Below are positions 1-54,216 of a stretch of DNA of 54,216 nt, piece by piece. Location: assembly GCA_903907925.1 (NCBI GenBank), contig CAIVQB010000045.1:1-54216 (forward strand), in the 5' to 3' direction. This stretch comes from an uncultured Verrucomicrobiota bacterium (GTDB lineage Bacteria > Verrucomicrobiota > Verrucomicrobiia > Limisphaerales > UBA9464). Each line of letters starts with the position of its first letter. Position 1 is the first letter of the stretch. The notes beneath the pieces are model-generated. The model had not been told where the DNA came from and ran no database searches. It was given only the letters and a program-made list of their open reading frames with translations. Position numbers and translations under genes: made by a program.

Positions 1-113
1 AGGCGCGCTCCGGTGAGGACGAGGTCCGGAGGCTGGCTGCCCATCGCGACGGCGGCGAGGCGGCGGGTGACCGTGTGGAGCGGGGCGACGGTGAACCGGT
101 TGAGCGGAGGCAT
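1..113 (-). CDS. Amidohydrolase, adenine deaminase-like, N-terminal fragment
   Basis: Only the first 38 codons are inside the window; the gene reads leftwards from an ATG at 113 and runs off the edge. The translation contains RRLAAVAMGSQPPDLVLTGARL, which matches the usual opening of adenine deaminases and related metal-dependent amidohydrolases: a short helix ending in a G-x-x-PDLVL segment, then the first strand of the composite beta domain that precedes the metal-binding barrel. No catalytic residue lies in this part. There is no convincing ribosome binding site in the 20 bases upstream. The family call rests on this short stretch only; a different amidohydrolase (for example an imidazolonepropionase- or dihydroorotase-like enzyme) is possible. 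Confidence 0.45.
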   Translation of the reverse strand, partial: MPPLNRFTVAPLHTVTRRLAAVAMGSQPPDLVLTGAR

Positions 114-381
114 GACTGGGAAGGATGAGGCGACCGAAGCGCGTTCAGGACCGGCGACGACCGGCCGGCACGCCGCGAGGGTGTCGCTGAATTGGAATCT
201 GGAAAGCACGAAAGCGATTGGGAGAGTAGGCAAGTGGGTGAGTCGGTGAATGGGGCGCCGCCGACGGGTCGAACCAGCTTTTCCTCTCCTGCTTTCCTGC
301 CTTCCGGATTCGAAATTCAGAGGAATCGGCGGCCCCGCGGTTGACCCGGCCGGGCTGCGCTGCTTTTGTCAGCGGACAAAC

Positions 382-2118
382 ATGAAACGCTTTCTGCTGC
401 GTTCACTGGCCGGACTTCTGGCGATCCTTCCGGCACTGGGCCAGGCTATTCCAGTCGTCGAACGCATCCTTCCCAACGGCTTCAAGCTTCTGATGGTGGA
501 GCGTCACGAGGAACCACGGATCTTCGGCGGCTGGGTGGCGCACGTCGGGAGCGCGAATGAACGCCCCGGCATCACCGGAATCGCGCATCTCTTTGAACAC
601 ATGATGTTCAAGGGAACGCCGACGATCGGCACCAAGGACGCGACGCGCGACTTGGAGATTCTCGCCCAACAGGAACGGTTGCGGGATGAAATGCGGATGG
701 AAGAGGCGAAGATGCGCGACGCCTGGCGGCACGGCACGATGGAGGATCTGACCAATCCGGAGACGAAGACGCCGCGTTGGAAGGAATTGAACGCGGAGTT
801 CAAGAAGTTGATTGATGCCGAACGCGAGGTGCTCGTGAAAAACGAGTTCGACCGCGTGTATACCACCGCCGGCGGATCGGGGATGAATGCGTTCACCTCC
901 GAGGACATGACCGCCTATTTCATCAGCATCCCGGCGAACAAACTAGAACTGTGGGCCTGGATGGAGAGCGATCGATTGCTGCACCCGGTGTTCCGCGAGT
1001 TTTACGCCGAACGCGATGTGGTGTTCGAAGAGCGGCGGATGCGGACAGAATCCACGCCGCTGGGCAAATTCACCGAGGAATTCAATTCATTGTTCTGGCA
1101 GGCACATCCGTACCACTGGCCGGTGCTCGGCTGGCCCAGCGACATTCCGGCGATTTCGAAGAAGCAGGCCGATGAATTCTACGGCCTCTATTATCAGCCG
1201 CAGAATATCACCTTGGTGCTGGTGGGGGACTTCAAGCCCGACGCCGCCGAGGCGATGGTGAAACAGTATTTCGGGCGGATTCCGCGCGGCGCCCAGCCGC
1301 CCCCGGATGTGGGTACGTTGGAGCCGGCGCAACTGGCGGAGAAACGAATGTACGCCGAGGCCGAGACCAATCCCCAGGTGGACATCCTCTGGCACACGGT
1401 CGGGTTCGGTCATCGCGACAGTTATGCGCTGGACGTGTTGCAGCAGCTGCTGTCGACGCGGACCGGCCGGCTTTACAAGGGGCTGGTGCTCGGACGCGAA
1501 ACGGCCACCGACGTTTACGCGCAACAGGATTCACGAAAGTGGGGAGGCGCGTTCAACATCGGCGGCGAAGCGCGCGACGGAAAAACTCCGGCCCAAGTCG
1601 AAACTGCGATCGAGGAGGAGTTGCAGCGGTTGAAGACCGAAATGGTGCCGTCCGAGGAACTCCAAAAGGTGAAGAACCAGTTCGCCGCCGCGGAGTATCG
1701 AAAGCTCTCGGCGAACAATCCGATCTTCATGCAGGTGATCTTCAACGAGGGGCTCGGTGACTGGCGTGAAGTGAACGAGGCGGGGCACAAGATCCAGGCG
1801 GTGACCGCCGCCGATCTGCAGCATGTGGTCCAACAATACTTCACCCGCGAAAACCGGGCGGTGGCCACCTACACCCGAAAGGCGGGCACGGGTTCCAAGG
1901 AGGAGGATCCCGATCTGGCAGGCTTGGGCGCCGATCAGAAACCGGTGGTGCGGCGCATCATGGATTCACTGAAGGGCGAGTCCGACGTCGCCAAGTTGAA
2001 GGAAGCCGCGGGAAAAATGGAGGCCCAGGCGGCCGCGGGTGATCCGAAACGCCAGCAACTCCAAAAGATCATCCTCAAAAAGGTTCGGCAACGGATCGCC
2101 GAGCTGGAGAAGAAGTGA
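382..2118 (+). CDS. M16 family zinc peptidase (active subunit)
   Basis: A 578-residue insulinase/pitrilysin-type metalloprotease. A signal peptide (about residues 1-21) suggests export to the periplasm. The inverted zinc motif HLFEH is at 69-73 (His69, Glu72, His73), and the distal zinc-ligand Glu lies in [11 protein letters not shown] near 216. The gap between them is about 70 residues longer than usual, because a highly charged helical segment (about 83-150) is inserted before the [17 protein letters not shown] strand. A second M16 domain follows, ending in a charged coiled-coil-like tail. The start at 382 (MKRFLLRS) is preferred over the in-frame codon at 250 because it gives a clean signal peptide. 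The second M16 gene begins 43 bases downstream, so the two are probably co-transcribed and form a heterodimer, as is known for bacterial M16B pairs. The substrate is unknown. Confidence 0.9.
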
Positions 2119-2161
2119 AGTTCAACGAACCCGCCGATTCCAACCCCCTTTTCCAAGCCGC

Positions 2162-3670
2162 ATGAACGTTCGATTTCTTCCCCTGTTGACGGGCCTCTGC
2201 CTGGGCTGTTGGTTGCAGGCCGCCGACATCCCGGAGCGTCCCGAGAAGCTGAGTTTTCCGCCGCTGACTTATGAACCGCCGAAGGCCGCGCCGTACCGCG
2301 TGGAGTTGAAGGCTGGCCCGGTCGCCTATGTGGTGCCCGATCGCACACTGCCGTTGATCAACATTAGCATTCTTGTCCGTGCCGGGAACTACTTGGACCC
2401 CGCGGGACGCGAGGGCGTGGCAGGATTCGCGGGGCATTTGCTGACCCGCGGAGGCACCAAGACCAAGACCGCCGAGGAACTGGAGGAACGGCTGGCGTTC
2501 CTGGCCGCGAGCCTCACGTCGGGGATTGGCGATGATTCCGGATCGGTGAATCTGAATCTGCTCTCGAAGGATTTGACCGAAGGCCTGTCGCTGTTACGCG
2601 AAGTCCTGACCGCGCCGCGGTTCCAGCAGGACAAGCTGGACCTGCACCGCCAGCAGACCCTGCAGGCGATGAAACAGCGCAATGACGACTCGACCTCAAT
2701 CGAGGCCCGCGAACGGGAACGTCTCGCCTACGGGGAATCGTTCTGGGTGTGTCGCGATACGACCCAGGCGTCGGTGGAAGCCATCACGGCGGCAGATCTT
2801 CACGCCTTCCATGAACGTTGGTTTCATCCCGGCAATTTCGTCGTGGCGGTGAATGGCGATTTTGAGCGCGACGCGATGGTGACGAAACTGGAGGAATTGT
2901 TCGCCGGTTGGCCGTTCAAGGGGGAGAAGCCGCCGGCGATCCAGACCAACATCGCCATGGCCAAGCCCGGGGTGTACGTGGTCGACAAGGACGTGAACCA
3001 GGGCCGGGTTTCGGTGCTGCTGCCGGGCGTCAAAAGGGATGATCCCGACATGCCCGCCCTGATGGTGATGAACGACATTCTCGGCGGTGGCGGTTTCACA
3101 TCGCGGATCATGAACCGGGTCCGGTCGGACGAGGGTCTGGCCTACGGCGCCGGGAGTTCGTTTCCGGGCGGCGTGTACTACCCGTTGGCGTTTGATGCCG
3201 GGTTCGCCTCGAAATCCGGAACGGTGGCCTATGCGACGAGCATTGTCCTGGAGGAGATGAAACGCATCCGCAGTCAGCCGGTGAGCGAGGAAGAACTGAA
3301 CACCGCCAAGCGCTCGTTCATTGATACTTTTCCGGAGAACTTCAACACCAAGGGCCGGGTGGCTGGACTCTTTGCGCGCGAGGAATTCACCGGGCGTTAT
3401 GCGACCGACCCCGATCATTTTGCCAAATGGCGGGGACGCATCGAGGCGGTGACGCGCGACGATATTCAACGGGTCGCGGAGAAGCATCTACACCCCGAAC
3501 AGGCGGTGATCCTCGTCGTCGGCCAGAAGGACTCCATTCTCAAGGGCCATCCGGATCATCCGGTGAAGCTCCCGCAATTGAGTGGCGGACCGATGACCGA
3601 ACTGCCGTTGCGCGATCCGCTGACTCTTGAGCCCTTGCCCAAGGAAAAAGCGGAGAAGAAGAATGAGTGA
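2162..3670 (+). CDS. M16 family peptidase-like protein (non-catalytic subunit)
   Basis: A 502-residue exported M16-fold protein with a signal peptide ([20 protein letters not shown]). Where the zinc motif HxxEH should be, around residue 90, the sequence reads [10 protein letters not shown], so the Glu and second His are missing and the subunit should not bind catalytic zinc. The later features of the fold are kept, including the glycine-rich [24 protein letters not shown] region (near 310-335), which in M16B partners helps to bind substrate. It follows the active M16 gene closely, and this matches the known arrangement of one catalytic and one non-catalytic chain. The upstream in-frame codon at 2039 overlaps the previous gene and lacks a signal peptide behind it, so 2162 is taken as the start. 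Confidence 0.88.
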
Positions 3671-3773
3671 TGGGGTTGGAATGTCGGCGGTCGGCAATGA
3701 TTTGCTCCGGACGGTCAGGTAAGTGATTGGCTGGGTCCGCTGTCCGAGGTTCCGCCGGAAACTCCGACTCAAC

Positions 3774-3808
3774 AAAAAGGCCCGCCAAGTGGGCGGGCCT
3801 TTGTGGAA
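3774..3808. terminator. Bidirectional intrinsic terminator
   Basis: An 11-bp stem (aaaggcccgcc at 3776-3786 with its complement at 3792-3802) closes a 5-base loop. It is preceded by an A-run and followed by T-rich sequence, so it can act in both directions. It separates the M16 pair (plus) from the pseudopilin-like gene (minus), and the better T-tract is on the minus strand. Confidence 0.8.
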
Positions 3809-3826
3809 ACAATTGGTAGCAAACAG

Positions 3827-4639
3827 TTATTTTGGCCGAGTGCTGCGTTGTTGCAGCCAGTCGAAATCATCTGCGCCTTTGTCGACGGTTCCTGAAAGCT
3901 TTGGATAGCCCAGAACTGTTTTGTCGCGCCATTTCCGGATTTCCGAATGGCCGTCAGCGAAGGACAAGCCGCCCGCCTTGTTGTGGTAGGTGGCGGGATA
4001 GTCGGTCCACGACTTGGCCTTGGCATCAACGACAAACCAGCCGTCATTGATGCTATTGGGATTTTCATCGATCACGACCCAGCATCCAGCGGGGGAGGGA
4101 TCTACGATGTCTGCGAGCTTTCGGAAGACGATGCCGGTTCCGGCATTCCATTCGGAAAGCGGGTTCATCCAACAGCTCATCGAAAGACTGCGGACCACCG
4201 GCAGCCCGGCTTTGCCACCCTTGTCCTTGGCTGTCGACTTGTCGGACGGACATTTGTAGACCTGCAGACTGTTAATGTATTTGTACAGCAGCGAGTCCTG
4301 CATCAGGAGCGAGTTAGTGCAGTCAGGGAAACGATCCATCGTGCCCATGCACCATTGATTCTCTTTGCCGTAGTTCTTATCGGCCTTGAGCGTGGTCACG
4401 AGGTGATCGAGACCGCCGCTGGGACAGATCAGATCGTTGTAGTCGCCGGAATATAGGTTCCAGCCAAGCATCAACTGCTTGGTGTTGTTGAGGCAGGCGA
4501 TGCCCTGCGCCTTGGACTTGGCCTTGGCGAGGGCGGGGAGAAGCATGCCGGCGAGGATCGCTATGATCGCGATCACCACCAGCAGCTCGATCAGGGTGAA
4601 GCCCGATTATTTGCGGAAGGGTTGCGTTACTGATTTCAT
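3827..4639 (-). pseudogene. Pseudopilin-like (prepilin leader / H-X9-DG) protein gene with in-frame stop in the leader
   Basis: Reading from ATG 4639 gives MKSVTQPFRK, then a TAA stop (4607-4609), then [35 protein letters not shown] in the same frame. The rest stays open for about 255 residues with C-terminal signatures of the DUF1559-like pseudopilin group: [17 protein letters not shown] is an H-X9-DG motif. The stop falls just before the G/FTLIE prepilin peptidase site. A single C-to-T change (CAA to TAA) would explain it. The first usable downstream start (GTG at 4579) would omit the cleavage motif and half of the membrane helix. The intact paralogue at 8661-9503 shares most of its sequence plan. 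So the gene is probably inactive, unless the stop is a sequencing error or is read through. A terminator follows at 3774. Confidence 0.75.
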
Positions 4640-4696
4640 CGGAAAGGGTCGTATGAAGGGTGGGCGCCGGCGTTTGGCAACGGATGGACTTGAAGT

Positions 4697-5137
4697 TCAG
4701 AGCCCGACAGGCTTGGTGGTGTTGATGACCTTCACGCCTTCAACCGACGCGGGTTCAATCGCCTGCAATGCGTTCAGCGCGGTGGTGCCGGTGCTAGCGT
4801 CGGGATCGTTCATCAACTCCTTGAGCGCGGGAACGGCCGCCTTCGCCGCCGGTCCGATCCGGTACAGGGCGTACGCGGCGAGACGACGAACGACATGATC
4901 CTCGTCTTTAAGCAACGGGATGATGTCGTTCACCGCGGAGGCGGAATTCGGTCCGCCGGTGGCCAGCTCGGTCAGCGCGTTGGCCTTGGCGTCGGCATTC
5001 CCCTTGAACTGGCTCACCTGGGCGGCGACGTCGACCTTCTTCGGTGCGTTTTCGTCCTTGGGTCCGCAGCCGGTGAGGAATCCGCCGACCAGAATGGACA
5101 GCAGCGTGCATCGAAAGAGACCGCGGGGCGAGTTCAT
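4697..5137 (-). CDS. HEAT-repeat lipoprotein
   Basis: A 146-residue predicted lipoprotein. The leader MNSPRGLFRCTLLSILVGGF is followed by the lipobox LTGC with Cys24. The mature part holds about two to three HEAT-like alpha-hairpins: SAVNDIIPLLKDEDHVVRRLAAYALYRIG and AKAAVPALKELMNDPDASTGTTALNALQAI. These follow the PBS lyase/HEAT pattern used for protein-protein contacts. Start 5137 is chosen over the in-frame codon at 5215 because only it places the lipobox correctly. It lies 59 bases upstream of the broken pseudopilin gene on the same strand, and a large palindrome lies just upstream. No partner can be named. Confidence 0.75.
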   Translation of the reverse strand: MNSPRGLFRCTLLSILVGGFLTGCGPKDENAPKKVDVAAQVSQFKGNADAKANALTELATGGPNSASAVNDIIPLLKDEDHVVRRLAAYALYRIGPAAKAAVPALKELMNDPDASTGTTALNALQAIEPASVEGVKVINTTKPVGL

Positions 5138-5199
5138 GAGCGTGAAACTACCGAGGTCACGTGGCGGGTCAATGCCAATGGGGCGGGGGTGGAAGGTTA

Positions 5200-5333
5200 G
5201 GGCGCATCTTGACACTGCCCCGAACGCCGCGGGCCGGAGGTTTGGAGTCCCGCGTTTACGCGGTCAGCGTGCGCCCACGCTCAGACCGCCTGAATGGCGG
5301 AACTCCAAACGGGGGCGGTGTCAAGATGCGCCC
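5200..5333. repeat. 134-bp nested palindromic element (family B, full copy)
   Basis: The outer arms are 22 bp: gggcgcatcttgacactgcc and 2 more bases at 5200-5221, complementary to 5312-5333 with one mismatch that becomes a G-U pair in RNA. Inside, gtttggagt near 5230 pairs with actccaaac at 5302-5310, and a small cgcgt-tt-acgcg hairpin sits near 5241-5252. The element ends 6 bases before the stop codon of the CRTAC1-like gene, so it may also act as its transcription end. Partial relatives lie at 11253-11473 and 18032-18051. Confidence 0.7.
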
Positions 5334-5339
5334 GGAAGG

Positions 5340-7094
5340 TTACCAACCAAAGACTCCGGGTGCTGGCTGCCCGGTGCCGGCGCGGATGGCGTGCACACGG
5401 TCTGCCTGGCGAACCCCGAAATCCTCCGCGATGCCGTCGGACCAACGGACCCAAAGATGTCCTTCAGTCGCGGTCGGGCCGAGGCCAAAATGGACTCGCG
5501 GATCATTGCTGGAGCAATAGCCCTGATTTGGCTGGTTCTGGCGCCATTGGATGCGTCCTCCGGATTCGAAGCGGAGGATCGAGTTGCGGACGTCCCGCCC
5601 ATCGCGCCCGGCCAGTTGGAATACGATTCCACGGTGCCCGGCCCCCGCGATGTTCCGGAGCAGGTGGACGGGGCCGTCGCGGTTGATCACCACCAAGTCG
5701 AGGGTGCCGTCGTTGTCGAGATCACCCACCGCGAGGCCGCGACTGGTGGCCACCAGGGGTTCCGCCGTTCCCCCGGAGGGTTCCACGGCCTCGAACCGTC
5801 CCGCTCCAAGACCGCGCCGCAGCGTGTTGGGTTCGGCATAGGGATCCTGGGGGCTCCAGGTGTTCGAGCCGAGCCGGACGCGGCCGTTGGCGACGTACAC
5901 GTCCTGTTCACCATCGTTGTCGAAATCGGCAATGGCGGTCCCGAAACCGGTGAAGGAAAAGCTTCCGGCCATCGGACCGTCGGGAGTGACTGAATCGAGG
6001 AAGGCCGTCTTCTGGTTGAGGAAGAGGCCGTTTCCCTCGCCGGTCAGATGCGTCACAAAGAGGTCCATCCAGCCGCGTTGGAGGAGGTCGACGGCCACCA
6101 CGCCCATGCCGGCGCGCGGAACTCCCATCGAATTCAGCGCACAACCGCGCAGGGGTGCGTCGTCGATGAAACGGCCGTTGCCCTGATTGAGCCACAGCTG
6201 GTTGGGTGTGGCGTCGTTGGCGATGAAGAAATCGACGTGCCCGTCGTGGTCGAAATCCCCGGTGGCAATCCCGAACCCGTTGCCATAGGCGTGATCGAGT
6301 CCCGCCGCCGCCGTGGCATCCTCGAAGGTTCCGTTACCTCGATTGTGGAACAGGGTGGATGGTGCGGGCGCGTGGTAGTTTTTCGGCGAGCAATAATCGC
6401 GGCGTCCTCCGGCGGAGAAACATTCCATTTCCTGTTCCGGCGACCACTTCACGTAGTTGACCACCACCAAGTCGAGCCGTCCGTCGCCGTCGTAGTCCAC
6501 GAACGCCGCACTGGTGCTCCAGGAATGGACGGCCACGCCGGCAGCCTGGGTCACGTCCTCGAAGGTGCCATCGCCGCGGTTGTGATAGAGATGGTTCGAT
6601 CCAAGTTGGGTGACATAGAGGTCCGGGCGGCCGTCCCCATCGTAGTCGCCCACTGCGCAGCCCATGCCATAGCCGTCCGGACAAACCAGACCGGCGGCCT
6701 CAGTGACGTCGGTGAAATGCCAGTTTCCGAGGTTGCGGTAAAGTCTATGCCCGGGCGCGACCGGATGTGCGGGATCCAGCGAACCGCCGCTCACGCAAAA
6801 CACATCGAGGAGTCCGTCGCCATCGTAGTCGATGAGTCCGACACCACCGGTTTCCATTTCCGGAAGCCAGTACCGTCCTGTCGCACCGGAGTGATGCTGA
6901 AAGGTGAGTCCGCTGCCCGAGATGACATTGGTGAACCAGGGAGCGCGGGATGCGCCTGCGGGTTTGGCTGAAGCAGGTGCGAGGGGCGAGGATGGGCCTG
7001 AGCCGGGGGCGGAGGTTGTCGGTGTTGATTCGGGAGGTTTCCGGCAGCCGGCGGCGATCAGGCTGCCTAAAAGGAACAGGTGGAGAAATTTCAT
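5340..7094 (-). CDS. CRTAC1-type lipoprotein with FG-GAP/VCBS repeats and ASPIC/UnbV domain
   Basis: A 584-residue lipoprotein: leader MKFLHLFLLGSLIAAGC with Cys17, a Pro/Ser/Ala-rich linker, then a beta-propeller region of repeated DYDGDGRxDLYV / DFDHDGHVDFF / DFDNDGEQDVYVANG calcium-binding blades (about 75-450). The C-terminal UnbV segment contains QPNQGYCSSNDPRVHFGLG. In family members these proteins are surface or periplasmic and of unknown biochemical role. The start codon overlaps the stop of the upstream TPR gene by 4 bases (ATGA), so the two are translationally coupled. The pairing of TPR plus CRTAC1/UnbV proteins is recurrent in Planctomycetota and Verrucomicrobiota. The upstream in-frame extension to 7355 lies inside the TPR gene and is rejected. 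The 134-bp palindrome follows the stop. Confidence 0.88.
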   Translation of the reverse strand: MKFLHLFLLGSLIAAGCRKPPESTPTTSAPGSGPSSPLAPASAKPAGASRAPWFTNVISGSGLTFQHHSGATGRYWLPEMETGGVGLIDYDGDGLLDVFCVSGGSLDPAHPVAPGHRLYRNLGNWHFTDVTEAAGLVCPDGYGMGCAVGDYDGDGRPDLYVTQLGSNHLYHNRGDGTFEDVTQAAGVAVHSWSTSAAFVDYDGDGRLDLVVVNYVKWSPEQEMECFSAGGRRDYCSPKNYHAPAPSTLFHNRGNGTFEDATAAAGLDHAYGNGFGIATGDFDHDGHVDFFIANDATPNQLWLNQGNGRFIDDAPLRGCALNSMGVPRAGMGVVAVDLLQRGWMDLFVTHLTGEGNGLFLNQKTAFLDSVTPDGPMAGSFSFTGFGTAIADFDNDGEQDVYVANGRVRLGSNTWSPQDPYAEPNTLRRGLGAGRFEAVEPSGGTAEPLVATSRGLAVGDLDNDGTLDLVVINRDGPVHLLRNIAGAGHRGIVFQLAGRDGRDVRNSILRFESGGRIQWRQNQPNQGYCSSNDPRVHFGLGPTATEGHLWVRWSDGIAEDFGVRQADRVHAIRAGTGQPAPGVFGW

Positions 7095-8545
7095 GGGCGC
7101 GCGAGCACGCGCTCGAGTTCGATCCGGTCCTGGGAATCCGGCGCCAACTGCCGAAGGACCATTGCTGCCTGGCGGGCGGCCTCCCGTCCGCCCAGTTCCA
7201 TTTCGAGCTGTCCCAGGAGTCCGTAGGCGCGGACCAGGGCTGGATTGAGGTCGATTGCTTGGCGGAGATGGGTCAGTGCCGCAGCCTTGTTCGAGAGGTT
7301 GCGCCAGAGGATTTCCCCGAGTTCCACGTGGATCTCGGCATTGCCTGGATCGCATTTCGCTGCCTCCTCCAACGCCGCGACCGCTTCCGCGTCGCGTTCC
7401 AGGGCGAGGAGGGAATCAGCGAGGGCGAGATGGGCCTGTGACAGGCGGGGCGCGAGTTGGATTGCTTCGTGGGCGTCCTGGAGTCCGGCGGCGGCGTTGC
7501 CCATCAGGTCATGGGTGTAGACGCGAGTGATGCGCGGGGCGACTGCGCGCAGATCCTGCGTAATGAGGCGGTTGAGAATCGGAAGTGCCTGGGCTGCTTT
7601 TCCGGAACGGTTGAGGGCCACGGCGAGTTGGTTGAGGAGGCCCGCGTGTCCGGGATGAAAGGGGACGGCTTGCTTGAGAAGTTGGACGGCAAGATCCGGC
7701 CGGCCGGTCGTGGATAGCCCGTCGGCCTGCACTAAGAGGTCCGGTAAGGCACGCACGTGGTTGGGGGCGGCATCGCCCCACGGATCCGGCATCGGCTGCC
7801 GGGCTTCGCCGGTCCCGGCAGCGATGGCGATCCGTGCCTCGTTGGTTCGCCCCACCGCCCGATAGGCCTGACCCAGGAGGTATTGGGCCGGTTTTGATGA
7901 ACGATCGAGGGAGATTGCGCGTTCCAGGAGCGGCACGGCATCCGTGGCGCGTCCCTGCCGGACGCGGATTTCACCCAAGCCGGCCGGACCCCGCCATTCT
8001 GCCGGGGCGAGCTGGGTCAGGCGCTGAAAAGCGGTTTCGGCGGCCTCCAGTTCACCGGCGCGCAGGCTGGCTTCGCCAACCCGGTACCAGCCCGGCGCGA
8101 AGTCGGGAAAACGGGCCACGAGCGATCGGAATTCCTTCAGGGCGCCGGCGGTGTCCGACAACTCCTGCAGCGCAACCGCGGCGTACAACGGGGCGAGGGG
8201 TTCTCCGGGCGACAACCGGCCGGTGTCGAGGAAGGCCTGTCGCGCCTCGGTCCAGAGGCCGTTGGCGGCGCAGGCAATTCCGAGGGTCGCCCGGATGCTG
8301 GAGTCGCGGGGCTGGGTCCGCGCGAGGGCCAGAATCTCGTCGAGATGGCTGCGGACCTGAGGATCGAGCGATTCCGGATGATCGAGATTCTGAACCGGGA
8401 TCAGCGGGGGCCGAAGGGTCAGATGAAGGGCCACTCCGATCAAGGACGCGAACGCCACCAGCGTCGCCCACCGCGCCGGCCCCGATTTGAGACGGTCGAA
8501 TCTGCCGGGCGGCTGGATCAAGGGTCTGTTGCGGGCGTTCGACAT
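7091..8545 (-). CDS. Tetratricopeptide-repeat membrane-anchored protein
   Basis: A 484-residue protein with a cytoplasmic N-terminal stretch, one membrane helix (about 26-46, WATLVAFASLIGVALHL), then roughly ten TPR-like helical pairs to the C-terminus, such as GLWTEARQAFLDTGRLSPG, GELEAAETAFQRLTQLAPA and KAAALTHLRQAIDLNPALV. TPRs are scaffolds for protein contacts. ATG 8545 is chosen because the extension to 8845 would run through a 14-bp stem terminator and into the neighbouring gene. The stop overlaps the CRTAC1-like lipoprotein start by 4 bases, so the two products are likely made in fixed ratio and act together at the membrane. Confidence 0.87.
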   Translation of the reverse strand: MSNARNRPLIQPPGRFDRLKSGPARWATLVAFASLIGVALHLTLRPPLIPVQNLDHPESLDPQVRSHLDEILALARTQPRDSSIRATLGIACAANGLWTEARQAFLDTGRLSPGEPLAPLYAAVALQELSDTAGALKEFRSLVARFPDFAPGWYRVGEASLRAGELEAAETAFQRLTQLAPAEWRGPAGLGEIRVRQGRATDAVPLLERAISLDRSSKPAQYLLGQAYRAVGRTNEARIAIAAGTGEARQPMPDPWGDAAPNHVRALPDLLVQADGLSTTGRPDLAVQLLKQAVPFHPGHAGLLNQLAVALNRSGKAAQALPILNRLITQDLRAVAPRITRVYTHDLMGNAAAGLQDAHEAIQLAPRLSQAHLALADSLLALERDAEAVAALEEAAKCDPGNAEIHVELGEILWRNLSNKAAALTHLRQAIDLNPALVRAYGLLGQLEMELGGREAARQAAMVLRQLAPDSQDRIELERVLARP

Positions 8546-8563
8546 CAAAAGGCCCCGGAAAAG

Positions 8564-8595
8564 CAAAATGGTTCGCGTTGCCGCGAACCATTTTG
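8564..8595 (-). terminator. Intrinsic terminator with a perfect 14-bp stem
   Basis: caaaatggttcgcg (8564-8577), a 4-base loop, then the exact complement (8582-8595). On the minus strand it is followed by gctttt. It lies between the intact pseudopilin gene (ends 8661) and the TPR gene, and probably terminates the former. Confidence 0.7.
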
Positions 8596-8660
8596 AAGTG
8601 GAAGCGGATGCCGGATTTCGCCGGTAGGCCCGGCTCAATCTCGGCACCCCGTTGGAGCGC

Positions 8661-9503
8661 TCAGCGGGTGGCGCCGGTGACCTTGACCGAGGTTCGCTCC
8701 TGCATCCAGGCAACGTCCGGATTGTTGGGCGAGGCCACTCCAAGGGGCGTCGACACGCCAAACTTGAGGACTGGACGGGTCCGGGGGTCCACCCATTTTT
8801 TAATTTCCGAATGACCATCGGCGAAAGCGAAACCGCCGGCGCCATTGTGATAGCTCGCGGGGACGTCGACGATGGTGTAGGCGGTCGGACGGATCGGATC
8901 GTATCCGTCCATGTTCACTGCGAACCAGCCGTCGTTGATGCTGTCTTCGCGCTCATCGAGGAACACCCAGGTCCCGGAGGCCTTTTGGATGTCGGCGAGC
9001 TTCTTGAACTGGGTGTAACCCGCCGTGTAGGGGCCGCTGCGATTGCCGAGATAACCATTCATCGAAATGGAACGAACGCGGGGAACGCCCTGTTTGCCCC
9101 GGTTGAGACTCTTGTCAGCCGGGCACTTGTAAACACCCGGCGACCCTGCATACTTGCCGAGTTGGGAGTTCATCAGGAAAACCGTGTTGGTGTTATCCTG
9201 ACGGTAGGTGGTGTTGTCGAGCCAGCCGACGCACCAGGTGTTATTGGTGTCGCCATAGCTCGTCTGGCCGTCCAAATCGCCGGGGAGGGTGTCCTGATTG
9301 TCGCCGCAGAACAATTGATAGGCGAGGCCCATCTGCTTGCCGTTGCTCATGCAGAGAATGCCCTGAGCCTTTTGTTTGGCCTTGGCGAGACCGGGCAGCA
9401 GCATGCCGGCCAGAATCGCAATGATCGCGATCACGACCAACAGCTCGATGAGGGTGAAGGCCCGTGAGCGGGCGTTTCGCTGGAGTTGGGGGGTAGGGGA
9501 CAT
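8661..9503 (-). CDS. Pseudopilin-like protein with prepilin leader and H-X9-DG C-terminus
   Basis: A 280-residue protein. The short basic leader [15 protein letters not shown] is followed by [24 protein letters not shown], the type IV prepilin cleavage site and hydrophobic helix with Glu5 of the mature form. The C-terminal part has [17 protein letters not shown], the H-X9-DG motif typical of the DUF1559-like pseudopilin expansion in Verrucomicrobiota and Planctomycetota. It shares its layout and many blocks ([16 protein letters not shown]) with the broken gene at 3827-4639. The start at 9503 fits the promoter at 9553-9581; the in-frame extension to 9671 would read through that promoter. It is probably an extracellular or periplasmic fibre-associated protein; the actual role is unknown. 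Confidence 0.85.
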
Positions 9504-9552
9504 GACTGTGGGTGAATGGAATTTATCCAGTGGTAAAGTGCTGTATGGGGAG

Positions 9553-9581
9553 TCTATAACACTTGGCCGTTTGGAGTGCAA
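9553..9581 (-). promoter_or_regulatory. Putative sigma70-type promoter of the pseudopilin gene
   Basis: On the minus strand, TTGCAC (9576-9581) and TATAGA (9553-9558) are separated by 17 bases. Transcription would start near 9546, giving a leader of about 43 bases before ATG 9503. Confidence 0.5.
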
Positions 9582-9682
9582 GCGGAGGTTTTTCAGAAAT
9601 GTGACCCCTGCGTTGCCTCGTGTTGGCTGGCGGAAGTGGTTCCGGCGTGCGGTTTTGTTGGAGTTCCGCAATCCTTGAGGGC

Positions 9683-10231
9683 ATGACCCGTCGTTGGATT
9701 ACCTGCCTTCTGCTGGTGATCGCTTTCGATTTCGGGGCGCTGTGGTACTGGCGCTGGCGCAAAGAGCAGCGGTTCGACGACCTGATCCGGGCGGCGGCTC
9801 ACCAGTATCAATTACCTCCGGCATTGGTGAAGGCGGTGGTGTGGCGGGAAAGCGATTTTGATCCCCGATCGGTGGGCAAGGCTGGCGAGATCGGCCTCAT
9901 GCAATTGATGGACGAAGCCGCTCACGAATGGGCGGGCTCCATGCGACTTGCGCATTTTGCGCACGAAGACGTGTTCGATCCCCGCACCAACACCCTGGCT
10001 GGCTCCTATTACCTCGCCAAACTGCTGCGGCGATACACGGGGACCGATGACCCTCTGCCGTATGCCCTGGCGGACTACAATGCCGGTCGTGGCAATGTGC
10101 TGAAATGGATGACCGGTCCCGCCCGGACCAACAGCACAGCCTTCCTGAATCAAGTCGGTTTTCCCTCCACCCGAGCCTACGTGCAGGCGATCACCGGGCG
10201 TTATGCGGAGTATCGGCGGGAATTTCGCTGA
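9683..10231 (+). CDS. Membrane-anchored lytic transglycosylase (GH23, SLT domain)
   Basis: A 182-residue protein with an N-terminal membrane helix (about 5-23) and a single Slt70-type catalytic domain. The catalytic Glu56 lies in [12 protein letters not shown]. It is followed by GEIGLMQLM (the GLMQ motif) and later [12 protein letters not shown] (the YNAG motif). The enzyme would cleave peptidoglycan glycan strands with formation of 1,6-anhydro-MurNAc. Start 9683 is supported by a gagg just upstream (about 5 bases away) and the immediate basic-hydrophobic leader. It is short compared with full Slt70 and resembles MltE/EmtA-type minimal enzymes. The gene is single, with a promoterless-looking 180-base gap to the divergent pseudopilin gene. 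Confidence 0.88.
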
Positions 10232-10280
10232 GCCGGGATGCGGTCGAAGAGAGACGGGGTCACTTCCAATCGGCATTTCT

Positions 10281-10313
10281 GGAATCGGTACGAATCCGTG
10301 AAATCAGTGTCCT
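10281..10313 (+). repeat. 33-bp inverted repeat, left copy (family A)
   Basis: It begins ggaatcggtacgaatccgtg and matches the reverse complement of 11191-11223 at all 33 positions. The two copies frame the YdcF gene about 880 bp apart. Confidence 0.85.
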
Positions 10314-10378
10314 CTCTGCGTTTTCTGAATCGAAAACCCGGGTTTGGCGCAGGACAGCAATCCCGGTAGCGTCGCGGG

Positions 10379-11164
10379 GTGTTTGAATCGGTTCAGCGTT
10401 CCATCGACGCCCTGCTGCAGCCCATCGGCCTGATTTGGGCCGCGCTCTTGCTGGCGACCGTTCTGCAACTGGTCAAGCGGCGGATCTTGAGCGCGATGTA
10501 CACCGCGACGCTCGTGGCGTTCATCCAATTGATCGGCGCGACGGAACTGCCGGCGTGGTTGATGGCGGATTTGGAACGGCCCTACGATCCATTGGTCATC
10601 GGCTGGCCGACCAGGGCGGATGCGGTGGTGATGTTGGGTGGCACTCATGATTATTCCGCGCGTTCCCCCGTTCACATTGGCGTGGGCGAGGCGTCCGACC
10701 GGATCCTGGCGGCGGTGGAATTGACTCGGACCACGGGCGCGGGCGCGTTGGTGCTGGGCGGCTCCTTCTACGAACTCAAGGGCGTGCGACGCCCGGATTC
10801 GGAATTGCTCGCGGAATTGTTCAGGGTCTGGCGGCTGCCGGTCGGAACGGTTCATCTGCTGGGGATTTGCAGCGACACCCGGGTGGAAGTTCAGCGGGCG
10901 GTTCAATTGGCCCGCGAACACCACTGGACCCGCGTGGTCGTGGTCACCTCGGGCTACCATCTGAAACGGGCCGAGGCGTTGTTTCGGAAGGAAGGTCTTG
11001 CCGTCATGCCAGCCGGCGCCGAGTTCCTCGGACTCGATGCGTTCCACGATCACGGCGGCGGTCTATGGTCGGTCGTACCCCGGATCCGCGGGTTCGAGCT
11101 GATGCGATTCTGGGTCCACGAACGGATCGGACTTCTGTACTACCGCTGCCGGGGATGGATCTGA
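10379..11164 (+). CDS. YdcF/ElyC-family DUF218 membrane protein
   Basis: A 261-residue protein starting with GTG, with one or two N-terminal hydrophobic segments (about 12-28 and 38-60) and a DUF218 Rossmann-like domain. Diagnostic stretches are DAVVMLGG (about 82-89), GALVLGG, and VVVVTSGYHLKRAEALFRKEG near 180-200, equivalent to the TSxxHxxRA motif of ElyC/SanA/YdcF. In E. coli relatives act in envelope or peptidoglycan homeostasis; the reaction is not established. It is a single gene flanked on both sides by perfect 33-bp inverted repeats, which is odd and may mark a mobile or recombined segment. No obvious ribosome binding site precedes the GTG, so a start a few codons downstream is possible. 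Confidence 0.8.
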   Translation: MFESVQRSIDALLQPIGLIWAALLLATVLQLVKRRILSAMYTATLVAFIQLIGATELPAWLMADLERPYDPLVIGWPTRADAVVMLGGTHDYSARSPVHIGVGEASDRILAAVELTRTTGAGALVLGGSFYELKGVRRPDSELLAELFRVWRLPVGTVHLLGICSDTRVEVQRAVQLAREHHWTRVVVVTSGYHLKRAEALFRKEGLAVMPAGAEFLGLDAFHDHGGGLWSVVPRIRGFELMRFWVHERIGLLYYRCRGWI

Positions 11165-11190
11165 ACCGGAACGATTCAGAGGATGTGCAT

Positions 11191-11223
11191 AGGACACTGA
11201 TTTCACGGATTCGTACCGATTCC
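11191..11223 (-). repeat. 33-bp inverted repeat, right copy (family A)
   Basis: Exact reverse complement of 10281-10313. A further ctgaatcg-like 9-base match lies at the same distance from both copies on the gene-proximal side, so the element is probably longer with a diverged middle. Confidence 0.85.
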
Positions 11224-11252
11224 TGAAGAGCCGATGGAATTCGGTCCGAAGG

Positions 11253-11473
11253 TTCGGAGTCCCGCGCTCCAGGGCGGGGAGGCAAGCCTTCCGCTGCTCT
11301 CAGGGCCAACGGCTCGCCCTATACCAGCCTTGGGCGCCGCCCAAGGTGGAGGGCCCGGTTCCACCCGAGCCCCCTATTTGTTTTGGTACGCGGTGGATCG
11401 GCCGTCGAGGGTCGGATGCATGCCCAACGTTGTTCCAACGGGCCTCCATAGGGGCAGTGTCGAGATGCGTCCC
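11253..11473. repeat. Family B intergenic element, diverged copy
   Basis: The gene-free stretch 11165-11546 holds the family A copy and then this element. It starts with ttcggagtcccgcg (11253-11266) and ends with ggggcagtgtcgagatgcgt plus 3 bases (11451-11473). The same two end modules bound the 134-bp palindrome at 5200-5333 (ggagtcccgcg inside, gcagtgtcaagatgcgccc as arm). The middle is longer here and contains short hairpins such as gggcgccgccc. No gene is seen in it. Confidence 0.5.
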
Positions 11474-11499
11474 AGCCCGCGTTGTCCCGAAAACTCCGC

Positions 11500-11528
11500 T
11501 TGCATTCCCTCCGCCATTCTCGCATTTA
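11500..11528 (+). promoter_or_regulatory. Putative promoter of tRNA-Gly
   Basis: TTGCAT (11500-11505), a 17-base spacer and CATTTA (11523-11528), ending 18 bases before the tRNA. The -10 match is weak; position is the main support. Confidence 0.3.
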
Positions 11529-11546
11529 TCTCGCCGCTGTTCGGAT

Positions 11547-11623
11547 GCGAGTGTAGCTCAGCCTGGTAGAGCGTCACCTTGCCAAGGTGAATGTCGAGGG
11601 TTCGAATCCCTTCACTCGCTCCA
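11547..11623 (+). tRNA. tRNA-Gly (anticodon GCC)
   Basis: A 77-base cloverleaf. Acceptor gcgagtg pairs with cactcgc. The D arm tagctcagcctggtaga, anticodon stem tcacc/ggtga with loop ttgccaa, and the T arm with ggttcgaatccc are present, and CCA is encoded at 11621-11623. The GCC anticodon reads GGC and GGU glycine codons. Confidence 0.97.
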
Positions 11624-11879
11624 ATTTTCTTGGAGCCCTTCCCTCAGATTCAACGCGTTGCGGCCTCAGCCCGTCCCGTGGGCGATCCGGTTTCCTCTCA
11701 GTGAGACCGAAACGGGACAGGTCCCGATGATGGGGGCGGTCAGAGGCAACGGTTCCTCGTCGCGTACCCCCCGCTCGTCCAGAGGCTTGACCCAAACCAC
11801 CGTTCCAAGCCCTCATTCAGCCACCGGGTGTCGCGCTGTCGGAGCGCCCTTCGCCCCACCCAAGGAGAATGCTGAAGCC

Positions 11880-13748
11880 ATGGAACGCCGCCGAGCCTCC
11901 TTCACCGAAGTGAATCTGCCCATCCGGGTCGCGGTCCTGCGCCGTGTCGTTGCTGCGCCACTGCTGCTCTGGCTGTTGATGGCCCTGCCCATCGCGGTGG
12001 AGGCGCAGTTTGCGTACTCCACCACCAATAACCAGGTCACGATCACGGAGTATATCGGTACGAACGCTGTGGCGATCATTCCGGATCTTATCAATGGCCT
12101 ACCGGTGACGAAGATCGGGGACCGAGCGTTCTACGGCTTGTCCAGCCTGAGGAGCGTGACTATCCCCGATAGCGTCACCCGAATCGGGAGTGTCGCGTTC
12201 GGAGGCTGCACTGGCCTGACCCGGGTTGCGATCCCGAACAGCGTCACCAACATCGGGGACAGTTCGTTCCGCGACTGCACCGGCTTGACCGACATCACCA
12301 TTGGGAACCGGGTTACCACGCTGGTTGGGACGTTCCAAGGATGCTCAAACCTGACTGCCGTTAACCTCCCAAATAGTATCACCGCCATCGGGCTTTTCAC
12401 TTTCGCCGACTGTTCCCGCCTCGCTGGCATAACGATTCCCGACAGCGTCGCGACGATCGGAGGCGAAGCTTTTGAGAACTGCTCACACCTCACAAACGTC
12501 CTATTTCCGGACAGCGTCACTACCATCGACTTTTTCGCCTTCAATGGTTGCACCGGATTGACCAACATCACAGTGCCCGACGGCGTCATCACCCTTGGGT
12601 ACCAGGCGTTCGCCAACTGCACCGGCCTGACCGACGTTGTGATTGGCAACCGCGTTACCACTATTTCTCAAACATTCGACGGCTGCCCTCAGTTGACGAG
12701 GATCTCCGTGGGCGCAGCCAATCCAAATTATAGAGGTTTGGATGGCGTTTTGTTCGACAAGGCGCAAGCGACTCTCATCCAATTCCCGCGGGGTAAAACT
12801 GGAAGTTACACAATCCCCGATAGCGTTTCCGCGATAGGGGGTGCTGCGTTCGCTCACTGTACTGGATTAACTACCGTCACGATACCCAGCAGTGTTACCT
12901 TACTTGGATCCCAAGCGTTCCTTGACTGCACCGGACTGATCGGCGTCGTGGTGCCAAACGGGGTCACCAGTATCGGCGACCAAGCGTTCATTGGTTGTTG
13001 GGGCATGACGAGTGTCACGATCGGCACCGGCGTCACCCACATCGGGGGCGGAGCGTTCGCCGGTTGTGCAGGCCTAACCTATGTCGCAATTCCGAACGGT
13101 GTCGCCACCATTCCGGATGGCCTTTTCTCGGGATGCTCAAGTCTGACTAGCATCGCGATACCCAACAGCGTCGTTGTCATCGGGAGTTGGGTATTCAATC
13201 ACTGCACCAGCCTGGACCACATCACGATTGGCAATCACGTCGCCCGTATCGGGGACCAAGCGTTCTATAACTGTACCGGTCTGACCGAAGTAACGATTGG
13301 CCCCAGCGTTACCACGATCGGATTCGAGGCGTTTGTTGACTGCTTCGCGTTGCGAGAAATTTATTTTCAGGGTGACGCGCCTGTCATTAGCGGCTCCCTG
13401 CTTGGCGGGGCTGACAAAGCCCCTCTCTTTGACCAAGACAACAACTCCACCGTCTACTACCTGCCGGGAACCACTGGCTGGGAGTCATCGTTCGGCGGTC
13501 GTCCAACCGTGCCGTTCAATCCGCAGATCCGGCCCGGCGCCCTCCACTTTGGTGTGAGTGCGGATGGTTTCGGTTTCATCGTCAGGGCCGAGAAAGGCCC
13601 GTCTTTTGTGATCGAAGCTGCCACTGATCTGGCCCAGCCGGTGTGGACTCCGATTTTCACGAATCCTCCCCCTGGCGGCTCGGTCTACTGCACCGATCCA
13701 CAGTGGACGAATTTCCCCGCGAGATTCTATCGCCTCACCACGCCGTGA
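11880..13748 (+). CDS. BspA-type leucine-rich-repeat (LRR_5) secreted protein
   Basis: A 622-residue secreted protein. An extended leader with a hydrophobic core (about 24-45, ending AVEAQ) is followed by about 17 consecutive 23-residue LRR_5 units (for example VTRIGSVAFGGCTGLTRVAIPNS). A longer unit with PNYRGLDGVLFDKAQ interrupts the array near residue 290, as is common in BspA-like proteins. A C-terminal module of about 70 residues ends with FPARFYRLTTP. BspA-like arrays typically mediate adhesion or binding at the cell surface. ATG 11880 is supported by aaggag about 12 bases upstream; the longer open frame reads through tRNA-Gly and cannot be coding. The regular repeats vary in DNA sequence, so they are old rather than freshly duplicated. 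Confidence 0.88.
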   Translation: MERRRASFTEVNLPIRVAVLRRVVAAPLLLWLLMALPIAVEAQFAYSTTNNQVTITEYIGTNAVAIIPDLINGLPVTKIGDRAFYGLSSLRSVTIPDSVTRIGSVAFGGCTGLTRVAIPNSVTNIGDSSFRDCTGLTDITIGNRVTTLVGTFQGCSNLTAVNLPNSITAIGLFTFADCSRLAGITIPDSVATIGGEAFENCSHLTNVLFPDSVTTIDFFAFNGCTGLTNITVPDGVITLGYQAFANCTGLTDVVIGNRVTTISQTFDGCPQLTRISVGAANPNYRGLDGVLFDKAQATLIQFPRGKTGSYTIPDSVSAIGGAAFAHCTGLTTVTIPSSVTLLGSQAFLDCTGLIGVVVPNGVTSIGDQAFIGCWGMTSVTIGTGVTHIGGGAFAGCAGLTYVAIPNGVATIPDGLFSGCSSLTSIAIPNSVVVIGSWVFNHCTSLDHITIGNHVARIGDQAFYNCTGLTEVTIGPSVTTIGFEAFVDCFALREIYFQGDAPVISGSLLGGADKAPLFDQDNNSTVYYLPGTTGWESSFGGRPTVPFNPQIRPGALHFGVSADGFGFIVRAEKGPSFVIEAATDLAQPVWTPIFTNPPPGGSVYCTDPQWTNFPARFYRLTTP

Positions 13749-13859
13749 GCCACCGGGACCCATGCCAACACTCAATTACCACCAAACCGTTTGTGCGGCC
13801 CGGCCATGGCCACTTCGACCGGCCATCCGTGCGACCATTTGAGACAGATTAATCCCGGC

Positions 13860-14387
13860 TCAGGAGTTGCCGCTGTTGCTGTTGTCGAACAGGGCCGCCT
13901 GGATCGTTTTCACTGGCAGGAATAGTTCGAGCTCGCTCGAAGGCAGGGGCACAAATCCGAACTGCTCGTAGTAACGCTTCGCTTCTGTGTCCTTCGCATC
14001 AACGAACAAGCCGATGCCGCCGGCGGTCTCGAAGATCTCCAGAAAGCGATGCATCGCGGCGACCAGCAACGTTTTCCCAATACCCCGACGTTGATGTCCG
14101 ATGGCGACTGCCAATCGGCCCAACCGGATTCCGGATACATCCCGAGGCAACTGCTTTGCCTCGGCTGCGCTGAGGTTCGCGGCTTTCAACTGGCAGAGAT
14201 TGAGTGCGAAAAATCCGAGAATGGGCTTTGGAGCGACGGCATTTTCGTCGACCAGAACGAAGGTGCGAGAAATGCCGCGCACGCCATGCTGGCGGGCGGT
14301 TTGCCTGAGAAACAAGTTCAGCGGATCGCTGCCGCAGTCGAACCCGTCCCGGTCATGGGCCTTGGACAATGCCTCAATCTTGCGCAC
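13860..14387 (-). CDS. GNAT-family toxin of a type II toxin-antitoxin pair (TacT-like)
   Basis: A 175-residue GCN5-type acetyltransferase. Motif A reads RLGRLAVAIGHQRRGIGKTLL, with the acetyl-CoA pyrophosphate loop RRGIGK (near residue 100). The downstream RYYEQFGFVPLP supplies the conserved tyrosine typical of TacT/AtaT/KacT toxins. Known family members acetylate aminoacyl-tRNA and block translation; the substrate here is inferred, not seen. Its ATG overlaps the last 14 bases of the upstream antitoxin gene, the usual antitoxin-first order. The C-terminus (ALFDNSNSGNS) is slightly extended. Expression is probably autoregulated by the antitoxin at the palindrome 14673-14689. Confidence 0.88.
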   Translation of the reverse strand: MRKIEALSKAHDRDGFDCGSDPLNLFLRQTARQHGVRGISRTFVLVDENAVAPKPILGFFALNLCQLKAANLSAAEAKQLPRDVSGIRLGRLAVAIGHQRRGIGKTLLVAAMHRFLEIFETAGGIGLFVDAKDTEAKRYYEQFGFVPLPSSELELFLPVKTIQAALFDNSNSGNS

Positions 14388-14664
14388 GTACGGTGTTCCG
14401 GTGTGTTTTGACCGCCTGTTTCAGGGTTTTGTTGGGACGCGGTGGATGGTCGAGCAGGGAAAGAATCTTTTGCGCGTCCTTCTGCGAAAGCCGAATCAGG
14501 GTCTCCCGCTCGATCATGCGTTGCGCCTCCAGATAGGCCGTTTGAACGACGAACTGATTGACGGTCGCACCCGAAAGCTCCGCCGCCTGCTCGAGGAGTG
14601 CGCTGACACGGTCCGACACGCGGGCCGTGATTCGCTTGCGGGGTTCTTCGATGGATTGCTTCAT
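14374..14664 (-). CDS. DUF1778 ribbon-helix-helix antitoxin (TacA-like)
   Basis: A 96-residue protein. The N-terminal RITARVSDRVSALLEQAAELSGATVNQFVVQTAYLEAQRMI is the DUF1778 ribbon-helix-helix DNA-binding domain. The C-terminal tail (LSQKDAQKILSLLDHPPRPNKTLKQAV) is the part that in KacA/TacA wraps and neutralises the GNAT toxin. It overlaps the toxin gene by 14 bases. ATG 14664 is chosen because it directly follows the operator-like palindrome and gives the normal family length; the much longer open frame upstream belongs to unrelated sequence. Confidence 0.88.
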   Translation of the reverse strand: MKQSIEEPRKRITARVSDRVSALLEQAAELSGATVNQFVVQTAYLEAQRMIERETLIRLSQKDAQKILSLLDHPPRPNKTLKQAVKTHRNTVRAQD

Positions 14665-14672
14665 GCCAGTCT

Positions 14673-14689
14673 GGTGCCATTTTGGCACC
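14673..14689. promoter_or_regulatory. Operator-like palindrome of the toxin-antitoxin operon
   Basis: ggtgcca (14673-14679) and tggcacc (14683-14689) are perfect 7-bp arms around 3 bases. The site lies 8 bases upstream of the antitoxin ATG and next to a minus-strand TTGACA (14694-14699). A ribbon-helix-helix antitoxin binding here would block its own promoter. Confidence 0.6.
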
Positions 14690-14849
14690 GGATTGTCAAC
14701 CACCCACCCTTCGTCGAGTTTGCGCTGGTGCTTGTCCGGCAGACCACGGGTGGGGTCGGGATTGATGGCCTGCCGAATCATGGAGTGACGTCGTCTGCCT
14801 TCGGCACGTTGAAATAGGCCTGATTGGGCGAAGCGATGCGCACCAAGGA

Positions 14850-15075
14850 GACGGGGGGATGGCATCCATGAAACCAGGTTGACCTTGTGATTGATGTCTT
14901 CGGTTGCCGTGAGGGTCGCCGAGAGCGTCGTGGCGACGGTCGGTTGATTGATGGGAATGGTGAGGGTTTGGTCAGGACCGGCGTTCATTGAGAGAACGGC
15001 CTTGGCGCTCGCGGCCCACCCGAGGGCTAACGACGCCACCCAAGCGAGGAGAAAACGAGGGGAGTGGCTACTCAC
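14850..15075 (-). pseudogene. 5' remnant of a secreted PKD-like protein gene
   Basis: From GTG 15075 the minus strand encodes VSSHSPRFLLAWVASLALGWAASAKA, a good signal peptide. SMNAGPDQTLTIPINQPTVATTLSATLTATED follows, the opening of a PKD-like beta-sandwich common in exported verrucomicrobial proteins. After about 60 residues the similarity to any ordered domain stops, and the open frame runs meaninglessly into the antitoxin gene. It looks like the 5' end of a large gene whose remainder was lost. The rest of the gap (about 14700-14850 and 15076-15352) shows no gene or clear structure. Confidence 0.35.
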
Positions 15076-15352
15076 GCTCGCTTCTTTGAATCGATCGAAA
15101 GAACGCGTCAATTGGGCCCTTTGTGCACACAACAAATCGTTTTGCACGTCTCCGCCGATCTACAACGGAGTCTCGGCTGTGGTGTCGGCGGTCCCGGGGT
15201 CGGCATCCGCGAATCGGTCCCGGGTCCGAAACTCTGAAATCGGCCCGCAATTCTGTAACCGAACCCCTCTCAAACGGTCGAAAGGCGGGACTATCCATGA
15301 TTCCGGGGCTCGACCTGGTTTCCCAATTCGGCTCCCATCCAAAGCACCGCCC

Positions 15353-16315
15353 ATGAAATCTCCATTTCGTTATCTGCTCGTCGCCGGCACTGCCGGAACG
15401 CTCTTTGCCGGCACTCCCGCCGAAGACTTGAAGGCCGGCATCCAAAAGCTCGCCGACTCGGCCAATTATAGTTGGGTCAGTTCCATTGAACTGCCCGGCA
15501 TGCCGTTCACCCCGCCGTCGACGATGGGCAAGACAGTAAAGGGTGGTGCCACGTTGCTGAGCCAGGAAGGCATGGACGGAAACACCACGGTCGCCGTGTT
15601 GAAGGACGGCAAGGGTGTGGTCCAATTGCAGGACGGATGGAAGAGCGCGGAGGAGCTTCCCACCTTCGGCCGTCCCCCTGGTGGTGGTGGCGGCGGACCT
15701 CGGCCCGGTGGTCCGGGTAACGGCGGCCCCGGCGGTCCAGGAAACGCAGGTCCGGGCGGACCAGGTGGTGGTCCAGGCGCGCAGGCCAATGCCGGTCCTG
15801 GAGGTCCGGGACGCGGACCCGGGGGGCCTGGAGGCCCCGGGGGTGGTCCTGGCGGTCCAGGTCGCGGACCGGGCGGGCCTGGGGGCGGACCCGGCGGACC
15901 GGGTGGCTTCGCGGCGATGATGGCGCGCGTAATGCTTCAGGCCAAAACGCCGACCGCCGAACTCGCCGACATGGTCGACAAGATCAAGGATCTCAAGAGC
16001 ACCAAGCCGGGCATCTTCGTTGGCAACCTGCCTGAAGATGTGGTGAAACCGATGTTGTCGTTCGGACCCGGACCGGGCGGCGGTCCGCAAATCAAGGATG
16101 CCAAGGGATCCGCGAAATTCTGGGTCAAGGACGGCGTCCTTTCGAAGTACGAAATCGAAGCCGGCGGCACCATGAACATGTTTGGTGAAGAGCGTGAAAT
16201 GACCCGGGTGGTGACGATCGAGATCAAGGATGCCGGTCAGACCAAAATCGAAATCCCGGCCGAAGCGGAGAAAAAGCTGGAGACCGCGAAGCCGCTGGAA
16301 CCGGCAGCCAAGTAG
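15353..16315 (+). CDS. Secreted protein with collagen-like Gly/Pro-rich domain
   Basis: A 320-residue protein with a signal peptide (MKSPFRYLLVAGTAGTLFAG) and an N-terminal globular part of about 85 residues (ANYSWVSSIELPG, then KDGKGVVQLQDGWKSAEELP). Residues about 105-185 are almost entirely Gly, Pro, Arg and Asn in GGP/GPGG repeats, similar to collagen-like Gly-X-Y tracts but with imperfect register. A C-terminal folded part of about 135 residues (ELADMVDKIKDLKSTKPGIF, SAKFWVKDGVLSKYEIEAGG) follows. The C-terminal segment resembles outer-membrane lipoprotein-carrier-like periplasmic folds only loosely, so the function is unknown. The tract probably makes an extended linker. ATG 15353 gives a clean signal peptide. 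There is no clear operon partner. Confidence 0.8.
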   Translation: MKSPFRYLLVAGTAGTLFAGTPAEDLKAGIQKLADSANYSWVSSIELPGMPFTPPSTMGKTVKGGATLLSQEGMDGNTTVAVLKDGKGVVQLQDGWKSAEELPTFGRPPGGGGGGPRPGGPGNGGPGGPGNAGPGGPGGGPGAQANAGPGGPGRGPGGPGGPGGGPGGPGRGPGGPGGGPGGPGGFAAMMARVMLQAKTPTAELADMVDKIKDLKSTKPGIFVGNLPEDVVKPMLSFGPGPGGGPQIKDAKGSAKFWVKDGVLSKYEIEAGGTMNMFGEEREMTRVVTIEIKDAGQTKIEIPAEAEKKLETAKPLEPAAK

Positions 16316-16421
16316 GATTCAGGGTTCAGCGATTTGGAGTTGAACCGATTTCGGCCGGCCGGGTTGGCGAGGAATCCCCTCGCCAGTTGCGTCGTTCGAC
16401 CGGCAGCCTTTCCGGCGAGCC

Positions 16422-17204
16422 ATGAACCTAGAACTTGCCGGTGCCGGAGTCCTTGTTTCCGGCGGTGCCCGCGGAATCGGAGCGGCGGTGTCCCGCGGGT
16501 TTACCGCCGAACAGGCGCGGGTCGCCATCGTGGATCGCGATCGCGATGCCGGTGTGGCACTGACCGCGGAATTGCCTGGTGCCATTTTCATCGAGGCCGA
16601 TCTCACCGATGAAGCCGCATGTGAGCGTGCGGTCGCCACGGCCGTTGGCGAGTTCGGGCGCCTGGATGTCCTGATCAACAATGCCGGCGTCAACGACAGC
16701 GTTCCGCTGACCGCCTCGCCAGCCGAGTTCATGGCCTCGCTGCAGCGGAATCTGTTTCACGTTTTCGCGCTGACCCATTTCGCCCGGCCGCATCTCATCG
16801 CGCGTCGGGGAGCGGTGGTGAACGTCAGCTCGAAGGTGGCGGTAACCGGGCAGGGCAAGACTTCCGGATACGCAGCGGCGAAGGGGGCGGTGAATGCGCT
16901 GACCCGTGAATGGGCGGCGGCCCTGGCTCCGGACGGCGTTCGGGTCAACACGGTCGTCCCGGCCGAGTGCGATACCGATCAATATCGGCGCTGGTTCGCC
17001 GCGCAGCCGGATTCGGCGCAGGCGCGGGCGCGGGTGGAGCAGCTCGTGCCGTTGGGGCGGCGGCTCAGTACGCCGGGGGAGTTGGCGGACGCCATCCTCT
17101 GGTTGTCTTCTGCGCGTTCGAGTCATGTCACCGGCCAGATCCTCTTCATCGACGGCGGCTACACCCATCTCGACCGCGCGTTCACCAGCGATCACGCCTG
17201 GTAG
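16422..17204 (+). CDS. Short-chain dehydrogenase/reductase (SDR)
   Basis: A 260-residue classical SDR. The cofactor loop is SGGARGIGAAVSRGF (about 10-24; TGxxxGIG type). Asp near 37 in IVDRDRDAG suggests a preference for NAD(H). LINNAG follows near 85-90, catalytic Ser lies in NVSSKVAVTGQGKTSGYAAAKGAV, and Tyr-x-x-x-Lys is YAAAK. The C-terminal LSSARSSHVTGQILFIDGGYTHLDRAF is the usual substrate-side end of FabG/3-oxoacyl or sugar-alcohol type SDRs. The substrate cannot be read from sequence. The start follows a 106-base gap after the collagen-like gene, and the YebC-family gene follows 74 bases later on the same strand. Confidence 0.9.
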   Translation: MNLELAGAGVLVSGGARGIGAAVSRGFTAEQARVAIVDRDRDAGVALTAELPGAIFIEADLTDEAACERAVATAVGEFGRLDVLINNAGVNDSVPLTASPAEFMASLQRNLFHVFALTHFARPHLIARRGAVVNVSSKVAVTGQGKTSGYAAAKGAVNALTREWAAALAPDGVRVNTVVPAECDTDQYRRWFAAQPDSAQARARVEQLVPLGRRLSTPGELADAILWLSSARSSHVTGQILFIDGGYTHLDRAFTSDHAW

Positions 17205-17278
17205 AGCGTCCGCGTTCTTCGTGTCGGGTTCTTGGAGCTTTCATTTCACGGAACGGATCAGGCATTCTTTCCTGACCC

Positions 17279-18001
17279 ATGGGCGCACAATGGAAACAGA
17301 AGGGTCGTGAACTCGAGGCTCACAAGAAGGGCCAGGTTCACGGCAAACTCGTCCGCGAACTGATCGTCGCCGCCAAGCTCGGCGGGGGCGATCCCGACCT
17401 CAACGCCCGGCTCGCCGCCGCGGTGGAGAAGGCGAAGAAGCATTCGGTGACCCGCGACACCATTGAGCGGGCGATCAAGAAGGGCACCGGCCAGACGGAC
17501 GAGGTGGTGACGTTTGAAACCGTCACCTACGAGGGATTCGCACCCCACAAGGTGCCGGTGATTGTGGAATGTCTGACCGACAATCGCAACCGCACCGCGC
17601 CCGCCATTCGCAGCCTTTTCAAGGCCGGTCAGCTCGGTCAGCCGGGCAGCATGAATTTCTTCTTCGACCGCTGGGGGGTGATCGAAGCCACCCACACCGA
17701 CAAGTCCCGCGACCCCGAGGGCGACGCCATCGAGGCCGGGGCACAAAACGTTGAACCTCTCGAGGCGGACGAGGTCCCCGAGGGTTCCATTGGCTCCCGG
17801 TTTCTCACCGATCCCAAGGATCTCACTTCGGTTAGCGCGTGGCTTTCCAAGGCCGGTTGGAAGATCGGTGCCAGCGAACACCGCTACATCGGCAAGAATC
17901 CGGTTCACCTGACCGGAAACGACCACGCCGAAGTCGCCGCCTTCCTGAACGACCTCGACGATCACGACGACGTTCACCACGTGTACGCGGCGATGGCGTA
18001 G
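17279..18001 (+). CDS. YebC/PmpR family protein
   Basis: A 240-residue protein matching the family's usual length and three-domain layout. The N-terminal basic helical part begins MGAQWKQKGRELEAHKKGQVHGKLVRELIVAAK. The conserved KHSVTRDTIERAIKKGTG segment follows, then EGFAPHKVPVIVECLTDNRNRTAPAIRSLF. The acidic C-terminal domain includes FLNDLDDHDDVHHVYAAMA. Family members bind DNA as regulators, and some relatives help ribosomes at difficult sequences. The N-terminus differs from the common MAGHSKWAN by using GAQWKQKG, which is typical of one YebC subgroup. A small hairpin (ccgcgt-aa-acgcgg at 18032) follows the stop. Confidence 0.93.
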   Translation: MGAQWKQKGRELEAHKKGQVHGKLVRELIVAAKLGGGDPDLNARLAAAVEKAKKHSVTRDTIERAIKKGTGQTDEVVTFETVTYEGFAPHKVPVIVECLTDNRNRTAPAIRSLFKAGQLGQPGSMNFFFDRWGVIEATHTDKSRDPEGDAIEAGAQNVEPLEADEVPEGSIGSRFLTDPKDLTSVSAWLSKAGWKIGASEHRYIGKNPVHLTGNDHAEVAAFLNDLDDHDDVHHVYAAMA

Positions 18002-18031
18002 ACCGAGGGGTGGCTCGATCGGTACCCCGAA

Positions 18032-18051
18032 CCGCGTAAACGCGGAACTCC
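18032..18051. repeat. Family B repeat fragment with small hairpin
   Basis: ccgcgtaaacgcggaactcc is the reverse complement of the ggagtcccgcgtttacgcgg core inside the 134-bp palindrome (5237-5262), apart from one base. It contains a 6-bp stem and lies 30 bases after the YebC-family stop. Confidence 0.55.
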
Positions 18052-18133
18052 GTCAGAGACTCGCCCTTGTGGTCGTCTCTCCTCTTTAACTTTTCATCTC
18101 TTCAACTTTCCCAGCCTTCGAACCCTGTTGCCT

Positions 18134-19897
18134 TCAGAACAGTTCCCCGTGAATCCGTGAGTCTTTCAGCATCGTCTCGCGCAGCAGTCGGAGCGGCGGT
18201 GCGCCGTGGCGGAGGGCTTCATCATGAAACCGTTGGAGACTGAACGCCGGGCCTTCCTGGCGTTTCCAATCCTCGCGTAGTTTGAGAAACTGCAATTTTC
18301 CAAGGGTGTAGAAACAATAACCGGGATCAAAGGTTCCGCGGATCGCCTCCTGTCGGGCGGTTTTTTCCTCGTAGTGACAGTGATCCACGAAGAATCGGGT
18401 TCCCTGATCGAGTGTCATTCCGAGGCAGTGCATCTGGACGGAAACGCAGAGGCGGCAGACGCGGAGCAGCGCTTCGTCTGATTGTGCGAGCCGGTATTTT
18501 GCGGCGCGGATCTTGTCCGCGGAACTGGCGTGCGCCGGGTCGGCCGGCTGCCCAAACCCCTCGGCGAGCAGCATCTGTTCGCAATAGTGCGCCCAGCCTT
18601 CGGTGAAGGCGTAGCTCGCGAACACCTTTCGCGCCGTGGACGCTCCGGAGGCGTTCAGGGCCAGAAACTGGACGTAATGCCCGGGATAGGCTTCGTGAAT
18701 GCTGACGACATCGGTGGTGTAGAAGTTGAACGCGGTCAACCATTCCTCCTGCTGACTCGGGCTCCAGTTCGATTCAACCGGGGTCACGTAGTAGTACGCC
18801 TGGCTGGCACCGGTTTCGAAGGGGCCCGGCGTATCCATCGAGGCGAAACTGGTTGCCCGGAACGGCGGAAGTGTCTCGGTGACCTTTGCCCGCACTTCGC
18901 TGGGAATGGTGATGATCTGATGATCCACCACGAACTGACGGATCGCCTCGAGAGTCCGGCGCGTCTCAGAGATCAACTGGTTGGCGGTCGGATGGTCGTG
19001 CTGAATTGATTTGAAAACCTCGACCGCCGGGCGGCTGGAGTCGATGTCCGCGGCGGCAGCATTGAACCGGGCCTCTTCTGCCCGAAGTTCCTTCAATCCG
19101 ATTTCCAGGATTTCCTCGGGCTTGAGATCAATCAGCTCCGTGGCGAGCAACTGCGCGTAGCGTTCCCGTCCGATCGCAAAATCGGGAGTCGAAGCCGGCA
19201 GTCGCTGCGACTTGAGCCAGGTCGCAAATTTCCGGTGTTCACGGGCGGCGGACTGCGCGGCGGTGACAAACGCCGCGGACACCGCCGGGTTTCCGCAGTC
19301 GCGCCCGGCGGTGACCACATCGCCTTCGATGAATCCTGCGCTGTCTTCGGCAATTTGAATCGCCGTTTCGACCCACGGCCGCGGCAATACCGTTTCCAAC
19401 TGGCTGCGGGCGGTTTGGAAAAGAACCGGTGCCTGGCGCAGGAGTTCGGTCATGTCACGCACGCGGTCCACCAGGGGTTTCCAGTCGCGCTTGAGATAGA
19501 GGCTCACGTCGAGCGCCTGCGCGTAAAACATCGGGTTGCGATAGGGCGCGCGGATGCGTTCCAGTTGGAGCCGTTCGCCGGCGATGATGGTTCGCACCAG
19601 ACGGACGGTCCGCTCGTCCTCGGCAGAAATGGATTTGCCGTTCATCGCGGCGAATTGGTCGTCGAAGTGACGGAGTCGGGCGGCTTCCGCTTCGAGATGG
19701 GTCTGATTCGGCAGCCAGAACCGGCCATCGTAGGAATGCCATCCGAGGGCCGCAGCGACCGCGGGACGAGCGGCGAAGTGCGACGTGACAAACCCATCCA
19801 CAGCGGCCGTGGGCCCGGTCGCGGCCGGCTGCCGCGGCGGCGAGGTGCATCCGGTAACCCACAAGAAAATGAGAAGGCAGACCGAAAGGCGCGTCAT
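18134..19897 (-). CDS. DUF885 family lipoprotein (putative metallopeptidase)
   Basis: A 587-residue lipoprotein. MTRLSVCLLIFLWVTGC gives a lipobox with Cys17. The DUF885 domain fills the rest. The diagnostic motif is SIHEAYPGHYVQFLALNASG (near 390-410), an HExxxxH-like element; a later EGWAHYCEQMLLAEG stretch would complete the helical active site, as in M32-type and related peptidases. The ending LSLQRFHDEALRHGAPPLRLLRETML is also typical. Its substrate is unknown. The gene is divergent from the AraC-type regulator at 20025, with about 127 bases between them, so the regulator might control it; that is only positional inference. Confidence 0.88.
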   Translation of the reverse strand: MTRLSVCLLIFLWVTGCTSPPRQPAATGPTAAVDGFVTSHFAARPAVAAALGWHSYDGRFWLPNQTHLEAEAARLRHFDDQFAAMNGKSISAEDERTVRLVRTIIAGERLQLERIRAPYRNPMFYAQALDVSLYLKRDWKPLVDRVRDMTELLRQAPVLFQTARSQLETVLPRPWVETAIQIAEDSAGFIEGDVVTAGRDCGNPAVSAAFVTAAQSAAREHRKFATWLKSQRLPASTPDFAIGRERYAQLLATELIDLKPEEILEIGLKELRAEEARFNAAAADIDSSRPAVEVFKSIQHDHPTANQLISETRRTLEAIRQFVVDHQIITIPSEVRAKVTETLPPFRATSFASMDTPGPFETGASQAYYYVTPVESNWSPSQQEEWLTAFNFYTTDVVSIHEAYPGHYVQFLALNASGASTARKVFASYAFTEGWAHYCEQMLLAEGFGQPADPAHASSADKIRAAKYRLAQSDEALLRVCRLCVSVQMHCLGMTLDQGTRFFVDHCHYEEKTARQEAIRGTFDPGYCFYTLGKLQFLKLREDWKRQEGPAFSLQRFHDEALRHGAPPLRLLRETMLKDSRIHGELF

Positions 19898-20024
19898 GGC
19901 CGGTGATGCTAACCCATCGGATGAAGGGGGAAAGCCCGATCGTGGGACCGGTCCGTGGGTGGCAGCCCATTGCCGGCTGGAATGGGGTCGGCTATGGTGC
20001 CGCCTCGTGACTCCACTCGTCCGA

Positions 20025-21008
20025 ATGCATCCTGGCCTCTTCGATGGCGGAGAGGCGATGCTGTGGCGATCGGCCGGGGTTCGCTGGCGCCAGTTGTTTG
20101 GTGATTTCTCCCGCCTTGGGGTCAGTTTTGAATGGCACGAGCTTCGCGCGGACCAGGAAGTCGACTGGGCTCCGAGTTTTCATCCCGACAGCGTTGAACT
20201 CTGTCTGAATCTGAGCGGTGCGGGCGAGGTTCGGCTGGGTGACACCAGTTTGCATCTGCAGTCGGGCACCGCTGGATTTTACCGCCAGGGAAGGGAGACC
20301 TTCGACGCGCGTCGGGTCTCGGGGCAGGCCCATCATTTTATCACCGTGGAGTTTTCCCGTCCGTTTTTGTCCGGGCATTTGTCCGGGTGCAGATCGGCGT
20401 TGCACCCGGTTGTCCGCGACAGTCTGGACCATGGAGTGGATCGGTCGGCGTTGGGAGCGGTCGAGCCGCTCGGTCCGCGGCATCGCGATTTGGTCGCCAG
20501 CCTGCATCAGCCGCCGGTCCTCGCCGCGGCCCAGGGGGTTTGGTACCAGGCGAAGGCGGTGGAATTGATGGGGGAATTCTTTTTTCAACCTCCGGCCGAC
20601 GAGGAGCTTTTTTGTCACCGGCAACAAAAAGTGGCGCGATCCCGTGTGGAGATGGTGATGACCCTGTTGAAGCGCGATCTGACCCGGCCCCCGACCCTGG
20701 AGCAACTGGGGAAGGAGGTCGGATGCAGCCCGTTTTACCTAAGCCGCACGTTTTCCAAAGAGACTGGTGCCACCATTCCTCAGTTTATTCGCCGTCTGCG
20801 GCTGGAATGGGCCGGGGATCTGCTGCGGGAAGGACGTTTGAACGTCACGGAAGTCGCTCTGGAGGTGGGCTACAGCAGTCTCAGCCACTTCAGCCACGCG
20901 TTTCATCAGCAGTTTGGATGCTGCCCGGGCTTGTACCCGACGGCGACGGCTACCCAGCGCGCATCGCTGCGACCCGGTGAAGAACGTGACCGACGCCGTG
21001 GAGGATGA
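20025..21008 (+). CDS. AraC family transcriptional regulator
   Basis: A 327-residue regulator with an N-terminal cupin-like sensing domain (about 1-200; HPDSVELCLNLSGAGEVRLGDTSLHLQSGTAGFYRQG) and a C-terminal AraC/XylS double helix-turn-helix. RDLTRPPTLEQLGKEVGCSPFYLSRTFSKETG is the first HTH, and LNVTEVALEVGYSSLSHFSHAFHQQFGCCPGLY is the second, with the typical GYSSLSHFSHAF signature. The effector is unknown. GTG 20007 in frame is an alternative start six codons upstream; neither has a good ribosome binding site. The 3' end overlaps the convergent M50-like gene by 59 bases. Confidence 0.88.
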   Translation: MHPGLFDGGEAMLWRSAGVRWRQLFGDFSRLGVSFEWHELRADQEVDWAPSFHPDSVELCLNLSGAGEVRLGDTSLHLQSGTAGFYRQGRETFDARRVSGQAHHFITVEFSRPFLSGHLSGCRSALHPVVRDSLDHGVDRSALGAVEPLGPRHRDLVASLHQPPVLAAAQGVWYQAKAVELMGEFFFQPPADEELFCHRQQKVARSRVEMVMTLLKRDLTRPPTLEQLGKEVGCSPFYLSRTFSKETGATIPQFIRRLRLEWAGDLLREGRLNVTEVALEVGYSSLSHFSHAFHQQFGCCPGLYPTATATQRASLRPGEERDRRRGG

Positions 21009-21642
21009 AGTCCAGCGTCCGTCCGGTGTATTCAAAGGCGGTGGTCAGGGTTCCGTAGCAGGAACCGTTGCCGGTCAACAACGGCACCGCGAGGAGCCCA
21101 ATGGCGACATTTCCCAGCCAGATGACCATCGCGGAAAGGAGATAGCCTTCACCGCTGAGATCAGACTGTCGGATGCGGAGAATCCATCCGGTGAGAGTGA
21201 AATGGAACGCGTAGGTCCCACCGAGTCCGAAGTGGAATAGCGGATCGATCCACGGATGCGGCCACGCCCATCGGACTATGAGCGCAAGGAGGGTCAGAAG
21301 TCCGGTATAGAAGGGGAAGAAGTACGGTGCCAGTGCGATCAGTGTGTTAGAATGGGAAAGCACCACCTGACCGCCCTTGGATGTGGCTCGCAGAGATTTG
21401 ACCTTGGCACCAAAGAGGAGTCCCCACACCGCGTGGGTGAGTTCGTGGCCTGCGACGTAGAGCCACAAGGGCTTGGGCAGGGTGAGAAATATCAGAATCC
21501 AGGCCAACACCCCACCCGCGAAAGCGATCCAGAATTCGCGAGCGGCAAGACTGCCGAGCAGGACATCGAAGGCGGCGCGAGTGGCACCGATGCAAATGGG
21601 GACGAGTCCCAGTGCGATGAGCCAGCGCAGGATCCGTGTCAT
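20950..21642 (-). CDS. M50-like integral membrane metallopeptidase
   Basis: A 230-residue membrane protein with about six hydrophobic helices. LYVAGHELTHAVWGLLFGAKV (about 61-81) carries HELTH, an HExxH zinc motif embedded in a membrane helix as in site-2-protease-like M50 proteins. The second zinc ligand normally in an NxxPxxxLDG motif is not obvious. SDLSGEGYLLSAMVIWLGNV may be the equivalent region, so it could be a reduced or non-canonical member. The C-terminal codons overlap the end of the convergent AraC gene. The gene starts about 70 bases from the terminator of the Ala-rich exported protein, so it could be part of a loosely linked minus-strand run. Confidence 0.7.
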   Translation of the reverse strand: MTRILRWLIALGLVPICIGATRAAFDVLLGSLAAREFWIAFAGGVLAWILIFLTLPKPLWLYVAGHELTHAVWGLLFGAKVKSLRATSKGGQVVLSHSNTLIALAPYFFPFYTGLLTLLALIVRWAWPHPWIDPLFHFGLGGTYAFHFTLTGWILRIRQSDLSGEGYLLSAMVIWLGNVAIGLLAVPLLTGNGSCYGTLTTAFEYTGRTLDFILHGVGHVLHRVAAMRAG

Positions 21643-21716
21643 CGACCGGTTTGGGCTGTGTCGTCCATCCGATTCCTCGAAGCCGAACCGCCCGGTTCAG
21701 CCACCCTTCAGAATAC

Positions 21717-21750
21717 AAAAAAGGCCTGTCCGGGATGGACAGGCCTTTCG
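21717..21750 (-). terminator. Intrinsic terminator
   Basis: A 12-bp stem (aaaggcctgtcc at 21720-21731 with 21737-21748) and 5-base loop. On the minus strand it ends in a six-T run. It sits just past the stop of the Ala-rich protein gene at 21766. Confidence 0.85.
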
Positions 21751-21765
21751 AAAAAACCTTGGGAA

Positions 21766-22362
21766 TCAGTTATTGCTGCCGTAGATCCCACCGCGTTTGT
21801 TGGAATCAGTGGTATCACCCTTGTTGGCTGTTCCAGTGCCCAACCCGAGAGTGGTGGTGGAGCTGCTCTGAATCAAGGCAGCGGAGCCGAGTGAACGACG
21901 GCCGCGGACAACAGTGGCTTCGCGCTCAAAAGCGGCGGCGCGAGCCGGCATCTGGGTGCTGGCAGAAGCGACGATGAGGTCGGAGTTCTGGGGAGCGCCC
22001 TGAACGGCGGCGGCGACGATCGTCAAGGCGCTTTCAGGAGCGGCCTCGAGAGCGGCGGTGACGACGGCGTTGGCAGTCTCTGGGGCAGTCTTGAGGACGG
22101 CGGTGACAACCGGACCGACAGAAGAGGGATAGGCGCGAATGGCGGAAATCACGACAGCCACAGCGACCTGCTGTTTGTCGGCTTTCGCCGCGCTGGAGAC
22201 GAACTTGGCGGCAACCGCCGGGATCTCGACGACCTTGGAGGAAGCGACCGATTTCGACACTTTTTGGAGCTCAACGGTGCCAAGGGCGAACGCAGGAGCA
22301 AGAGTGACGGCTGAAGCGGCAAACAGCGTAACCGCAAACTGTTTCATGGAAGTGGTTTTCAT
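21766..22362 (-). CDS. Ala-rich small exported protein of unknown function
   Basis: A 198-residue protein with a signal peptide (MKTTSMKQFAVTLFAASAVTLAPAFA). The mature N-terminal half consists of short, similar Ala/Val-rich helical units such as GPVVTAVLKTAPETANAVVTAALEAAPESALTIVAAAVQGAP. They repeat a pattern of about 14-16 residues (VxxALxxAPExA), suggesting a helical repeat stack. A basic RGRR segment and a Ser/Thr/Gly-rich tail (STTTLGLGTGTANKGD) follow. I do not recognise a named family, although such Ala-rich exported proteins recur in Verrucomicrobiota. ATG 22362 is preferred to the TTG two codons upstream. A promoter-like pair lies at 22399-22427 and a strong terminator follows, so it is a well-defined single-gene unit, likely well expressed. 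Confidence 0.75.
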   Translation of the reverse strand: MKTTSMKQFAVTLFAASAVTLAPAFALGTVELQKVSKSVASSKVVEIPAVAAKFVSSAAKADKQQVAVAVVISAIRAYPSSVGPVVTAVLKTAPETANAVVTAALEAAPESALTIVAAAVQGAPQNSDLIVASASTQMPARAAAFEREATVVRGRRSLGSAALIQSSSTTTLGLGTGTANKGDTTDSNKRGGIYGSNN

Positions 22363-22398
22363 AAGCAATTGTTTGGAACATCAACCAACGCGGGCGTA

Positions 22399-22427
22399 TT
22401 TATGGCTTAAAGGAAGTGGTGAGTCAA
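22399..22427 (-). promoter_or_regulatory. Putative sigma70-type promoter of the Ala-rich protein gene
   Basis: On the minus strand TTGACT (22422-22427) and CATAAA (22399-22404) are 17 bases apart, in an A/T-rich pocket of an otherwise GC-rich region, about 37 bases before the start codon. Confidence 0.5.
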
Positions 22428-22641
22428 CGTTTACTTTTCTCGGAACTGTCTTCTATCCTGCCTCCGCAGTTTTTATGCCACGGACACCGCCGAACCTGAC
22501 TCCCTGGGTCCCCCGTTTTTCGAAGTTCCCCCGAGCTTGTTTCCGATCCAGCGCCGCGGAGACTAAGGATTTGCGAGATGCAGGGCAAGTGTATTTGGAG
22601 TGGCAAGGGAGTTGCTTTTGCTGCGCAAGTTCTCGTTTCCA

Positions 22642-25152
22642 ATGAATTCACCCTCTTTCTCACTTCACCGGGCGGCGTTTCTTGCCGCTGTTGTGGTCGG
22701 CACCCTAGGGCTCACTGCCGCCGGCGTGCCCCCCGTTCTGGATGGAGTGCAGGTGGATGCCGGAGGCGTGGCGACTGTTTCGTTCGAACCCTCGCCCGCC
22801 GTGACGGAGTATCAGGTTCTCCGTGCGCCACGGTTGGGCGCCGCGTTCGCCCAGGATTCGATCGGAACCGTCGATGGCTTTGCGTGGAAGGGTTCGATCG
22901 GCACTGCCGCCGCCGGCTTTTTCCAACTGCGCACGGTGGAGTTGTCGCCGGCAGAATTGACCGCCACCACTCTGCTGCAACGGATTTCCTACGGTCCGAC
23001 TCCCGATGAATTGGAACGCGTGCGCGGAATCGGTCCGGAAGCGTTTCTCGCCGAACAACTCGCTCCGGAATTGGTGAATGACGCCATCGACACCACCCCG
23101 CCGGGTCCGGTTTGGCGGAAGGTCACCGCCAGTGGGACGGGTTCGGCGCCGAAGCTCTATATCTACCTGGATGCCGCCGGGGAGACCTATCTCGATGATT
23201 TTCGGCTGGTTGAAGGGGCCGTCGATGATCCCGGGAAGCCGAATCTCATCCAGAATGCTGGATTCGAAACCGCTTTGGGGACGAACTGGCTGGTGTCGAC
23301 CAATCTGATCGCCTCCGCCCTGTCGCCGGATCAGGTTCATGGCGGTTCGCTGGCGTTGCATCTGGTTTCCACCGCGGCCGGGTCCTCTGAAACCACCTCC
23401 ATCCACCAGAACCTGCCGGCGACCGTGGTGGCGTCGAAAACCTATACCCTCACCTATTGGTATCTGGCGCAGCCGGGACAGACAGCCCACCTGACGGTGC
23501 GCCTTTCCGGCAGCGGAATCACCAGCGTACCTTCACTGGCCACTGGATCGGATTCGCCCGCACCGCTGTTTTCCAAACTGACGGCCGGAACCGCCGCCAT
23601 CAATGATCTACGCCGCTGGCATTTCCTTCACGCGATTCAATCCCGACTGCAGTTGACCGAAATCCTGCGGCAGTTCTGGGAGAATCACTTTGTCACCCAG
23701 TACTCCAAGACCCGCGACTACTTTGACAATGCCGGCTACGACACTGCCACCGCTGGCAACATTTCCACCTGGCTCGAGTTTCAGGAAAACCAGCGCTGGA
23801 ACCAGGCCATGCTCCGGCCGGACGTCACGTTTCTCGACCTGCTTCGCATCAGCGCCGAGAGCCCGGCGATGATCATCTATCTCGACACCGTCGGCTCCAA
23901 GGGCAACGGCAGCAACATCGCCAATGAGAATTACGGCCGAGAACTTTGCGAGCTGTTCACCTTCGGCGTCGACAACGGTTACGATCAGCAGGACATCGTT
24001 CAGATCTCACGCCTGTGGTCGGGCTGGTCGATCGAACTGGTCGCCTCCAATAACGTCGCCAATCCGTTCGCCGGCCGCACCACCAACTACCTCGATCCCA
24101 CGGTGGTCACCAACCGGAGTGCGTTGACCAACCTCCTCGGTTCCTGGGCGTTCAACTACAAGGCGGCGAATCACAACACCGGCATCAAGAAGGTGTTTTT
24201 TCAGCATGACGCTGCCGGCAATCCCACCACCGGAAAACTCGTTCCCGCCCGTTTCGGCGCGCCCTGGGCCGGCCGGGATTACTCTCTCACCTACGCCGCC
24301 GCCACCGGCACCAACACGGTGCAGGAGGCCTATCGGCTGATCGAACACATGGCCAACCAGCCGTTCACCGAGGAATTCCTCTCGGTCAAACTCTGCCGGC
24401 TGTTCGTCCACGACGGGTTTCAGATTGGCTACGATTTCACGGACGACGTCACTTCGCCGGAGGAGGATTTGGTTCATGCCTGCATGCTGGCCTGGGAGAA
24501 TCCAACGAACGGCGGCCCCCAGGGGCAGTTGCGACAAGTACTGCAGGTGATCTTCAACTCGGACCTCTTCCGCTCGCACGGTGCTTCGCAACAAAAGGTC
24601 AAGACGCCGCTGGAGTTCGTCGTAAGTTCGCTCCGCGCACTCCGGGCCGTCCGCCCCGATGGTTCCTACACGGTGTTCACCGATGGCGACCTCTCGTTCG
24701 CATTGTCGCGAATGGGATTGATGCTGTTGTTCGACCGGATGGAGCCCAACGGGTATCCCGAATCGGCCGAAGGATGGATCAGCGCCGGTACGCTCGCTGA
24801 ACGTCTTCGCTTCGTTCAAGGTGCCCTCATGCCAGCCGGCATGTCCGGCAAAAGTGACGGTGGCGCGAACACCGTCATCGATCCGTCCGGCCTGGTGCAA
24901 TTGAAGGCTCCCGCCGCCGCCCGCGATTCCGGCGCGATTGCCGACTACTTTCTCGACCTGCTGTTTCCGGCTGAAGGCAAGGCCAACCTCGCCGCCTACC
25001 GGGCCGTCGCCGTCCACTTTCTCGACACCGCGGACGACGGCACCACTGCGTCGCCCTTCGCCGCGCTCACTCCGGGATCGACGGATTACGACACCCGCCT
25101 CCGCGGTCTGGTCGCTGCGCTCATGACAACGCAGCGCTTCCAGGAACAGTAA
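22642..25152 (+). CDS. DUF1800 domain protein with inserted carbohydrate-binding-like domain
   Basis: An 836-residue exported protein. A signal peptide (about 1-28) precedes an N-terminal beta module of about 80 residues (VSFEPSPAVTEYQVLRAP through AAGFFQLRTVEL). DUF1800 then begins with LTATTLLQRISYGPTPDELERVRGIGPEAFLAEQL. It is interrupted by about 150 residues (PNLIQNAGFETALGTNWLVS to AHLTVRLSGSG) that read like a CBM4/9 or DUF642-type jelly-roll. DUF1800 resumes at AAINDLRRWHFLHAIQSRLQLTEILRQFWENHF and continues through NYGRELCELFTFGVDNGYDQQDI to the end. DUF1800 proteins are usually paired with DUF1501 proteins; here that gene follows 44 bases later. The biochemical role is unknown. ATG 22642 gives the signal peptide; the frame is open to 22600. 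Confidence 0.88.
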   Translation: MNSPSFSLHRAAFLAAVVVGTLGLTAAGVPPVLDGVQVDAGGVATVSFEPSPAVTEYQVLRAPRLGAAFAQDSIGTVDGFAWKGSIGTAAAGFFQLRTVELSPAELTATTLLQRISYGPTPDELERVRGIGPEAFLAEQLAPELVNDAIDTTPPGPVWRKVTASGTGSAPKLYIYLDAAGETYLDDFRLVEGAVDDPGKPNLIQNAGFETALGTNWLVSTNLIASALSPDQVHGGSLALHLVSTAAGSSETTSIHQNLPATVVASKTYTLTYWYLAQPGQTAHLTVRLSGSGITSVPSLATGSDSPAPLFSKLTAGTAAINDLRRWHFLHAIQSRLQLTEILRQFWENHFVTQYSKTRDYFDNAGYDTATAGNISTWLEFQENQRWNQAMLRPDVTFLDLLRISAESPAMIIYLDTVGSKGNGSNIANENYGRELCELFTFGVDNGYDQQDIVQISRLWSGWSIELVASNNVANPFAGRTTNYLDPTVVTNRSALTNLLGSWAFNYKAANHNTGIKKVFFQHDAAGNPTTGKLVPARFGAPWAGRDYSLTYAAATGTNTVQEAYRLIEHMANQPFTEEFLSVKLCRLFVHDGFQIGYDFTDDVTSPEEDLVHACMLAWENPTNGGPQGQLRQVLQVIFNSDLFRSHGASQQKVKTPLEFVVSSLRALRAVRPDGSYTVFTDGDLSFALSRMGLMLLFDRMEPNGYPESAEGWISAGTLAERLRFVQGALMPAGMSGKSDGGANTVIDPSGLVQLKAPAAARDSGAIADYFLDLLFPAEGKANLAAYRAVAVHFLDTADDGTTASPFAALTPGSTDYDTRLRGLVAALMTTQRFQEQ

Positions 25153-25196
25153 GAAACCGAACCGTCGATCCGATCCAATCGTTTCCTTTCCCGACC

Positions 25197-26807
25197 ATGA
25201 ACATCATCAATCGCCGTTCGTTTCTATCCCACGCCTCGACGCTGGGAATCGGTGCTGCATTGGCCAGTCTGGTGGACATTCCGCTGGTCATGAAGCGCGT
25301 GCTCGCCGAGGGAGCCATCGGTCAGCCGGGACCGAACGGCCGCGTCAAGAAGCTGTTCTTCATCTTCCTGCGGGGCGCGAACGACGGCTTGAACACCGTC
25401 CTTCCGCTCGGCGATTCCGCCTACAGTGCGACCAACCGCAAATCGATTCTGATCGACTCGGATCCGGGACAGCCCTTTGCGGCGCACGGTCGCGCGCTGT
25501 TCCCGGTGAGTGGCCCCAGCACCGCAACATACGACTATGCGTACGGCCTGCCGCTCGGGAATGGATTCGCCGGATTGCACCCCGCCCTTAAGTTCCTCGC
25601 GCCGATCTACAATGCCGGTGAACTGGCGGTCCTTCACCGCGTCGGTTATCCCCGCCAGTCGCGCTCGCATTTTGATTCGCAGAACTATTGGGAGAATGGC
25701 ACCCCGAACAACAACCTGATCCAGGACGGACTGCTGTACCGGGCCATGGTGGAGTCCGGGCTTGCCAACAAACTCCCACTCACCGGAGTCAGCATCGGAT
25801 CCTCCCTGCCGCTCATCCTCCGTGGATCGAAGGCGGCGATGACCAATCTCACCGACCCGACCCGCTACAATCTCCTCGCCGTGCCCAATACCGCCGCCGG
25901 CAATCTCAAGGCCGACGCCGCACTCGCCGCCGCCGACCAGGCGCGGTTCGTCGACAAACGCGATCGCAACCTGCTCTCGCTCCAGTATCAAAATCTGGCC
26001 AGCACGCTCGATATCTTCGCCCATCTGGATTTCTCCGAGGCGGGCAACACCTTTGTCGACGACGAAGCCACCGATGGCGACCAGCCGTACTACCTTTTCC
26101 CGACCACCAACGAGAAGAACGGTGGTTACATCCGGGCCAAGGACACACAAAAGTACGTGGTCCCGACCAGCGCCTACGGTCACTTTCAGAATCTCAAGTC
26201 CGCGGCAATGGTGCTGAACAAGACCTCGGCGATCGTGGCCGGCGTGTCGATCGACGGCTGGGACACCCACAGCAAGCAGGGCGGCGCCACCGGAGCCCAG
26301 GCCAACCTCCTGCGCCGCGTCGGCTGGTCGGCCTATGCGCTGCAAAAGTATTTCAAGAAGTACGCCGACCAGTGCCGCTGGGAGGATCTGGTGGTCGTGA
26401 CGCTCAGTGAATTCGGCCGCACTTCGATCGAGAATTCCGACGGCGGAACCGATCATGCCGAGGCCAGCGCCATGCTGGTGGCCGGCGGCGGCATCAAGGG
26501 ATTCCAGGCCGACGCCCTCGGCGGGGTCAAACGCAGCGCGGTCTTCAACTGCGGCGGCGATGCCGATCCCATTCCCTGGCAGGTCGGCCCGACCGGCTCC
26601 ATGTTCCAGGCGCAGAGCCGTTATCTGAAGCGCAACACCGATTACCGCAGCGTGCTGGGAAAACTGATCCGCGATCACCTCGGTGCCACGCCGGATCAAT
26701 TGACGCGCATCATCCCCGGCTACGCGAACCCGGCGGAAAGCCTCGCCGCCCGCGGCATCCAGACCGCGGACAAGACCGAAATTATCGGCGAACCCGACCT
26801 GATCTGA
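25197..26807 (+). CDS. DUF1501 domain protein
   Basis: A 536-residue exported protein with a Tat-like leader (NRRSFLSHASTLGIGAALASL; RRSFL resembles the twin-arginine motif). The DUF1501 domain shows its characteristic blocks: KKLFFIFLRGANDGLNTVLPLGD, HPALKFLAPIYNAGELAVLHRVGYPRQSRSHFDSQNYWENG, VSIDGWDTH, and VTLSEFGRTSIENSDGGTDHAEASAMLVAGGGIKGF. The Asp-Gly, His and DHxxA residues resemble the alkaline phosphatase/sulfatase superfamily, so a hydrolase activity is plausible but unproven. It follows the DUF1800 gene by 44 bases and is surely co-transcribed with it. An inverted repeat after the stop may end transcription. Confidence 0.9.
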   Translation: MNIINRRSFLSHASTLGIGAALASLVDIPLVMKRVLAEGAIGQPGPNGRVKKLFFIFLRGANDGLNTVLPLGDSAYSATNRKSILIDSDPGQPFAAHGRALFPVSGPSTATYDYAYGLPLGNGFAGLHPALKFLAPIYNAGELAVLHRVGYPRQSRSHFDSQNYWENGTPNNNLIQDGLLYRAMVESGLANKLPLTGVSIGSSLPLILRGSKAAMTNLTDPTRYNLLAVPNTAAGNLKADAALAAADQARFVDKRDRNLLSLQYQNLASTLDIFAHLDFSEAGNTFVDDEATDGDQPYYLFPTTNEKNGGYIRAKDTQKYVVPTSAYGHFQNLKSAAMVLNKTSAIVAGVSIDGWDTHSKQGGATGAQANLLRRVGWSAYALQKYFKKYADQCRWEDLVVVTLSEFGRTSIENSDGGTDHAEASAMLVAGGGIKGFQADALGGVKRSAVFNCGGDADPIPWQVGPTGSMFQAQSRYLKRNTDYRSVLGKLIRDHLGATPDQLTRIIPGYANPAESLAARGIQTADKTEIIGEPDLI

Positions 26808-26810
26808 AGC

Positions 26811-26870
26811 AATTCAAAATGAGAAATGGAAAATTAAAAAGGCCGGTGCCTCGGGCCATTTTGAATTTTT
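26811..26870. terminator. Hairpin, possible terminator after DUF1501
   Basis: aattcaaaatg (26811-26821) can pair with cattttgaatt (26857-26867) around a gc-rich centre with ggcc on both sides, followed by tttt. The surrounding atgagaaatggaaaatta A-rich text stands out from the GC-rich neighbourhood. Confidence 0.5.
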
Positions 26871-26891
26871 CATTGATCATTCTTCATTGAT

Positions 26892-27644
26892 TCACCTCGG
26901 TCGGACGATCAGTTCCTCAATGATCGCCCGTGGCGGCAGTTCCAGGCAGAGCAGCACACAGTCGGCGATGTCCTCCGGTCGCATCATGCGCGCACGGGCC
27001 TCGGGATCGGGAACCACCGGACGCTTGTCGAGCAACGGCGTGTCGATGTCGCCCGGAAAAATGGCGCTGGCCCGGACGCCGCGACCGCGTTCCTCGGCGT
27101 TGATCGCCTGGGTGAGCCCGGCCAGACCGAATTTGCTGATCACATAGCCCGGCCCGGCTTTCGGTGAAGCCTGCTTTCCGGCATCCGAAACAATGTTGAC
27201 GATGGTGCCGGAACCCCGCAGCCGCATGCCGGGTAGAAACGCCTGCACGCAGTAATAGGCACCGTTAAGATTGGCGTTCATCATGCCGTGATAATCCTCC
27301 AGCGAGAGTACTTCGAGGGCGCGGCGCGGGGCGTTGGTTCCCGCTGCATTCACCAGAGCGTCCACCGAGCCAAACGCCGCAAGGATGGCGCGCCCGCTTA
27401 CGCCGACGGCAGAAGCATCACCGATGTCGCAGGGATAAATCTGTATTTGCGAACCCGGATGCGCGGCGAGTTTCGCGGTTTCCTTCAGCACCTCGGCCCG
27501 TCGGCCGATCAACGCGAGGTTCCATCCGCGGGCCGCCAGGGAAATGGCGACCGCCCGGCCCACACCGCTGCCGGCACCCGTGATGACCGCGGTGCGCTGG
27601 GTCGCGGTTGGAGTGGTGGCCGCGCCGGCGGAAGTCGATGACAT
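26892..27644 (-). CDS. Short-chain dehydrogenase/reductase (SDR)
   Basis: A 250-residue classical SDR. TAVITGAGSGVGRAVAISLAARG (about 18-40) is the cofactor loop (TGxxxGxG), followed by IGRR near 46-49, suggesting NADP(H). VNAAGTN corresponds to NNAG. The catalytic site is NIVSDAGKQASPKAGPGYVISKFG with Tyr-Val-Ile-Ser-Lys. The C-terminal IIEELIVRPR is the common ending of this SDR group. Substrate unknown. ATG 27644 removes 34 unrelated residues from the open frame. It is a single gene, convergent with DUF1501 and divergent from tRNA-Leu. Confidence 0.88.
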   Translation of the reverse strand: MSSTSAGAATTPTATQRTAVITGAGSGVGRAVAISLAARGWNLALIGRRAEVLKETAKLAAHPGSQIQIYPCDIGDASAVGVSGRAILAAFGSVDALVNAAGTNAPRRALEVLSLEDYHGMMNANLNGAYYCVQAFLPGMRLRGSGTIVNIVSDAGKQASPKAGPGYVISKFGLAGLTQAINAEERGRGVRASAIFPGDIDTPLLDKRPVVPDPEARARMMRPEDIADCVLLCLELPPRAIIEELIVRPR

Positions 27645-27854
27645 GGGTGGAAGGCTGTCCGAACCCGACGCCGGAATCCAGTCCGCGGTGCGAAAGGCCT
27701 CGAACCCGATGGGCGTTTCAGGTCGCAAAGACGGTCCGCTCCCCAATCGGATCAGCTCTTTTGCGGAGCCCCGCCGCGACCCAAACGCCGCCCGGGCTCC
27801 GATTAAAAACTTGTCCGGAGCGGCAGGGCTGCTATTTCACCGGCTCACGTGCGG

Positions 27855-27939
27855 GCGCCCGTGGCGGAATTGGCAGACGCGCTAGATTCAGGTTCTAGTG
27901 AGTAACATCGTACAGGTTCAAGTCCTGTCGGGCGCACCA
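27855..27939 (+). tRNA. tRNA-Leu (anticodon CAG)
   Basis: An 85-base class II tRNA with a long variable arm. Acceptor gcgcccg pairs with cgggcgc. The D arm is ggcggaattggcagacgc, and the anticodon stem ctaga/tctag encloses loop ttcaggt. The variable arm is tgagtaacatcgta-like, the T loop ggttcaagtcc is present, and CCA is encoded. A weak TTGTCC-N16-TATTTC lies upstream. Confidence 0.96.
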
Positions 27940-28089
27940 CTTTCAAGGAATCCCCAGCAAAACCGACGGTCTCGTGCGGACCGCATTGGGTTTTCGGGCG
28001 AGTTGAAGCCAATGAGAGGATCTACATTGGCGTCGTGGTCGCGGCACTTCCTGCTTGAGTTGAAGGGCGGTTGGATTCCACATCTTCGC

Positions 28090-29166
28090 ATGCATTTCCC
28101 CGGAATTCGGTTCGTCCGTTCGTCCTGTCTTCTGGCGGCACTTGTTTCAGCGTTGACGGCGTCGTCCGCCGCTGCGGCGGGTCCGGTGGGGACGTATCGG
28201 GAGAATCCAGGTTCCGACGGCGACGGACACCAGGTGGTGGGACCGGAGTACAAAATCGATCCGGATCTCACCGATCGCGGGAACCCGCAGGGAAAGCAGT
28301 TCGTCTTCAGCCTGCGGTTGGCCGACAGCAAAATCTTCCGCGGCGATGACACGACGCTCGAACCGGCCAAGAAGGCGGTGCGCACCGAACGGAAGATTTT
28401 CGTCTACATCCCCGCCGCCTATCGCGACGGCACCCCGGCCCCGGTCCTCGTGACCCATGACGGCCCGAGCCAGCTCAAGCTGGTGAGCCGAGCGCTGGAT
28501 AATCTGACGATTTCCAAGGATCCGAAGCGCAAGCTGCCGGCATTTCTGGTGATCGCGGTGGAGAACGGTGGCAACGACGGGAAGAACAGCGAGCGCGGGC
28601 TGGAGTACGATACGATGTCGGATCGCTACGCCCGGTTCATCAATGACGAAGTGTTTCCCGCGGTGCTGGCGAATGCCGACATCCGCGCGGCCTATCCCAA
28701 GCTGGCGATCACTTCCAATCCCTGGGGTCGCGCCACGATGGGTTGCAGTTCCGGCGGCGCGGCGGCGCTCACCATGGGTTGGTTCCGGCCCGATCTGTTC
28801 CGCCGGGTCATCGCCTATTCCGGCACGTTCGTGGACCAGCAGGACGACGACGCGGCGGAGGAGGCCAAGTTCCCGCTCGGCGCCTGGGAGTATCACTCCG
28901 GCATGAAGCTCATCGCGTCGAACGACAAGAAGCCGCTGCGCATTTTCACTCATGTCTCGGAGAACGACCTTCGTTCCAAGGATCCGGAATCGACCGCGCA
29001 CAACTGGGTGATGGCCGGCGAACGAACCGCGGCGGCGTTGAAGGAAAAGGGTTATCACTACCGCTTCGTCTTCAGCCGTGCCACCGGCCATTGCGATTCG
29101 CGGGTGTTCGAACTGACCCTGGCCGACACCCTGGTTTGGGTGTGGCACGGGTATCACGGCGAGTAG
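28090..29166 (+). CDS. Exported alpha/beta-hydrolase esterase (esterase D/enterochelin esterase-like)
   Basis: A 358-residue exported enzyme with a signal peptide (MHFPGIRFVRSSCLLAALVSALTASSAAAA). A short N-terminal beta part precedes the PF00756-type hydrolase domain. KIFVYIPAAYRDGTPAPVLVTHDG is the first core strand pair, and the nucleophile elbow is MGCSSGGAAAL (GxSxG, near residue 220). The acid Asp/Glu lies in the FTHVSENDLRS region, and the catalytic His is in SRATGHCDSRVF near 330. Family members hydrolyse acyl or siderophore esters; the substrate here is unknown. The open frame upstream overlaps tRNA-Leu; ATG 28090 is selected because it starts the signal peptide. Confidence 0.85.
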   Translation: MHFPGIRFVRSSCLLAALVSALTASSAAAAGPVGTYRENPGSDGDGHQVVGPEYKIDPDLTDRGNPQGKQFVFSLRLADSKIFRGDDTTLEPAKKAVRTERKIFVYIPAAYRDGTPAPVLVTHDGPSQLKLVSRALDNLTISKDPKRKLPAFLVIAVENGGNDGKNSERGLEYDTMSDRYARFINDEVFPAVLANADIRAAYPKLAITSNPWGRATMGCSSGGAAALTMGWFRPDLFRRVIAYSGTFVDQQDDDAAEEAKFPLGAWEYHSGMKLIASNDKKPLRIFTHVSENDLRSKDPESTAHNWVMAGERTAAALKEKGYHYRFVFSRATGHCDSRVFELTLADTLVWVWHGYHGE

Positions 29167-29254
29167 CCGGCGGGTTCGGGAAACGCCCGTCGAGGGCGAG
29201 ACCGAGGGTTAGTGGGTGAAGTCCTGATTCCAGACGGACGAAAGGGAGGGACGC

Positions 29255-30118
29255 ATGCAGCGGCTTTCGATCGATCGAAGACGGCACGGTCAGGCGTTTA
29301 CGCTGATCGAACTCTTGGTCGTCATCGCGATCATCGCGATTCTGGCGGCGATTCTGTTGCCGGCGCTTTCTGCGGCGCGGCAGAAGGCCTATCAGGTCGT
29401 TTGCATCGGCAACCAGAAACAGCAGTCACTCGCGCTGTCGATGTACCGGCTCGACAATCAGGGGTTGTTTCCGGAGACGGAAGAGGGCGGAATTATGTTT
29501 GGAACCGATCTGCAGGGGGTTTTTCGTTCCACTTGGATTGTTTGGGCGGGAGCGTTGCAGGCATTCGTCCCGGTGGATTCGAAGGGAGCACGAGTATTCC
29601 CGATGGACGTGAGTGCTGTGGCTCCCTATTTCGGTGGGCGAATCCCCATGTTGCTGCTGACCTGTCCGGCGGATCGGTTCTTGCTACGGGCCGTTCAAAA
29701 CCAGATTCCGATCACTGCGGTGCAACCGGGTCGCCTGCTGACTGACTTCATCTTTCCGTTCAGTTATCACCTTTCCTACGGCGGGGGCGACGTTGACGGT
29801 CGAGGTGTCTACGTGTCTCACGGAATGGCTTCAATTCCACCAGACTATTATCAGGGGACGATTTCCCAGTATCGAGACACCCAGATCTCGAACCCTTCGG
29901 ACAAGATCATGCTGGCAGAGTTGCGGCCGCCTTGGGAATTGCCTCCGGGGCAGGACCTGCCCTACGCCGTAGAATCCTCATGGAATTGGGACAGACGACC
30001 GCCGCTCTTTGCCATCCGTCATCGGGGGCGATCCATCGCTGCGTTTGCCGATGACCACGTCGAGCGGGTCCAGCCCGTGTTTGGGACGCTGCGGGAGCAC
30101 TACGACCCGAGTTTTTGA
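29255..30118 (+). CDS. Pseudopilin-like protein with prepilin leader
   Basis: A 287-residue protein. The leader [14 protein letters not shown] precedes [24 protein letters not shown], a canonical prepilin cleavage and methylation site with membrane helix. The mature domain ([43 protein letters not shown]) follows the DUF1559-like plan. The C-terminal H-X9-D motif reads [17 protein letters not shown], with Asp replacing the usual Gly, unlike the two other pseudopilins of this window. It is a single gene between the esterase and the FkbM methyltransferase on the same strand, 75 bases before the latter. The start ATG is immediately followed by the basic leader, and ggaggg lies about 8 bases upstream, so this start is well supported. 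Confidence 0.87.
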
Positions 30119-30192
30119 TCGAAGAACGGTCGCGGGTCATCAATTCTTCGGACCGGTAACCGGTTCCCGGTCCCAAGCTGATTTCCATTCCA

Positions 30193-30918
30193 ATGGCGCT
30201 GATCACGAAGATGAAATTGCGGAAGGTGTGGTTTTCCGCGCGGCATCCCCGTTGCTGGAAACCGCTGATGCGCGGGGTCGCGCCGACGCTGGAGCATCTC
30301 GACGTGATCCGCGGCATTGCCTGTGACCGCCTGATCGATGTCGGTGCCAATCGCGGCCAGTTTTCGCTGCTATTCCGGGTCCTGCATCCGACCACACCGA
30401 TCGACGCCTTCGAACCATTGCCCGGCGAGGCGGCCGTGTATCGCGCCGTTTTTTCCGGGGACGCTCGGACGGTTCTTCACCCTTGCGCGCTCGGTGAAAC
30501 GGCCGGCACGGCCACCCTGCACGTCAGCCGGAAGGCGGACAGTTCCTCGCTGTTGCCCATTGGTGAACTGCAATCGTCGCTCTTTCCCGACACCGATGAA
30601 GTGGGCGTGCAGACGGTCCCGGTCTCGACGCTGGATGCCGAGGAGGCGGTGTGGAGTTCGTCGCGCGAGGCTTTGTTGAAACTTGATGTGCAGGGCTTCG
30701 AGATGTCGGTGTTGAAGGGCGCCCGCCGCGCACTCCGTCATTGTCGTCATGTCTATGCGGAATGCTCCACGCTGGCGCTGTATCAGGGCCAGGCGCTGTA
30801 TCCGGAGGTGGAGGCGTTTCTCCGCGCGGAAGGGTTCGCCGTCCGTCAACGGGTCAACGATCAGATGTCGGAGGGCGGATTGGTCCAGGCCGATTATCTG
30901 TTCACGCGCATCGGTTGA
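30193..30918 (+). CDS. FkbM family SAM-dependent methyltransferase
   Basis: A 241-residue methyltransferase. RLIDVGANRGQFSLLFR (about 45-61) is motif I that binds S-adenosylmethionine. IDAFEPLPGEAAVYRAVF gives the acidic end of beta2. The FkbM-specific LLKLDVQGFEMSVLKGARRAL stretch is near 157-177. FkbM enzymes O-methylate sugars or polyketides, so this one may decorate the surface polysaccharide made from the cluster at 35845-48011. That cluster is 5 kb away with mutL between them, so the link is weak. ATG 30193 follows a gap of 74 bases after the pseudopilin gene. Confidence 0.88.
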   Translation: MALITKMKLRKVWFSARHPRCWKPLMRGVAPTLEHLDVIRGIACDRLIDVGANRGQFSLLFRVLHPTTPIDAFEPLPGEAAVYRAVFSGDARTVLHPCALGETAGTATLHVSRKADSSSLLPIGELQSSLFPDTDEVGVQTVPVSTLDAEEAVWSSSREALLKLDVQGFEMSVLKGARRALRHCRHVYAECSTLALYQGQALYPEVEAFLRAEGFAVRQRVNDQMSEGGLVQADYLFTRIG

Positions 30919-31007
30919 ACGGAACCCGGGGGTGCAACGATTCAGTCAAATCCGGCCTTTGAACGCGTTTTAAAGTGCCGGTCCTTCGGAGTGAGGCTCC
31001 ACCTCTC

Positions 31008-31197
31008 CCGCCAAGCAATCTCCCTCCCCTCCATTTGGAATGGAGGCGAGGGCTAGAGAGAGGCGGTGCAGCCGTGTCTTCGCGGTCTCCTGCAATCCGG
31101 CGTAGGCGAAATGACACCGTCGGTCTGCTCCGCTCAGCTCCCCTCACCCTGGCCCTCTCCCCACTCCGCGGGGCGAGGGAAGTCGTCGGGGAGAGGC
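31008..31197. repeat. 190-bp direct repeat, unit 1
   Basis: It matches 31261-31450 without gaps, with about 11 differences in 190 positions (about 94 percent). It contains cctccat...atggagg and a ccctctcccc...cggggcgaggg palindrome. The whole gap 30919-31565 has no plausible gene; open frames across it simply read the repeats. Confidence 0.85.
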
Positions 31198-31260
31198 CCG
31201 AACTCAGATCGGGATTCTGCACAGCGGTTTGCCTTCATGTCGGAACCGATTGTCGGCACG

Positions 31261-31450
31261 CCGCCAAGCAATCTCCCTCGCCTCCATTCGGGATGGAGGC
31301 GAGGGCCGGGGAGAGGCGGTGCAGCCGTGTCTTCGCGCTCTCCTGCAATCCGGCGTAGGCGAGATGACACGGTCAGTCTGCTCCGCTCAGCTCCCCTCAC
31401 CCTGGCCCTCTCCCCGCTCCGCGGGGCGAGGGAAGTCGTCGGGGAGAGGC
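31261..31450. repeat. 190-bp direct repeat, unit 2
   Basis: Second copy, 253 bp downstream of the first, with 63 bp of unique sequence between. Here the inner palindrome is perfect (ccccgc-tcc-gcgggg), while unit 1 has a mismatch in it. Confidence 0.85.
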
Positions 31451-31565
31451 GGCGCTCCACGGTCACTGTTGCGCGGCTGCCGCCGGGCTGGGTTTCTTGG
31501 GAATTCGACGGGGAAATCGCGGGCAATTCTGTCGCAGGTAACTGTGTCAACAGAAGCGTCCCGGT

Positions 31566-33578
31566 TTAACCCGTCCGCCCGAATTTTTTCTCCAGTTCGC
31601 GCCAGCCCATTTCGATCAGGGTGGGGCGTCCGTGTGGACAGGTGTAGGGCATGGTGCAGCGGCGGAGATCGTCCACCAGTCGTTCCAGTTCACGGCCGGC
31701 GAGGGGATCATTGGCCTTCACGGCGTGACGGCAGACGGTCTTTGCGACCACGTCCTCGCCGAGACGCACTGAATTCACACCGGTGCCGGCGGCCTTGAGT
31801 GAATCCACCAGGCCGGTGACGAATTGCCGCGGCTGGCCGGCCTTCACAAACGGCGGAAGGGCATCGAGCAGGAAGGTGCGTTCTCCAAATTCGCGCAGGC
31901 CGACACCGAGACGCGAAAGAGTGTCCAGATGATCGCGGAGAAAGGCGGCGTCACGTGGGGGCAGTTCGACCGTTTCGGGAAGGAGCAATCGTTGCGAGGC
32001 AGCCTGGCCGTCGGCTTCCAATCGCGCCAACATTTGCTCGAACAGGATTCGCTCGTGCGCCGCGTGCTGGTCCAGCAACACCATGCCGCGGTCGGATTCC
32101 AGGACCACATACAGCCGGCCGATCACGCCCACGATGCGCAGCGGGACATGCAACAGCGGGATCGCGCCCGCCGGGACGAAGGATTCGCGACCCACGGCCG
32201 GAATTGGACCCGATGCCGGCGTTGGCACTGCGGGTCGGTGTTCGGAAACGGATGGCGAAGTGGATGGTGCGTTCGCCGCCGCTGGGGTCGATGGAGGCGG
32301 TGTCCGAATGGAAACCGACTCGGCGGCGGGTGCATTCGGAACGGGATTCGGAGGCAAAGCCGGTTGCGGTGGCTGCCGGTGCAGTGCGGATGGCGCGGGC
32401 GTCGGTGTGAGTTCGAGGGCTGCCTGAATGGGTGCTGGCGTTGCTGAAGTCGGGGCAGGTGAAACGGCACCGGCTGCGGGTCGGGCTTCCACCGGACCCT
32501 GGTCGTGAAAACGAAGGAGCGTTTCCCGCACCGCTCGGGCCACCAGTCGGCGGATGGCGGGTTCCTCGCGAAAACGGACCTCGCGCTTTTGCGGATGGAC
32601 ATTGACGTCGACCGCCGCCGGATCGAGTTCGATGAACAGGCAGCAGACCGGATACCGCCCCTTCATCAGGGAAGTGTGATAGCCTTCCATCAGGGCGAAG
32701 TTCAGTCCGCGATTGTCGACCGGACGCCGGTTGACGAACAAATGTTGTTCATCGCGCGTGCTGCGCGAAACGCCGGGAGCACCGATGAATCCCCAGACCC
32801 GCACCGGCGAGACGGGACGGCTGGTGGAATCGCCCGGGTGCAGGCCGGCGTCGAGATCGCGGGCTTCCTCGACCTGCGCGGTGAATTCCACCGGCAACAA
32901 TGGCATGTCGCCTCCCTGAATCTGATGCAGACGGCCGAGCAGCGCCTCGGTGCCGGAACCGATTTTCAACGCCGGGAACTGCCAGGCGACGCGGCCATCG
33001 ATCGAAAGTGTGAATCCGACGGCAGGCCAGGCCAGTGCGGCCAGCGTCAGGTATTGTTGGATGTGAGCCCGTTCGGTTTCCTCGGTGCGGAGAAATTTTC
33101 GGCGCGCGGGAAGGTTGAAAAACAACTGACGCACTTCGACGGCGGTCCCGGGCGGTGAGGCGGCGGCCTTAACCTCGAGGATTTTGCCGCCGTGGATCAC
33201 GATCTGGGTGGCTTCGACGATGGCGGGATCGTGCTCGCGGGTGGTGAGCGTGAACCGGCTGACGCTGGCGATGCTGGGAATCGCTTCACCACGGAATCCC
33301 ATGGTTTCAATGGCGGCGAGATCCTCCGCGCGGCGCAGCTTGGAGGTGGCGTGGCGTTCGAGGCAGAGCAGCGCGTCGTCGCGGCTCATGCCGACACCGT
33401 CATCGGCGACGCGGATCAGGCTCCGGCCACCGGCGCCGATCTCGACAACGATCCGCGTGGCGCCGGCATCGAGCGCGTTCTCCACCAATTCCTTCACCAC
33501 ACTGGCCGGCCGCTCCACGACCTCGCCCGCCGCGATTTGATTGGCGACGTGCTCCGGAAGGAGGCGGATGCGGTTCAC
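31566..33578 (-). CDS. mutL: DNA mismatch repair protein MutL
   Basis: A 670-residue GHKL ATPase. The N-terminal half has EVVERPASVVKELVENALDAGAT (ATP site Glu and Asn), DDGVGM, and RHATSKLRRAEDLAAIETMGFRGEAIPSIASVS. An Ala/Pro-rich linker spans about 365-455. The C-terminal dimerisation domain contains the endonuclease motif DQHA(x)2E(x)4E (DQHAAHERILFE, near 502-513) and TCPHGRPTLIEMG near 645. So this is a nicking-type MutL, as in most bacteria that lack MutH. No mutS is in the window. It is a single minus-strand gene. A family A hairpin lies upstream and the 190-bp direct repeats lie downstream. Confidence 0.96.
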   Translation of the reverse strand: MNRIRLLPEHVANQIAAGEVVERPASVVKELVENALDAGATRIVVEIGAGGRSLIRVADDGVGMSRDDALLCLERHATSKLRRAEDLAAIETMGFRGEAIPSIASVSRFTLTTREHDPAIVEATQIVIHGGKILEVKAAASPPGTAVEVRQLFFNLPARRKFLRTEETERAHIQQYLTLAALAWPAVGFTLSIDGRVAWQFPALKIGSGTEALLGRLHQIQGGDMPLLPVEFTAQVEEARDLDAGLHPGDSTSRPVSPVRVWGFIGAPGVSRSTRDEQHLFVNRRPVDNRGLNFALMEGYHTSLMKGRYPVCCLFIELDPAAVDVNVHPQKREVRFREEPAIRRLVARAVRETLLRFHDQGPVEARPAAGAVSPAPTSATPAPIQAALELTPTPAPSALHRQPPQPALPPNPVPNAPAAESVSIRTPPPSTPAAANAPSTSPSVSEHRPAVPTPASGPIPAVGRESFVPAGAIPLLHVPLRIVGVIGRLYVVLESDRGMVLLDQHAAHERILFEQMLARLEADGQAASQRLLLPETVELPPRDAAFLRDHLDTLSRLGVGLREFGERTFLLDALPPFVKAGQPRQFVTGLVDSLKAAGTGVNSVRLGEDVVAKTVCRHAVKANDPLAGRELERLVDDLRRCTMPYTCPHGRPTLIEMGWRELEKKFGRTG

Positions 33579-33683
33579 GCCGCGAGTCTAAGCCGGAACC
33601 GATGCCGTAGAAAAGGGCGTCCACCGTCGATTTACACCGGGGGACACGAATTCTGAGCCGGATGAATGCCGAAGTAACCTTAT

Positions 33684-33758
33684 GGACACGGATTTCTGAG
33701 GAGCGAATCGGATTCGGTTCATTCCGTTTCATTCGTGAAAATCCGTGCAATCCGTGTC
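33684..33758. repeat. Family A hairpin element between mutL and the ABC transporter gene
   Basis: It starts ggacacggatt (33684-33694) and ends aatccgtgtc (33749-33758), 10-bp complementary ends, with internal attcgtgaaaatccgtgcaa text. Related copies lie at 10281, 11191, 45205 and 52578. The remaining gap to the transporter start shows no gene. Confidence 0.65.
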
Positions 33759-33852
33759 GTTCATTCTGTTTCTGAATTCCGGCTGAGAGCCGCCCACGAA
33801 AATCGGAAGGATGCTGTGTCCCGGACGGTTGGGGTTTGTGCGCCGGAGGTTC

Positions 33853-35745
33853 ATGCGCTACCCACTGGCGGTCATGTCGCGACATTTCCAATCCCTGCCG
33901 ACCGATCCCTCGCTGAAGGTGAGGTCGCGTTCCACCGGGGAAGTGGTGCGCCGGGTCGGCGCGTACCTGCGGCCGTATCCGGGCATGGCGGCGGGCGTGA
34001 TCGCCTTCGCCATTCTCTCGCAGGCGGCGGCGATGACCTATCCGAAGCTCACGCGCTTTGTGATCGACCGGGTCATCGGACAACATCGCGCCGACCTGTT
34101 GACGCCGGTGGCGCTGGCATTGCTCGGCGCGTTCGTGATGCGGGATGTCTTCAATTCCCTGCGCATCCGGTTGAACAACGTCTTCGAACAGCGGGTGATC
34201 CTCGACATCCGCCGGGAGCTGTACGGGCACCTCCAGCGATTGCCGCAATCGTGGTTCGATCATCGGGCCACCGGTGATCTGATGACCCGGGTGTTGGAGG
34301 ACGTCGGGGCGATGGAGCGATTGTTGATCGATGGCACCGAGCAGGGGGTGGTTTCGATTCTGGCCCTGGTGGGCGTGGCGACGTTGCTGTTCCTCAACAA
34401 CCCGCTTCTGGCACTGGTGGCGCTGGCACCGCTCCCGATTTTGATTGGCGGTGCGCTGTGGTACACGATGACTGCCCATCGACGTTATCGGGCGCAGCGC
34501 GAGGCCAGTTCGGCGATGAACGCGCTGTTGATGGACAACCTGCAGGGAGTCCGGCAGATCAAGTCCTTCGGTCGGGAAGCGCACGAAGACGGACGATTTG
34601 CCCAACAGGCGGATGAGTTGCGGCGTGGGACATTGACGGTGATGAAGGTGTGGGCGTGGTACAGTCCGTCGATGGCCTGCGCTTCGGCGATGGGCTTGGT
34701 GCTGGTGCTCTGGGTGGGTGGCCGCCTGGTGCTTCAGGACCGCCTCCAGGTTGGGGCGCTGGTAGAATTCGTTCTCTACCTCGGCCTGTTTTACGAACCG
34801 GTGGGCCGGTTGCATTCGCTCAATCAAATGGTGCAAAGCGCGCGATCCGCGGGCGAACGGGTGTTCGACATTCTGGACACTCCCATTGAGAGCGGCGTGC
34901 CCGCGGTTTCGCTGACGTCAACGGCTTCACGCCCGGTTCGGTTTTCCGGAGAGGTCGAGTATTGCGGAGTGTCGGCGCGCTACTCCGAGGGCCGGGTGGC
35001 GTTGGAGGGAGTCAGTCTACATGCGCGGCCGGGCGAGATGATCGCACTGGTCGGCCCGACAGGTGCGGGAAAATCCACGTTGGTGCAGTTGTTGCCGCGG
35101 TTTTATGAACTGTCGGCCGGAGTCATCCGGGTGGAGGGTCGTGATTTCCGGGAATGGTCGCTTCCCGAACTGAGATCCCAGATCGCGGTGGTGGGTCAGG
35201 AGCCGTTTCTGTTCAACGGAACCATTCGCGAGAACATTCTCTACGGACGCCTTGATGCGGATGCGGGTGCCATGGAGAACGCTGCCCGCGCGGCGAACTG
35301 CCACGATTTCATTCACCGCCTTCCCGAAGGGTACGACACCCGGGTCGGTGAACGTGGCGTGCGGTTGAGCGTGGGAGAGAAGCAGCGGATTACGATTGCC
35401 CGTGCCCTGTTGAAGGACGCGCCCATTCTGATTCTGGACGAGGCGACGGCGAGTGTGGATACCGCCACCGAGCGTCGGATCCAGGAGGCCTTGGAACGAT
35501 TGATGACCGGGCGCACCAGCTTTGTGGTCGCCCACCGGCTGAGTACGATCCGTCACGCCACCCAAATCCTGGTCCTGGATCACGGGCGGATCGTCGAGCG
35601 TGGAGGGCATGAGGAGCTGTTGTCGCTGGGAGGGCTGTATTCGCGGATGGTTCGCGCCCAGGCGGCGGTCAGCGAGGTGGAATCCCGATGGGTGCCGGGG
35701 GACGGTTTGGGCGAGGCTTCAATGTCCGAAGAGACGGTCCGCTAG
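33853..35745 (+). CDS. ABC transporter, fused permease and ATPase (MsbA-like)
   Basis: A protein of about 630 residues. The N-terminal membrane domain has six helices (about 40-350; GMAAGVIAFAILSQAAAMTYP is the first). The ATPase domain follows, with Walker A GPTGAGKST, Q-loop VVGQEPFLFNGTIRENILYG, signature LSVGEKQRI, Walker B ILILDEATASVD and the switch His in VVAHRLS. Exporters of this type flip lipids, lipid-linked oligosaccharides or drugs. Since the exopolysaccharide genes start 100 bases downstream and no Wzx flippase is seen, a role as flippase is possible but unproven. The start is uncertain: ATG 33853 has ggagg 3 bases upstream (closely spaced); ATG 33811 and ATG 33874 are alternatives. 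Confidence 0.88.
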   Translation: MRYPLAVMSRHFQSLPTDPSLKVRSRSTGEVVRRVGAYLRPYPGMAAGVIAFAILSQAAAMTYPKLTRFVIDRVIGQHRADLLTPVALALLGAFVMRDVFNSLRIRLNNVFEQRVILDIRRELYGHLQRLPQSWFDHRATGDLMTRVLEDVGAMERLLIDGTEQGVVSILALVGVATLLFLNNPLLALVALAPLPILIGGALWYTMTAHRRYRAQREASSAMNALLMDNLQGVRQIKSFGREAHEDGRFAQQADELRRGTLTVMKVWAWYSPSMACASAMGLVLVLWVGGRLVLQDRLQVGALVEFVLYLGLFYEPVGRLHSLNQMVQSARSAGERVFDILDTPIESGVPAVSLTSTASRPVRFSGEVEYCGVSARYSEGRVALEGVSLHARPGEMIALVGPTGAGKSTLVQLLPRFYELSAGVIRVEGRDFREWSLPELRSQIAVVGQEPFLFNGTIRENILYGRLDADAGAMENAARAANCHDFIHRLPEGYDTRVGERGVRLSVGEKQRITIARALLKDAPILILDEATASVDTATERRIQEALERLMTGRTSFVVAHRLSTIRHATQILVLDHGRIVERGGHEELLSLGGLYSRMVRAQAAVSEVESRWVPGDGLGEASMSEETVR

Positions 35746-35756
35746 GGATTTGTGTG

Positions 35757-35785
35757 TTGACACTGGGGCGGGCGGTTTCTACAAC
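35757..35785 (+). promoter_or_regulatory. Strong sigma70-like promoter of the exopolysaccharide operon
   Basis: A consensus TTGACA (35757-35762), a 17-base spacer and TACAAC (35780-35785). The leader would be about 53 bases to ATG 35845. The promoter lies 11 bases after the ABC transporter stop. Confidence 0.65.
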
Positions 35786-35844
35786 CTACGTGCCAATTAG
35801 CTCGTTAACGACTGCCTCCAAAGAGTGCCCAAAGATTTCTCTGT

Positions 35845-37083
35845 ATGAACAAGCTCATCCGCGCCGCAGGAATGTTGTCCGTAGGGGCAGCAAGCCTTTC
35901 CATTCAAGGTGTTGCAACCGCCGCCGAAGGGGGCACCAAGCCGTGGTCCATCGGGGCATCGCTTCGTGGTTTTTACGACGATAACATCTACACCCGGCCG
36001 AGTGGTGCGGCGAAGGTGGACAGTTTTGGGTTCGAGATCAGCCCGAACGTCGCCTACTCCGCCCGCTTTGAGGCGACGACGGTCAGCTTTGCCTACGCCT
36101 ACAGCGCCCGGTACTACGACACGTCGAAGGCCGTGAACCACTGGGATCAGGGTCACGTTCTCAGTGCTTCCATTCAGCACGATTTCAACGAACGGTTGTC
36201 CCTGACCGCCAGTGACAATTTTTCGATCACCCGCGAGCCTCAGGAGATCTTCTCCGGTCTCTACTTCCGGACCGAGGGTAACAACATCAACAACCAGGCC
36301 AACATCGGCCTGAGTTACCAACTTTCGCCGAAGTGGAGTGCCGTGATCGGTTATCACAACGGCTACTACGACTACGATTCCCTGGCCTACAAGGCGGCGT
36401 TGAACCGGATGGAGCACCTGCCGTCGCTCAACCTGCGGTACCAGCTCGCCCCGACCACGGTCGGTATCTTGGGCTATCAGTACGGCACGGTGGTTCATGA
36501 CGGCAACCTGTTGCTGCCCGGTGGCCTTCCGGCGTCGGCTCGTGACAACACCTCCCACTATTTCTTTGCCGGGCTGGATCACTCCTTCAGCCCTGATCTG
36601 TCCGGTGCCATCCGCGGCGGTGCCCAGATCACCAAGTACAATTACAACGGTGGCGGGGTCAACTACGGCGAAACCTCGCCCTACCTCGACGCCAACCTGA
36701 AGTACGCCTACGCCCCGGGAAGCAGCCTGCAGATTGGTGTGCGCCATCAGCGGAATGCCACCGACGTGGACCTGAATTTCGCCGGTAACATCGTTCAGGA
36801 CCAGGAAAGCACCGGTGTCTACGGCACCCTGCGCCACGCCTTCACGGGCAAGCTTGGGGGTCACGTGACCGCTCAGTACCAGAACTCGGAATTCCACGGC
36901 GGTGGACCCGGCATTGACGGAAAGGCGGAATCCTTCTTCTCCATCGGCGGCGGCTTGGATTACATGATTTCCAAGAACCTTTCGGCTGAGGCTTCGTACA
37001 ATTACGATGACCTGACCTCCGGCCTCCTCGCCCGTGGTTATTCCCGGAACCGCGTGTTCCTCGGAATTCGCGCCACCTATTAA
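35845..37083 (+). CDS. Outer-membrane beta-barrel protein of the exopolysaccharide locus
   Basis: A 412-residue exported protein. The signal peptide (about 1-27, ending VATAA) is followed by alternating polar/hydrophobic strands rich in Tyr and aromatic girdle residues: SFAYAYSARYYDT, HVLSASIQHDFNERLSLTASDNFSI, SLNLRYQLAPTTVGILGYQYGTVVHDG, VTAQYQNSEFHGG. It ends in SRNRVFLGIRATY, a C-terminal beta-signal with terminal aromatic Tyr. The spacing fits an estimated 16-18 strands. It is the first gene after a strong promoter and is followed by a terminator, then the autokinase and OPX genes. I infer that it may provide the outer-membrane channel for the short OPX protein, as WzpX-type barrels do in Myxococcus. 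A role as an unrelated porin is the main alternative. Confidence 0.8.
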   Translation: MNKLIRAAGMLSVGAASLSIQGVATAAEGGTKPWSIGASLRGFYDDNIYTRPSGAAKVDSFGFEISPNVAYSARFEATTVSFAYAYSARYYDTSKAVNHWDQGHVLSASIQHDFNERLSLTASDNFSITREPQEIFSGLYFRTEGNNINNQANIGLSYQLSPKWSAVIGYHNGYYDYDSLAYKAALNRMEHLPSLNLRYQLAPTTVGILGYQYGTVVHDGNLLLPGGLPASARDNTSHYFFAGLDHSFSPDLSGAIRGGAQITKYNYNGGGVNYGETSPYLDANLKYAYAPGSSLQIGVRHQRNATDVDLNFAGNIVQDQESTGVYGTLRHAFTGKLGGHVTAQYQNSEFHGGGPGIDGKAESFFSIGGGLDYMISKNLSAEASYNYDDLTSGLLARGYSRNRVFLGIRATY

Positions 37084-37102
37084 GCGGCCAAATCTCGTTT
37101 GC

Positions 37103-37138
37103 AGGAGGCTGGAAACCCATTTCAGCCTCCTTTTTTTT
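37103..37138 (+). terminator. Intrinsic terminator abutting the autokinase start codon
   Basis: Stem aggaggctg (37103-37111) with cagcctcct (37123-37131), an 11-base loop, and eight T at 37131-37138. The T-run ends one base before ATG 37140, so it separates the barrel gene from the kinase gene and would limit read-through. Confidence 0.85.
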
Positions 37139-37139
37139 C

Positions 37140-39311
37140 ATGGAACCCGCAAAGACACCGCCGCAGTCGGACGCAAAGCTTCATTTCCTGGATTACTGGC
37201 GGATCATACGGATCCGCAAGGTCATCATTCTTGCCGTTTTCCTGCTCGTGGTCATTACCACGACTGCGGTGACCTTTGTTCTGCCGGTTTCCTATTCCAG
37301 CACCGCACGGCTGAAGATCGAAAAGGACACGCCTGACATCACGCCGTTCGGCATGGGCACCGGCGCTCAGGTGTACGATCCGTACTTTCTCACCACGGAA
37401 TTTGAGGTCCTCAAGTCGCGCAAGATTCTCGATCCGGTGATCGTGAAACTGCGCCTCAACGAGGAGTATTCTAAGCGGAACAAGTCGACCCGCGAATACA
37501 CCACTCAGGAATCGTACGAAATCCTCTCCCGCGAGGTGGAGGTCAAGCAGTTCCGCAACACCTCAATCATTGAGGTCACCGCTTCGAGTCCGACGGGTCA
37601 GGCGGCTGCGGAAATCGCCAATGCCGTCGCCCAATCCTACGAGGAATACCGAAATTCCCTTCGCTCTGACCGGAATCAGCGCGGTCTGGCCACGTTGACC
37701 AATCAGCTCGCCATTCTGGACGTCAAGGTCAAGGCCCAGGGGGCTGAGGTCGACGAGTTGAAGCAAAAGCTCAAGATTCCCGACATCGTTGTCGAAGGTG
37801 GACAATTCCAGTCGCTCTCCACCGACGAAATCCGGCGGGAGAGCATGCTCAAGACCGACATCGAAAGCCGGCTCAATCAGGAGGAGATCATCCTGAAAAA
37901 CCTGAAGGCCAAGAGTGGTGACCAGCTTCGTCACGCCCTGAATGCGACCAAGCCGACCGCGCTTCTCCAGCAATTGCTGTCCGACCTCAGCACGGCGCAG
38001 GTTCGCAAGGTTTCGCTGGACCCCGACCTGGGTCCCGAGCACACGGACGTCAAGAAAATCACCCAGGTGATCGCCACTCTGAATTCGCAGATCGACGAGC
38101 AAGTGAAGGGAATCATGGAGTCCCTGACCTCGCAGGTGGAATCCGATCGCGACACCAAGCTTAAGATTGAAGAGACTCTCGCCAAGGCCCGCGACGACGA
38201 CGCGGCGGCGATGGGAAAATATCAGCCCTATCGGTTGAAAAAGAAGGAGCTGGAGACCAATGACCGGCTCCGGCAGGCGTTGGTGGCGGCCATCATGCAG
38301 GAAAACGTGAGCGGTGCGATTTCCAAGCAGAGCAGTGTTGAGGTGATCGACAATGCCGTGATCGGTCTCCGTCCGGTCAAGCCGGCCAAGGCCCTGAACA
38401 TCACGCTCGGTGCCATCGCCGGTCTGTTGCTCGGTGTCGGTCTTGCCTTCTTCATCGAGTACCTCGACACCAGCGTCAAGACGATCGACGACGTCGAACA
38501 GGCGCTGCAGGCACCGGTGCTTGGCGTCATTCCCCAGAATGTTGGCACGCTCATAAACGAGGGGCCGGAAAGCCCGCACGCTGAGGCTTACCGCGTGCTT
38601 CGTACCAACGTTCTGTTCTCCCGGAAGGATCCCAGCCTGCGCACCATGACGGTGGTCAGCGGTGGTGCCGGTGAAGGCAAGTCCACGACCATCTTCAACC
38701 TCGCCACGATTTTCGCCCAGCAGGGAAGCCGGGTGTTGATCGTTGATTCCGATCTCCGCCGCCCGAGCCTGCACAAGCTGCTCAACGTGGCGAACACGGT
38801 CGGCTTGACCAACTACCTCCTGAAACAGAACAAACTGGAGGAGGTCATCCAGACGACCAACCTGCCCTCGATGGACTTCCTGCCCTCCGGCAAGTTGCCG
38901 AGCAGTTCCATGGGCATCCTCAATTCGGCCGCGATGCGCGCCTTCATTGAAGAGGCCAAGAGCCGGTACGATTTCGTCTTCTTCGATTCACCCCCGATCA
39001 TGGGCGTCAGCGACGCCTCGATTCTGGCCAGTGAGGTCGACATGGCGATCCTGGTGGTGCAATACCGCAAGTATCCGCAGCAGATGACCCTGCGTGCCAA
39101 GCAGATGGTGGAGAAGGTTGGCGGAAAACTGCTCGGCGTCGTGTTGAACAACATCAACATCTCGCAGGACAGCTACTACTACTACTACAGCGGCTACTAC
39201 TACGACTACTACTCCAAGAGCGAAGAAAGCCGTCCGGAGGGGGAAAAGAAGGCGGTCGAAGGCAAGGGCTCGAAATCCAAGTCGGGCATCGACGTGCAGC
39301 AGAAATACTGA
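37140..39311 (+). CDS. Wzz-type polysaccharide co-polymerase fused to tyrosine autokinase (BY-kinase)
   Basis: A 723-residue inner-membrane protein. TM1 is about 28-50 (VIILAVFLLVVITTTAVTFVLP). A long periplasmic Wzz coiled-coil region runs to about 415. TM2 is about 418-440 (ITLGAIAGLLLGVGLAFFIEYLD). The cytoplasmic BY-kinase has Walker A GGAGEGKST (about 505-513), Walker A' VLIVDSDLRRP (about 532-542) and Walker B FVFFDSPP (about 610). The tyrosine cluster YYYYYSGYYYDYY (about 679-691) is the autophosphorylation site, followed by a basic tail that ends in Tyr. The kinase is fused to the co-polymerase, as in proteobacterial Wzc. It controls chain length and export of the polysaccharide with the OPX lipoprotein encoded 46 bases after its stop. 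No ribosome binding site is visible, because a terminator ends directly at the start codon. Confidence 0.93.
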   Translation: MEPAKTPPQSDAKLHFLDYWRIIRIRKVIILAVFLLVVITTTAVTFVLPVSYSSTARLKIEKDTPDITPFGMGTGAQVYDPYFLTTEFEVLKSRKILDPVIVKLRLNEEYSKRNKSTREYTTQESYEILSREVEVKQFRNTSIIEVTASSPTGQAAAEIANAVAQSYEEYRNSLRSDRNQRGLATLTNQLAILDVKVKAQGAEVDELKQKLKIPDIVVEGGQFQSLSTDEIRRESMLKTDIESRLNQEEIILKNLKAKSGDQLRHALNATKPTALLQQLLSDLSTAQVRKVSLDPDLGPEHTDVKKITQVIATLNSQIDEQVKGIMESLTSQVESDRDTKLKIEETLAKARDDDAAAMGKYQPYRLKKKELETNDRLRQALVAAIMQENVSGAISKQSSVEVIDNAVIGLRPVKPAKALNITLGAIAGLLLGVGLAFFIEYLDTSVKTIDDVEQALQAPVLGVIPQNVGTLINEGPESPHAEAYRVLRTNVLFSRKDPSLRTMTVVSGGAGEGKSTTIFNLATIFAQQGSRVLIVDSDLRRPSLHKLLNVANTVGLTNYLLKQNKLEEVIQTTNLPSMDFLPSGKLPSSSMGILNSAAMRAFIEEAKSRYDFVFFDSPPIMGVSDASILASEVDMAILVVQYRKYPQQMTLRAKQMVEKVGGKLLGVVLNNINISQDSYYYYYSGYYYDYYSKSEESRPEGEKKAVEGKGSKSKSGIDVQQKY

Positions 39312-39356
39312 TTCCGTCTCCCGCGCTGCCGGAATGGCTGCTAAAGTTTGAACGAC

Positions 39357-39983
39357 ATGAATCTCGACCGATTTCGAATCCGCGGTGTCTGGGCGGCCCT
39401 CGCGGCCTGCATGTGTGCTCTTCTGTTCACCGGTTGTCAGACCGACTCCGACACGGCCACTGCGGTGCCTTCGGTCAAGTCGGCGTCCGTTTTAGGAATG
39501 GATTTTCTCCGCTCGGGCGATCGCATTCGCATCGTTTTCAGCGACATTCCGGATGCCACTCCAGCAACCGACGAGCAGATTCCCGAGGACGGAAAGTTGA
39601 CCCTGCCGAGGGGCGTTGAGATCAATCTTCTCGGCAAAAAGCGGACGGATGTGGAAAAGGAGATTGAAGATCTCTACGTCAATCAAAAGCGCATCTATCG
39701 CAAGATCAAGGTCACCATTGAGCGCCTCGGTCTGTTCATTTCCGTTGGTGGAGAGGTTCGCACGCCGAGTGGAACCGTGCCGTACATTGCTGGCATGACT
39801 CTGACAACGGCCATCAATGCCGCCGGTGGCTGCACGGAATTCGCCAATCGGCGCGTGGTTCAAATCAAACGGGCCAACGGTGAAACCTTGAAGGTCAATC
39901 TTCGCAAGGCGGTGGATGATCCCAAGTTCGACATCCCGCTGTACCCGGGCGACACGGTTCACGTGCATCGGACCCTGCTCTGA
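39357..39983 (+). CDS. Short OPX-type polysaccharide export lipoprotein (Wza-like)
   Basis: A 208-residue lipoprotein with lipobox LFTGC (Cys27). A Poly_export domain (about 50-125: LRSGDRIRIVFSDIP, DGKLTLPRGVEINLLGKKRTDVEKEIEDLY) and one SLBB-type domain (about 125-205: ISVGGEVRTPSGTVPYIAGMTLTTAINAAGG ... PGDTVHVHRTLL) follow. It lacks the extra domains and C-terminal amphipathic helix with which E. coli Wza (about 380 residues) spans the outer membrane. So it belongs to the short OPX class, which needs a separate barrel for passage. The barrel gene at 35845 is a good candidate. ATG 39357 is chosen over the TTG three codons upstream. The FHA gene starts 8 bases after the stop. Confidence 0.88.
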   Translation: MNLDRFRIRGVWAALAACMCALLFTGCQTDSDTATAVPSVKSASVLGMDFLRSGDRIRIVFSDIPDATPATDEQIPEDGKLTLPRGVEINLLGKKRTDVEKEIEDLYVNQKRIYRKIKVTIERLGLFISVGGEVRTPSGTVPYIAGMTLTTAINAAGGCTEFANRRVVQIKRANGETLKVNLRKAVDDPKFDIPLYPGDTVHVHRTLL

Positions 39984-39991
39984 TTGAGCCC

Positions 39992-40384
39992 ATGGTCGAG
40001 CTTGCCATCCTTTCGGGACGGCGGGCTTCCGCGGTGATTTCCATCAACCGGTTTCCCTGCACGCTCGGTCGTTCCGGTGCCGACGTGGAGCTGGAAGAGC
40101 CTGGCATCGCGCCACGGCACGCAGCCCTGACCCGCGATTCAACCAACGGCTTTCAACTCGAAGCCCTCGGCGAGGCCACGGTGTATTGCGAAGGGCGAAG
40201 TGTTCGCGAGATGCACCTGCGGAATGGTGAACTCTTTGAGTTGGGAGGTGTCCGACTTCAGTTCCGGTTGCGCCCGGCACGGGCCCGAAACCTCGCCTGG
40301 CTCGACCAACTCGCGGCCGCGGCCGTGGTTGGCGTCTTTGGTGCCGAGATCGTGTGGATCCTTATTTCTTCTTCCTGGCCGTGA
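39992..40384 (+). CDS. Small FHA-like protein with C-terminal membrane helix
   Basis: A 130-residue protein. Residues about 1-95 follow the forkhead-associated fold: CTLGRSGADVELEEPGIAPRHAAL (Gly26-Arg27-Ser28, His43), then STNGFQLEA (Asn52-Gly53), then NGELFELGGVRLQFRL. The SxxH element reads APRH, so the serine that usually contacts phosphothreonine is Ala. A single membrane helix (about 106-126, LAAAAVVGVFGAEIVWILISSSWP) ends the protein, so the domain would be tail-anchored with FHA in the cytoplasm. It is 8 bases downstream of the OPX gene and thus in the operon with the tyrosine autokinase. The function is not known. The last 23 bases overlap the convergent glycosyltransferase gene. Confidence 0.75.
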   Translation: MVELAILSGRRASAVISINRFPCTLGRSGADVELEEPGIAPRHAALTRDSTNGFQLEALGEATVYCEGRSVREMHLRNGELFELGGVRLQFRLRPARARNLAWLDQLAAAAVVGVFGAEIVWILISSSWP

Positions 40385-41471
40385 GGGTCTCGTCGACAAC
40401 CCACTTGAGCCGCGTACTGAGAAAATCGTAGCTGCATTCCTGCCGGGCGAGAATGGGCAGGGCGTGCCGTGCCTCCAACAAATCAGGCTGTCCCTGAAGC
40501 AACCGGATCCGGTCCGCCAGACGGGCCGGGTAGTCCCGGTCCACCTCGTGATTGAAATCGAGCAGCATGATTTCAGGCAGCAGTAGCGCCGCCTCCCCGA
40601 CGCGGCTTGCGAGAATGAAGCGTTCCGCCGCCATGTATTCCGGGAGCTTCCCGGTGGTCCGCACCTGACCGGGGAGGTTGTTGGTCTGGGTGGACAACGC
40701 GACATCCATCAGGCGGAGGTGGGTGGGAACCTCAGAATAGGGAATCCGTCCGCAAAAGACGATCCGGTCGGCGACGCCCAATTCCGTCGCCAGCTTCAAG
40801 AGCCACGGGAGTCCGGTGCCGTCGCCAATGATGAGCCCGATGACCGGCAGATCCTTCAGATGGGTCAATGCCTCCAGCAAGTCCCAGCCATAGCAGATGT
40901 TCAGTTTCGGGCTGTAAACCAGTGAACCCATCACACCGACGACGAACCGGCCCGTCAGACCGAGCTTGTGGCGCAACAATTCCAATGCTTCGGGACTGGC
41001 TGACGGTTGTTCCAGATAGCCGTCACGGATCACGATGACGCGTCGGAGTCCGCGGGCGACCAGGTGTTCGCGATGATTGGTGCCACGCACCACCACGGCG
41101 GCGGCGAATCGTTCGGTGAGTCGTTCCAGGCTCCACAACAGTGGCAACCGCCATCCCGCCTTCGTTCCCGACCGGCAGGCCATCGCGTGAATCGCGTCGC
41201 CGGTGTCCAAGACGTAGGGAACGCCGAACAGGAACCGCCAGACCAGGGCGATCATCGACCCGGGCATGGCGGTGTTGAGGACGTAATGAATGTCGGGACG
41301 TTCCTTCAGCAGCGCGCCGCTCCAGCGCCAGGCCGAGGACAGGCGGCTGCGTTGACGGTACAGAAAACGGGTCCGCTCGGGATCGAGTTTGCGGGCCAGT
41401 CCATGAGCGCGCACGGCTTCGACACCATCGGGCGTACCGTTCACCAAAAAGGTGACTCGGATCGGAGTCAC
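40362..41471 (-). CDS. Family 4-like glycosyltransferase
   Basis: A 369-residue GT-B enzyme. The N-terminal acceptor domain begins VTFLVNGTPDGVEAVRAHGLARKLD. The C-terminal donor domain begins near FVVGVMGSLVYSPKLNICYGWDLLEALTHLKDLPVIGLIIGDG and has LPEYMAAERFILASRVGEAALLLPE, a weaker form of the usual EGxGLxxxEAMA motif. So the donor-binding Glu arrangement is not standard. Sugar and acceptor are unknown. It overlaps the upstream glycosyltransferase gene by 4 bases (ATGA), forming a translationally coupled two-gene unit on the minus strand. Its 3' end overlaps the FHA gene by 23 bases. Confidence 0.85.
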   Translation of the reverse strand: MTPIRVTFLVNGTPDGVEAVRAHGLARKLDPERTRFLYRQRSRLSSAWRWSGALLKERPDIHYVLNTAMPGSMIALVWRFLFGVPYVLDTGDAIHAMACRSGTKAGWRLPLLWSLERLTERFAAAVVVRGTNHREHLVARGLRRVIVIRDGYLEQPSASPEALELLRHKLGLTGRFVVGVMGSLVYSPKLNICYGWDLLEALTHLKDLPVIGLIIGDGTGLPWLLKLATELGVADRIVFCGRIPYSEVPTHLRLMDVALSTQTNNLPGQVRTTGKLPEYMAAERFILASRVGEAALLLPEIMLLDFNHEVDRDYPARLADRIRLLQGQPDLLEARHALPILARQECSYDFLSTRLKWVVDETLTARKKK

Positions 41472-42574
41472 GACGGACTCCCGGCTTCAACCGCGGCGCG
41501 ATAGACCTCCCAGGTGGCCTCCACGCAATTGGCCCAGGTGTGTTGTTGCAGCGTGGAACGGGCGGCAAGACCCATCTGACGGGCCGCTTCCGGGTTGGAG
41601 TGGATCCAGTTCAATTGAGTGTGAAGCGATTCCGGATCTTCCGGGTCGCACAGGAGGCCATTCCGGCCGTTTTCGACCAGTTCTGCCGCACCGATCGGTT
41701 TTCCAAGGATGACCGGAAGACCGCTGGCCATGGCTTCCGACGCCACCAGGGCGAACGAGTCATAACCTGCGGGATAAACAAACACATCGGTCGCCCGGTA
41801 GGCGAGCTCCAGTTTTGTTTCGGGTCCGCGCAGAAACACACGATCCGCAACCCCCAACTGCCGGGCGAGCGCCTCGTAGTCCTCACGCGCCGAACGGGTG
41901 ATCGCCAACAGACGGGCCGCGGGGAACAACGGCAGTTGCTGAAGCGTCTCCCGCAAACCCTTCACCGCCTCACCCACGAAGAGCCAGGTCCAGGCTCCCG
42001 GTGGAAGCCCGTACCGATCCCGGGCGGCATCCCGCTCGGCGGAGGAGTCCGCGGGACGGAATCGTTCGGTGTCGGTCCCGTGATGAATGACCGATGCCGG
42101 ACCGTCCCAGCCGTAGTGCGTTTCAATCTCGCACCGGACCACCGCGGAGACGGCGATCAGATGCGCGCGGCGTTGATGCCGGTAAAACGCGCGTTCCAGC
42201 GGAGTGATGGCGCCGACAAAAACGCGGGCCTTGAGCGAAGAGCCGGTGAGATGCTTTCGCCGTTCAGCGTTGCAGATGTGGGCGGTGATGACATCGGCGG
42301 ACCAGCAGGAGAGCCCTTGGGCATGCACCACGGTCGCCGGGTGGTGCCGCAGGGACCGGGCCGCGAAAGGAAGAAAGGTGGCAATGGTGGTGGCGACGTT
42401 CAGGCGCCAGGCGGGGACGCGACGCCATTCCACGCCGGGCAGGGTGCCCGCGTTCCAGGTATTGGAATGAACCTCCACCGGGATCCGTCCGGCGAGTCGC
42501 CGCGCGATTTCCACGCAATAGCGTCCCTGACCGTATCCGGGATCGAAATCGTGAACAACGAGGGCGAGTTTCAT
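41468..42574 (-). CDS. Family 4 glycosyltransferase (intact paralogue)
   Basis: A 368-residue GT4 enzyme: N-terminal KLALVVHDFDPGYGQGRYCVEIARRLAGR, HAQGLSCWSADVITAHICN near 105-123, and SVIHHGTDTERFRPAD at the domain hinge. WLFVGEAVKGLRETLQQLPLFPAARLL starts the donor domain. YDSFALVASEAMASGLPVILGKPIGAAELV is the nucleotide-sugar E-x7-E motif. It is highly similar to the frameshifted gene at 42788-43895 in divergent orientation; several blocks such as GLSCWSADVIT are identical, so the two arose by inverted duplication. ATG 42574 is used because the remainder of the open frame upstream shows no family similarity. It is coupled to the next glycosyltransferase by a 4-base overlap. Confidence 0.88.
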   Translation of the reverse strand: MKLALVVHDFDPGYGQGRYCVEIARRLAGRIPVEVHSNTWNAGTLPGVEWRRVPAWRLNVATTIATFLPFAARSLRHHPATVVHAQGLSCWSADVITAHICNAERRKHLTGSSLKARVFVGAITPLERAFYRHQRRAHLIAVSAVVRCEIETHYGWDGPASVIHHGTDTERFRPADSSAERDAARDRYGLPPGAWTWLFVGEAVKGLRETLQQLPLFPAARLLAITRSAREDYEALARQLGVADRVFLRGPETKLELAYRATDVFVYPAGYDSFALVASEAMASGLPVILGKPIGAAELVENGRNGLLCDPEDPESLHTQLNWIHSNPEAARQMGLAARSTLQQHTWANCVEATWEVYRAAVEAGSPS

Positions 42575-42787
42575 CAATGGCCCGCCGGTGACATCCTGAG
42601 ATGCTCCAGAACCGGTTGTGAAAATCCCCGGGGCGTAGCGCGGGTGAGGATCTGTTGCAGCCACAGAGTTCGCAAGCCGGCAGCGAGGCGGGCGTCGCAG
42701 AGTGGCCCCAGTTGAGGAATTCAATTGGGCCGCCGAATCAGACTGTGGCTTGACGCCGGCCGGCATTGAAAACGAGGGTGGCACCCC

Positions 42788-43895
42788 GTGCCGGTCCTCA
42801 ACATCGCGCTCGTCATTCACGACTTCGACCTGAACAACGGGCAGGGTCGTTACGCGATCGAGCTGGTCCGCCGGCTTCACGGTGTTCAGCAACACGGCGG
42901 ATCCGGGGTTTCTCGCGGAATTTCCCACCGTGAATTGGTGTCGGGTTCCCGCCTGGCGTCGTCGTTATCTGGGGGCGGTCTTTTCGTTCCTGCTGAATTC
43001 CGAGCGCGCGATCCGGCGCGCCAAACCTGATCTCATCCACGCGCAGGGGCTCTCCTGCTGGTCTGCCGATGTCATCACGTGTCACATGATCAACGCGGTG
43101 CGCTCCCGGAAGTTGGATCAGGGGCAGCGCCGTGCCCGGGCGTTTTCGGCCATCGTCACGCCGGTGGAACGCGCGTTTTACCGTCAAACCCGGGCCCGTC
43201 AGGCCATTGTGATGTCGCGTCGGCTGGGCCAGGAACTCGCCGCGGAATACGGATGGCGGCGGCCGCTGTCGGTGATCCCACACGGGACCGACACCCGGAT
43301 CTTTCGTCCACCGTCCGATGGCTTGGAGCGGGCGGCTTTGAGGCGGGAACTGGGTGTTTCCGTGGAGGGTCCGCTGTGGCTCTTTGTGGGCGAGGCGGTG
43401 AAGGGTTTACAGGAAACACTTGCCCAATTGCCCCATTTTCCAGAAGCACGCCTGCTGGTCGTTTCGAGATCGAATCCGGCTTCGTACCGGGAACAGGCGA
43501 CCGTTCTGGGCGTTTCATCCCGCGTGACTTTCGCCGGGTTCACGTCCCAACCGGAGCGGGTGTATCGGGCGGCGGACATCTTCGTGTACCCGAGTCCCTA
43601 CGAACCGTTCGGCATGGTGGTGACCGAGGCGATGGCGAGCGGCCTGGCCTGCATCGTGGGCCGGGAGGTCGGGGCGGCCGAATTGATGACCGACGGTCGG
43701 GATGGATTGCTGATGGATTGTGGCGATGGAAGGGCGTTGCGCCGGCATCTTGAGTTGCTGACGACCGATCCCGCTCAGGCGCTGCGCGTTGGAGTTGCCG
43801 CAAGGGAGACGATTCAGCACCATGACTGGAATGCCTGCGCCGAGGCGACCTGGCGGGTGTATCAGGCGGCGGCCGGGCGGAATCGGGTGGAATGA
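42788..43895 (+). pseudogene. Family 4 glycosyltransferase with frameshift near the N-terminus
   Basis: GTG 42788 opens MPVLNIALVIHDFDLNNGQGRYAIELVRRLH in one frame, matching the N-terminus of the paralogue at 41468-42574. The homology then continues in another frame from about 42882 (VFSNTADPGFLAEFPTVNWCRVPAWRR) and stays open to 43895 through GLSCWSADVIT, WLFVGEAVKGLQETLAQLPHFPEARLL and the donor motif YEPFGMVVTEAMASGLACIVG. Comparing the linker RRLAGRIPVEVHSNT of the paralogue with what is left here suggests a deletion of about 17 bases near 42878-42887. So the gene is either a recent pseudogene or an assembly error. Translation from GTG 42882 alone would lack the first strand and glycine-rich loop. 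Confidence 0.75.
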
Positions 43896-43959
43896 ATCAG
43901 TGTGACGAAAGGCACGCCGGCAACCGGGTGCGTCGGATGCGGGGATTGCAGTTCATGTC

Positions 43960-45150
43960 ATGAATGGAAACGAGTCAGGGCGGCAGACGCGGGTGCTTTT
44001 CCTGGTGGAAGGGCACACGGACATCCGTTTTGTCACCGGCCTCGCCGGTGTGTGTGACCTCACCCTGGTGGTGCCGTCCCGCCCGTTCCGTTTCAGCGGC
44101 CTCGACAACCGGATCCGCGAGGCGGGTGTCTCCATTCCGATCCACGAAATCCCCGGCGGACGGATTTCGTTTCAGGCCCGATCGCTGATCTGGCTGTTCC
44201 GGAACGCCAGGCGCTTTGATGTCATCCTCACCCAGGAATTGCTGCGCGGCACCTTGAACGCCAACATGGCTTCGTTGACCAGCCGGGTTCCGGTGGTCGC
44301 CAACATTCTGGTGCCGGCGACCGAGTATTTCCGCTGCCGCCGTGAACGCCGGCAGGTGAGCTGGTTGACCGCCTGGAGCGGCGAGATGGTCATCCGCATT
44401 TTGATGTCCATGAACGGGCGGGTTGTCGCCCGATGCGCGGCCTGGGGTCCGTATCTTCAGTCCATTGCGCGCCAGTACTGCACCCGGGTTGTGGCCGGAC
44501 ATTACTACGGGGTCGACACCCAGTTCTTCCGACCCGCGAGCCCGGCCGAGCGGTTGGCGTTGCGTCAGCATCTCGGTCTGCCCGGCGACCAGTTCCTGAT
44601 TCTCTTTCCCAGCCGGATCAGTCACGAGAAGGATCCGGAAACGGTTCTGAAGGCGGTCGCCCTGCTGCGGCGTCATGGTGTTCCGGCAGTGGTGCTCAAC
44701 CTGAGCGGCGGTTACGAAAACTTCCTCCGGCTTGCCGCTGAAATGGGTCTGCCTCTCGGCTCGGAATGGGTGATGGGCCGGCCGGCGATGCATCCCATGC
44801 GCGATCTCGCGGACTATTTCCGGGCGGCGGACGTGATCTGTCAGTCCTCGCTCGAGGAAGGCCTGTCGCTGGCGACGCTGGAAGGAATGGCTTGTGGAGT
44901 CCCGGTGGTGGCGAGCGAAGTCGGCGGCATGGCCAGCCATCTGAAGGACCGGGTCTGGATGGTCGGCCGGCGCAATCCCGAGGCGATGTCCCGCGCCTTC
45001 CTCTCAATCGCCCAGGCACCCGCCGAGGCCGCTGAAAAGGCCGGCCGTCAGCGGGCTTGGATCGAGGCGGAATATAGCCGGACCAAGGCGTTCGAACACT
45101 GGCGGCAACTGTTTGAAACCGTGGCTACCGAGCGTGGAAAACCGGCCTGA
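43960..45150 (+). CDS. Family 4 glycosyltransferase
   Basis: A 396-residue GT-B enzyme: RVLFLVEGHTDIRFVTGLAGVCDLTLVVPSRP opens the N-terminal domain, followed by VVAGHYYGVDTQFFRPASPAE (hinge) and LILFPSRISHEKDPETVLKAVALLRRHG (start of donor domain). DVICQSSLEEGLSLATLEGMACGVPVVASEVGGM carries the E-x7-E nucleotide-sugar motif (EEGLSLATLEGMA). Acceptor and sugar are unknown. Here, as in the preceding gene, orientation is plus, with about 65 bases between the two. ATG 43960 is followed by a charged leader (NGNESGRQT) before the first strand; a later start is not available in a better place. A family A hairpin follows the stop. Confidence 0.9.
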   Translation: MNGNESGRQTRVLFLVEGHTDIRFVTGLAGVCDLTLVVPSRPFRFSGLDNRIREAGVSIPIHEIPGGRISFQARSLIWLFRNARRFDVILTQELLRGTLNANMASLTSRVPVVANILVPATEYFRCRRERRQVSWLTAWSGEMVIRILMSMNGRVVARCAAWGPYLQSIARQYCTRVVAGHYYGVDTQFFRPASPAERLALRQHLGLPGDQFLILFPSRISHEKDPETVLKAVALLRRHGVPAVVLNLSGGYENFLRLAAEMGLPLGSEWVMGRPAMHPMRDLADYFRAADVICQSSLEEGLSLATLEGMACGVPVVASEVGGMASHLKDRVWMVGRRNPEAMSRAFLSIAQAPAEAAEKAGRQRAWIEAEYSRTKAFEHWRQLFETVATERGKPA

Positions 45151-45204
45151 CAGGCTCTCTGACCCGGAATGATTCAAGAAGCCGCAGTGAGCCGCGGATT
45201 CACT

Positions 45205-45285
45205 GATTGAGACAGAATGGGCCGAATGAACTGAATGGGTCGGATTGGATCGGATTTCGTTCATTCGGTTCATCCCGTCTGAATC
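45205..45285. repeat. Family A long hairpin between convergent genes
   Basis: Left arm 45205-45231 (gattgagacagaatgggccg and 7 more) pairs with 45259-45285 over 27 positions with about five mismatches, loop 27 bases. It lies between the convergent glycosyltransferase (ends 45150) and polymerase (ends 45316) genes, so it may stop transcription from both sides. Confidence 0.65.
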
Positions 45286-45315
45286 CTTTCTCACGGTTTC
45301 AATCCGCATCCCGTC

Positions 45316-46848
45316 TCAACGCCGGTACAGGAACCGCTTGGTGGGCCCGGGGGCCTTCTTGGCGGGGTTGAGTCCGGCGGCGACCGCGGCCGGTGGCGCA
45401 CCGGCTGCTGCGGGTGTTGGATTGAACAGGAGTCGTCGTCGTGCGGGCTGGATGAACGAGACGAACATGTCACTGAACCGCGCCTGACCCGGGGCGGTCG
45501 CCTCCATCTTCCGATACTCCTGGGTCAACCGTTCGAGTGCTCCCAGGAAGAACCAAAAGAGGGGGCCGGTGGGAATCGAGAGGAAGGGCGATCCCGTGAA
45601 GACAATCGACAGCGCGATCAGGAACATCGCGCCGGCGGGCACGCCCACGACCGCCAGCGGGGTGTCCCGCAATTTCGACATGTTGCGGATCGCGTCCGCC
45701 GCCCCGGAAATCATGAGGTAGGCGTAGACCGCGATTCCGATGAGGCCCATGTCAACCACCAGACGTCCGACTTCGCCGTCCACACCGCGGAACTCGAAGT
45801 TGCTCAGCCGTCGCACCAGAACGAAGGGGATGCCGTTGCCGGACCGTCCCAATCCACTCCCGAGCGGATACTCCATCAGCGACCGCAGCGTCGGATCGAA
45901 GACGATGTAGATGCGTCCGAAAATGACCATCGGATCCAGCAGGGTGAGGAACCGGTCGGTTGAGTCACCGCCGGTTTTGTCCTGACCCACGGTGAAACCG
46001 ATGACGATCAGTGTGGGAACCACCAGATACGTCAGCAGATTGCGCCGGTACCAGGAGGTGTAGACCAGTCCGGAAGCCATCATGACCAGCGACGTCCGGG
46101 AGCCGCTGAGGATGATCCCGTAGGCCATCGGAGCCGCCAGCGCGAGGAGGATGATGCGTTCCTTCGGGGAGTTTCCGGCGACGGAAAACCGCGAGATGGC
46201 GAACATGACGGTGTAGGCCATCACCCCGCCGAACGCCGCCGCGCTGACGAACGTGGAGAATACCCGCAGCCGGCTTTCACCCTTGGCGTTTCCGTAGAAG
46301 GTGTTGACGAAGCGCTGGGCGAATTCGGGGTCGGTTTCCATCCGTCGGCGGATCTCCTCGGGGGTTTGAAGCAGACCGTACACGGCCGTGATCGCCCCCA
46401 GAATGATCAGCAGCCAGAAGTAGAGTTCGATCTGTCGGATGCTGCGGGTGAGATGAAAACCCAGGAGGTAGATCAACGGGGCGAAACACCAGGCCCGCAG
46501 CGCGGAAAGTCCGATCAGGATGGGCACCTCCATCGGGAGCAGGAGGTAGAGGACGCAGATGCCCAGATACGAGCCCAGCGCCATTCCCACCCGGCACTTG
46601 GGGAACCAGGGTTCCATGCGGGGCAGACGGGTCAGGGTCAGGACCAGGGCCAGCGTGAGCGGGATGTCGAAGGCGAAGGTGGTGAGCGGGTGGGGAAATT
46701 CGTTTTTCAACCACCCGTGGAAAAACCCGATGGTAATCGCGGCCGCGAACAGAAAATGTCCGAGCGGATTGTTGGAAAAGAGGCCGAAAATTCCCCGGAT
46801 GCGGCCCATCCAACTGAGCGCCGGAGCGGTTTTGGTGACTGCGGCCAT
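45316..46848 (-). CDS. O-antigen polymerase/ligase-like membrane protein (Wzy/WaaL type)
   Basis: A 510-residue polytopic protein with an estimated 11-12 membrane helices (for example HFLFAAAITIGFFHGWL, LTTFAFDIPLTLALVLTL, FWLLIILGAITAVYGLLQTP). The long loop with RVFSTFVSAAAFGGVMAYTVMF, GIILSGSRTSLVMMASGLVY and MEYPLGSGLGRSGNG resembles the O-Ag_polymerase/WaaL signature; the S-G-S-R-T-S stretch before a helix is characteristic. The C-terminus (about 465-510) is a basic Ala/Pro-rich tail (NPTPAAAGAPPAAVAAGLNPAKKAPGP). In the locus it would polymerise or transfer lipid-linked repeat units. It is 5 bases downstream of the upstream glycosyltransferase stop and so co-transcribed. Confidence 0.8.
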   Translation of the reverse strand: MAAVTKTAPALSWMGRIRGIFGLFSNNPLGHFLFAAAITIGFFHGWLKNEFPHPLTTFAFDIPLTLALVLTLTRLPRMEPWFPKCRVGMALGSYLGICVLYLLLPMEVPILIGLSALRAWCFAPLIYLLGFHLTRSIRQIELYFWLLIILGAITAVYGLLQTPEEIRRRMETDPEFAQRFVNTFYGNAKGESRLRVFSTFVSAAAFGGVMAYTVMFAISRFSVAGNSPKERIILLALAAPMAYGIILSGSRTSLVMMASGLVYTSWYRRNLLTYLVVPTLIVIGFTVGQDKTGGDSTDRFLTLLDPMVIFGRIYIVFDPTLRSLMEYPLGSGLGRSGNGIPFVLVRRLSNFEFRGVDGEVGRLVVDMGLIGIAVYAYLMISGAADAIRNMSKLRDTPLAVVGVPAGAMFLIALSIVFTGSPFLSIPTGPLFWFFLGALERLTQEYRKMEATAPGQARFSDMFVSFIQPARRRLLFNPTPAAAGAPPAAVAAGLNPAKKAPGPTKRFLYRR

Positions 46849-46853
46849 CGGGT

Positions 46854-48011
46854 TCAGTGGGAACGGACTTCGGTGAGGCGTCGGTAGACGGCTCCTGTTT
46901 GTTCCGCGTGTGTCCGGGAGCCAAACAACGCGCGTGCCCGGACGCGGGCGGCGGCACCCCTCTGCGACAGCGCGTCTCCCGGCGATAATGCCGCGGCCAC
47001 GGCCGTCGACAAGCCCGCGACGTCCCCGACCGGCACCAGCCAGCCGGTCTGTCCGTGTTCGATGATTGCCGAGGGTCCCACCGCGTCGAACGCAATCACC
47101 GGCACGCCCAGCGCCTGCGCTTCGGCAACGGTCAGGCCGAAATCCTCGTCCAGCGCCGGATGAACCACCACGGTGCTGGCGGCGAGAAACGCGGCGAATT
47201 CAGCATCAGGAACGTATCCGGTGAACGTCACACGGTCCTCCAATCCCAACGCCGCCACCTGGCGTTCGAGTTCCAGCCGGTATTCCGATTCCTGCTGGAA
47301 CAGGGTTCCCCCGAGAATGATTCCGTGCGCGTTCAGGGAGCGTGGAAGCGCCGCCAGCGCGGTCAGGAATTCGGGATGACCCTTGTAGCGTTGCAACCGT
47401 GCGCCGACGGTGATCCAACGGCGGTCGCGGGGGATTTTATAGCGTTGCGCCAGGTCCGCGGCCGGCACCGATCCGGCTAGGACTTCGAGATGATCGGCAT
47501 TCACCCCGGGCCAGATCATCGTCGTGGGGAATCCGAGGCGACGGAAGGCGGCGTCGGTTCGTGGACAATTCGAGAGCACCTGACGGGTGGGGATCCGGCA
47601 GATCATCCAGGTCGCGAGCGTGGGCAACTCCACGGTGTGGGTGGTCCAGACTTCGGGGATTCCAGAGCCCAGCGCCGCCAGACCGCCATAGACGTGCGCC
47701 CGGAATCCGTTGCTGTGAAGCAGGCCGATCCCGTGGGTGCGCACGATCCCGCGAATGGCAAGAATCGAGGCGGCAACCCGGTGAAGCTGCCGCATCCGGT
47801 GTGACGGCAGGACGTGCACCGTCACGCCGATCGCCTCCAGCAATCCCTGCAGCGGGCCTGCTCGCAGCAGGATCACGTGCGGTGTGAACTGGTCGCGATC
47901 CAGTTCACGCAGGCATTCGATCATCAGGGATTCCGCGCCCCCGCGCTCGCCCACGCAGGAAATCCAAGCAATGGGAACCGGGTTCCGGCGGGTTGGGATG
48001 GGCGTGTTCAC
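46854..48011 (-). CDS. Family 4 glycosyltransferase
   Basis: A 385-residue GT-B enzyme: VPIAWISCVGERGGAESLMIECLRELDRDQFTPHVILL opens with the GGAE loop that recognises the acceptor side of many GT4 enzymes. LHSNGFRAHVYGGLAALGSGIPEVWTTHTVELP, MIWPGVNADHLEV (hinge), WITVGARLQRYKGHPEFLTALAALP and the donor motif VVHPALDEDFGLTVAEAQALGVPVIAFDAVGPSAII follow. E-x7-E is EDFGLTVAE. It is probably the first gene of a two-gene minus-strand unit with the polymerase. The leader MNTPIPTRRNP is short and basic; ATG 48011 lies 104 bases upstream from the STAS gene end. Confidence 0.9.
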   Translation of the reverse strand: MNTPIPTRRNPVPIAWISCVGERGGAESLMIECLRELDRDQFTPHVILLRAGPLQGLLEAIGVTVHVLPSHRMRQLHRVAASILAIRGIVRTHGIGLLHSNGFRAHVYGGLAALGSGIPEVWTTHTVELPTLATWMICRIPTRQVLSNCPRTDAAFRRLGFPTTMIWPGVNADHLEVLAGSVPAADLAQRYKIPRDRRWITVGARLQRYKGHPEFLTALAALPRSLNAHGIILGGTLFQQESEYRLELERQVAALGLEDRVTFTGYVPDAEFAAFLAASTVVVHPALDEDFGLTVAEAQALGVPVIAFDAVGPSAIIEHGQTGWLVPVGDVAGLSTAVAAALSPGDALSQRGAAARVRARALFGSRTHAEQTGAVYRRLTEVRSH

Positions 48012-48115
48012 GAATTCGGACCGGCCGGAAGGTTAGGGCCTGTCTGAAAAATCGGAAAGATTCTGCGGCGGGGGATTTGAGTCCCAATCGACGGAGCATT
48101 TCCCCGCACGCCCGG

Positions 48116-48625
48116 TCAGCCCGCTTGAAGCTGCTGTTCGAGGATTTCCGTTACCGCTCGAAATTTGGCGGCATTCTCTGGCTTCAAGGCCATCAACAAT
48201 CGATGGGCTTCCAGGCAGCAGGTGGCCATATCTTCCTTCGAATGGCCACCGGTGGCCACCGTGGCCGCGCTAGTTTCGGGAGTGGCCGTTACCGGTTTTT
48301 CCAGAATCAGGACCAGCGGCAGGACGCCGAGATTGTCGAGGAGATCCAGAATCCGGGCATTGGCACCCACCAGAGTGAATCGGCGTTCGCAGGGTGAATC
48401 GGGACGGACCGGATCCGACAGGCCGGCCAGGACCCCGGAAAAGGTGCTGTCCATCAGGAGGCAGCCCGTGAGATCGAGGCAGAAGCTGGAGATGCCCTCA
48501 CCCTGAAGGCGTTGGATCAGCAGCTTGAAATCGCGGGCGCCTTCCGCCGCGGCACGACCGGAGATCCGGATGAAACCCGTCGGCGGTTCCACCCACACCT
48601 CGATATGACATCCGGGCAACGGCAT
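48116..48625 (-). CDS. STAS-domain anti-anti-sigma-like protein with C-terminal extension
   Basis: A 169-residue protein. The N-terminal STAS domain (about 1-110): CHIEVWVEPPTGFIRISGRAAAEGARDFKLLIQRL, then ISSFCLDLTGCLLMDSTFSGVLAGL, with Asp59-Ser60-Thr61 at the place of the phosphorylatable serine in SpoIIAA-like proteins, then RFTLVGANARILDLLDNLGVLPLVLIL. The C-terminal about 55 residues (TSAATVATGGHSKEDMATCCLEAHRLLMALKPENAAKFRAVTEILEQQL) form a second helical segment that also occurs in verrucomicrobial STAS proteins. It would respond to a partner switch kinase/phosphatase system; none is in the window. The start follows 78 bases after the regulator gene. Confidence 0.82.
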   Translation of the reverse strand: MPLPGCHIEVWVEPPTGFIRISGRAAAEGARDFKLLIQRLQGEGISSFCLDLTGCLLMDSTFSGVLAGLSDPVRPDSPCERRFTLVGANARILDLLDNLGVLPLVLILEKPVTATPETSAATVATGGHSKEDMATCCLEAHRLLMALKPENAAKFRAVTEILEQQLQAG

Positions 48626-48703
48626 CGTGAAGAGAAGTTCGGACCGCGGACCCGAGCCGTCAAGCCGGCTCGGGCACGCTGGCCGGCAGGTTTGGGTCAG
48701 CGT

Positions 48704-49183
48704 CTACGGGGCAACGGCCAGGCGTTCGTCCTCGGGCTGCCGTTGCATGAGGACGCCCTGTTCCTTGTAGGCGCGCAGGACGAAGTGGGTGGCGGTGGAC
48801 AGCACGCCCTGCAGGGTTGCCAGTTTTTCCGAAACAAAGGAGGCAACCTCGCGAAGGTTGGTGCCCTCCACTTCGACAAGAAGATCGAAACCGCCCGACA
48901 TCAGGTGGCAGGACCGCACTTCGGAGTATTTGGCGATCCGCTCGGCCAGCTTGTCGAAACCGCCACCGCGTTCCGGCGTGATCCGGACTTCGATCACTGC
49001 GCGGACCAGTTCGCGGTCGAGGGCTTCCTCATTCAGGATCGCGCGATACCCGACGATCTGACGGGAGGATTCCAAGTGTTGCAGTCGGGACCGGACCTCC
49101 GATTCGGTGATGCCCAGCATCCCGGCCATCTCCGATGGGGAATGCGATGCGTGCGACGCCAGCAATTTCAGAAGCGGATCCAT
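48704..49183 (-). CDS. Lrp/AsnC family regulator
   Basis: A 159-residue protein. The N-terminal winged HTH is MDPLLKLLASHASHSPSEMAGMLGITESEVRSRLQHLESSRQIVGYRAILNEE (about 1-53; SPSEMAGMLGITESEVRSRL is the HTH). The C-terminal RAM-like effector domain is VRAVIEVRITPERGGGFDKLAERIAKYSEVRSCHLMSGGFDLLVEVEG. Family members bind amino acids and control metabolism. This one resembles the class that is often found without an obvious linked target, and its neighbours (STAS, Dus) do not suggest one. The ending LMQRQPEDERLAVAP is slightly extended. The start is 63 bases downstream of the dihydrouridine synthase stop. Confidence 0.9.
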   Translation of the reverse strand: MDPLLKLLASHASHSPSEMAGMLGITESEVRSRLQHLESSRQIVGYRAILNEEALDRELVRAVIEVRITPERGGGFDKLAERIAKYSEVRSCHLMSGGFDLLVEVEGTNLREVASFVSEKLATLQGVLSTATHFVLRAYKEQGVLMQRQPEDERLAVAP

Positions 49184-49246
49184 GCGGGCGGGATTGAAGG
49201 CCGGGTGACGTTCCGGCGGAAGTGAATTCTGCGACCCGGTTCGAAC

Positions 49247-50347
49247 TCATCCGGGTCCGGCCGCCGCTCCCGGAAGCGCCGCGTCCGGCGCGGGCAGCAG
49301 GGACATCGGCTCGTCGTGATCCAGGAAGTCGGTGCAAATGGCGAAGAACTCAGTGCGGGTTTCGGCACGACGGATGCGGTGGAGAAATCCTCCCGGAGCG
49401 GTTGCGGCCGGACCCGTCGGGCCAATGCCCGCGCCGACGAAGTTCATGTACTTCTTCATCTTTTCCACCTGCAACCGTTCCTGGGGAACCGCCGGTTCGG
49501 TGGCGGCGTAGAGCGCCTCGACATAGATGAGGACCTCGCGTCCGCTCGGCAGCCGGATCGCCCGCCCGGCAAGATGATCGCGGATCTGCGTGAAAATCCA
49601 CGGATTGCGGACACATCCGCGCCCGATCATCAGCCCGCGGGCTCCGGTCAGCTTCAAGACCTCTTCAGCGCGGCTCGCGGAATGGATGTTTCCATTGGCG
49701 AGAACGGGACACGGAAGCTGGCGCACGGCGCGCCCGATGAAGTCGTAGTGAACTTCGGTCCGGTACATCTCTGCCACGGTCCGCCCGTGCACGGTCACCA
49801 GGTCCGGTCCGTTGCGGGCGAAAATTTCCAGCAGCTCATCGAACCGGTCGGTGTCATCGAATCCAATGCGGGTTTTTACCGTGAACGCGACGCCCGGCGT
49901 GCAGATCGCCTCGCGCAGTGCGGCGAGAATGCCGTCAATTCGTTTCGGTTCGCGGAGCAGCCCTCCGCCGGCGCATTTGCGATAGACCACCGGCGCCGGA
50001 CAGCCCAGATTGAGCTCCACGGCGGCGATTGGGTGATGTTGGAGTTCGCGCGCGGTGCGGATCAGCGACGGAATGTCGTTGCCGATCAACTGGGCGACCG
50101 CCGGCCGGCCGGTGGGAGTCCGCACGATGCAATCGAGGATGTCGCGCTCCAGCGTGCTGGTGGCGTGGACCCGGAAATACTCGGTCCAGTAGACATCGGG
50201 TCCTCCGTACGCTGCCATCAACCGCCAGAAGGGCAGGTCGGTCACTGCCTGCATCGGAGCCAGTGCCAGCACGGGTTCCGCCTGCGCCAGCCGTGCGCGC
50301 AGCGGTCCGCTGGAGCGGGCCTCCGCGGATGACAGTCCGGGATTCAA
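49247..50347 (-). CDS. tRNA-dihydrouridine synthase (Dus family)
   Basis: About 366 residues. An FMN-binding TIM barrel: LALAPMQAVTDLPFWRLMAAYGGPDVYWTEYF opens it. VELNLGCPAPVVYRKCAGGGLLREP contains the catalytic Cys (KCAGGG), and FTVKTRIGFDDTDRFDELLEIF, LVTVHGRTVAEMY, PVLANGNIHSASRAEEVLKLTGARGLMIGRGCVRNPWIF complete the phosphate and flavin site. The enzyme reduces uridines in the D-loop of tRNA. The start is uncertain. TTG 50347 overlaps the stop of the helicase gene by one base pair step (TTGA) and gives normal length. The ATG at 50446 lies 100 bases inside the helicase gene and adds a sequence without family similarity. Translational coupling to the helicase is likely. Confidence 0.88.
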   Translation of the reverse strand: MNPGLSSAEARSSGPLRARLAQAEPVLALAPMQAVTDLPFWRLMAAYGGPDVYWTEYFRVHATSTLERDILDCIVRTPTGRPAVAQLIGNDIPSLIRTARELQHHPIAAVELNLGCPAPVVYRKCAGGGLLREPKRIDGILAALREAICTPGVAFTVKTRIGFDDTDRFDELLEIFARNGPDLVTVHGRTVAEMYRTEVHYDFIGRAVRQLPCPVLANGNIHSASRAEEVLKLTGARGLMIGRGCVRNPWIFTQIRDHLAGRAIRLPSGREVLIYVEALYAATEPAVPQERLQVEKMKKYMNFVGAGIGPTGPAATAPGGFLHRIRRAETRTEFFAICTDFLDHDEPMSLLPAPDAALPGAAAGPG

Positions 50348-52488
50348 AATGGCATGTCTTCCGGATCCTGATCCGCCTCCGGAGAATTCGTGAAGTCGTT
50401 CGTGGGTGAGAACATCCCGTGATGGCTCGTCGGTCGGAGATTCCATTCCTCAACCAGGTCGGCTGAAAATTCGGAAAGGAATCGCGAGGGACGTTGCAGC
50501 GCATTCCCTCCGCCCTGCGCGAACCGGAGCAGCGGGTGGCTGAGATACAACTCGTCCTTGGCCCGGGTCAGCGCGACGTAAAACAGGCGGCGCTCCTCCT
50601 CCTCGCCATCGATGGAGTCCACGGCGCGCTGGCTGGGAAACAGCCCGTCGCAAAGCATGATCACGAAGACCACGCCAAACTCCAATCCCTTGGCCTGATG
50701 CACCGTGGACAGACGTAGACGTTCCTCGTCGTCCTCGGTCTTCCGGCCCTCGGCGGCCTCCAACTCGGTTTGCAGGGCCAGTTGCGCCAGGAAATCTGAC
50801 GGTCCGGCGAATTGCCCGGCGTAGGCGGCGAGTTGTTCCAGATCGTCGAGCCGGTTCTTCGGATTTTCGTAGGTGGCGTTGATGTAGGCCTCGTAGTCGG
50901 CCTCGACCACCAGGCGAATGATTCGGCCCGGTGACCGGCGCACCTCGGTCGCCTCGCATTGGGCGATCGTGGCGGTGAACTGGGCCCACGCCGCCGTGGT
51001 CTTCTTCGGGACCTTCGCGATGATGGCCGCGAGCGATTCCGCCACGCCCTGCGGCACTTCCGGTTCTGTGCCGCCCATTCCACCATCTTCATCGGAGACG
51101 GTGGGAGAAGGCGGCGGCGGGAGTGCGGCCCGATTCGAGGTGTAGGCCTCCCACAGCTTGTCGGCGCCCTTGCCGCCGATGCCCGGCAGCATCCGGACCA
51201 AACGCTTGAAGGCGAGTTCGTCGGCGCCGTTGGTGACCAGTTTTAAATAGGCCGCCACGTCCTTGATGTGGGCCTGCTCAAAAAATCGGAGGCCGCTGGT
51301 GATGGAAAACGGGATGTTGCGGCGGGTCAGTTCCAACTGGAGTTCGAGGGCATGGAAATGCGAACGGTACAGGACGCAGATATCATCGAGACGTCGTCCC
51401 TCCTCGCGGAGTTCAAGCGTCCGTTGCGCCACGAATGCCGCCTGTTCCGAGGCGTCACCGCAGAGAATGCGGACCGGCCGGCTTCCGGACGGGCGGGCGG
51501 CCTGCAGTTCCTTGGGGTACTGCCGGGTGTTCGCCCGGATGGCCGCGTTGGCGAGGGCGAGGATCTCCGGAGTGCTTCGGTAGTTGGTTTCGATCTTGAA
51601 CACCCGCGCGCCGGGATGCCGCTTCGGAAAGTCCAGGATGTTGGCGAAATTCGCGCCCCGCCAGGAGTAGATGCTTTGCGCGTCGTCCCCAACGGCCATC
51701 AGGTTGTGGGGCGGCGCGGTCAACGTATCCAACAGCTCGCCCTGCAGCGCATTGGTGTCCTGATATTCGTCCACCAGAAGATGCTGGAAACGACGCTGGT
51801 AGACCTCGCGCAAATCCGCGTGATCGGTCATCAGGCGCAGCCAGAGCGCGAGGAGATCGTCAAAGTCCATCAGCCCGTTGGCCCGCTTGCGCGCCACGTA
51901 TCGTTGTTGGACGGCGACGATGGGTTCGGTCAGGGGAACAAACGAGGGATGGGTGGCCGCGATCGATTCAATCAGCGGCCGCCGGGTGTTGACCGCCATT
52001 GAAAACAAATCGCCCAGCACCTCCGGCTTGGGAAACCGGGTCGCCTTCACGTCCACTTCGGCCTCGGTGATGCAATGGCCCAACAGGTCCCGCGCGTCCT
52101 CGCGATCGACGATGGTGAAATCCGCCCGATGCCCGATGCGGTCGGCGTGCCGTCGAAGGATCCGGTTGCCGATGCTGTGAAAGGTGCCGCCCCAGAGACC
52201 GGGAGTTTCGCCACCCAGCAGGTCGCCGACCCGTTGCATCATTTCCCGCGCGGACCGGTTGGTGAAGGTGAGAAGAAGAATCCGATCCGCCGGCACGCCG
52301 TGTTCGAGCAGCCACGCCACCCGGTAGGTGAGTGTCCGTGTCTTACCTGCGCCGGCGCCCGCCAGCACGAGGTTGGGACCCGGACCGGCGGTCACCGCGG
52401 CCAACTGCTGCGGATTCAACTCCTGTTCATAGGGAATCCGCAGCGCAGCGCCGGTGGAAACCGGATGAAGGTGGTACTCGCGCGACAC
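50344..52488 (-). CDS. UvrD/PcrA/Rep-type ATP-dependent DNA helicase
   Basis: A 714-residue superfamily 1A helicase. LNPQQLAAVTAGPGPNLVLAGAGAGKTRTLTYR gives the Q motif and Walker A. LLTFTNRSAREMMQRV, LLVDEYQDTNALQGELL, AVGDDAQSIYSWRGANF, VFKIETNYRSTPEIL, LSTVHQAKGLEFGVVFVI and RRLFYVALTRAKDELYLS are the remaining helicase motifs. An unusual Pro/Gly-rich insert (PPPPSPTVSDEDGGMGGTEPE) sits in domain 2 near 465-485. The role is repair or replication restart. GTG 52488 (MSREYHLHP) is chosen; TTG 52497 is an alternative with three more residues. The C-terminal EDMPF stop overlaps the dihydrouridine synthase start. Confidence 0.93.
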   Translation of the reverse strand: MSREYHLHPVSTGAALRIPYEQELNPQQLAAVTAGPGPNLVLAGAGAGKTRTLTYRVAWLLEHGVPADRILLLTFTNRSAREMMQRVGDLLGGETPGLWGGTFHSIGNRILRRHADRIGHRADFTIVDREDARDLLGHCITEAEVDVKATRFPKPEVLGDLFSMAVNTRRPLIESIAATHPSFVPLTEPIVAVQQRYVARKRANGLMDFDDLLALWLRLMTDHADLREVYQRRFQHLLVDEYQDTNALQGELLDTLTAPPHNLMAVGDDAQSIYSWRGANFANILDFPKRHPGARVFKIETNYRSTPEILALANAAIRANTRQYPKELQAARPSGSRPVRILCGDASEQAAFVAQRTLELREEGRRLDDICVLYRSHFHALELQLELTRRNIPFSITSGLRFFEQAHIKDVAAYLKLVTNGADELAFKRLVRMLPGIGGKGADKLWEAYTSNRAALPPPPSPTVSDEDGGMGGTEPEVPQGVAESLAAIIAKVPKKTTAAWAQFTATIAQCEATEVRRSPGRIIRLVVEADYEAYINATYENPKNRLDDLEQLAAYAGQFAGPSDFLAQLALQTELEAAEGRKTEDDEERLRLSTVHQAKGLEFGVVFVIMLCDGLFPSQRAVDSIDGEEEERRLFYVALTRAKDELYLSHPLLRFAQGGGNALQRPSRFLSEFSADLVEEWNLRPTSHHGMFSPTNDFTNSPEADQDPEDMPF

Positions 52489-52577
52489 GATCCACAAGGA
52501 AACCGCTCCACCGCGGAAAGCCGATCAAAAAACCGCATGCCGCCGGGTTGAAATGATTCGGAACCCGCTACAAATGG

Positions 52578-52663
52578 AGGACACGGATTCACGGATTCCG
52601 GAGAACAGATCGGGTCCTGTTCATTCTGTCTGAATCCATGCCAATTCGTGCAATCAGTGTCCT
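52578..52663. repeat. Family A hairpin element between helicase and clpP
   Basis: Ends aggacacggatt (52578-52589) and aatcagtgtcct (52652-52663) are complementary with one mismatch. Inside, gaacag...ctgttc forms a second stem. The end sequence aatcagtgtcct is identical to that in the repeat pair flanking the YdcF gene. The gap between helicase start and clpP stop has no gene. Confidence 0.65.
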
Positions 52664-52705
52664 CATCCTCGGGGAGGGCAGCCAAAAGCAGGAACCACGT
52701 CCCGC

Positions 52706-53350
52706 TCAGGTAGCCGCGCCTTTTTCGGCCTTGGTGTCCTCGGCCACCAGTGCCGGAATCTCGCGCCGGGACGACACCACTTCGTCGACGAGGCCAAACT
52801 CCTTGGCTTCCTCGGCGGTCATGAAGTTGTCGCGATCACAGGCCCGCTCGACGATGTCGTAGGGCTGGCCGGTGTGATGACTGATCAGCGTGTTAAGGCG
52901 CTGCTTGAGGCGGAGCATGTGTTTGACGCGGATCTCCACGTCGCTGGCCTGGCCCTCGGCGCCGCCCAGAACCTGATGGATCATGATGTCGGCGTTGGGC
53001 AGGGCGAAGCGTTTGCCCTTGGTCCCCGCGCAGAGCAGCACGGCACCCATGCTCGCGGCCATCCCGACGCAGTAGGTGTTCACGTCGCAGGTGAGCCACT
53101 GCATAGTGTCGTAGATGGCGAGTCCGGCGGACACACTGCCGCCCGGTGAATTGATGTAGAAATGAATGTCCTTTTTCGGGTCATTCATCTGGAGGAACAG
53201 GAACTGCGCCACAATGACGTTGGCGACCATGTCGTCCACCGGTGTTCCCAGGAAGACGATCCGGTCCTTGAGCAGGCGGCTGTAGAGGTCGTAGCCGCGT
53301 TCACTGCGGCCATCCTGTTCAATGACGTAGGGGATCGAAAAATTCCGCAT
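52706..53350 (-). CDS. clpP: ATP-dependent Clp protease proteolytic subunit
   Basis: A 214-residue serine protease. Catalytic Ser100 lies in [22 protein letters not shown], His125 in [18 protein letters not shown], and Asp in the [25 protein letters not shown] segment near 176. [23 protein letters not shown] is the glycine-rich strand. Start ATG 53350 gives [35 protein letters not shown], so there is hardly any propeptide. The ring of fourteen subunits works with ClpX or ClpA/C, which are not in the window. A Lys/Ala-rich tail follows the core. It is a single gene, with a cyclophilin-like gene 81 bases upstream on the same strand. Confidence 0.96.
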
Positions 53351-53431
53351 AAATGGTGGTTAAATGACGCCGCAAACTAGGAGCCGGCACCGGAAGCGTC
53401 AAGAAACGGGCCGGAGAACAACGGAACGCCA

Positions 53432-54216
53432 TCACGGCACCACGGGGGGATCGACCCGCACCCGATAAAACCGGCGGTCCACCACGACATCGCTGACCAC
53501 CCCGTTGGTGCCGGTCGGCAGGAAGGCGGAGAGCACCTGCCAGTGCGGTGGGAACGCGTCGGTGTACTCCACGCGATTGGTCCGGCCCGGGACCGCATTC
53601 CACGCGATCCGCCGTTGCCCGTCCGCATCGGCAATCCGGACGTGCAGCAGCGTGACATCCACCCACACCAGATTCTGGTAGAGCGCCAGGGGCGATGTGA
53701 AATCGATGGCCATCAGCGGCAGAACCGGTTTCGGTCCCGACGCAAACGGCAGGCGCGCGTCGTTGAGGATCACCAGGCATTGGGTGGTCCGCTGCGAACT
53801 GGGCACAAACTGGTTCAACACCTTCAACACCTCCAGCCCGGCCGTCACCCGGCCGAACACCGGATAGCCGCCATTCACCGTTTCGAGGGCGGGCGTGTTG
53901 GTGCCAAGATTGAAGAACCATTCACCGGTGATCGGCCGCGCCACACCGTCCGTCAGCCGGCCCATGGACAGCGTTCCGACGGTGTTGGAGACAACGGTTC
54001 CGATCCGGGTTTCGTTGGGCACCGGCGGGAGCAGATCCACCGGGGCGAAATCGGCCTGTCGCGATCCGCGATCCACCACCCGGAATCCGCCGCCCGCGGC
54101 CACGAACCCCGGAACCAGGTAGTGCAGGAAGATGTCCTGATAGCGGCCCGCCTCTACGTGTTGGATGAAATTGCGAACCGTCTGGGGTTTGTCGGCGTCG
54201 AGCAATTCCACCTCGA
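53432..54216 (-). CDS. Cyclophilin-type peptidyl-prolyl isomerase with C-terminal RFYR module (5' end missing)
   Basis: The gene enters from the right edge, so the N-terminus is absent. The first visible part is EVELLDADKPQTVRNFIQHVEAGRYQDIFLHYLVPGFVAAGGGFRV, a cyclophilin fold with GFVAAGGG equivalent to the GFxxQGGD motif. GEWFFNLGTNTPALETVNGGYPVFGRVTAGLEVLKVLNQF corresponds to the GSQFFI...FGxV segment. FFNLG replaces FFI, and the active-site Arg and Gln are not obvious, so catalysis may be weak or absent. After about 165 visible residues a C-terminal beta module (DVTLLHVRIADADGQRRIAWNAVPGRTNRVEYTD to RRFYRVRVDPPVVP) follows, like the one at the end of the LRR protein at 11880. It is likely exported. 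Confidence 0.8.
   Translation of the reverse strand, partial: EVELLDADKPQTVRNFIQHVEAGRYQDIFLHYLVPGFVAAGGGFRVVDRGSRQADFAPVDLLPPVPNETRIGTVVSNTVGTLSMGRLTDGVARPITGEWFFNLGTNTPALETVNGGYPVFGRVTAGLEVLKVLNQFVPSSQRTTQCLVILNDARLPFASGPKPVLPLMAIDFTSPLALYQNLVWVDVTLLHVRIADADGQRRIAWNAVPGRTNRVEYTDAFPPHWQVLSAFLPTGTNGVVSDVVVDRRFYRVRVDPPVVP

Follow-up and report, generated by a model that had tools for sequence, protein, structure and literature searches.

The closest described systems are REPINs, doublets of REP sequences that form hairpins (Bertels and Rainey 2011; PMC3116915), in which, according to the sections of that paper used here, doublets are more conserved than singlets. GTAG- and CGTC-tagged REPs, as portrayed in the parts of PMC3733652 drawn on here, are mostly intergenic and lie near the 3′ ends of genes, and their dimers mostly have spacers of 20–100 bp. 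The same parts state that GTAG termini often supply the stop codon of flanking open reading frames (ORFs) and that GTAG repeats abound in the verrucomicrobium O. terrae (PMC3733652). In yeast, template switching between short inverted repeats can homogenise the arms and invert the spacer, according to the excerpts of PMC8604942 used here.

We analysed a 54,216-nt stretch of DNA from an uncultured Verrucomicrobiota bacterium (contig CAIVQB010000045.1; the whole stretch is hereafter called the window), in which two perfect inverted arms face each other across a single gene. The analysis disposes of a mobile unit that carries a gene as a false lead and puts in its place a REPIN-like family in a Verrucomicrobiota genome.

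Two inverted arms around the DUF218 gene

The sequence-only reading had reported a perfect 33-bp inverted repeat on either side of a YdcF/DUF218 gene, and both observations were borne out. The left arm (10281–10313, + strand; GGAATCGGTACGAATCCGTGAAATCAGTGTCCT) is the exact reverse complement of the right arm (11191–11223, − strand), and 100 dinucleotide shuffles of the window produced no inverted match at ≤3 mismatches. The gene between them (10379–11164, + strand) matched PF02698 (E 5e-14); gene prediction relied on a home-made caller based on codon usage, by which 87% of the window is coding. The inverted likeness continued beyond the 33 bp, as an ungapped alignment of 64 nt at 84% between the recognisably similar parts of the left (10269–10332, + strand) and right (11172–11235, − strand) members. 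All of the differences lay in the flanking bases (10 of 31) and none inside the 33-mer (0 of 33). The core starts of the two arms lie 899 bp apart, and the spacer between the arms measures 877 nt. Both arms are conserved tips of members of a repeat family that stand single and unpaired, and both tips point inward, facing DUF218. Other copies in the window had been described as diverged, and this also held, with 7 mismatches at 52631–52663 and 11 at 33728–33760. Two diverged, complete-looking members of the same family were located at 33685–33759 and 52579–52662 (both + strand), with both of their arms recognisable by eye.

Number, architecture and folding of the repeat family

In the genome of 4,606,554 bases, the 20-nt core of the family matched 146 sites at ≤3 mismatches, of which 69 were forward and 77 reverse; the reversed core pattern, used as a control, matched none. 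Copy statistics were derived from the stretches around the best 100 of the 146 sites, ranked by mismatch, so that well-kept copies are over-represented among the 121 distinct copies found there at ≤4 mismatches. In this set, 64 copies formed 32 back-to-back pairs with tips outward and core starts 75–120 bp apart, and the remaining 57 were single. The complete members are predicted hairpins of 95–140 bp with outward-facing tips, and z was below −2 for 29 of the 32 (mean z −6.7; mean MFE −46.7). The single copies, of which 5 of 57 passed this threshold, did not fold better than shuffles. The information content of the single copies was concentrated in approximately 30 positions, from core −10 to +20. 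This is about the extent of the 33-mer first noticed, and the perfect stretch thus coincides with the conserved tip of the family: the 33-mer is the tip of a longer element.

Among 293 genomes of the order, 25 contained the core in register at 0 mismatches; the genome studied here was the richest (42), followed by one with 9. A spacing variant of the core, shifted by one base, was detected in 10 of 194 genomes. Within the genus, the family was found in 3 of 7 congeneric genomes at the tested stringency, and in two congeners that have it the ~30-bp tip is kept, while the interior and the stop-side extension differ (by eye). Viral contigs gave 0 matches to a 25-base family pattern, and plasmids gave no match to a 94-base family consensus at E 0.01. 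The motif strings of the family were not found in the literature searched, in which such sequences often appear only in figures or supplements.

Two complete elements stand in tandem at 150 bp on contig C1 (L097; C1:98479–98734), and a third, identical one occupies the start of a short contig (L100; C35:7–112); these may represent a local duplication or an assembly duplicate at a contig end. Translation through the repeat in one of its frames yields peptides such as TDFTDSHE (L007, 1278–1541 (+); L094, 1765–2391 (+)), and some annotated spurious ORFs or C-terminal tails may derive from it.

Placement relative to genes

No family copy lay inside a predicted gene among the 114 that could be tested under a rule of at least 15 of 20 nt, the 7 others being too near a contig or stretch end. 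In raw counts, uncorrected for random placement, the gap from the tip to the 3′ end of the facing gene had a sharp mode at 27 nt, seen in 8 of 38 comparable single copies. Counted by hand, 13 of the 69 tip-side cases listed with a gap of ≤60 nt had this distance, 8 of the 13 being single copies and the copy next to DUF218 being included. In many of the 27-nt cases, not in all, a conserved extension (GCCGGAACGATTCAGAAGAAGC type, by eye) directly follows TGA, TAA or TAG. Examples are found in L087 (C109:25389), L088 (C115:17548 and 17624) and L036 (C23:1864), and in the window, where the 27 nt at 11165–11191 (+ strand) fill the space between the DUF218 stop codon and the core and resemble by eye the extensions of other single copies. 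In one element, both arms overlap neighbouring stop codons.

DUF218 is flanked by one member in the spacer downstream of an SLT transglycosylase-domain gene and by one directly after its own stop codon. That stop codon is at an aligned position in relatives without the repeat there; the element therefore comes after an old stop and makes no new one.

Gene neighbourhood in related genomes

Each of the seven other genomes of the genus contains one DUF218 homologue (59–68% identity), and the neighbours of the gene are largely retained. The SLT gene (9683–10231, + strand; PF01464) is the upstream neighbour, in the same orientation, in five of the seven congeneric genomes; in the remaining two, the ~0.6 and ~1.5 kb upstream of DUF218 contained no SLT gene that was detected. 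The tRNA-Gly(gcc) gene (11547–11623, + strand) is the downstream neighbour in all seven, at 71–113 nt in five and ~1.2 kb in two, and was alone above the gathering score in an Rfam scan of 9500–12000. The spacer between SLT and DUF218 measures 147 nt in the window and 35, 45, 45, 146 and 258 nt in the relatives (stop codon counted), and that between DUF218 and the tRNA measures 385–390 nt in the window.

No family core was found at ≤5 mismatches in the available DUF218-flanking spacers of the relatives. The sole core match in their loci, with 4 mismatches, lies upstream of SLT in relative L045, in which the DUF218 stop codon, in a spacer without the repeat, is followed by GCGGAACGA; this resembles the start of the extension and is either a remnant or a product of chance. 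Since the relatives are just 59–68% identical in DUF218, their spacers do not represent clean empty sites, and with spacers of 146 and 258 nt in two of them the insertion on the left is less clear than that on the right. The simplest reading is that DUF218 is a resident gene in its ancestral orientation and that the repeats arrived later. The sequence-only reading had proposed a comparison of the locus in related genomes; the conserved neighbours found by it are contrary to a cargo unit.

Further downstream of tRNA-Gly, the window encodes a BspA-type leucine-rich repeat protein (11880–13745, +). At 13863–15039 (−), a GNAT acetyltransferase adjoins a protein with a TacA1-type antitoxin domain, which makes up the C-terminus of a longer predicted ORF; the pair is likely a TacA/TacT-like toxin–antitoxin system.

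Search for a mobilising enzyme

The genome contains two PF01797 (Y1-transposase) genes, both situated among other palindromic repeats, and no core of the present family was found within ~1.5 kb of either at ≤6 mismatches. Mobilisation of the family by a RAYT was accordingly rejected for both genes on the basis of their 1.5-kb flanks; a more distant or unassembled RAYT may exist. A second REP family, with 102 sites at ≤3 mismatches (0 for the reversed-pattern control), was clustered round the Y1-transposase gene on contig C47. It provides an inner control, as this genome does display the usual RAYT–REP signature, but in a family other than the present one. One of its members (11321–11346, + strand; 0 mismatches to the pattern) shares the spacer of the right arm and is overlapped by a sub-threshold Rfam match to Acido-Lenti-1 (11302–11346), an Rfam family that may include such REPs.

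A parent insertion sequence was also considered for outward-facing neighbour pairs wider than 125 bp, which were those on C39 (383 bp) and C16 (1104 bp); it was rejected on the basis of the C16 pair, which encloses a kinase-like ORF (by eye) and no transposase. Overall, neither Pfam searches of the 42 window genes nor the PF01797 genes genome-wide yielded a mobilising enzyme for the core family.

Identity of the two arms

The two arms share three non-consensus bases, which are present in 7, 5 and 20 of the 121 copies (arms counted) and occur together in no other copy among the 121. Apart from the two arms themselves, the genomic site nearest to the first 32 bases of the arm has 2 mismatches. 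Under a column model derived from the remaining single copies, the probability that an independent single copy has exactly the window 33-mer was 1.15e-5, and the probability that any two drawn copies are identical was 3.8e-4; these models ignore relatedness among copies, and the window pair was chosen after the fact. Among 168 pairs of single copies with 8–12 differences outside the 33-mer, three were identical inside it, the window pair included. A 33-mer without any difference is also common to three copies located on separate contigs, but this is the consensus sequence, not the window variant; those on C1 and C35 are identical too, by local duplication, although C35 might duplicate the end of C1 through assembly.

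Neighbouring copies within 3 kb showed no general likeness beyond the window pair and the 150-bp duplication on C1. As other neighbours are not unusually alike, a specific local event is likely, and no general process. The best reading is that the arms were made alike by local template switching or gene conversion, or that one is a copy of the other; ordinary gene conversion, or duplication of a member into its neighbourhood, fits no worse than template switching. A recent duplication or gene conversion had been suggested from the perfect identity, and the three-base haplotype, the 2-mismatch distance to the next site and the column-model value of about 1e-5 point the same way.

Weighing the explanations

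We consider it probable that the arms are single members of a dispersed REPIN-like family around a vertically inherited gene, and that they owe their identity to local homogenisation or copying. The family is associated with gene 3′ ends and organised like REPINs; one member lies in the spacer downstream of SLT and another right after the DUF218 stop, so that they face each other across an ordinary gene. A short homogenisation of the inverted arms by template switching or gene conversion, or copying, would then have produced the perfect 33 bp with their three private bases. The main competitor is that no exchange took place and that independent insertions merely kept the same tip by descent within the family. 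The family is dense, and hand arithmetic on 146 sites in 4.6 Mb predicts a few pairs of unrelated neighbours no more than 1 kb apart; copies with no particular likeness flank further stretches (e.g. on C137 and C47), and three copies on different contigs are identical to one another. However, the window variant recurs in no other copy of the set of 121, its next genomic site differs at 2 of 32 bases, and the two column-model probabilities are low, which makes coincidence unlikely. The sequence-only reading had held that the same repeats at many single sites with equal identity would make the pairing a coincidence; many sites do exist, but the identical copies among them have the consensus and not the window variant.

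A mobile unit with long terminal inverted repeats and DUF218 as a non-transposase cargo, as originally suggested, has in its favour that perfect inverted arms bracket a single gene. It is largely refuted and hardly tenable: relatives that lack the repeat still have DUF218 beside the same neighbours (SLT in 5 of 7, tRNA-Gly in 7 of 7), the window tips point inward, the reverse of complete elements, and the similarity of the arms runs outward beyond the 33 bp. The target-site duplication that had been proposed as a check did not appear, no direct match of 2–10 nt lying beside the arms with 3 nt of slack on each side, and direct repeats around 31 of the 32 complete members were not above the shuffled expectation. 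Pfam identified no transposase among the 42 predicted window genes (6 without any match), and three other stretches flanked by copies hold different ORFs, kinase-like and other small ones (named by eye). Inversion of the gene by recombination between the arms had also been predicted. This can happen in principle, since the arms are inverted and perfect, and template switching between short inverted repeats can invert a spacer in yeast, as far as the excerpts of PMC8604942 describe it. An invertible switch that alters DUF218 expression is nevertheless very improbable, as the gene has the orientation of its relatives, Pfam detected no invertase or recombinase among the 42 predicted window genes (6 without any match), the spacer is as long as 877 nt, and flipping would set DUF218 against its neighbours. 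To our knowledge, the spacers that have been reported to invert by template switching are short. Nothing shows that DUF218 moves or flips.

For REPs, a role as 3′-end stabiliser or terminator has been proposed, and the placement after stop codons and the strong predicted hairpins of complete members would suit an action of the present repeats on the RNA of the genes that they follow. Such a role is improbable, because both window members are single and fold no better than shuffles (z −0.1 and +0.9). Moreover, the sole terminator-like site in 10100–11600 (11357–11371) lies outside both arms and is no excess (1 against a shuffle mean of 1.5). The repeats probably have no function tied to DUF218, and the family was probably mobile in the past.

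The family of inserted singles and doublets favoured here is of interest as one without an obvious Y1 transposase, its tip kept in two congeners and its members often at a fixed 27 nt after stop codons, and it prompts a question that can be tested: what enzyme disperses the family, and for what reason to stop codons? A more ambitious version, rather unlikely at present, is a hairpin family that a non-Y1 mobiliser would insert right after stops and whose facing copies would template-switch, occasionally inverting the genes caught between them.

Comparison with known systems

A composite transposon or terminal-inverted-repeat (TIR) element with cargo would be expected at variable sites and absent from the syntenic one, but the neighbours of DUF218 are kept, and the arms lack a target-site duplication. 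An invertible element would have a site-specific recombinase nearby, and Pfam revealed none among the 42 predicted window genes (6 without a match). The family shares with TIRYT-associated TIR families, as the parts of PMC3733652 used here present them, that it is an inverted-repeat family other than GTAG REPs with dimeric or single members; unlike in those families, neither Y1-transposase gene has a core within ~1.5 kb. Similarly to the GTAG/CGTC REPs of the same account (PMC3733652), it is intergenic, close to gene 3′ ends and present in dimers. It differs from them in having no conserved GTAG or CGTC end tag, its ends being GGACAC...GTGTCC (by eye), and, unlike GTAG REPs, the element at DUF218 follows an old stop and creates none.

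The likeness to REPINs, as set out in the sections of PMC3116915 used here, is closer: high-copy extragenic inverted doublets with predicted hairpins, plus singlets, dispersed over the genome. The sequence is over-represented, dispersed and extragenic (146 sites against 0 in the control; 0 of 114 inside predicted genes), and inverted doublets with hairpins characterise the family (32 pairs, 29 of 32 with z below −2), the window members being singlets. Unlike in REPINs, the tips are ~30 bp long and consist of three roughly 10-bp ATCCGTG-like units, the singlets are not less conserved at the tip (mean of 6.3 differences over 33 positions versus 7.0 in all 121 copies), and a RAYT association was not seen within ~1.5 kb of the two PF01797 genes. 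With its doublets and hairpins, and with the RAYT association having failed as tested, the family belongs to a known, REPIN-like kind. As published REPs favour gene 3′ ends and GTAG REPs often give stop codons, its placement at stop codons is, by analogy, an extreme of a known REP habit.
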